Shown piece after piece: positions 1-35,566 of a DNA stretch of 35,566 nt (positions are counted from its first letter, which is position 1; each line of letters begins with the position of its first letter). The translations under genes were made by a program, and so were the position numbers. Below the pieces are notes generated by a model. That model did no database searches. It was not told the DNA's origin and was given only the letters and a program-made list of their open reading frames with translations. The stretch is from Burkholderiales bacterium (GTDB lineage: Bacteria; Pseudomonadota; Gammaproteobacteria; Burkholderiales; Burkholderiaceae_C): assembly GCA_025352345.1 (NCBI GenBank), contig JANXTP010000084.1, positions 1-35,566 on the forward strand, in the 5' to 3' direction.

Positions 1-55
1 GGGCCGGCGGAACTTGAGCCGAAGCGGAAGGCTGGTGAACCGGCCCGGAGGACAT
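1..55 (-). CDS. Possible N-terminus of a downstream transporter gene (partial)
   Basis: An ATG on the minus strand opens a frame that runs off the left edge without a stop. The roughly 18 visible residues are Ser/Pro/Ala-rich (MSSGPVHQPS...), like the flexible cytoplasmic start of many ABC permeases. It begins 47 nt after the stop of the NikR-like gene on the same strand, where a permease for the solute-binding protein would be expected. No Shine-Dalgarno is evident and no domain is visible, so this rests on position only. Confidence 0.3.
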   Translation of the reverse strand, partial: MSSGPVHQPSASAQVPPA

Positions 56-102
56 GAACGGAACACAGCGGCCCGCCGCCGCGCTCAAGAACCAACCCAG
101 GA

Positions 103-579
103 TCAGCGCTTCTTTGCAGAAGGCGACGGCGACGAATGCAGCGGTGGAATCACCGCGGCCATCAATTGAAGGCGCGCGGTGATCACGCCTTTCAGCGAGG
201 TCATCGCATCGATGATGCCCTGCAGCTTCGGCGCCGGACCCTGCACCAGGATCACTTCCATCATCTTGTCTTCGGTCAGGTGCACGTGCAGCGAGCTGAT
301 GACCTCCGCGATGTTGTCGTACTGCAGGTCGGACAGCCGCCGCTGCAGGCCGCGCGTGCCGCGGTCGTAGAACAAGGTGATGGTGCCGGCCATCACCTCG
401 TCGCCGAGTTCACGCTTGTGCTCGACCAGCTGCTGGTTGACCATGTCGCTGATCGCCTGCGAGCGGCTTTCATAGCCGCGACTGCTGACCATGTCATCGA
501 GTTCAAGCAGCAAGTCGGGGTTCATCGAGACGCTGATGCGCTCGACGAAACCGTTGGACTTGGTGCTCGATCGGGGCAT
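103..579 (-). CDS. NikR-like ribbon-helix-helix transcriptional regulator
   Basis: A 158-aa protein with a ribbon-helix-helix DNA-binding domain at about residues 10-55 (ERISVSMNPDLLLELD, then GYESRSQAISDMV). An ACT-like C-terminal domain of the NikR family follows (NIAEVISSLHVHLTED). In E. coli NikR the square-planar nickel site is His87, His89 and Cys95 plus His76 from the partner subunit. By hand alignment the LHVH pair is kept here, the Cys position is Met (EDKMMEV) and the His76 position is Tyr (LQYDN). Nickel sensing is therefore doubtful, and another ligand or metal is possible. The start has AAGG about 8 nt upstream and lies 9 nt after the solute-binding-protein stop, so the two are co-transcribed. 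The C-terminal tail (SPSPSAKKR) is extra. The family call is firm; the ligand is unknown. Confidence 0.85.
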   Translation of the reverse strand: MPRSSTKSNGFVERISVSMNPDLLLELDDMVSSRGYESRSQAISDMVNQQLVEHKRELGDEVMAGTITLFYDRGTRGLQRRLSDLQYDNIAEVISSLHVHLTEDKMMEVILVQGPAPKLQGIIDAMTSLKGVITARLQLMAAVIPPLHSSPSPSAKKR

Positions 580-588
580 GGCTGGGCC

Positions 589-1578
589 TTACTTGGGCAA
601 GTACGAGGCATCGATGTAGCTGTCGACATCCTGCGCCGTCTTGTAGACCCCGTTGGCCACGTTGAAGTCGTCGGCCACCTTCGATGAGCCCGACAGCGAG
701 CCGAAGCCCGGCGCCTTGACGAAGATCTTCTTGCTGTCGGCCAGCGTCAACAGCTTCGTGCCCTTGAGCAGCGGCAGGTATTCGGCCGGCGTCAGGCCGA
801 CGCGCGCTGCCATGATCTTCAGCGCGTCGGGCTGCGTCTTCGGGTCGTTGATGTAGGCCACCACCTTGTCCCAGACCAGCACGACCTTCTTCCAGTCGTC
901 CTTGCGCTTGGCCAGGCTCGTCGGATTGACGCCGACGATGTCGTAGATCAGGCCGGGCTCTTCCGCCGAGGTGTACAGCGGTTTGGCGCCGGGCACGCCC
1001 TTCATCGCCTGACCCGAGATCGGCTGCCAGGCGCCGATGGCGGTGATGTCCTTCGAGGCCAGGATCTGCGGCATCTCGTTGGTCTTGGCATTGACCAGCG
1101 TGACATCGGCCTCCTTCATGCCGGCCTTCTTCAACCCGTTGAGCAGCAGCAGGTGCTCGACCAGCCCGAATTCGACCGCGACCTTCTTGCCCTTCAGGTC
1201 CTTCAGCGTCTTGATGCCCGGCTTGCCGACGATCATGTCGTTGCCGTTGGAGTAGTCGGTCAGCACGATCGCCACGCTCTTGCCGCCACCGGCCCCGGTG
1301 ACCAGCGCGTCGCCGTTGGTCATGCAGACCGCGTCGATCTTGCCGGCGGTGAACGCGTCCAGCGAAGCCGAGTAGTCGAACCACTCCAGCTTCACGTCGA
1401 CACCGGCTTCCTTGAAGAAGCCCTTGTCCAGTGCCACCTGCCAGGCGACCCAGCCTGGCCAGTCGCTGTAGCCGATCTTCAGCGGCTCGGCCGCTCGCGT
1501 GGGCAGCACGGTCAGCGACAGCGCCGCCGGGATCAGGGACGTGAAAAGACGGCGGCTCAGTCGAAACATGGATGTCAT
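589..1578 (-). CDS. ABC transporter periplasmic binding protein, urea/NitT-TauT type
   Basis: A 329-aa exported solute-binding protein of the SsuA/NMT1-like fold. A signal peptide ([20 protein letters not shown], then TRAA) leads into [21 protein letters not shown]. It most resembles the family annotated as a putative urea ABC transporter binding protein, often found near urea carboxylase genes (TIGR03427, from memory). The ORF-track start is about 66 codons too early. The ATG chosen here has GAGGA 9 nt upstream and opens the signal peptide. The partner permease and ATPase are not in the window. The NikR-like regulator follows 9 nt downstream, and an inverted repeat lies about 36 bp upstream of the start. 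The substrate is inferred; nitrate, sulfonate or thiamine-precursor transport cannot be excluded. Confidence 0.85.
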
Positions 1579-1613
1579 GGTGGGATTCCTCAGCAGTGTT
1601 ACGGGGGAGGCTA

Positions 1614-1626
1614 TCGGTAATACCGA
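1614..1626. promoter_or_regulatory. Candidate operator, TCGGTA-N-TACCGA inverted repeat
   Basis: A perfect 6-bp inverted repeat around one central base lies 36 bp upstream of the solute-binding-protein start, in the divergent intergenic region. A related half (CAATACTGAG, 1645-1654) repeats the right side (TAATACCGAG, 1618-1627) 27 bp away. That is a plausible binding site for the RHH regulator encoded in the same operon. The site resembles no NikR operator exactly, so the assignment is inference. Confidence 0.4.
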
Positions 1627-1745
1627 GAACGACGTGGGCGTAAGCAATACTGAGGCCACCATGACGCCTGCCAGTAGCGCCTGCGCTGCCTTGATTCGGT
1701 GCCTGCGTGCACCATCGTCTGCCATCTTTCTTTCAGGATCTCCCC

Positions 1746-2036
1746 ATGATCGTTCGCATTGAAATCGACACCCCACCGGGGGGCCTGTTCGACTACCGGG
1801 TCACCGACGAAGGCGAGACGCTGTACGCCGATGCCGAACTGCCGTCGCTTGCCGACGCGCTGGTCGCAGCGGTGGAAGGGCTGGCGCCCGAAGTCGTGGG
1901 CGCCGAAGTTTGGTTCCGCGGGGTGGTCTCGGGCACCTATCCGCTGCACGTCATTGCGGCCAACCACGCGCAGATTGCCACCCACGCGGTCAACACCACC
2001 GCCGCGATCTTTGAAGGGCTGACGGGAGGCGCGTGA
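1746..2036 (+). CDS. Small protein of unknown function
   Basis: A 96-aa soluble acidic protein with no signal peptide, membrane segment or motif that I recognise. It begins [17 protein letters not shown] and ends FEGLTGGA. The ORF-track ATG at 1707 has no ribosome site. The ATG used here follows AGGATCT by about 6 nt. It is divergent from the transport operon and shares a roughly 167-bp intergenic region with it, so co-regulation is possible. Its stop lies 18 bp from the convergent GGDEF gene. Coding is supported by the Shine-Dalgarno and the fit of the intergenic spaces; no function can be given. Confidence 0.65.
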
Positions 2037-2054
2037 AGAGCGCGAAGAGGCCGA

Positions 2055-3209
2055 TCAGTCGGTGTTAGCCGGCCTGTGACGCAGGTCGGCCACGCTGTCG
2101 GTGCCCGTGATCGGCGCGGCGTCGATCGTGCCGCTGGCCACACACACCCGGTTGCGACCCTGCCGCTTGGCCTTGTACAGCGCTGCGTCGGCGCGCTCGA
2201 CGGTGACGAAGAAGGGCTCGCCGATCTCCAGGTCGGCGACACCGATCGACACCGTTGTCGTCATCGGGAGACCATCGGGCAGCGGGTGCCGGTGCATCGC
2301 CACCGCCTCTCGCATCTTGTGCGCGACCAGCGTGGCTGAGGCGATGTCGGTCGCTGCCAGACAGACCATGAATTCCTCGCCACCCCATCGCAGCACGTTG
2401 TCGCCCTTGCGCAACTCGCGGCGCAGCAGGTCGGCCATGCCGCACAGCAGCAGGTCGCCGCAGGCGTGGCCGTGGTTGTCGTTGACGCGCTTGAAGTGGT
2501 CGATGTCGATCATCAGCACTGCCGCCGGTGGGTCGAGCGGGCTGCTGCGCAGGATCGGCCGCGAGACCACGTCGACCGCATGCCGGTTCAGCAAGCCGGT
2601 CAAAGCATCGGAATAGGCTGCCTCGCGCAGCAGCGTGCGTTCAGCGGCCACCGACAGCACCGAGCTGAACATGTCCGCCAGGGCCTCGAACAGCCCGATG
2701 CCGACCTGTTGAAAGTAGTCGGGTACGTCGGCATACAGCGCCAGCAGACCGCGGTCGGCGTTGACCGTCGAGGCCAGCGGCAACGACACCGCACTGCGGA
2801 TGCCGTGCATTGCTGCCGCCTCCCGCCAGGGACCGTACAGCGACATCCGCGACACGTTGAATGGCTCGACCCGCTTGCCGGACAGCGTGCGGAAGGCCGG
2901 ACCGATCTCGGTCAGGAAGCTGCGATCGATCTCCAGCTTCTGGGCGTAGGCCGACGCCGGCCCGACGACGATCTGCGGCACGATGCACGGAGTTTCGACC
3001 GGGCCGAACCAGGTCCAGGCCAGGCGCACATGGGGCGTGGCCAGTGTCAACGCCTCGCACACCCGGTGGATGATGTCGCGGTCATTGCGCTGCTCCAGCA
3101 GGCGAGATGCGCTGCGCACCAACGATTCGGCGACGCAGGCCTTCTCACGGCCGGCGTCGAAGTCGGTCGTCTCGGCGGTGTGCTGCTGAAAGGGCAGGCG
3201 CAGCTTCAT
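2055..3209 (-). CDS. GAF-GGDEF diguanylate cyclase
   Basis: A 384-aa cytoplasmic protein. Residues about 25-190 look like a GAF sensor (LLALYADVPDYF, FSSVLSVAAER). Residues about 200-365 are a GGDEF domain that makes cyclic di-GMP from two GTP. It has the DALTGLLNR entry motif, the metal-binding DIDHFKRVND segment, an active-site GGEEF at 276-280, and an RKGD I-site (267-270) exactly five residues upstream for product inhibition. All signature residues of an active cyclase are present. The track start at 3359 overlaps the divergent gene; the ATG at 3209 opens the clear protein, though its ribosome site is weak. The GAF ligand is unknown. Confidence 0.88.
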   Translation of the reverse strand: MKLRLPFQQHTAETTDFDAGREKACVAESLVRSASRLLEQRNDRDIIHRVCEALTLATPHVRLAWTWFGPVETPCIVPQIVVGPASAYAQKLEIDRSFLTEIGPAFRTLSGKRVEPFNVSRMSLYGPWREAAAMHGIRSAVSLPLASTVNADRGLLALYADVPDYFQQVGIGLFEALADMFSSVLSVAAERTLLREAAYSDALTGLLNRHAVDVVSRPILRSSPLDPPAAVLMIDIDHFKRVNDNHGHACGDLLLCGMADLLRRELRKGDNVLRWGGEEFMVCLAATDIASATLVAHKMREAVAMHRHPLPDGLPMTTTVSIGVADLEIGEPFFVTVERADAALYKAKRQGRNRVCVASGTIDAAPITGTDSVADLRHRPANTD

Positions 3210-3357
3210 GGGAAAGCGGTCATCATGGCTGCGGTCGCGCCGCGTGGGAACGACATTGGATATGGGCTGCTGGGCAGTATTTCGGGGGATTCTGTTTGAT
3301 TGATATCGGCACTTTTTCGTCCGACCTGATGGGTGAGCGCATGCTGCTGACGCTGAC

Positions 3358-3978
3358 ATGCGGACTCATGTTCGTGAGGTGCGTCCTCTGAAGCGCCTTC
3401 GTTCGCTGTGCACCGTGGTCACCGCCGCGCTGATGTTCGGCGTTACCGCGGCCGCGCCGGCACAGTCTCCATCTCCGCTGGGCGAGCTGACGCTGTACGG
3501 CGTGCGCCTCAAAGGGGCCTCGACCGAGGCCTTCATCGCGGCGGCACTGAAGGCGGGCGCCACGCCGTTGGCACAGCGTACCGACGGTCCGCCGGGCTTC
3601 GATACCCGGTCCGCCGGCGTGCCCGCATTGCAGCGTCTGACGGTGGTGAGCGATGCCGCCGGGCTGGTCAGCGCGCAGTTCGTCATCAAGCCGTATGGCC
3701 AGGAAAACGAGGCGCTGCGGCAGTTGCTGGTCAGCAAATATGGCCTGCCGACCACCGCCGAGGGCGCGCGTCGGCCGTTTCCAACCTTCGCTGCCCGTTT
3801 TGCGCCGCGCGGCAGCTTCGACTGGGATTTCACCGGAGGCATGAAGCTGATCTACCGCCAGCCGGCACTCGGTGATGCCACGCTGTCGTACACCGATGTC
3901 GAGCGGGCGCGGCGTCTGTCCGCGTCGACCCCGGTGCCTGGCGTCTCGGGCGCAGCATCGCTGGTGAACCGGTTCTGA
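3358..3978 (+). CDS. Secreted protein of unknown function
   Basis: A protein of up to 206 aa with an N-terminal export signal (KRLRSLCTVVTAALMFGV, then AAAPAQ) and a mature part of about 165 residues with no Cys. The mature part contains LGELTLYGVRLKGASTEAF and FDWDFTGGMKLIYR, a mixed alpha/beta pattern that I cannot assign. The start is uncertain: ATG at 3358, or GTG at 3379 just before the signal peptide; neither has a strong ribosome site. It is divergent from the GAF-GGDEF gene and precedes the degenerate GGDEF gene by 30 bp on the same strand, so those two may be co-transcribed. Confidence 0.7.
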   Translation: MRTHVREVRPLKRLRSLCTVVTAALMFGVTAAAPAQSPSPLGELTLYGVRLKGASTEAFIAAALKAGATPLAQRTDGPPGFDTRSAGVPALQRLTVVSDAAGLVSAQFVIKPYGQENEALRQLLVSKYGLPTTAEGARRPFPTFAARFAPRGSFDWDFTGGMKLIYRQPALGDATLSYTDVERARRLSASTPVPGVSGAASLVNRF

Positions 3979-4008
3979 ACCCGGTGCAACGGCTGTAGAG
4001 TCGGCACG

Positions 4009-4560
4009 ATGATGAACGCCGCGCCGCTGTTCCTCGACCTGCTGACAGGCTTGCATCACCGAGCGTATTTTCTTGATCGCCTCAGCGAGGCCGCCGAGAC
4101 CGCGGTGGCCAAACAACAAGGCCTGGCGCTGTTGCTGGTCGACCTGGACAACCTGTTTCTGATCAACATGGAACGCGGCCGCGACAGCGGCGACCGGGCG
4201 TTGGTGGCGCTGGCGATGCCGCTGCAGCGCTCGGCGCGGCCGGGCGACACCGTGGCGCGGCTCGGTGGCGATCAGTTTGCGATGTTGCTGCTGGGCACCT
4301 CGCTGGCCACCGCCACGCAGTTCGCCTGTGGCATCCGCAGCCTGGTCGGCCGCGCGCACGATGTACATCCGGATATCGGCACGATCGACGTGTGCATCGG
4401 CGTGGCGGCATGCCCGGAGCACGGGCCGTGGCGCGCCTGCGACCTGCTGACGCTGGCCGACCTGCGGCTGAATTCGGCGAAGCGCTCGCGCCACCGGCCG
4501 GGCTGGACGCAGCAGGTGTGGGCCGAGCCCCCGGATCTGCCGGATGAGGACGACGGCTGA
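4009..4560 (+). CDS. Degenerate GGDEF-domain protein (GGDQF), likely c-di-GMP binding
   Basis: A 183-aa protein that is almost only a GGDEF domain, with no sensor or membrane segment. DLLTGLHHRAYF (10-21) matches the usual entry motif. The metal/substrate segment is VDLDNLFLINMERGRDSGD. The active-site motif is GGDQF (86-90), with Gln in place of the Glu normally needed for catalysis. An RPGD I-site (77-80) sits at the correct five-residue spacing. The simplest reading is a protein that no longer makes cyclic di-GMP but may still bind it. It may be co-transcribed with the secreted gene upstream. The C-terminal tail is acidic (DLPDEDDG). Residual cyclase activity is possible but unlikely from the motif. 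Confidence 0.8.
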   Translation: MMNAAPLFLDLLTGLHHRAYFLDRLSEAAETAVAKQQGLALLLVDLDNLFLINMERGRDSGDRALVALAMPLQRSARPGDTVARLGGDQFAMLLLGTSLATATQFACGIRSLVGRAHDVHPDIGTIDVCIGVAACPEHGPWRACDLLTLADLRLNSAKRSRHRPGWTQQVWAEPPDLPDEDDG

Positions 4561-4574
4561 CGCGCTGGGACGGG

Positions 4575-4588
4575 GGGTTGGAAAACCC
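4575..4588. terminator. Small hairpin between convergent genes
   Basis: GGGTT-GGAA-AACCC forms a 5-bp stem with a 4-nt loop in the 35-bp gap between the convergent GGDQF gene and the 93-aa gene. There is no long T-run on either side, so a terminator role is only suggested by position. Confidence 0.25.
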
Positions 4589-4595
4589 GGTGCGC

Positions 4596-4877
4596 TCAGT
4601 GGGCGACCGTCAGTTGCCAACGGGCCATGGCCGCCTCGCTGATTTCACTGGCGCGCACCAGATCGCCGAGGAAGAGGTGCGCGGCCTGGTCGATGCACTG
4701 GTGCAGGTCCTTCGAATCGACATACAGATGGCGGTCAGGGCCGATCGCCAGTGTGGGCAGGGCGGTGCGCTTGAGCAGGATGGTCTGGATGTGCCGGCAG
4801 ACGACGTACTCGAAGACGAACGACGGGTCGATGTCCACCTTCGCGGCCACGGCAAAAACAATGTGCTCGAGTTTCAT
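4596..4877 (-). CDS. Conserved-looking small protein of unknown function
   Basis: A 93-aa soluble protein starting MKLEHIVFAVAAKVDIDPSF, with no signal peptide or recognised motif; a His/Cys cluster (VVCRHIQ, DLHQCIDQ) is visible. AGGAG sits about 7 nt upstream of the ATG, a strong ribosome site for this window, and supports real coding. It converges on the degenerate GGDEF gene and is divergent from the DUF2946 gene across about 160 bp. No function can be assigned. Confidence 0.65.
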   Translation of the reverse strand: MKLEHIVFAVAAKVDIDPSFVFEYVVCRHIQTILLKRTALPTLAIGPDRHLYVDSKDLHQCIDQAAHLFLGDLVRASEISEAAMARWQLTVAH

Positions 4878-5039
4878 GAAGACTCCTGTCTGCGCTGACG
4901 GTCTCGGATCGATGCGGCCGCAGCCGCCATGACAGAGTTATCGGCCGTGTGATCCGGCTCGTGAGGGCATTCCGCACGAAAGCAGCTGTGTGACGCGTCG
5001 CCTCAGGTGAGCCTGTGTGCCGCCACCTAAAATTCTTGA

Positions 5040-5435
5040 ATGCGTTTTCGTGGCACGGCCAAAACAATCTCCTCGTGGGTGGCGATCCTCGCCCTCCTGC
5101 TGGGGGGTGTGGCGCCCACGCTGACGCGGGCGATGCCCTCGGGTACCGGCGAGGGCTGGCGGGCGATCTGCTCGTCGGTGGGCATCCGATGGGTTGATCC
5201 CACCGCTGCCGCCACGTTCGGGAAAAGCGCGCCGGCGCCATCGCCGCAGCAGATGGGCGAACACTGTCCGTGGTGTTCGCTGCACACGATGGCGCTCGGT
5301 CTGCCACCGGCGCTGCTGCCGGTCCTCCCAAGGCTGCCGATGGCCCACGCGGTGCCGCAGCCGTTTCTTGCGGCGCCGCACACGCTCCACGCGTGGTCGT
5401 TGGCGCAGCCACGCGCGCCCCCTCGGGTTTCCTGA
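5040..5435 (+). CDS. DUF2946 family exported protein
   Basis: A 131-aa protein with an N-terminal hydrophobic segment (SSWVAILALLLGGVAPTL) serving as signal or anchor, followed by the DUF2946 signature MGEHCPWCSLH at about residues 72-82. A Pro/Ala/Leu-rich tail follows. DUF2946 proteins are small exported proteins with a CxxC-x-x-H motif, often found near copper-handling, TonB-receptor or heavy-metal genes; their biochemical role is not established. The CPWCSLH motif could bind a metal. A hairpin follows the stop and a Cys-rich outer-membrane protein is next on the same strand. The start lacks a clear Shine-Dalgarno. Confidence 0.8.
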   Translation: MRFRGTAKTISSWVAILALLLGGVAPTLTRAMPSGTGEGWRAICSSVGIRWVDPTAAATFGKSAPAPSPQQMGEHCPWCSLHTMALGLPPALLPVLPRLPMAHAVPQPFLAAPHTLHAWSLAQPRAPPRVS

Positions 5436-5454
5436 TCTCGCAGACCCCGACTGA

Positions 5455-5484
5455 GCCCGGAGGCTTCCGGGCCCCGTGCTTTTC
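5455..5484 (+). terminator. Possible terminator after the DUF2946 gene
   Basis: GCCCGGA-GGCT-TCCGGGC is a perfect 7-bp stem with a 4-nt loop, followed after CCCGTGC by TTTT. It lies about 20 bp past the DUF2946 stop. The T-run is short and slightly displaced, so it may be leaky. Confidence 0.4.
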
Positions 5485-5495
5485 AGCGCCACAAG

Positions 5496-5531
5496 CGCCG
5501 TCCCCCGCAGATGACCTGCAGGGGGACGGCG
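5496..5531. promoter_or_regulatory. Long hairpin in the leader of the outer-membrane protein gene
   Basis: CGCCGTCCCCC pairs perfectly with GGGGGACGGCG (11 bp). A single bulged A is followed by a further 4-bp GCAG/CTGC stem and an ATGAC loop. It lies 30 bp upstream of the beta-barrel gene start and just after the preceding putative terminator. No T-run follows, so it is more likely an mRNA-stability or leader structure than a terminator. Confidence 0.5.
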
Positions 5532-5561
5532 TCAGCGCATCGCCACCCTTCAGGACACCCC

Positions 5562-6527
5562 ATGACGCTTTTTCGTTTTCACCTCGCCGGTCTTTTCGCG
5601 GCCGCCTGTTCCACCCTGCCCACTGCGGTGCTCGCCTGTTCGAGCTGTGGCTGCACGCTCAACTCGGAGTGGGCCAGCCAGGGCTTCAAGAGCGCCGGTG
5701 GCCTGAGCCTCGATCTGCGCTTCGACTACTTCAATCAGAACGAGCTGCGAACCGGCACCGACCGCGTCAGCCGCAGCGACAAGGCGGTGCCCGCCGATCG
5801 CGAGATCCAAAAGAAGACGATCAATCGCAACACCACGCTCACGGTCGATTACGGCTTCAACGCCGACTGGGGCGTCAGCGTGCAGCTGCCGTATCTGCAC
5901 CGTTACCACACCAGCTACGCCGACGAGGGCGACACCGCGCTGTCGCAGTCGCGCTCCAGCAGCATCGGCGATGTGCGTGTGCTGGGCCGCTACCAGGGCT
6001 TCTCACCGGAACACGACTGGGGTGTTCAGCTGGGGCTCAAGCTGCCCACCGGCGATGTCCATCTGAACTTCCGCCGCGGCCCGCAGGCCGGGCAGCCGCT
6101 GGACCGCGGCCTGTCTCCGGGCACCGGGTCGACCGACCTGCTGCTGGGCCTCTACAAATTCGGGCCGGTCAACCAGAGCTTCGACTACTTCGCGTCGGCG
6201 CTGCTGCAACTGCCGCTGTCGTCGACCGACCACTTCAAGCCCGGTGACGGCGCCAACCTCACCGCCGGCATCCGCTACGCCACTGGCGGCATGCTCGTGC
6301 CCCATGTGCAGATCAACGTGCGCACGGAGCGGCCCGAAAGGGGGTCGAACGCCGACGTCCGGAACGCCGGTGCCACCTTGGCCTACCTGAGCCCCGGACT
6401 CACCGCTGCGGTGACCGAGAAGTTGCAGGTCTACGGCTTCGTGCAGGTGCCGATCTACCAGCGCGTCACCGGGTACCAGATCGAGCCGAAATACAGCGTT
6501 TCGGCCGGGCTGCACTACACCTTCTGA
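5562..6527 (+). CDS. Cys-rich-start outer-membrane beta-barrel protein
   Basis: A 321-aa exported protein. After the signal (FHLAGLFAAACSTLPTAVLA) the mature chain starts CSSCGCTL and continues with alternating amphipathic strands ending in LHYTF, a terminal-Phe signature of outer-membrane barrels. VLAC also fits a lipobox, so lipoprotein processing at the first Cys is possible. The CSSCGC cluster suggests metal or redox chemistry at the N-terminus. AGGA lies 7 nt before the ATG chosen here; the track start 17 codons earlier falls inside the leader hairpin. It follows DUF2946 on the same strand, and its stop codon abuts the stop of the convergent tlpA-like gene with no base between. Substrate and function are unknown. 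Confidence 0.75.
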   Translation: MTLFRFHLAGLFAAACSTLPTAVLACSSCGCTLNSEWASQGFKSAGGLSLDLRFDYFNQNELRTGTDRVSRSDKAVPADREIQKKTINRNTTLTVDYGFNADWGVSVQLPYLHRYHTSYADEGDTALSQSRSSSIGDVRVLGRYQGFSPEHDWGVQLGLKLPTGDVHLNFRRGPQAGQPLDRGLSPGTGSTDLLLGLYKFGPVNQSFDYFASALLQLPLSSTDHFKPGDGANLTAGIRYATGGMLVPHVQINVRTERPERGSNADVRNAGATLAYLSPGLTAAVTEKLQVYGFVQVPIYQRVTGYQIEPKYSVSAGLHYTF

Positions 6528-7040
6528 TCAGGACGCTTGGAGCAGCGGCAGGATCACCGCGTCCAGCGCGCCGGCGTCCAGCTGCGGCTGGATGAACCAG
6601 TCCTGCCGGACGAGCCGGCCGTTGCGGTCGAACACCGCGCACACCGGCATGCGCCAGATGCGGCCGAACCCGCTCAGCCGGGCCGACTTCATCATCGCGA
6701 CGGCGAAAGAGAAGGGCTTCGCGACCTCGCGGACCTGGGCTTCTGCGCTCAGTTCATCCACGCTGAGTGCGAGTACCGACAAGCCGCGCTCGCGATGCTG
6801 GCGGAAGTAGCCGTCCAGTGCCGGCATCTCGGTGCGGCAGGGCCCGCACCAGGTCGCCCAGAAGTTGACCAGCAGCACTTGGCCCCTGAGCGCCTCGGAG
6901 CTGAACAGCGTGCCGTCGAGCAGGGTCGCACTGATCGATGCGGCGGGCCCGGCCGCGCGGGCCATTGGCAGCATGGCGCCAGCAGCAGCAGCGGTGGCCA
7001 GCCAGGCTCGGCGAGTGGGATCCGGCGGTGCGGGGTTCAT
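6528..7040 (-). CDS. TlpA-like periplasmic thiol-disulfide protein
   Basis: A 170-aa thioredoxin-fold protein of the TlpA/ResA type. The N-terminus has a twin-arginine-like signal (TRRAWLATAAAAGAML, then ARAA). The domain carries WATWCGPC, giving the CxxC redox pair, and a later MPVCAVFD where thioredoxins have the cis-Pro loop. It probably reduces or isomerises periplasmic thiols, as in cytochrome c or metal-site maturation. The start ATG overlaps the pabBC stop as ATGA, so it is translationally coupled to a folate gene, an unusual partner. The true start is 60 codons inside the track ORF. Confidence 0.85.
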   Translation of the reverse strand: MNPAPPDPTRRAWLATAAAAGAMLPMARAAGPAASISATLLDGTLFSSEALRGQVLLVNFWATWCGPCRTEMPALDGYFRQHRERGLSVLALSVDELSAEAQVREVAKPFSFAVAMMKSARLSGFGRIWRMPVCAVFDRNGRLVRQDWFIQPQLDAGALDAVILPLLQAS

Positions 7041-8980
7041 GCAGTGATCACCCGGGCCGAGAGGGTGCCGCGCAAAGCATTGCACACCATGATGGCGTCG
7101 GCGCGGGCCAGGTCGGCGGCGCTCAGGCGGCGTTCCGTGGCGTTCCATGCAGGATCGGCCAGCACCAGGCCGCGCATCACGCCGGGCAGCGCACCATCGG
7201 CGACCGGCGAGGTGTACCAACCACCGGCCAGCTTCAGGAACACCGAGCTGCGTCCGCCTTCGACCAGCCGCCCGTCCTCGGTGAAGAACAGGCTGTCGAA
7301 GGCGCCCGCGCGCTCGGCCGCGCGCACACCCTCGTCGTAGTGCCGACGCAGCGTGGTCTTGTGGGCCGCCAGGGGGTGCTCGTTCGGCAGGCGATGCGGG
7401 GCGATCAGCAGCGACACTGCGGCGCCGTCGGGGCCGGGCGGCAGATCAGGCAGGTCGGCGAGCGCGGCCTGCGTCAGCTGCAGGCGGCCGTCGTGGGCCA
7501 GCGACAGCCGCAGCCGGTGGTGCTCGTGCGGGTTGTCGGCCAGGCCGCGCAGCTGCGACTCGACCCGCCGCTGTGCCGCGTAGCGATCGAAGGCGAAGCC
7601 GAGCACCTGCGCGCTGCGGCCGAGTCGATCCAGGTGTAAGGCCAGGTGGGCGGCGCCCTGGCCGCGCGTCGCCCGCATCGTTTCGAACAGCTCGAAGCCC
7701 GGTGGCAGCCCGGTCAGGAAGCGGGCCTTCAGGCGGCACTCCTCGAACTCCTCGTCTGCGCGACTGTCGAGCACGATGCCCGCGCCGATGCCCAGCCGCG
7801 CCGGGCGCAAGCCATGGGCCTCGGCGCCCAGGGTGATCGTGCGGATCGCGACCGACAGGCAGAAGGCGCCGAGCTTGTCATCGCCCCGCGGCGCATCGAC
7901 CCAGCCGATCGTGCCGCAGTAGAGCCCGCGCGGCGTCGATTCCAGGCGCGCGATCCAGTCCATCGTGTGGTGCTTTGGCGCACCTGTGATCGAGCCACAG
8001 GGGAACACCGCGCGCAGCAGCGCCGGAAAGTCCACCTCGGGCCGCACGCGCGCCTGCACCGTCGAGGTCATCTGGAACACCGTCGAATAGGGCTCGATCG
8101 CGAACAGGTCGGGTACCTGTACCGAGCCGGTCTGCGCGATGCGGCCGAGGTCGTTGCGCAGCAGGTCGACGATCATCAAATTCTCGGCCCGGTTCTTCAA
8201 ATCGAGCGACAGGTGGCGCGCCGTCTCGCTGTCGGCTTCGGGCATGCGCGTGCGCGACGCGGTGCCCTTCATCGGCCGCGCGGTCAGCAACCCGTCCTCG
8301 TGGCGCAGGAACAGCTCAGGCGAGCACGACAGCACATGTGTCGTCCTGTCATCGCCCGCGTTGCCTGACTCAGCGCCCTGCAACTGGATGTAGGCCCCGA
8401 ACGCCACCGGCTGCAACGCGCGCAAGCGGCGGTACAGCCCAACGGGCGAGCCATACGCCTGCCCGTGCAGCCGGTAGCTGTAGTTGACCTGGTACGTCTC
8501 GCCGGCACGGATGGCCTCTTGGATGCAGGCGATCGCCTGCGTGAACGCCGGCTGGTCGACGCTGGCTTCGAGGTTCATCACGCCGGCGGCATTACGCACG
8601 CCAGCCTCGTCGGCGATCTCCGCGTCAAGCTGCGCCAGCCACTGGTCGGCTTCGGTGCGAGACAGCTTCGCGCAGTCGGCAAACATCAGCGCCCGCAGCG
8701 CCGAGCCGTCGCCCGTGGGCAAGGCCTGGTGGCCGGCCTGCAGCAGCTTGGCGCCCCATTCGTAGTCGGCCAGCAGCAGCGCGTGCAGCCCGCGGTGCAG
8801 GTCGGCATCGATTGCGGCCCAGGTGGCGGCCAGCGTGGCGGGATCTGCGCAGCGGTGCTCGCGCACGAAACCGCTGTAGGCCCGGCTGGTCGGCCGCGCG
8901 GGTGACGCGTCGCGGTCGTCGAGCAGTGCGACGCAGCGACGACCGTGTTGCTGCGCGGCCAACGGCGCGGCCGTTGGCAC
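7037..8980 (-). CDS. pabB: Aminodeoxychorismate synthase I fused to ADC lyase (PabB-PabC)
   Basis: A 647-aa two-domain enzyme of p-aminobenzoate synthesis for folate. The first ~430 residues are a chorismate-binding domain with the signatures DLLRNDLGRI and PCGSITGAPK; it aminates chorismate with ammonia from PabA. The remainder, from about GFELFETMRATRG, is a PabC-like PLP fold with HKTTLRRHYD carrying the expected PLP lysine; it removes pyruvate. Such fusions are common in beta-proteobacteria. The start taken is GTG two bases after the stop of the preceding gene, with GAGG about 10 nt upstream. The 3' end overlaps tlpA by ATGA. PabA is not in the window. Confidence 0.92.
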   Translation of the reverse strand: MPTAAPLAAQQHGRRCVALLDDRDASPARPTSRAYSGFVREHRCADPATLAATWAAIDADLHRGLHALLLADYEWGAKLLQAGHQALPTGDGSALRALMFADCAKLSRTEADQWLAQLDAEIADEAGVRNAAGVMNLEASVDQPAFTQAIACIQEAIRAGETYQVNYSYRLHGQAYGSPVGLYRRLRALQPVAFGAYIQLQGAESGNAGDDRTTHVLSCSPELFLRHEDGLLTARPMKGTASRTRMPEADSETARHLSLDLKNRAENLMIVDLLRNDLGRIAQTGSVQVPDLFAIEPYSTVFQMTSTVQARVRPEVDFPALLRAVFPCGSITGAPKHHTMDWIARLESTPRGLYCGTIGWVDAPRGDDKLGAFCLSVAIRTITLGAEAHGLRPARLGIGAGIVLDSRADEEFEECRLKARFLTGLPPGFELFETMRATRGQGAAHLALHLDRLGRSAQVLGFAFDRYAAQRRVESQLRGLADNPHEHHRLRLSLAHDGRLQLTQAALADLPDLPPGPDGAAVSLLIAPHRLPNEHPLAAHKTTLRRHYDEGVRAAERAGAFDSLFFTEDGRLVEGGRSSVFLKLAGGWYTSPVADGALPGVMRGLVLADPAWNATERRLSAADLARADAIMVCNALRGTLSARVITA

Positions 8981-8982
8981 GC

Positions 8983-10095
8983 TCAGTACGCCTCGGTGGC
9001 CAGCGCCCGACCCAGCAGGTCGATCATGGTCTGCATCATGGTCTGGTGCGTCGCCCAATGTTCGCGTGCCATCTGGCGCTGGCGCAGCGCGGCGTCGGTG
9101 TCGCCCAGCGCCTCGAACACCTGATCGAGCCGCCCGCAGGCGATGGCCAGGTCTTCCACGTACATGCCGGGATCGATCAGCGCCACGGCGGCGTTCGCGT
9201 CCGTTCGGGCGCCGTTCGCGTCACCGGTGTGAAAACGGCACCAGGCCTGATCGGCCAGGTGCACCGCGCGCATGTGCGCCAGACCCTGCCGGTCAGCGTC
9301 GGCCAGGTGGGCTTCATACAGCGCGAGGGCCTGCGCATGCTGCCGTTCGGCCGAATAAAGCTGCGCGCGCAGTGTGCAGACGAAGCTGTCCTGCGGTGCC
9401 GAACCGACCCACTGGTCGAGGTTGAACGATGCATCGAGCCAGGCTTGCGCGCGGTGCGCCTCGGCCGTATCGACGCCGCCGAAGATCGACGCCCGCGACG
9501 CATGGTTGCAGCGGTGACACGCCATCATGAAGGTGACGATGCTGAGCAGCGCCTCGTCGGCATCGGCGACCGCATGCTCGCGGGCGCGGGCGTACCAGGG
9601 CTGCGCGAGGTCGAGGCGATTGGCCCAGTGGTAGCCGGAGGCGGCGACCAGCGCGGCGCGCGCCCGCGCAGCGTGATGGTCCGGGGCGGCGAGTTGCAGC
9701 GCCAGCGTCAGGTACTTCGCCATGTCGTCGAAGTCGTCCTGCATGTAGCCCAGGTGCGCCAGCCAGGCAGCGCTCAGCGCCTGCAGCGGCTTCAGCCGGG
9801 CCGCAGCGCTCAGCGCCTGGGCGCGCCGCATCTTGTCGCGGCCGACCGATGGGCGTCCGCTGTACTGCTCGATCCAGGCCTCGACGATGCAGATCCACAC
9901 CGTGACCACCGCGGCAGGCCGCTCGGCGAAGTCGCGGCGCAGGATTTGCAGTTCGGTGTTGGCCTCGCCCAGGCTCCCCTGCCGCGCCAGCAAACCCGCC
10001 CGTTCGGCCCGCACGCACGCCGCATCGACCGGATGCCTGGCGGCAGCCAGCGCGGCGTCAAGCCGCGCCATCATCGGCGAGGTGGGCGGCTTCAT
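8983..10095 (-). CDS. Helical-repeat (TPR-like) protein of unknown function
   Basis: A 370-aa Ala-rich, all-helical protein with repeated roughly 35-residue helix pairs (for example [19 protein letters not shown] and [20 protein letters not shown]), consistent with tetratricopeptide-like repeats. No signal peptide, enzymatic motif or DNA-binding domain is seen; a CHRCNH segment lies near the middle. Its ATG overlaps the purC stop as ATGA and its own stop is 2 nt before the pabBC GTG, so it is tightly coupled to purine and folate genes. TPR proteins act as protein-binding scaffolds; its partner is unknown. Confidence 0.75.
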
Positions 10096-11000
10096 CGGGT
10101 CAGGCGGTGCAGGGCTTCCCGGTAAGTCGCCGCGGTGTGTTCAACCACCGATGCGGGCAGGGCCGGTGCCGGCGCCTGCTTGTTCCAGGGCTTTCCATCG
10201 ACCGTCGCCTGTTCCAGCCAGTCGCGCACGAACTGCTTGTCGTAGCTGGGCGGGTTGAGCCCGTCGCGCAAGGCAGCCTCGTAGCCTTCGAGTGGCCAGA
10301 AGCGCGAGGAGTCCGGCGTCAGCACCTCGTCCATCAGCGTCAATGTGCCATCGGCATCGAGGCCAAATTCGAACTTGGTGTCGGCGATGATGATGCCCTG
10401 GGTCAGTGCATAGGCGGCGGCCGTTTGGTACAGCGCGATCGCTACCTCGCGCACCTTGGCCGCCAGTGGGGCGCCGATGATCTCGGCCATGCGCTCGTAC
10501 GAGATGTTCTCGTCGTGGTCGCCCATCTCGGCCTTGGTCGCCGGCGTGAAGATCGGCTTTGGCAGCTTCGCGGCGTTGACCAGTCCCTCAGGCAGCGCCA
10601 CGCCACACACCGAGCGGCTTTGCTGGTATTCCTTCCAGCCACTGCCGGCCAGATAGCCGCGCACCACCGCCTCGACCGGCAGGGGTTTCAGGCGCTTGAC
10701 CAGCATCGAGCGGCCGACCACCTGGGCGCGCTCATCGGCGGCAACGACGCTCTCCGGCGCGTCGCCGGTCAGGTGGTTGGGCACGATGCCCTTGAGCCGC
10801 TCGAACCAGAACAGCGCCATCTCGGTCAGCAGCTGGCCCTTGCCCGGGATCGGCTCGCCCATCACCACGTCGAAGGCGCTGAGGCGGTCGCTGGCGATCA
10901 TCAGCAGCCGGTCGCCGCCGACGGCGTAGTTGTCGCGGACCTTGCCGCGCGCCAGCAGGGGCAGGCTGTGCAGGCGGCTTTCGAGCAGGGCGTCGGTCAT
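10092..11000 (-). CDS. purC: SAICAR synthase (phosphoribosylaminoimidazole-succinocarboxamide synthase)
   Basis: A 302-aa cytoplasmic enzyme that condenses CAIR with aspartate using ATP in de novo purine synthesis. The family signatures are visible in order: [14 protein letters not shown] (nucleotide loop), [24 protein letters not shown], and [10 protein letters not shown], with [12 protein letters not shown] toward the C-terminus. Length is normal for the long bacterial/yeast form. It lies 48 bp after fba and overlaps the next gene by ATGA. An imperfect GTGAT/ATCAC repeat occurs in the fba-purC gap but has no terminator features. Confidence 0.96.
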
Positions 11001-11048
11001 GGCGCTACGTGTTCGTCCGGTGATTCAGAAAGGCATCACAAAAAGGCG

Positions 11049-12113
11049 TCAGACCACGGTCTGCGCCAGCTCGCCCTGGGCATAACGCGCGGCCACCGCC
11101 GACAGCGTCTGTGGCTTGATCTTTGCCGCCTGGCCTGCGCAATTGAATTCGAGGTAACGCTGCTTGCAGATCTGCTTGGCGGCCTCGCGGGCGGGCTTCA
11201 GGTAGTCGCGCGGATCGAACTTGTCCGGGTTCTCGAACAGGTACTTGCGCACTGCGGCGGTCATCGCGAGCCGAACGTCGGTGTCGATGTTGATCTTGCG
11301 CACACCGAACTTGATCGCTTCCTGGATCTCGCTGACCGGCACGCCGTAGGTCTCTTTCATGTTGCCGCCGTACTGGCGAATGATGGCCAGCAGCTCCTGC
11401 GGCACGCTAGAGCTGCCGTGCATCACCAGGTGGGTGTTCGGGATGCGGCGGTTGATTTCCTTGATGCGGCCGATGGCCAGGATGTCGCCGGTGGGCTTGC
11501 GGGTGAACTTGTAGGCGCCGTGGCTGGTGCCGATGGCGATCGCCAGCGCGTCGAGCTGCGTCTTCTTGACGAAGTCGGCCGCTTCTTCCGGGTCGGTCAG
11601 CAGCTGGTCCATCGTCATCGTCGAGTCGGTGCCGTGGCCGTCTTCCTTGTCGCCCTTCATCGTCTCCAGCGAGCCCAGGCAGCCCAGTTCGCCTTCGACG
11701 GTGACGCCGAGCTGATGGGCCATCTCGACCACCTTGCGCGTCACCTCGACGTTGTAGTCGTAGCTGGCGATGGTCTTGCCGTCGGCCTGCAGCGAGCCGT
11801 CCATCATCACCGAGCTGAAACCGAGGTTGATGGCGCCCTGGCAAACATCAGGGCTCTGCCCGTGGTCCTGGTGCATCACCAGCGGGATGTGCGGCCAGCT
11901 CTCCACCGCCGCCTGGATCAGGTGCTTGATGAAGGGCTCACCGGCGTACTTGCGCGCACCGGCGCTGGCCTGCAGGATCACCGGCGCGCCGACCTCGTCG
12001 GCTGCCGACATCACCGCCTGCACCTGCTCGAGGTTGTTCACATTGAAGGCCGGAATGCCGTAGGTGTGCTCGGCGGCGTGGTCGAGCAACTGGCGCATGG
12101 AGACGAGTGGCAT
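11049..12113 (-). CDS. fba: Class II fructose-1,6-bisphosphate aldolase
   Basis: A 354-aa zinc aldolase that interconverts fructose-1,6-bisphosphate with dihydroxyacetone phosphate and glyceraldehyde 3-phosphate. The N-terminus is [34 protein letters not shown] supplies metal-binding His residues, and [11 protein letters not shown] and VMHGSSSVP are the later class II signatures. The length fits the CbbA/Fba type found in beta-proteobacteria. It lies in the glycolytic run pgk-pyk-fba. The 197 bp upstream (12114-12310) hold no gene; a minus-strand TACAAT hexamer at 12215-12220 could be a -10 element, so fba may have its own promoter. Confidence 0.96.
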
Positions 12114-12310
12114 GGTCGTTTCTCGTGGAGTGGTGAAACCCGAGAGGTGGCCCGGCTGACTGCGGCCAGCGAGGCGCTTCGGCCGCCACAGCAGCGCCCT
12201 CCGTGATGCAAATCATTGTATCGGCCGGGTCTGCGGCTCGGTGCGCACCCCCCGCGACTGCGGGAGCCTGCACGCCTGCGGAACGTCGCGCTGCCTTGGG
12301 TGAGGGCGCG

Positions 12311-13741
<1,431 letters not shown>

Positions 13742-13793
13742 CAGGGGGGTTGTACGCGGAATCGCCAGGCCGTGGGTCGAGGTCGTCGGCCGC

Positions 13794-15011
13794 TCAGACC
13801 GGGGCGTCTTGCGCGCGCTGCTCAAGGATCTCGATCGCCGGCAGCACCTTGCCTTCCAGCATTTCGAGGAAGGCGCCGCCGCCGGTGCAGATGTAGCCGA
13901 TACCGTTCTCGACGCTGAACTTCGAGATCGCCGCCAAGGTGTCGCCGCCGCCTGCGATGCTGAACGCGCTCGACGCCGCGATCGCATGGGCGATCGTTTC
14001 GGTGCCGCGCGAGAACGCCTCGAACTCGAACACGCCGACCGGGCCGTTCCAGACGATCGTGCCGGCCGACTTCAGTTTCTCGGCCAGGGCCGCGGCGGTT
14101 TTCGGACCGATGTCGAGGATCAAGTCGTCGGCGGCCACGTCGGTGGCCGCTTTGGTGGTGGCGGGCGCGTCCACCGCGAAGGTCTTGGCGGTGACCACAT
14201 CGACTGGAATCGGCACCTCGGCGCCACGCGCCTTCATCGAAGCGATCACGGTCTTCGCCTTGTCGACCAGGTCGGCTTCGGCCAATGACTTGCCGATCGG
14301 CAGGCCCGCGGCCAGCATGAAGGTGTTGGCAATGCCGCCACCGACGATCAGCCCGTCAACCTTGGCCGACAGCGCTTCAAGGATGGTCAGCTTGGTGCTG
14401 ACCTTGCTGCCGCCCACGATCGCGATCAGCGGTCGTTTCGGCGCAGCCAGCACCTTCGTGATCGCGTCGGCCTCGCCCGCCAGCAGCGGGCCGGCGCAGG
14501 CGATCGGTGCGTATTTCGCGATGCCGTGCGTCGAGGCCTGCGCGCGGTGCGCGGCGCCAAATGCATCGTTGACATAGATGTCGCACAGCGCGGCCATCTT
14601 GCGGCTCAGCGCCTCATCGTTCTTCGCCTCGCCCACGTTGACGCGGCAGTTTTCCAGCAGCACCAGCTCGCCCGGAGTGAGGGCGCGGCCGTTCACCGTC
14701 ACGCCATCGACCCAGTCGGTGATCAGCGGCACGGGGCGACCCAGCAGCTCACTGACATGTGCAGCGATCGGCGCCAGCGAGTCTTCGGCGGTCCAGTGGC
14801 CTTCCTTTGGGCGGCCCAGGTGCGAGGTGACCATCACCGACGCGCCGGCTTTCAGCGCGGCCTCGATGCAGGGCAGCGACGCGCGGATGCGGGTGTCGTC
14901 GGTGATGCGGCCGGCGTCGTCCTGCGGCACGTTGAAATCGACGCGGATGAACACCCGCTGTCCCGCGACCCGTTTGGCGGCGATGAGGTCGGTGAATCGA
15001 ATGGCTTTCAT
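13794..15011 (-). CDS. pgk: Phosphoglycerate kinase
   Basis: A 405-aa enzyme transferring phosphate from 1,3-bisphosphoglycerate to ADP. Signatures in order are [13 protein letters not shown] near the start, [24 protein letters not shown] and, near the C-terminus, [12 protein letters not shown]. The length is slightly longer than the 387-397 aa norm. The correct ATG is 136 codons inside the track ORF, which wrongly joins it to AzlD-derived sequence. It heads the pgk-pyk-fba run and follows azlD by 62 bp. Confidence 0.96.
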
Positions 15012-15073
15012 GGGGCGGTGGGAATGGGTCTCGTGCCGTCTGAGTTTAAGGTCGCCCCTCGGCACTGTGCGAC

Positions 15074-15406
15074 TCACCAGCCGCAGATTAGCCGCAACGG
15101 CAGGTACGCCGCCAACCCTGCCAGCAGCGGCCCCAGCACGCCGGGCCGCCACGCGTACCAGAGTGTGGTCACCAGCGCGGCCGGCAGCCGCGCGTCCTGC
15201 CAGGTGCTGATCAGGTGGCCCTGCGTCATCACGATCTCGGGCACGATCACCGCCGCCAGCGCGGCCAGCGGCGCGACTTTCAAGCCGCGCTGCAGCCAGT
15301 CGGGGATCGGCACCTCGCGCTCGGGAAACAGGAAGAACCCCCGCGAGACGACAGTGATGACCGCGAGCCCGATGATGGTCACGGTGGTGTATGCGGTGTT
15401 GCTCAT
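15074..15406 (-). CDS. azlD: AzlD family membrane protein (branched-chain amino-acid exporter subunit)
   Basis: A 110-aa integral membrane protein with about four hydrophobic segments ([59 protein letters not shown]). The conserved VPEI and R-G-F elements near the first two segments match AzlD, the small partner of AzlC, with which it forms an exporter of branched-chain amino acids or analogues. It lies 22 bp after azlC on the same strand. Confidence 0.88.
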
Positions 15407-15428
15407 GGGGCGTGATCAATGGGCACCA

Positions 15429-16172
15429 TCAGTCCGGCCGCTGCAGGCGCCGGGCCGCGTTCTGCCCCTGTTCGATCAGCAGGCCGGCGGCCACCGCGGC
15501 CACGATGGCGACGATGATGTTGAGCTTCAGCGGCAGCGCAAACGCCGCCACCGCCGCGCTGCCGGCGATCCCGGCAACCACCCAGGTGCTGCGGTCGGAC
15601 AGCAGGCTGTAGGTGATGCCGACCATCGCCAGCGTCCCGGCAAAGCCCAGGCCCCAGGCGTCCGGAATCACGTTGGCCAGCGCGATGCCGATCAGCGAAG
15701 GCACCTGCCAGGCCACCCACAGCAGCAGTGCGCCGCCGACGAAGTAAGGCAGCTGCCCGGGTACCCGGCTCGGACCGTGTTCGTCGGCGGGGTAGGCGCG
15801 CTGGAAGCCGATCAGGCTCAGGTCCACCGCCAGGTAGCCGAGCAGCAGGCGGTGACGTCGAGGCACGTGCGCGAACACCGCGCGCCAGCGCGCGCTGTAG
15901 ATCACGAAGCGCAGGTTGACGCAGAACGCGGCCGCCCAGATCACCCACATCGGCGCTCCGGTTGCCAGCAAAGGCAATGCTGCCAACTGGGCGCTGCCGG
16001 CGTAAACCAGCAGCGTCATCAGCGCGGCCAGCGGCACGCTGAGGCCGCCCTTGACCATCGCGATGCCGGTGACCAACCCCCAGGCACCGATGCCGGCTGC
16101 CAGGCCGCCCATCTCGCGCATGCCGCGGCAGAAATCGGGGTCGCGCAGCAGCAACCGGATGGCAGAAATCAT
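15429..16172 (-). CDS. azlC: AzlC family branched-chain amino-acid permease
   Basis: A 247-aa polytopic inner-membrane protein. The AzlC signature VYAGSAQLAALPLLATGAP, then CVNLRFVIYSARW, is clear and is followed by further hydrophobic helices to the C-terminus. It pairs with AzlD to export branched-chain amino acids. The ATG follows AGAAAT only weakly, with no strong ribosome site. azlC and azlD form a two-gene unit upstream of pgk. Confidence 0.9.
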   Translation of the reverse strand: MISAIRLLLRDPDFCRGMREMGGLAAGIGAWGLVTGIAMVKGGLSVPLAALMTLLVYAGSAQLAALPLLATGAPMWVIWAAAFCVNLRFVIYSARWRAVFAHVPRRHRLLLGYLAVDLSLIGFQRAYPADEHGPSRVPGQLPYFVGGALLLWVAWQVPSLIGIALANVIPDAWGLGFAGTLAMVGITYSLLSDRSTWVVAGIAGSAAVAAFALPLKLNIIVAIVAAVAAGLLIEQGQNAARRLQRPD

Positions 16173-16282
16173 GCAACGATTGTGTGGGCTCGCGTGGCGC
16201 TGGCATGCCGATGCGGCGCGATGGCCCGGGGCCCGGCCCGGCTTTGTGAAACGCGGCGGACGTCGGCGCGCGCCCTGCGCCT

Positions 16283-16666
16283 TTAGTGGGTCGCCGGTTC
16301 CTTGGCGTCTTTGGGCGCTTTTGCGGTGCGCGTTTCCGTCTCGGGCGCGTCCGCCTCCGGCGTCTTGCTGCTCGCGGTGGCGATCGGGTTCTCGAGCTCC
16401 GGCGACACCGGCTCGATCTTGTTCTCGCGCATGTAGTCGTTCATGTCGCGCCAGCCGGCGAAGATCGCCGCCTTGTCGGCCTTCCTGTTCAGCGTGTAGC
16501 AGTCTTCGATGGCCCGGCCGGCGTGGCGACAGGCGCCGCCGATGGCCGCGCCCTCGGCGGTGCGCGCGGCCGCTATCTTTTCGGGCGATTCGATGCCCAG
16601 CTGGTCACAACCGGCCAGCGTCAACGCGACAAGGGCAATCAGGGCAGACAGGGCTAGGCGCGGCAT
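16283..16666 (-). CDS. Small lipoprotein of unknown function
   Basis: A 127-aa protein with a lipoprotein signal (MPRLALSALIALVALTLAGC, lipobox LAGC). The mature domain has two further Cys (GACRHAGRAIEDCYTLN) that may form a disulfide, then FAGWRDMNDYMRENKIE, and ends in a long Ala/Glu/Thr/Lys tail. It resembles a conserved Burkholderiales lipoprotein of unknown role. The start is 42 codons inside the track ORF and coincides with the signal peptide. A near-perfect inverted repeat lies 30-55 bp upstream. Confidence 0.75.
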   Translation of the reverse strand: MPRLALSALIALVALTLAGCDQLGIESPEKIAAARTAEGAAIGGACRHAGRAIEDCYTLNRKADKAAIFAGWRDMNDYMRENKIEPVSPELENPIATASSKTPEADAPETETRTAKAPKDAKEPATH

Positions 16667-16695
16667 GGCGAACTCGGCAGGGCGAAGACACTCTT

Positions 16696-16721
16696 CGGGG
16701 TTGATCGTTGTATCGACCCCG
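16696..16721. promoter_or_regulatory. Inverted repeat upstream of the lipoprotein gene
   Basis: CGGGGTTGAT pairs with ATCGACCCCG (10 bp, one G-T wobble) across a 6-nt loop, 30 bp upstream of the lipoprotein start in the divergent interval with folB. It could be an operator or an mRNA-leader hairpin; no known consensus is matched. Confidence 0.35.
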
Positions 16722-16849
16722 CGCGCCGGTACTTGAGCCAGAACTGGGGGGTCTTTCGCGGCCGTTTCAGCGCCTGCGATCACCGATGACAAAATGATCT
16801 CTATCGTCGCGGCAGAGCCTCGACGATCGCCTGATCACCCGACGCTGCC

Positions 16850-17287
16850 GTGCCCCGCCATCCCCACATCGACTCCACTTCCGAGACGCCAGCGCCGCGC
16901 AGCGTCGCGCCTGCGGACGCCGCGCAGCCGATGGATGTGATCTTCATCGAGGGCTACACCGGGCAGACGGTGATCGGCATCCACGACACCGAACTGCACC
17001 GCCCGCAGACCATCGTCGTTGATGTGCACGCCGGGCTGCCGCACGCCCAAGCCTGCGAAACCGACCGCATCGCCGACACCATTGATTACGGCGGTGTGCG
17101 CGAGCGGCTGCAGGCCCTGTACCGCGACCACCAACTGACGCTGCTGGAATCGTTCGCCGAGACGATCGCCGAGATGCTGATCGTCGATTTCGGCGCGGCG
17201 TGGGTGCGCGTGAAGGTGGTCAAGCCGAAGAAGTTTCCCGACGTCGAGGCGGTGGGCGTCGTCATCGAACGGCGCGCGCAGCGCTGA
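16850..17287 (+). CDS. folB: Dihydroneopterin aldolase family protein
   Basis: A protein of up to 145 aa. The conserved domain starts at MDVIFIEGYTGQTVIGIHDTEL and includes DTIDYGGVRERL and LLESFAETIAEMLI, typical of FolB, which cleaves dihydroneopterin to 6-hydroxymethyldihydropterin and glycolaldehyde. The GTG at 16850 adds a 27-residue polar leader; the ATG at 16931 gives a 118-aa canonical FolB and is as likely. It is convergent with fae, 17 bp away. A role in folate is the default; use in tetrahydromethanopterin synthesis is conceivable given the neighbour but unproven. Confidence 0.88.
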   Translation: MPRHPHIDSTSETPAPRSVAPADAAQPMDVIFIEGYTGQTVIGIHDTELHRPQTIVVDVHAGLPHAQACETDRIADTIDYGGVRERLQALYRDHQLTLLESFAETIAEMLIVDFGAAWVRVKVVKPKKFPDVEAVGVVIERRAQR

Positions 17288-17304
17288 GCGCTGGCGAGCC
17301 CTGA

Positions 17305-17814
17305 TCAGGATGCTGCGTAGGGGTAGGGCGTCGCGCTCTTTTTCGCGACCACCTCGGCGGCCGTCGGCGAGCCGGTGACGGCGCGCTGAATGGCTTCCTT
17401 GGTCGCCCGGTGGTTGTGATCCAGGATCTTCTGGTCGTCTTCTGCCAGCCAGTGGATGAACACGCTGACGCAGATGAACAGGTTGTCGGCTTCGGCCAAA
17501 GGGATCGTTCCGTCTTCGACCGAGTCGGCCACCGCCATGGCGATGCCGCGCTGTGCCGGGCCGAACATCTGCACCGCCTGCTTCGCGCCCTTGATCGTGA
17601 CCTTGTTGAACATCACCGTGGCCGGCTTGGTCAACAGGTTGGGCGCAATCACCGCCAGCATCGAGGTGAAACCATCCTTGTTGTTGACCAATGCGTTGGC
17701 GAACGCGGTTTCAGCCGCGCTGCCGCGGGGGCCGATGAGCAGATCGATGTGGGCCACTTCGTGGCCGTCGCCGACCATCGATTCGCCCACCATCAAGCGG
17801 TCGATCTTTGCCAT
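17305..17814 (-). CDS. fae: Formaldehyde-activating enzyme
   Basis: A 169-aa enzyme that condenses formaldehyde with tetrahydromethanopterin to methylene-H4MPT, the entry step of methanopterin-linked formaldehyde oxidation. It matches Methylobacterium Fae along its whole length: [22 protein letters not shown] (catalytic-His region), [42 protein letters not shown] in part, FIHWLAEDD, and the C-terminal KKSAT. The track start is 52 codons too early. No other methanopterin-pathway genes lie in the window. The gene is convergent with folB and divergent from the isomerase gene. It could be the main Fae or a second paralogue. Confidence 0.95.
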
Positions 17815-17932
17815 GGTTGTCAATCCAGGGGAATCAAATTGAGATGGCGCGGATGGGAGATCACCCAAGCCCCGAAGAACCTTATCACCATCCCCAGACC
17901 CGCACGAAGCCCCGGCATTCGACAATCCCAGC

Positions 17933-18727
17933 ATGCCTCGCTTCGCCGCCAACCTGACGCTGATGTACACCGAGCATGCCTTTGCCGATCGCTTTGCGGC
18001 AGCGGCGGCCGATGGCTTCGAGGCGGTCGAATGCTTGTTTCCTTACGAGCTCGGCACTGAGGAACTGGTGCGGCGCCTGCGCGATCTGCGCCTGACGCTG
18101 GTGCTGTTCAATCTGCCGCCCGGCGACTGGGCCGCCGGTGAGCGCGGTCTGGCTGCGCTGCCAGACCGCGAGGCCGAGTTCGCCGCGTCTGTCGAGACCG
18201 CGCTGGCCTGCGCGCTGGCCTCGGGTTGCCGGCAGCTGCACGCGATGGCCGGCCTGATGCCGGCGGCCGTCAGCGCCGATGGCCGTGCCGCGATGCAGCG
18301 CACGTATGTCGCCAACCTCCGCCATGCCGCGCGGGTGCTGGCGCCGCACGGCATCACGCTGCTGATCGAGCCGATCAACACACGCGACATGCCTGGCTAC
18401 TTCCTGAATTACCAGCAAGCGGCGCATGACGTCGCGGCCGAGGTCGGCGAGCCCAACCTGAAGGTGCAGATGGACCTGTACCACTGCCAGGTCATGGAAG
18501 GCGATGTGGCGACCCGGCTGCGCCGCCACATCGCCGGCGTGGGCCACCTGCAGATCGCCGGCGTTCCCGACCGGCACGAGCCCGACAGTGGCGAGCTGAA
18601 CTACCCCTTCCTGTTCGAGCTGATCGATGCGCTGGGCTACCGCGGCCACATCGGCTGCGAATACCGGCCGCGCGGTGGTACCTCGGCCGGGCTGGGCTGG
18701 TGGCGCCGCCGCGTGCGTCAGGCGTGA
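17933..18727 (+). CDS. Hydroxypyruvate isomerase / 2-oxotetronate isomerase family (TIM barrel)
   Basis: A 264-aa protein of the Hyi/OtnI xylose-isomerase-like barrel family. It has the conserved start [37 protein letters not shown] (metal-binding Glu), [14 protein letters not shown] (metal-binding Asp/His), [14 protein letters not shown] and GCEYRPRG. Hyi interconverts hydroxypyruvate and tartronate semialdehyde; OtnI acts on 2-oxotetronates. The two cannot be separated by eye. It stands alone, divergent from fae over 118 bp, and has no clear Shine-Dalgarno. Confidence 0.88.
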
Positions 18728-18763
18728 GCACCATGCGTCGCGGTGTCATGGACGTCGCGCGCA

Positions 18764-18787
18764 GGGGGCATCGCCGCCCCCGGGGGC
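18764..18787. other. Overlapping GC hairpins before dsbD
   Basis: GGGGGC is followed by GCCCCC and immediately GGGGGC again, so the middle block can pair with either flank. The sequence lies between the isomerase stop and the dsbD start. No T-run follows. It may slow or partly terminate transcription, or be only GC-rich sequence. Confidence 0.25.
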
Positions 18788-18847
18788 AGTGGAACTCCCC
18801 TTGCCGACCAGAATCCAGTCTCAGGGCTGCGAAATTGAAAGGCTGGG

Positions 18848-21127
18848 ATGAGTTCATCGGCGGTTGATCGACAACTCGGGGGGTGGCAGGACGCATCACG
18901 GGCTGCGGCCGCCCTGCGTTACTGGCTCGCTGGCCTGATCGTCGCGTTCGCTTGCACCTTGCCGGTGTCTGCCCAACCGGTGAAGACCGAGCATGTCACC
19001 GCCGAGCTGGTGGCCGAACGCAGTGCGGTGCAGCCCGGCCAGCCGCTGCGCATCGGGCTGCTTCTGCAGCACATCCCGCACTGGCACACCTACTGGCGCA
19101 ACCCCGGCGAGTCGGGCTTGCCCACCACGCTGAGCTGGACGCTGCCCGCCCGCAGTCAGGCCGGTGAGATCGACTGGCCGGCCCCGAAGCGGCTGCCGAT
19201 CGGCCCGCTGGTCAACTACGGTTACGAAGGCGAATTGCTGCTGCCGCTGACCTACACCCCGCCGGCCGATGCGCGGCCCAGCAGCACGCTCAGCCTGCAA
19301 GCCAAGGCGACCTGGCTGGTGTGCCGGGACGTCTGCATCCCCGAGAGCGCAACGCTGACGCTGCAACTGCCGGTCGTTGGTGCGAGCGCCTCAGCCGATG
19401 CCGTCACACCCGGCAGCGCCGAGCACACCGCGCTGTTCGAGCGTGCCCGCGGCGAGCAGTCGGCACCGCTCGCCGGTTGGGCGGTCGATGCGCAGCAGGC
19501 CGGGCGCGAGTTGCTGGTCACGTTCTCGAAGCCGCTCGGCCCCGCTGCCCCCCGGCCAGCGCTGCAGTTGTTTCCGTATGCCGAACAACTGATCGAGCCG
19601 GCGCGGCACGAGGTGTTTCGCACCGACAGCGGCTATGCAGTCAAGCTGCGCCTGGTCGACGGCGTGGCTGTTCCGGCGTCGCTGTCGGGCATCGCCGTGG
19701 CCCAAGGCGTCACGGCGCCGGGCGCCTCGACGGTCTGGGGCGGCACGCGGCGGTCGGCCGAGTTCGACACGCCGGTGCGGTCCGTCGCCGCGTTGGTGTG
19801 GCCGGAAGGCGCGAAGGCGCTGGCGGACACGGATGCAAGCGCAACGACACCCGAGACGCTCGGTGGTGGGGCCGACCTGGGCTGGGCCACGGCGCTGCTG
19901 CTCGCCTTCGTCGGTGGCATGGTGCTGAACCTGATGCCCTGCGTGTTCCCGGTGCTGTCGATAAAGCTGCTGAGCCTGGCCAGGCACGGTGGTGACGAGC
20001 AGCCGCCAACCGCCACGGCATTGCGCACGCATGCGCTGGCCTACAGCGCCGGCGTCTTGCTGAGTTTTCTGGCGCTGGCAGCGCTGCTCCTGGCCCTGCG
20101 CGCCGCCGGCAGTGCGATCGGCTGGGGCTTCCAGTTACAGGAGCCGGGCGTCGTGTTCGTGCTGGCGCTGCTGTTCTTTGCACTAGGCCTGAACCTGATG
20201 GGCGCCTTCGAGTTCGGCGGCCTGCTGCCCCAAGGCCTGGCCGCGTGGCGCGACCGGCGGCCGGCGGTCGATGCGCTGGCCTCGGGCGTGCTCGCGGTGG
20301 TGGCGGCCAGCCCGTGCACCGCACCCTTCATGGGCGCTGCGCTCGGCTATGCGATCACCCAGTCGCCAGCCGTCGGCCTAAGCGTGTTCGGCGCGCTCGG
20401 CCTCGGCATGGCGCTGCCCTATGCGCTGCTGGTGCTGACACCGGGCTGGCGCTCACGGCTGCCGCGACCGGGCACGTGGATGCTGCGGCTGAAGCAGGCG
20501 CTGGCCTTTCCGATGTTTCTGACCGTCATCTGGCTGGTCTGGGTGCTCGGTCAGCAAACGGGCATCGACGGCGCGGCGAAGGCGCTGATCGCGTTGGTGG
20601 TGATGGCGTTCGCGATCTGGGTCGCCGGCGCTCGCAGCAGCGTCGGCGCAGCCGGCGACGGCCGGCCGCTGGCGCGTCGCGCGATCGGGGGTCTGATGCT
20701 GGCCGGTGCACTGGCCTGGGGCTGGCCTGGTGCGGCCCTCACAGGCAGTGTTGCCGCCGCCCGCACCGCAGCGCCAGGGGCGCCTGATGCAGCCTGGGCG
20801 CCTTACGACGAGACGGTGATCGCCGAGCGGCTGGCCGCCGGCCAGCCGGTGTTCGTCGACTTCACCGCAGCGTGGTGCGTCAGCTGCCAGGTCAACAAGC
20901 GGCTGGTGCTGCACACCGATGCCACGATGCAGGCCTTCGCGCGCGCCAACGTGGCACTGATGCGCGCCGACTGGACGCAGCGCGACGCCCGCATCACCGA
21001 GGCACTGGCCCGCTTAGGCCGCAACGGCGTGCCGGTGTATGTGCTGCTGCGCCCGGGCCGCGAGCCGCTGCTGTTGCCCGAGATCCTGACCGCCAAATTG
21101 GTGCGCGACGCACTCGCGACACTGTGA
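18848..21127 (+). CDS. DsbD/ScsB-like thiol:disulfide interchange protein
   Basis: A 759-aa inner-membrane protein that carries electrons from cytoplasmic thioredoxin to periplasmic thiols. Order: signal/anchor (~23-42); periplasmic N-terminal domain with the redox WLVCRDVCIPE motif (~155-165); a multi-helix membrane domain (~345-620) with the paired cysteines LNLMPCVFPVLS and AASPCTAPFMG; and a C-terminal thioredoxin domain with DFTAAWCVSCQVNK (CxxC near 677-680). The N-terminal CRDVC arrangement and length resemble the ScsB-like branch rather than classical DsbD. Its TGA overlaps a GTG of the next frame. Partners could include the TlpA-like protein encoded elsewhere in the window (inference). 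Confidence 0.92.
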   Translation: MSSSAVDRQLGGWQDASRAAAALRYWLAGLIVAFACTLPVSAQPVKTEHVTAELVAERSAVQPGQPLRIGLLLQHIPHWHTYWRNPGESGLPTTLSWTLPARSQAGEIDWPAPKRLPIGPLVNYGYEGELLLPLTYTPPADARPSSTLSLQAKATWLVCRDVCIPESATLTLQLPVVGASASADAVTPGSAEHTALFERARGEQSAPLAGWAVDAQQAGRELLVTFSKPLGPAAPRPALQLFPYAEQLIEPARHEVFRTDSGYAVKLRLVDGVAVPASLSGIAVAQGVTAPGASTVWGGTRRSAEFDTPVRSVAALVWPEGAKALADTDASATTPETLGGGADLGWATALLLAFVGGMVLNLMPCVFPVLSIKLLSLARHGGDEQPPTATALRTHALAYSAGVLLSFLALAALLLALRAAGSAIGWGFQLQEPGVVFVLALLFFALGLNLMGAFEFGGLLPQGLAAWRDRRPAVDALASGVLAVVAASPCTAPFMGAALGYAITQSPAVGLSVFGALGLGMALPYALLVLTPGWRSRLPRPGTWMLRLKQALAFPMFLTVIWLVWVLGQQTGIDGAAKALIALVVMAFAIWVAGARSSVGAAGDGRPLARRAIGGLMLAGALAWGWPGAALTGSVAAARTAAPGAPDAAWAPYDETVIAERLAAGQPVFVDFTAAWCVSCQVNKRLVLHTDATMQAFARANVALMRADWTQRDARITEALARLGRNGVPVYVLLRPGREPLLLPEILTAKLVRDALATL

Positions 21128-21162
21128 GTGTTGACCACGGCGCGGGAACCCCGCGCGCGCTG

Positions 21163-22134
21163 ATGCCGATGCGCGGCCTGCGGCGCAAGACCCTGGACGC
21201 CGTGCTGGCCGCGGTCTGCGTGATGACCCCGGCTGGCGGGTTTGCCGCCGACATCGCTGCGCCGATGTCGAAGATCGGTGATGCGGCCTCGGACGTCGCC
21301 GTTGACGCCTCCGGCCAATCGATCGATGTCGCCGCGCTGGCCGAGCGCCTGCGCCCAGCGCGCTATGTGCTGCTGGGCGAAATCCACGACGACGCCCTGC
21401 ATCACCGCCTGCGGGCTGCACTGCTCAGCGCACTGCTGGCCGATGGCCGACCGACCTGGGTGGTGTTCGAGCAGATCGACCACCAGCACAACGCGGCGGT
21501 CGCCGCGGCGCCGCGTGACACCGAGGCGGTCGTCAGCGCCGGGCATCTCGACAAAAAAGGCTGGGGGTGGCCGCTGCACCGGCCGCTGTTCGACGCGGCG
21601 CTGGCCGGTGGCGCGACCATCGTCGGCGGCAACCTGAGCCGTGCTGAGGCCAGCAGCGTGGTGCGGGGTGGCGTGGCGCAGGCGCCAGTGGAATTGCAGC
21701 GCTGGCTTGCTGGTCCCGATGCCGCCGGCGGCGCCGATGCCGCGCTGCCGTCGGCCTGGACAGCGGCACAGGACGCCGAACTGCGCTACCAGGTGGACGT
21801 CGGCCACTGCGGTGCGCTGCCGCCTGCGATGCTCGCGCCGATGGCCCTGGCGCAGCGCGCCCGTGATGCGGCGCTGGCGGCAGCGATGACCGCCGCACCG
21901 CCCGGCGTGCGGGTGATGCTGATCGCCGGCAACGGCCATGTGCGGCGCGACATCGGCGTGCCGCACTACCTGGCGGCGGTGCCCGCCAACGGCATCGTCA
22001 GCATCGCCTTCCTCGAACGTGCCAAAGATGGCGCGACGGTCGCCGACGGCCCCTATGACGAGGCCTGGTTCACGGTGCCGGTCGAACGGCCCGATCCGTG
22101 TGCCTCATTCCACGCGCCCGGCGTCGCCAGGTAG
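21163..22134 (+). CDS. ChaN-like (haem-binding uptake domain) exported protein
   Basis: About 323 aa with a signal peptide (RGLRRKTLDAVLAAVCVM, then GFAAD) and the ChaN/Cofac_haem_bdg fold. RYVLLGEIHDDALHHRLR is the family's GExHD-H signature, and ML-IAGNGHVRRDIGVPHYL is the C-terminal one. ChaN of Campylobacter binds haem and is linked to iron uptake. The frame is open from 20872, but upstream residues are shadow of dsbD. Possible starts are a GTG overlapping the dsbD stop (GTGA, 21124) or the ATGs at 21163 and 21169; the latter place the signal peptide at the N-terminus. It is likely co-transcribed with dsbD. Confidence 0.85.
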   Translation: MPMRGLRRKTLDAVLAAVCVMTPAGGFAADIAAPMSKIGDAASDVAVDASGQSIDVAALAERLRPARYVLLGEIHDDALHHRLRAALLSALLADGRPTWVVFEQIDHQHNAAVAAAPRDTEAVVSAGHLDKKGWGWPLHRPLFDAALAGGATIVGGNLSRAEASSVVRGGVAQAPVELQRWLAGPDAAGGADAALPSAWTAAQDAELRYQVDVGHCGALPPAMLAPMALAQRARDAALAAAMTAAPPGVRVMLIAGNGHVRRDIGVPHYLAAVPANGIVSIAFLERAKDGATVADGPYDEAWFTVPVERPDPCASFHAPGVAR

Positions 22135-22251
22135 CCGGCGTCACAATGACAATGATCAAGACGTTGCCCCAGACCTCGGAGACCCTCCCGATGCCCCAGT
22201 CCTGTGCCCAGTTGATCAAACAGATCGATGACCTCAGCGTCTGAGCCCGCG

Positions 22252-22851
22252 ATGAGCGCTCCCCGTGTTCTGGTCATCGCCGGCAGCGCCCGCCGCGGGT
22301 CGCTGAATCAGCAACTGGCGGCGGTGGCCACACGCGAGATAGAACAGGCCGGTGCAGTGGTCACGCCCGTCGATCTGCGCGCGCTGGCGCTGCCCGTCTA
22401 CGACGCCGACATTGAGGCACGCGGCATGCCCGACGGCGCACGCACCTTGCGGCGACTGTTCGCCGAGCACGAGGCGCTGGTGCTGGTCTCGCCCGAGTAC
22501 AACGGGTTCCCGACCCCGTTGTTGATCAACGCGCTCGACTGGGCCTCGCGACCGGTGGCCGAAGACGGCTTGCCGTCGGGCCCCACCGCGATGAGCGGCA
22601 CGGTCGCCGGCCTGCTCAGCGCCTCGCCCGGCGCGTTCGGCGGCATGCGCAGCCTGCTGTTCACCCGCCAGTTCCTGCAGATGAACCTCGGCATGCTCAT
22701 CGTGCCCGAGCAGTTCGGCCTGGGATTGGCCGACAAGGCCTTTGACGCCGCTGGCGCGCTGGTCGACGCGAAAGCCCATGCCGCGGTGGTCAAGGTGGTG
22801 CAGTCGGTGTTGCGAACGGCGGCAGCGATGAAACCGTCGCCCGTGGTCTAG
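22252..22851 (+). CDS. NAD(P)H-dependent FMN reductase family protein
   Basis: A 199-aa flavodoxin-like protein. LVIAGSARRGSLNQQL is the FMN phosphate-binding loop, and VLVSPEYNGFPTPLLINALDWASRP contains the FMN_red PEYNG-P-LKNA-DW signature. It probably reduces FMN or quinones with NAD(P)H. An ATG eight codons upstream (22228) is also possible; neither has a clear ribosome site. It lies 29 bp before the hybrid kinase and downstream of chaN on the same strand. Confidence 0.87.
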   Translation: MSAPRVLVIAGSARRGSLNQQLAAVATREIEQAGAVVTPVDLRALALPVYDADIEARGMPDGARTLRRLFAEHEALVLVSPEYNGFPTPLLINALDWASRPVAEDGLPSGPTAMSGTVAGLLSASPGAFGGMRSLLFTRQFLQMNLGMLIVPEQFGLGLADKAFDAAGALVDAKAHAAVVKVVQSVLRTAAAMKPSPVV

Positions 22852-22880
22852 CAAGGCCCAGGGCGCACGAGGCTGGATGC

Positions 22881-25139
22881 ATGAGCCTGCGCGCCCGCCT
22901 GCTGCTGATCCTGTCGCTGGCGCTGCTGCTGCCGGCCGGCCTGATGGGCTGGCGCTTCTACCAGGAACGTGCGGACGAGATCGATCAGGCACAGCGGCGT
23001 TTGTCGACCGTGGCCCGCCGCATCGGCGATGAGATCGACACCCGCATTCAGGGCACGGCGCAACTGCATTACGGTCTGTCGCGTGCCCGCGACCTCGACA
23101 CCACCGACCGCGCGGCGTGCTCTGAATTCCTGTCTGCGGTGCGCGAGGAGTATCCGCAGTACACCGGCATCCTGACGATCCGTCCCGACGGCGCGCTGTT
23201 CTGCGACTCGCTGCGCACCGGCCGGCAGCTCGACCTGCGCGACCGTGATTACTTCAAGCAGGCCTTGACGCTGCGCGGAGCCCTCGCGCTGCAGCCGACC
23301 TTCGGGCGACTGACCGGCATCTCGGTGCTGCAGATTGCCTACCCGGTGCACGATGGCGACGGCCCGCTGCAGTACGTGTTGCTGGCCTCGTTGAACCTGG
23401 ACAAGTTCGCCGCTGAACGTCAGCGGGAATTCCTCACGCCGCGCCCGCAGCTGCTGCTGGTGGATCGACAGGGTGGCGTGCTGGCCTGGGCCGGCGACGG
23501 CCCGAACCGACAGGCGCCCGGCACGCCGATCACCGACCGGGCATTGCTGCGCCTGGCGACGCAACCCAACGGCTCGGCCGTTGCCGAGACCGTCGACGCG
23601 CAAGGCCGGGTGCAGGTCTGGGCCACCGATGCGGCGCAGGTCGAGCGGTGCTCCGGCATCCATGTGCTGGTCGGGCTGCCGAAGGCCGACCTGGTGGCCG
23701 CGGCGAACCGCCGCCTGGTGCAGGACCTGAGCTTCCTCGGACTGATCGCGCTGCTGCTGTTTATCGCGATGTGGGTGCTCGCCGAGCTCGGTATTCGCCG
23801 ACCGGTGGGCCGCATCACCGAGGTGGCGCGCCAGCTGGGGGGTGGCCGGCTCGATGCCCGCATCCCCGGGCCCTACCCGCGCGGCGAGCTGGGCGGGCTG
23901 ATGGCGGTGCTCAACAGCACCGCCAACTCGCTGCAACGGCAGCGCGCCGACATCGAGCAGCTGGGCCAGCAGCTGCGCCAGTCGCAGAAGCTCGAAGCGA
24001 TCGGAACGCTGGCCGGCGGCATCGCGCACGATTTCAACAACATCCTCGGCGCCATCCTTGGCAACGTGGCGCTGGCCCGCGACGACCTCGCGGTCGATCA
24101 CCCGGCCGAGCGCAGTCTGGCGCAGATCGAAGTCGCCGCGTCGCGTGCACGCGATCTGGTGCAGCAGATCCTGGCTTTCAGCCGCCAGCAGCCGCCGGCA
24201 TTGGTTACGCTCTCGCTGCGCCCACTGGTGGAAGACGTCCTCGGCATGCTGCAGGTCGCGCTGCCGCCGGGCATCAGCTTGAACACCGAGCTGGCCGATT
24301 CCCCACTGCATGTGCGGGCTGATGCCACGCAGCTGCACCGTGTGCTGACGAACTTGTGCGCCAACGCATGGCAGTCGCTGCAGGGCCAATCCGGGCAGGT
24401 GACGGTGGGCTTGGCGCTGCTGTCGCCCGAAGGCGCAAAGGCAGCCGGCGTCGCCATCGGCGATCCATCGGTGCTGGCACCGATCGCTCACCTGTGGGTC
24501 CGCGACAGCGGCTGCGGGATCGACGAGGCCACCCGCCTGCGCATCTTCGAGCCGTTCTTCACGACCAAGCCGGCCGGCTCGGGCACCGGCCTGGGCCTGA
24601 GCGTGGTGCATGGCATCGTGCTTGGCCACGGTGGCGCGCTGACGGTGGACAGCCGGCCGGGTCTGGGCAGTACCTTCCATGTCTACCTGCCCACCGTCGC
24701 CGTCGATGCCTCGACGCCCCTCGCCGACGCGGTGACGCTGCATCCAGCCGCCTGGAGCGGCCAGGGTCAGCGGGTGCTCTATGTCGACGACGACGAGGTC
24801 ATGAAGGTGCTGGTCGAGCGGCTGCTGGCGCGCGCCGGCTACCGGCCGGTGTGTCACGGCAGCGTGCAGCAGGCGCTGGCGGCGGTGCGCGCTGATCCCG
24901 CGTCCTGGGACGTCGTCGTCACCGACTACAGCATGCCGGAGCTGTCGGGCGTCGAGCTCGCCCGCCAGCTGCTGGCCATCCGGCCCGACCTGCAGGTGAT
25001 CGTGATCTCCGGCTATGTGTCTGACGAGTTGCGGCTGGCCGCTCGCGCCAGTGGCGTGCGCGAGGTGATCCAGAAGCAGTACACGCTCGAAGAGCTGGGC
25101 CCGGCGATTCAGCGGGCGCTGGGGGCCGAGGCCCGCTGA
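22881..25139 (+). CDS. Hybrid sensor histidine kinase (CACHE-HAMP-HisKA-HATPase-REC)
   Basis: A 752-aa inner-membrane kinase. TM1 is about residues 5-24; a double-CACHE-like periplasmic sensor (~30-280) contains [17 protein letters not shown] and [10 protein letters not shown]2 is ~283-304; HAMP is ~305-357. HisKA holds the phospho-acceptor His383 in [14 protein letters not shown], the NtrB-type H-box. A HATPase (N-box [13 protein letters not shown]-box [12 protein letters not shown]) follows. The C-terminal receiver has VDDDE, phospho-acceptor Asp in [12 protein letters not shown], and Lys in VIQKQY. No cognate response regulator is adjacent, so it is an orphan. The CACHE residues suggest a small-molecule ligand, not identifiable here. 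Confidence 0.93.
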
Positions 25140-25151
25140 ATGCGGGCGCCG

Positions 25152-25721
25152 TCAGCCCGGTGCGGCGATGACCTCGCAGACCACCGCATCACCGGCTCGC
25201 AGCATCCCGTCGGCCTGCACCCGCGCCGTCAGCCCGCCGTGCCCGCGCATCGCGTTGTAGCCGCCGGCCCCGAGCAGTTCCTCCATCCGTGAGCACGGCT
25301 CGCACGGCCCGGTGATCTGCAGCACCACGTCGGCGCCGATGCGCAGCTGCAGGGCTTGATCCTTGAACAGGCTGCGCGCGGCCAGCAGGTTCAGCCCCGA
25401 GACCACCAGGTTGCGGCGCAGCCCGAGCGCATCGACCTCGGCCACCGCAGCCAGCGCTGCGATCACCGGCAGGTGCTCGGCCTGGATCAGCGTCACCTGC
25501 CGCTTGCTGCCACCGACCGGACCACCCGTGTTGACTTTGGCTCCTGCGCTGCGATCACCGTCCAGCCCGCGCCCGGCCAGCGCCACGGCCGAGGCCACCG
25601 ACACCGCCTGCACCCGCCGTGCCGGTCGCAACAGGATCGCGTCGAGCCGGCCGGCGCGCGGGAAACGGCAGGTCAGTGTCCGCAGCGTTGCGGCATCGGC
25701 GCTGTCAGCCACCGACAGCAC
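25152..25721 (-). CDS. MOSC-domain protein
   Basis: About 189 aa. The MOSC fold (molybdenum-cofactor sulfurase C-terminal domain) is recognised by [36 protein letters not shown], and [14 protein letters not shown] with the conserved reactive Cys. Such proteins bind or transfer the molybdenum cofactor, or act in related thiol chemistry (YiiM-like). The start is uncertain: the ORF is open from TTG at 25766, and TTG 25727, GTG 25721 and GTG 25712 are alternatives; 25721 is a compromise. It is convergent with the kinase gene, with only 12 bp between stops. The PEP-CTERM relic lies just upstream on the other strand. Confidence 0.85.
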
Positions 25722-25766
25722 CGTCAAGACAAATCCAGACGTTCTCAAGTGAGTTACAAATAACAA

Positions 25767-25886
25767 GTGTCCTCATGGGTGGTATTTTCCGTCCCGGAGC
25801 CCGCCGTGTCGGCGCTGCTCTGGTCGGGATTGCTGGCGATGGGTCCTGTGATCGCACGTCGCCGAAAGGCGATCGCCCGAGGCTGA
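25767..25886 (+). pseudogene. Orphan PEP-CTERM sorting-signal fragment
   Basis: An open frame of 39 codons too short for the ORF track. It encodes a complete PEP-CTERM C-terminal signal: VPEP, then a hydrophobic segment (VSALLWSGLLAMGPVIA), then the basic RRRK cluster and a stop. PEP-CTERM tails direct exported proteins to exosortase (EpsH/XrtA) for processing in Gram-negative bacteria. Here an in-frame TAA at 25761-25763 lies just before it, and no signal peptide or body of an exported protein precedes it. It is best read as the 3' remnant of a lost PEP-CTERM gene at a recombination or deletion junction. Translation as a tiny membrane peptide from GTG 25767 cannot be excluded. The motif itself is clear; the history is inference. 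Confidence 0.7.
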
Positions 25887-25894
25887 GCCGGGGT

Positions 25895-27499
25895 CTACGG
25901 GTTGCCGGCTCGCTTCTTCATCGAACCAATTTCGCTGCTCCAGAACACCGTGGTTGCCCGTGTGCGCTTGGCGCAGTAGAGGCCCGCATCGGCGCGATCC
26001 ATGAGCTCTTCCAGGTGCAGCTCATCGTCTCGATGGGCCACCATGACGCCGATGCTGCAACCGACGGCCAGGGCCTTGCCGTCCCGCTCGATGGGTGCTT
26101 CCAGTGCCGCGCGCAAGCGGTCGGTGAGCGCTGGCAGGCGGTCAGGGGCGACATCTTTCAGCAGCGCACAGAACTCATCGCCACCGAGCCGGGCCACGAT
26201 GTCGCCCGTGCGGAAAAAGTTGCGCAGTCGGGCGCCGATGACGCGCAACACATCGTCTCCGGCCGCGTGCCCCAGGGTGTCGTTGATCGGCTTGAACTTG
26301 TCGAGGTCTATCGACAGCAACGCAACTGGCTGGTCCTGAGCCCAGCAGGCCGACATCGCCGCGGCGGCCGCCGGCATGAACGCGCGCCGATTCGGCAGCC
26401 CGGTGAGCACATCGGTGTTGGCCGACGCGCTGATCGGGCGCACCAGCTTGTAAGCCAGCGCGCTGACCGCCAGCACCGACAGGATCAGCGACGCCAGGAT
26501 CCAGCCCTGCACCGCCGCCGCCGCATCGAGCAGCGCCGGCACCGCCTTGTTGTCGAGCTTGCCGATCCACAGCCACACGTCACCGTCCACCGACGAGGCC
26601 AGTGCCTTGACACGGATGAAGGAATAGGCGCCGCCACTCGACACCTGGATCAGGTCGGCCGGGATCGACGGGGCCGCGGCGATCGCGGTCTGTTGCCCGC
26701 CAGCGGCCGCGGACGTCGCTTCGCCATCGGCCAGCGCACCGCGCAGCTTCGCAAAGGTGCGCTGCGTGAGGTCCGCGCTCAAGGACGAGGCCAGCACGCG
26801 AGGCGGTTTGCCGGTGTCGGCGCCAGCGACGATCAACTCAAACCCAGTGAGCTTCGCGAGCCGCCGCGCTAAGCTGTCATCGATCGCCAGCGTGCCCCGC
26901 AGCGTGGCGATCGGCCGCGGCGCGAGGATGTCGGCGTTCCGGTAGGTGACCAGCTGCATGGCACCGGCGTCTCGCACCACGGTGAAGTCCAGCAGGTTCA
27001 CGGACACGCTCGGGGCCGCGTCCGCCGCGCTCGATGGCGCGCCCGCCCAGGGGTGTATCGAATACTGGATCCGTGTGCTGCGCGCCTGGTGGTTCTCCAG
27101 CATCGAATCGATGGTCGGCTGATCCCGAGTGGCCACCGCCTGCCGCAGGCCGTACTCCGAGGCCATCAGCTTGGTGCCGGCCGCCAGGCTTTCTTGTTCC
27201 TCGAAGACCTGGTTCTGCACCGTCAGGTACCCGCCCTGCAGGACATCGCGGATGGCAGCCAGCGTCAGGCCGTCGTGCCTGGACTTCAAGAACACCATCA
27301 GCCCGACCTGGATCGCGATCAGCGTCAGGGCCAGGCAGACCACCAGGCGACGCTCGTTCGTGAATGCGCTCGTGAGGCCGCGCAGCCTGCGCCACAGGCG
27401 CGGCTTCACCGACCGCAGCGACGCAGGCGCAGCCCCCGACGCCGCACGGAGGGCGGGCGACGACACGGACGACCCTTGGGTTTCGGCGTGACTGACCAT
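25895..27499 (-). CDS. Membrane-bound GGDEF diguanylate cyclase with periplasmic sensor
   Basis: A 534-aa protein: polar N-tail, TM1 about residues 51-71, a periplasmic sensor (~72-330) of the double-CACHE/CHASE4 kind (QNQVFEEQESLAAGTKLMAS, LAKLTGFELIVAG), TM2 ~333-350, then directly a GGDEF domain with no obvious HAMP linker. The cyclase has TDVLTGLPNRRAF, DLDKFKPINDTLGHAAGD, GGDEF at 439-443, and an RTGD I-site at 430-433 with correct spacing. It should be an active, feedback-inhibited cyclic di-GMP synthase. The track start is 48 codons early; no strong ribosome site marks 27499. The sensed ligand is unknown. Confidence 0.88.
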   Translation of the reverse strand: MVSHAETQGSSVSSPALRAASGAAPASLRSVKPRLWRRLRGLTSAFTNERRLVVCLALTLIAIQVGLMVFLKSRHDGLTLAAIRDVLQGGYLTVQNQVFEEQESLAAGTKLMASEYGLRQAVATRDQPTIDSMLENHQARSTRIQYSIHPWAGAPSSAADAAPSVSVNLLDFTVVRDAGAMQLVTYRNADILAPRPIATLRGTLAIDDSLARRLAKLTGFELIVAGADTGKPPRVLASSLSADLTQRTFAKLRGALADGEATSAAAGGQQTAIAAAPSIPADLIQVSSGGAYSFIRVKALASSVDGDVWLWIGKLDNKAVPALLDAAAAVQGWILASLILSVLAVSALAYKLVRPISASANTDVLTGLPNRRAFMPAAAAAMSACWAQDQPVALLSIDLDKFKPINDTLGHAAGDDVLRVIGARLRNFFRTGDIVARLGGDEFCALLKDVAPDRLPALTDRLRAALEAPIERDGKALAVGCSIGVMVAHRDDELHLEELMDRADAGLYCAKRTRATTVFWSSEIGSMKKRAGNP

Positions 27500-27654
27500 C
27501 TCGGAAAGATCGTCAGCAGCCGACCCTGACTTGAGCGCCGTGTGGGGTGCGTATTCCCTAGGGCCGTGCGCAGCGGGTTGGTCAGATGGCCCAGCGCAGG
27601 GCTTGAGGCGTGTCGTGATCGGCAGAGCCAACAGCTGGGGCACACGCGCTCAGA

Positions 27655-27969
27655 TCAATGCAGCTGATCAGGTCGGCGTGGTTTGCGAAACGACTTCGGT
27701 GTGTAGACGTTGCCGGTCCATTCACCTTCATCGTCTGCTGTCTTGCCGCCACGCGCGCGTCGGATGACGGCTTCGGCCTCGCTGCGGGCCAGGCGCCGCG
27801 ATGTGCGCCAGTGCCACAGCAGCAATGCGCCACGGCGCAGCGCCCAGCCCCACCGACGCACGGCCCGATCGAAGCGCTGCTGGCGCGCTGCGCCCAGGCA
27901 CAGCCGCACCCCTAGCACCGCGCAGACGACGAGGGTGAGGGCGGCAAGCAGCGTTTCGGCGAGGCTCAT
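27655..27969 (-). CDS. Small membrane-anchored protein of unknown function
   Basis: 104 aa. An N-terminal transmembrane helix (AETLLAALTLVVCAVLGVRL) is followed by a very basic, Trp/Arg-rich cytoplasmic part (RRWGWALRRGALLLWHWR) and a C-terminal WTGNVYTPKSFRKPRRPDQ. The NVY-PKSFR-PRK tail recalls a conserved hypothetical family common in Burkholderiales. It lies between the HD-GYP and GGDEF genes on the same strand, so a link to cyclic di-GMP signalling is possible but unsupported by motif. Confidence 0.65.
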   Translation of the reverse strand: MSLAETLLAALTLVVCAVLGVRLCLGAARQQRFDRAVRRWGWALRRGALLLWHWRTSRRLARSEAEAVIRRARGGKTADDEGEWTGNVYTPKSFRKPRRPDQLH

Positions 27970-28047
27970 GGGCCTTTATTTTGCGCGCGCCACGCGGGTC
28001 GAGTCACGCAGGAGGCCGGTAGGGCGCCCCCCGTGTCCGAGGTCCGC

Positions 28048-29316
28048 TCAGGCGTTGATCATCAGCCGCTGGCAGATGCGGTCCAGGCGCTGCGTGTCCT
28101 GGTCGTTCAGCAAGCCAGCGCGCAGCCGCACCGCGCGCTCGATGCGTCGCAGCCGGAAGCGCAGCTCGCCTTCGACCGCCTCGACCTCGGCCGCGTTGGG
28201 CGAGGCCACCGGATCGGCGTGCCACAAGCCGGTGGTGGTCAGGCCACGCCGCAGGCGGTTCAGCAGGTGCTCGGTCAAGGCCAGCGCCCCCTTCAGATCC
28301 TCGGACATCGCCTCGTGCAGCAGCGCTGCGGCGGCGTCGCTGGCGTCGTCCATCACGTGGGAGAGCTTCGTCAGGCGGGTCTTCAATTCATCGGCACGGC
28401 AATGCGCCACCGTGGGCGGCTGCTCGCGCGCCACCTGGGCAATCAGGCCAACGCAGCGCAGATCGAACTCACCGGGCACCACACGCAGCGCGATGCTGGC
28501 GCGTGACAGCGGCGCCTGCTCGTCGCCCAGCGCGGCCAGCGTCGATTCGGTGACGGCGAGCAGCCGGCCGAGTGGCGACACCTGGTCACCCTGCAGGCAG
28601 TGCGGGAAGCCCGAGCCGTCCATGCGCTCGTGGTGCTCGGCGATCGCACGGGCGATGTCCGCCGGGTAGTCGGTCAATTGCGTGATCAGCAGGCTGCCGA
28701 CGTGCGGGTGCACGACGAGATGCTGGTAGCTCAGGATGTCGAGCGTGCGCTCGGCATCCGCTTCGCCGAACTCCGGGCCGATGTACATCTCACCCAGGTC
28801 GTGCAGCAGGCCGCACAGCATGGCCGCGCGCAGATCTGCCACGGCACCACCCTGTGTCAGCATCAGCGCACCGTTCAAGGCCATGGCGTGGACCGCATGC
28901 TGGAAGCGGGCCGGGCTGCTGGCACGGGAGGCACTCAGCAGCAGCTGAGCGACCGAGTGAATCGGCAGCATGGCCGCTTCCCGCAGCAGCACGTCGGCAT
29001 GCGGGTGCAGCAGCGCGGCCAAGGGGATCGGCTCGTAGAGCAGCGCCTGGACCGCATCGGCCAAGGTGCGTGCGGTGACACCATCTTCGGCTTTCAGGCA
29101 GCTTTCCAGCGGCTCCTTCAGCTGACGGTCGAGCAGCTTGCGCCGCAGGGCCTGCGAGACCGGCTGGTCCTGCGCCCAGAGCTTGATGCCGGCGATGTCG
29201 AAGATGTCGCGCGCGGCGATGATTTTTTGCGTCTGGCAGGCGTCGAGGATCGTCGCCAGCGCGTGCGGATTGGCAGAGGAAAAGTCGGTGGCGATGGCCG
29301 CGGCGGGTTGGGTCAT
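28048..29316 (-). CDS. HD-GYP-like phosphodiesterase (variant motif)
   Basis: A 422-aa soluble protein. The HD domain has LHDLGEMYIG (His-Asp 172-173), HPHVG (203-207), and EHHERMDGSGFPHCLQGD (228-245), which aligns with the HHE-DG-GYP-G signature of cyclic di-GMP phosphodiesterases. The Tyr of GYP is Phe, the usual Lys after HDxG is Glu, and the distal metal-ligand Asp falls at a Glu (AVTES). Hydrolysis of cyclic di-GMP is likely but its metal site may differ. The N-terminal 110 residues are not a recognised receiver. The start has GGAG about 9 nt upstream. It is divergent from bioA. Confidence 0.8.
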   Translation of the reverse strand: MTQPAAAIATDFSSANPHALATILDACQTQKIIAARDIFDIAGIKLWAQDQPVSQALRRKLLDRQLKEPLESCLKAEDGVTARTLADAVQALLYEPIPLAALLHPHADVLLREAAMLPIHSVAQLLLSASRASSPARFQHAVHAMALNGALMLTQGGAVADLRAAMLCGLLHDLGEMYIGPEFGEADAERTLDILSYQHLVVHPHVGSLLITQLTDYPADIARAIAEHHERMDGSGFPHCLQGDQVSPLGRLLAVTESTLAALGDEQAPLSRASIALRVVPGEFDLRCVGLIAQVAREQPPTVAHCRADELKTRLTKLSHVMDDASDAAAALLHEAMSEDLKGALALTEHLLNRLRRGLTTTGLWHADPVASPNAAEVEAVEGELRFRLRRIERAVRLRAGLLNDQDTQRLDRICQRLMINA

Positions 29317-29341
29317 GGCAACTCCGGTTTCAAGGTTGTAT

Positions 29342-29359
29342 CGGTTTGTCGTCAAACCG
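29342..29359. promoter_or_regulatory. Candidate operator CGGTTTG-TCGT-CAAACCG
   Basis: A perfect 7-bp inverted repeat with a 4-nt spacer lies 25 bp upstream of the HD-GYP start and about 100 bp upstream of bioA. It does not match the BirA biotin box (TTGTAAACC and its complement at wider spacing). It could regulate either gene. Confidence 0.4.
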
Positions 29360-29462
29360 GCGCCCGACTGTAGGGGTGCATTCCCGCAGGCGCCCGTGAA
29401 CCTCCGCTGCAGCGTGACTCACCCCACGCCGGCAGGCCTTCGATAATGCGGCTCGACCTTGC

Positions 29463-30848
29463 ATGCCTGACCCCATGTCCGCCTCCCATCCTCGTCCACC
29501 TGCCTCGTCCGTCAACGCCGCGTGGCAACAGCGCAGCGTCGCGAGCGTGTGGCACCCCTGCACGCAGATGCAGCGCATGGGCGAGGTGCCGCCGATCGCG
29601 ATCGCGCGGGCGCACGGGCCGTGGCTGGAAGACCACGAAGGCGGCCGCTATTTCGACGCCACCAGCTCGTGGTGGGTCAATCTGTTCGGCCATGCCGACG
29701 CGCGTATCAATACGGCACTGAAAGACCAGCTCGACACGCTGGAGCACGTGATGCTGGCCGGCTGCACCCACGCGCCGGCGGTCGAACTGGCCGAGCGCCT
29801 GTCGGCGCGCACCGGCCATGCACTCGGCCACACCTTCTTCGCGAGCGACGGCGCTTCGGCGGTCGAGATCGCGCTGAAGATGAGCTTCCACAGCTGGAAA
29901 AACCGCGGCCTGGGCGACAAGCGCGAATTCGTTTGCCTGCGCCACGGCTACCACGGCGAAACCATTGGCGCGCTGGCGGTCACCGATGTCGCGGTGTTCC
30001 GCGATGCCTACGACCCGCTGCTGATGCGTGCCCATGTGGTGATGGCGCCCGATGCGCGGCAGGCCGCGGCCGGCGAGTCGGCGGCCGAGGTGGCGCAGCG
30101 CGCGCTGGCCGAGCTGGCGACGCTGTTGGAGTCGCGCGCCGGGCAGATTGCCGCGCTGATCATCGAACCGCTGGTGCAGTGCGCCGCCGGCATGGCCATG
30201 CACGATGCGGCGTACCTGCGCGAGGTGCGTACGCTGTGCGATCGCTATCAGGTGCACCTGATCGCCGACGAGATCGCGGTCGGCTGCGGGCGCACCGGAA
30301 CCTTCTTCGCGTTCGAGCAGGCCGCAGCGAACAACGAGCCCGCGATCTGGCCCGACCTGCTGTGCCTGTCGAAAGGCATCAGCGGCGGCTACCTGCCGCT
30401 GTCGCTGGTGCTGTCCACCGGTGCGATCTACGAGGCTTTCCTCGACGACGACACCGCGCGCGGCTTCCTGCATTCGCATTCCTACACCGGCAACCCGCTG
30501 GCCTGCCGCGCCGCGCTGGCGGTGCTGGACCGCTTCGATGACGAGCCGGTGCTGCAGCGCAACCGCGAGACCGGCGCGTTGCTGACCGCGGCCCTTGCCG
30601 CGCGTCTCGATGGCGATGCGCGCATCGAGCACGTGCGCCAGCGCGGCATGATCTGGGCCTTCGATGTGCGTGAAGCGCATGCCGGCGTTCGATTCGCCGA
30701 GCGCTTCCACTTGGCCGGCCGCACGCAGGGCCTGCTGATCCGCCCGATCGGCCGCACGGTCTACCTGATGCCGCCGTATCTGCTGAACGACGAGCATGTC
30801 GCGTACCTCGCCGAGCGCGTGGTGGCGACGTTGAATTCGGTGCTGTGA
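29463..30848 (+). CDS. bioA: Adenosylmethionine-8-amino-7-oxononanoate aminotransferase
   Basis: A 461-aa PLP enzyme that transfers the amino group of S-adenosylmethionine to KAPA to make DAPA in biotin synthesis. Family motifs are visible: WHPCTQMQ near the start, [72 protein letters not shown] (PLP-binding Asp) and [18 protein letters not shown] (PLP lysine). A second ATG four codons in (29475) is possible. It heads bioA-bioF-bioD; bioF begins 25 bp after its stop. Confidence 0.95.
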
Positions 30849-30873
30849 GCGCCTGCTGCTGATCCACCCCGCG

Positions 30874-32091
30874 ATGCTGAAGCACCTCGAACAGCAGCTG
30901 GCCGAGCGCGAGGCGCAATCACTGCGCCGTCATCGTCGTGTTGCCGAGACTGCCTGTGCGCCGCTGCAGAGCGTCACCGCACACGATGGTGCGCCACGCG
31001 AACTGCTGACGTTCTGCAGCAACGACTACCTGGGCCTGGCCAACCACCCGCTGCTGATCGAGGCGCTGGCCGAGGGCGCGCGGCTGTACGGCGCCGGCAG
31101 TGGCGCCTCGCACTTGATCAGCGGCCACTCGCGCGCGCACGCACTGCTGGAAGATGAGCTGGCCGAGATGCTGTCACCGCACGGGCCCGAGCTGCGCGCG
31201 CTGACGTTCTGCACCGGCTACATGGCCAACCTGGCGCTGCTGACCGCGCTGGGCGATGCGCAGACGACGATCTACAGCGACCTGTTGAACCACGCCTCGC
31301 TGATCGACGGCGCGCGGCTGGCCAAGGCGGCCGTCTACACCTATCCGCACAACGACCTCGCCGGCCTCGAACGCCGGATCGCTGCCTGCAGCACGCCGCG
31401 CAAGCTGATCGTCACTGACGGGGTGTTCAGCATGGACGGCGACCTGGCGCACCTGCCCCAGCTTCTGGCGCTGGCCGAGCGGCACGATGCTTACGTCGTG
31501 GTGGACGATGCGCACGGCTTCGGCGTGCTTGGCGTGCAGGGGCGCGGCGTGCTGTCGCATTTCGGCCTGTGCAGCGAGCGCCTGATCTGCATGGGCACGC
31601 TGGGCAAGGCGGCGGGCGTGGCCGGGGCGTTCGTCGCGGCGCACCGCACCGTCATCGACTGGCTGGTGCAGAGCGCGCGGGCCTACATCTACACCACCGC
31701 GTCGCCGCCGGCGGTGGTGCATGCGGTGCGCGCCAGCCTGCGGCTGATCCGCGGCGACGAGGGCGAGCAGCGGCGGCGCCATCTGGTGGAACTCGTTACC
31801 GCTTTCCGGCGCGGTGTGCCCGAGGTGTTGGGCGAGCTGCTGAGTGCGCGCGGCTGGCAGCTGGCGGCGTCGCAGACCGCGATCCAGCCGCTGGTCGTCG
31901 GCAGCAGCGAAGACGCGCTGGCCATGTCTGCCGCGTTGGAGTCGCAGGGTCTGTGGGTGCCGGCGATCCGGCCGCCGACCGTGCCGTCGGGCAGCGCGCG
32001 GCTGCGCATCACGCTGAGCGCAGCGCATGGCCCGGGTGATGTCGAGCGGCTGCTGTCGGCGCTGAAGTCGGCAGGAAAGGACATGGGATGA
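30874..32091 (+). CDS. bioF: 8-amino-7-oxononanoate synthase
   Basis: A 405-aa PLP enzyme condensing pimeloyl-ACP/CoA with alanine to KAPA. It has [56 protein letters not shown] (PLP-binding Asp/His) and [16 protein letters not shown] (PLP lysine). Length is slightly over the 384-aa norm because of the N-terminal leader. Its TGA overlaps the bioD ATG as ATGA, indicating translational coupling. Confidence 0.95.
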
Positions 32092-32990
32092 CCAAGATGC
32101 TTGGCGCGGGTGAGCCGCCGACCGTGTTGCTCCTGATCGAGGCTGAGGTGCTGTGCGAGCCCGAGGCGCGAACGCAGGAGGCGGTGGACCTCGACCGCCC
32201 CTTGCGCGGCTGCTTCGTCACCGGCACCGACACCGAAGTCGGCAAGACTGTGATCACCGCTGGCCTGCTACACGCACTGGCTCGGCAGGGCCTGCGTGTC
32301 GCCGGCTACAAGCCGGTGGCGGCCGGCGCGGTGTGGCAAGCGGCAGCCAGCGGGCCCGGCGGCCATTGGCACAACGACGATGTCGAGGCTTTGCTTGCGG
32401 CGAGCAACATCGCGCTGACGCACAGCGAGGTCTGCCCCTGCCTGCTGGAAGAAGCCTGTGCGCCGCACCTCGCCGCGCGATTGGAAGGCGGGCGCATCGA
32501 ACCCGCGGTGCTGATCGCCGGCGCCCATCGCCTGATGCGGCGTTGCGATGCGCTGGTGGTCGAAGGGGTGGGCGGCTTCTGCGTGCCCTTGGTCGAAACC
32601 GACGTGCCGAACGCTGACGACGCGGCACAGGACGCCGCAGCCTCCCCGGCCACCGACACCGGCTGGGGTGCCGACGACCTGGCCGTCGCGCTTGATCTTC
32701 CAGTAATCCTGGTCGTCGGCCTGCGGCTCGGATGCATCAACCATGCACTGCTGACCGCCGAAGCGGTCACGGCACGCGGCCTGCGGCTGGCCGGCTGGGT
32801 CGCCAACCGCATCGAGCCCACCATGCCGCACGCCCAGCTCAACATCGACACGCTGAGCCGTGCATTGCAACAGCGACACGACGCGCCGCTGCTCGGCGTG
32901 GTGTCTCACCACGCACCCGCGACGCCGGCCCGGGTGGCGGATGAGTTGCGCAGCGACGCGGTGATCGATGCGCTCGGCTTGCAGGACTGA
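32088..32990 (+). CDS. bioD: Dethiobiotin synthetase, extended
   Basis: A 300-aa enzyme that forms the ureido ring of dethiobiotin from DAPA, CO2 and ATP. The P-loop is [16 protein letters not shown], preceded by about 40 extra residues; KPVAAGAVW and [16 protein letters not shown] are the other signatures. An Ala/Asp-rich insert ([20 protein letters not shown]) interrupts the loop after VPLVETD. Usual BioD is about 225 aa. The ATGA overlap with bioF favours the start given. An internal GTG (32184) lies beside a perfect AGGAGG but only 2 nt from it. No bioB follows in the window; it must be elsewhere. Confidence 0.92.
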
Positions 32991-33154
32991 ACCGCAAGCA
33001 AATGAATAACGTGCGCCCGCCTCACGCCGCTTCCGGTCCTGGGAGGGCGGTTAACGGGTTGTCGCCACGCACTTCGCGTTTCTGCATGAAGCTCCGTGAC
33101 GGCTGCCGGCTTGCCCGCTCGAGGTAAACGCTCGCCACACGTCAAAATCGGGGG

Positions 33155-34336
33155 ATGAACGATCGTTACCAAGAACAACGTCCCCCCGTGCAAGCCAGTC
33201 CGGAGGAGGAACAGGCCGCGGTTCGGGTGGACCGGGCGCAGACGGAGTTGATGCACGGCCGGGCCATCTGCCTGGTCGATCTTGCAGACGGCCTTCCTGC
33301 GGCTGCCGCGTCGTATCACCTGGTGGCTGCCGTCGAAACGTTGAACGCGGCGCGGCTCGCCTGGTTGTCGTCGTGGGGTGCGCCGCTGCAGCTACTGCTG
33401 ACGGCCGAGCGCGGCTCGGTTCTGGGCCTGTCGTTGTCGGTGCCGCCTGGCGCTGCGGTGTCGGTCTCGCTGCCAGTCGGTCTGCCACTGGGCACGTTGC
33501 TGGAATTGGCCGCGGTGACACCCGCGTCGGGGCCATCGGCGCCAACGGTATCGCTGTCGGTCGCGAAGCCCTCGACGGCGCAGCAACGGGTGCTTGACAG
33601 CGCTCTGACGCTGGCCAAAAACGGCCGCCTGATGCCCGCCTTGCTGGTCGTCGAGCTGCCGGCCGACGCTGCTGCGCGCCTGACCGAGGAGCAGTTGTTG
33701 TCGGTGTCCACTGCGGATGTGCAGCTCGCACCCGCCCGCGGCGAGCGCAGCTTGCGCCGCGTCAGCGATGCACAGGTGGCCATCGAGGCGCACGAGGACT
33801 GCGAGGTGGTGCTGTTTCGCGAGGACGCGGGCGGTGCCGAGCACCTGGCCATCATCGTCGGCCAGCCCGACTTCAGCCAGTCGGTGCTGCTGCGGCTGCA
33901 CTCGGCCTGCCTGACGGGTGATCTGCTCGGCAGCCTGCGCTGCGACTGTGGTGATCAGTTGCGCCGTGCCATCACCCGGCTGGCAGAGCACGGCGGCGTG
34001 CTGCTGTACCTGCAGCAAGAAGGCCGCTCGATCGGTCTGGCGAACAAGCTGCGTGCCTATCGCCTGCAGGATGAGGGCCTCGACACCATCGATGCCGATC
34101 GCTGCCTGGGTTTCATGGCCGACGAGCGCGACTACACGCCGGCGCTGGCGATGCTGAAGTCATTGGGCATCAAGCAAGTGCGGCTGCTGACCAATAACCC
34201 GAAGAAGATCGCCGCGATCGAAGCCGGCGGCATCGAGGTGGTCGAGCGGCTGGCCCTGTACGGCCCGGTCAACCCCTACAACGCGCGCTACATCGAGACC
34301 AAACAGCAGCGGGCCGGGCACCTGAAGGAAGACTGA
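33155..34336 (+). CDS. ribA: GTP cyclohydrolase II with degenerate RibB-like N-domain
   Basis: A 393-aa protein. The C-terminal ~190 residues are a complete RibA: HSACLTGDLLGSLRCDCGDQL (zinc Cys residues and catalytic region), LYLQQEGRSIGLANKLRAY, FMADERDYTPAL and RLLTNNPKKIAAI. It opens GTP to the first riboflavin precursor. The N-terminal ~200 residues keep the length and local pattern of 3,4-dihydroxy-2-butanone-4-phosphate synthase (HGRAICLVDLADG...), but the acidic DDEDRENEGD motif is lost and no GHT motif is seen, so that half is likely inactive. A GGGGG ribosome site lies just before ATG. The 164 bp upstream (32991-33154) show no FMN riboswitch that I recognise. The gene is convergent with exbD, with 7 bp between stops. 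Confidence 0.92.
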   Translation: MNDRYQEQRPPVQASPEEEQAAVRVDRAQTELMHGRAICLVDLADGLPAAAASYHLVAAVETLNAARLAWLSSWGAPLQLLLTAERGSVLGLSLSVPPGAAVSVSLPVGLPLGTLLELAAVTPASGPSAPTVSLSVAKPSTAQQRVLDSALTLAKNGRLMPALLVVELPADAAARLTEEQLLSVSTADVQLAPARGERSLRRVSDAQVAIEAHEDCEVVLFREDAGGAEHLAIIVGQPDFSQSVLLRLHSACLTGDLLGSLRCDCGDQLRRAITRLAEHGGVLLYLQQEGRSIGLANKLRAYRLQDEGLDTIDADRCLGFMADERDYTPALAMLKSLGIKQVRLLTNNPKKIAAIEAGGIEVVERLALYGPVNPYNARYIETKQQRAGHLKED

Positions 34337-34343
34337 TCCGGCC

Positions 34344-34772
<429 letters not shown>

Positions 34773-34774
34773 CG

Positions 34775-35449
34775 TCAGTCTCGCCGGGCAGGTGTCGCGT
34801 TGATGTCGGTGTCGGTCTGCATCTCGCGCAGATCGTGCGCAAAGCCTTCGAGCTCGGCTTCGCAGGCACCGACCATCTTGCCGAAGATGTTGAAGGCCAG
34901 CACCGCCGGAATCGCGACTGCCAGGCCCGCCGCCGTCATCACCAGCGCTTCGCCGACCGGGCCGGACACGCGCTCAATGGTGATCGTGCCTGCGGACGCG
35001 ATGCTGACCAGTGCGTGATAGATGCCCCACACCGTGCCGAACAGGCCGATGAACGGTGCCGTGCTGCCGATCGATGCCAGCACCACCTGACCGAACTGCA
35101 GCTGCCGCAGCACCGCATGCAAGGCGTCGCGCAGGCGGCGCGTCAGTTGCGAGACGCGCTGGCCGTGGGCTTCGAGCGTGCGCGCATTCGGTTGGGCGGT
35201 GGCGGCCGACAGCAAGGGCGTCAGCACCTGCTCGCGGTCGAAGGCGGCGAGCTGCGTTCGGGCGGCTTGCAGATCGGCGGCGGCCCAGAACGCCGGCACT
35301 GCCCGGGCGATGTCGCTGCGCACGCGGCGCAGCAGCCAGCCCTTCCAGAAGATCAGCACCCAGGCGCTGATCGACATCAGCAGCAGCAGCGCCGCGACGC
35401 TGCGCGTCACCGCGTCGCCCTGGCCCCAGAAGGTGGCGAGCCCGCCCAT
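34775..35449 (-). CDS. exbB: ExbB/TolQ/MotA family proton-channel protein
   Basis: A 224-aa protein with three membrane segments: SVAALLLLMSISAWVLIFWKG near the start, VLASIGSTAPFIGLFGTVWGIYHAL, and EALVMTAAGLAVAIPAVLAFNIF. The APFIGLFGTVWGI and GLAVAIPAVLAYN-type signatures are diagnostic. It forms the proton channel with ExbD. It follows dapB by 2 nt. The true start ATG lies at 35449; the frame is open further upstream only because the dapB frame reads into it. Confidence 0.93.
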   Translation of the reverse strand: MGGLATFWGQGDAVTRSVAALLLLMSISAWVLIFWKGWLLRRVRSDIARAVPAFWAAADLQAARTQLAAFDREQVLTPLLSAATAQPNARTLEAHGQRVSQLTRRLRDALHAVLRQLQFGQVVLASIGSTAPFIGLFGTVWGIYHALVSIASAGTITIERVSGPVGEALVMTAAGLAVAIPAVLAFNIFGKMVGACEAELEGFAHDLREMQTDTDINATPARRD

Positions 35450-35451
35450 GT

Positions 35452-35566
35452 TCAGCGGATGCCGAGCACGTCGTCCATGCCGAACAGACCGCGGTTGGCC
35501 GGCGAGGAAGCGCGCGGCGCGCAGGCTGCCCTGTGCGTAGCCGGCGCGGCTGCTCGCGCGGTGCGT
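35452..35566 (-). pseudogene. dapB: dapB 3' end, apparently frameshifted (partial)
   Basis: The minus strand encodes the C-terminus of 4-hydroxy-tetrahydrodipicolinate reductase (lysine and diaminopimelate synthesis), but in two frames. From the right edge one frame reads HRASSRAGYAQGSLRAARFLAG, the conserved DapB helix. The usual ending RGLFGMDDVLGIR followed by TGA is in the next frame. The switch falls near 35490-35497. Without correction the first frame runs on into exbB with no stop. One extra base, or two missing, would restore a normal end. It may be a sequencing error or a real C-terminal change; the gene is otherwise off the window. Confidence 0.7.

Follow-up and report, generated by a model that had tools for sequence, protein, structure and literature searches.

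A PEP-CTERM tail lies between a MOSC gene and a GGDEF gene

The window analyzed here, by which we mean the whole 35,566-nucleotide stretch of contig JANXTP010000084.1 from a Burkholderiales bacterium (assembly GCA_025352345.1), carries a 39-codon frame between a MOSC-domain gene and a convergent gene for a GGDEF diguanylate cyclase (Table 1). The frame opens with GTG and closes with TGA. As the first-pass annotation had recognized, it holds the complete tripartite arrangement of a PEP-CTERM sorting signal, in which a VPEP motif, a hydrophobic segment and an RRRK cluster are followed by a short tail and a stop codon. That annotation was equally correct that an in-frame TAA stands ahead of the signal and that no exported protein body is attached: just 8 residues precede VPEP, where a PEP-CTERM protein would carry a body between its signal peptide and its tail. 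The AT-rich flank that it placed at 25735 to 25800 is also real, with a GC fraction of 0.43 at 25720 to 25779 and 0.52 at 25750 to 25809, against about 0.6 to 0.8 in the surroundings.

Inspection of the 39-codon frame revealed no signal peptide (neither a basic n-region nor a hydrophobic leader) and no visible Shine-Dalgarno sequence, a sigma-70 promoter match was not found for it, and no PEP-CTERM body was seen in the other frames beside the tail. The tail itself has no frameshift and stays open up to its stop codon, which means that it is either young or under some constraint. On the left, the MOSC frame can be opened as far as a TTG at 25766; its true start, however, probably lies near 25710 to 25725, since conservation with relatives begins near 25712. 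On the right, the stop codon of the GGDEF gene (TAG, 25895 to 25897) lies 8 bases from the TGA of the tail.

Table 1. Features at the MOSC-GGDEF junction of the window
Feature	Position	Strand	Evidence or remark
MOSC-domain gene, left flank	25152-25766	-	PF03473, 54.8 bits
Relic of MOSC/iron-operon intergenic region	25745-25789	+	AT-rich, Fur-box-like in relatives; 30/45 identity to G014
In-frame TAA stop	25761-25763	+	Just 5' of the 39-codon frame
39-codon frame, GTG to TGA	25767-25886	+
Putative junction of relic intergenic DNA and PEP-CTERM tail	25790	.	Resolution a few bases
PEP-CTERM tail	25791-25886	+	Local profile 26.1 bits; PF07589 19.8 bits; BLAST to relatives' PEP-CTERM proteins
VPEP motif	25791-25802	+
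Hydrophobic segment of tail	25803-25856	+
RRRK basic cluster	25857-25868	+	Short tail follows
TGA stop of tail	25884-25886	+
GGDEF diguanylate cyclase gene, right flank	25895-27643	-	PF00990, 144 bits; convergent with tail

The tail scores far beyond simulated sequence

The curated models place the tail just short of their thresholds. PF07589 gave 19.8 bits (E = 8e-4 over 24,736 models; cut-off, 20.7 bits), and TIGR02595, the profile that the first-pass annotation had named as the check, did match the tail, but at 12.7 bits against a cut-off of 16. Other PEP-CTERM family models, NF033554 and NF038126 among them, matched with their C-terminal parts only (E = 1e-4 to 2e-4). We set beside these a local profile of 28 tails of other genes, drawn from this genome and its relatives, with which all frames were scanned. 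The window tail scored 26.1 bits, no other place in the window reached more than 13.3, and across 300 Markov-simulated windows (10.7 Mb) the maximum was 17.3 bits, a null that rejects chance as the origin of the tail. On 409 kb of examined loci, the same profile gave at least 16.8 bits to real tails and at most 9.8 to noise. BLAST with the tail matched genuine PEP-CTERM proteins throughout the genus, in every same-genus genome searched, and in the wider family, the best at 45 to 66% identity. Because of this score, set against the simulated maximum, and because of these matches, we conclude from sequence comparison that the tail stems from real PEP-CTERM sequence.

The genome makes use of a PEP-CTERM system, as the first-pass annotation had predicted. 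Both XrtA (339.9 bits; cut-off, 208) and the VPLPA-specific XrtD (553.1 bits; cut-off, 400) exceed their curated cut-offs, a shorter exosortase-family protein is also encoded, and at least 10 intact PEP-CTERM proteins are present in frames of 218 to 489 residues. XrtD and XrtA are two different full exosortases, each with a fused EpsI-like domain (L007:1351-3003, + strand; L008:763-2499, - strand). Like the PEP-CTERM domain (PF07589/TIGR02595) that serves as the substrate tail of XrtA (TIGR03109), the window tail has VPEP, a hydrophobic helix, RRRK and a stop a few residues on, in a genome that encodes XrtA. It differs from that domain in falling slightly under both curated cut-offs and in belonging to a chimeric frame, and the frame differs from PEP-CTERM proteins, about 97% of which have a signal peptide (Haft et al. 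2006, PMC1569441), in carrying neither a signal peptide nor an exported body.

The first codons of the frame derive from intergenic DNA

The stretch directly ahead of the tail aligns ungapped with the region upstream of the MOSC gene in a congener, G014. This alignment is collinear, at the same distance from MOSC coding homology in both genomes; its score was matched by none of 28,202 other placements in the relatives' sequence, and shuffling gave p = 0.001. A second congener, G003, matches more weakly (p = 0.04) and in a different part of the AT-rich stretch, and the alignment with G013 is not significant, so that support for the homology comes mainly from G014. In G014, G003 and G013 this region matches the Fur-box consensus at 12 to 13 of 19 positions, which makes the Fur label suggestive only, for 12 or more matches also arise by chance at 8 places in the window.

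Because the collinear homology ends at 25789, the AT-rich stretch, the TAA, the GTG at 25767 and the residues MSSWVVFS, all of which this segment supplies, are leftover intergenic DNA. The PEP-CTERM profile starts at 25791, abutting the end of the homology, and the PEP-CTERM part accordingly begins at a breakpoint. By these alignments, the 39-codon frame is chimeric, with old intergenic sequence making up its 5' part. The tail, in contrast, is not ancestral intergenic DNA of the relatives, to whose intervals it shows no significant alignment on either side.

Congeners carry different genes between MOSC and GGDEF

Across the genus the MOSC-GGDEF interval is variable, and may contain an iron-uptake cluster, efflux genes of the MacAB-TolC type, the two together, or next to nothing (window 25740-25897; L022:1907-12184; L073:1-15700; L025:1139-6652). 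G003 carries a TonB-ExbB-ExbD-PepSY-ApbE-flavoprotein-PiuC-TonB-receptor iron-uptake cluster, and G013 carries MacA-MacB-TolC together with the iron cluster. In G008, whose MOSC and GGDEF flanks are split between two contigs, MacA-MacB-TolC follows MOSC and MacA follows GGDEF. The iron cluster adjoins MOSC in G014, and other genes do so in G006 and G009. Homology with the relatives ends on the right at about the GGDEF stop. Neither a PiuC-type hydroxylase nor a MacB orthologue was found in the 95%-complete assembly of the window genome; within the limits of that completeness, these two markers of the relatives' iron-uptake and MacAB-TolC cargo are either gone or were never acquired. In the stretches compared, a PEP-CTERM gene stands beside MOSC at none of the six same-genus loci (G003, G006, G008, G009, G013 and G014).

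A probable gene remnant at a rearrangement junction

We consider it probable that the 39-codon frame is a chimeric, nonfunctional remnant of a PEP-CTERM gene at a deletion or replacement junction. In this reading, the DNA between MOSC and GGDEF was rearranged, so that the genes found there in relatives were lost or exchanged for others and the old iron-operon upstream region (25745 to 25789) came to adjoin the final ~31 codons of a PEP-CTERM gene (25791 to 25886). These codons read towards the GGDEF gene and end 8 bases short of it. In the original protein they would have encoded the membrane anchor at the C terminus, recognized by XrtA after Sec export; lacking signal peptide, body, ribosome-binding site and promoter, the present frame would be inert. 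We infer that a full-length PEP-CTERM gene was formerly present at the junction or was carried to it, and that the event took the form of a deletion.

The first-pass annotation had likewise suggested that a PEP-CTERM gene was lost here. The chimeric frame, with its 5' part derived from intergenic DNA, makes gene loss the best reading, and the genuine, bodiless tail agrees with it; that the gene was lost at this very spot we only infer, because the congeneric loci carry no such gene. Unrelated sequence without a tail at this junction in relatives was to count against the suggestion. Such is literally what the relatives have, but it does not refute gene loss, because the interval is variable and holds different genes in different species. 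Against our explanation stand the lack of a PEP-CTERM gene at this place in the relatives examined, the search for a parent gene, which found none, the dependence of the relic homology mainly on G014, and the open, unshifted frame of the tail. Frequent duplication and loss of PEP-CTERM genes has been documented (Haft et al. 2006, PMC1569441). As with the PEP-CTERM genes gained or lost among close relatives in that study, the tail lacks a counterpart at the corresponding place in congeners; six-frame searches of the cyanobacterial pair examined there uncovered no overlooked genes, whereas here a bodiless tail is left behind.

An improbable alternative is a module-sized insertion, in which DNA encoding the tail only was captured at the junction and a complete PEP-CTERM gene was never there. 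The end of homology at 25789 nearly coincides with the start of the PEP motif at 25791, no body residues remain, and the relatives examined have no PEP-CTERM gene here. It lacks a donor, however: we found no convincing DNA-level parent or donor of the tail in the tails of this genome or of 301 family genomes, where short matches only are scattered over many places and are most easily read as chance, and no mobile-element gene adjoins the tail.

The first-pass annotation had also raised the prospect of a tiny, novel stand-alone peptide. A functional 39-residue PEP-CTERM micro-peptide, held in the membrane through its one helix and possibly serving as an exosortase substrate or decoy, could draw on the open frame, the start codon, the intact tripartite tail and the presence of XrtA in the genome, and a 58-aa frame in G006 made of a hydrophobic leader plus a PEP-CTERM tail suggests that very small PEP-CTERM proteins may exist. 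We nevertheless judge a working micro-peptide quite unlikely, because the frame has no signal peptide, Shine-Dalgarno sequence or promoter match and opens with residues that come from relic intergenic sequence. It has, moreover, no homologue at this locus or elsewhere in the 301 family genomes, and its scores lie under the curated cut-offs.

That GC-rich intergenic DNA reads as a PEP-CTERM tail by accident is very unlikely. GC-rich DNA does favor A, G, P, R and L codons, the tail had been picked by eye, and it falls under the TIGR02595 and PF07589 cut-offs; the simulated null, the three parts in the right order with a stop at the right distance, and a PEP-CTERM system in use by the genome all tell against it. 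An assembly error joining two places, for which one might cite 441 contigs, an estimated contamination of 4.9% and a junction at a variable spot, is extremely unlikely, given that gene order on both sides is as in the relatives with MOSC and GGDEF on one contig (G003 and G013).

Other bodiless tails and their wider meaning

At one junction, the cargo of congeners is missing and a sorting tail survives, a concrete example of fast PEP-CTERM gene turnover and a warning against taking every short frame with a tripartite tail for a gene. If orphan tails prove common, lost exosortase substrates could be counted directly by six-frame profile searches. Such tails may be undercounted at present, as the window tail itself was missed at first look by the PF07589 search of the genome. 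It is a long shot that PEP-CTERM tails are detachable DNA modules, able to persist or move in the absence of their bodies, and that orphan tails (two here and one in G003) supply the material from which new proteins acquire an exosortase address.

The second bodiless PEP-CTERM-like tail of this genome lies between BLUF-like and CrcB-like genes (G000:C278:18692-18760, + strand; L036:1435-1587; L078:4627-4779), in a 51-aa frame, ...PPPILEPETSALMLGGLALAGAVSHHRRQQAAGT, that scores 19.7 bits to PF07589. Short-frame matches in two congeners (G005:C50 and G008:C118), both at contig ends, were set aside as truncated. A 63-aa frame in a 1.1-Mb contig of G003 (G003:C16:80447-80521; L092:1930-2118, - strand) closes with FDNLQLGVSAVPEPATFGLWLAGLVGVAGLTRKRSCSALSR and, overlapping a NERD-like gene at that gene's end, is apparently another PEP-CTERM gene remnant; its tail is preceded by FDNLQLGVSA, which resembles the end of a PEP-CTERM body. 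In the G006 frame (G006:C208; L093:1200-1457, - strand), MNLLSKKTLSASAAIMALIGGATFYAIAPVPEPETCAMFLAGLVMAVFMARRSQKDAV, a signal-peptide-like leader runs straight into the sorting tail, and a body is missing between the two. Among the matches listed from 151 family genomes it has no relatives of that small size; it is followed by a terminator-like hairpin and is a possible minimal PEP-CTERM protein.
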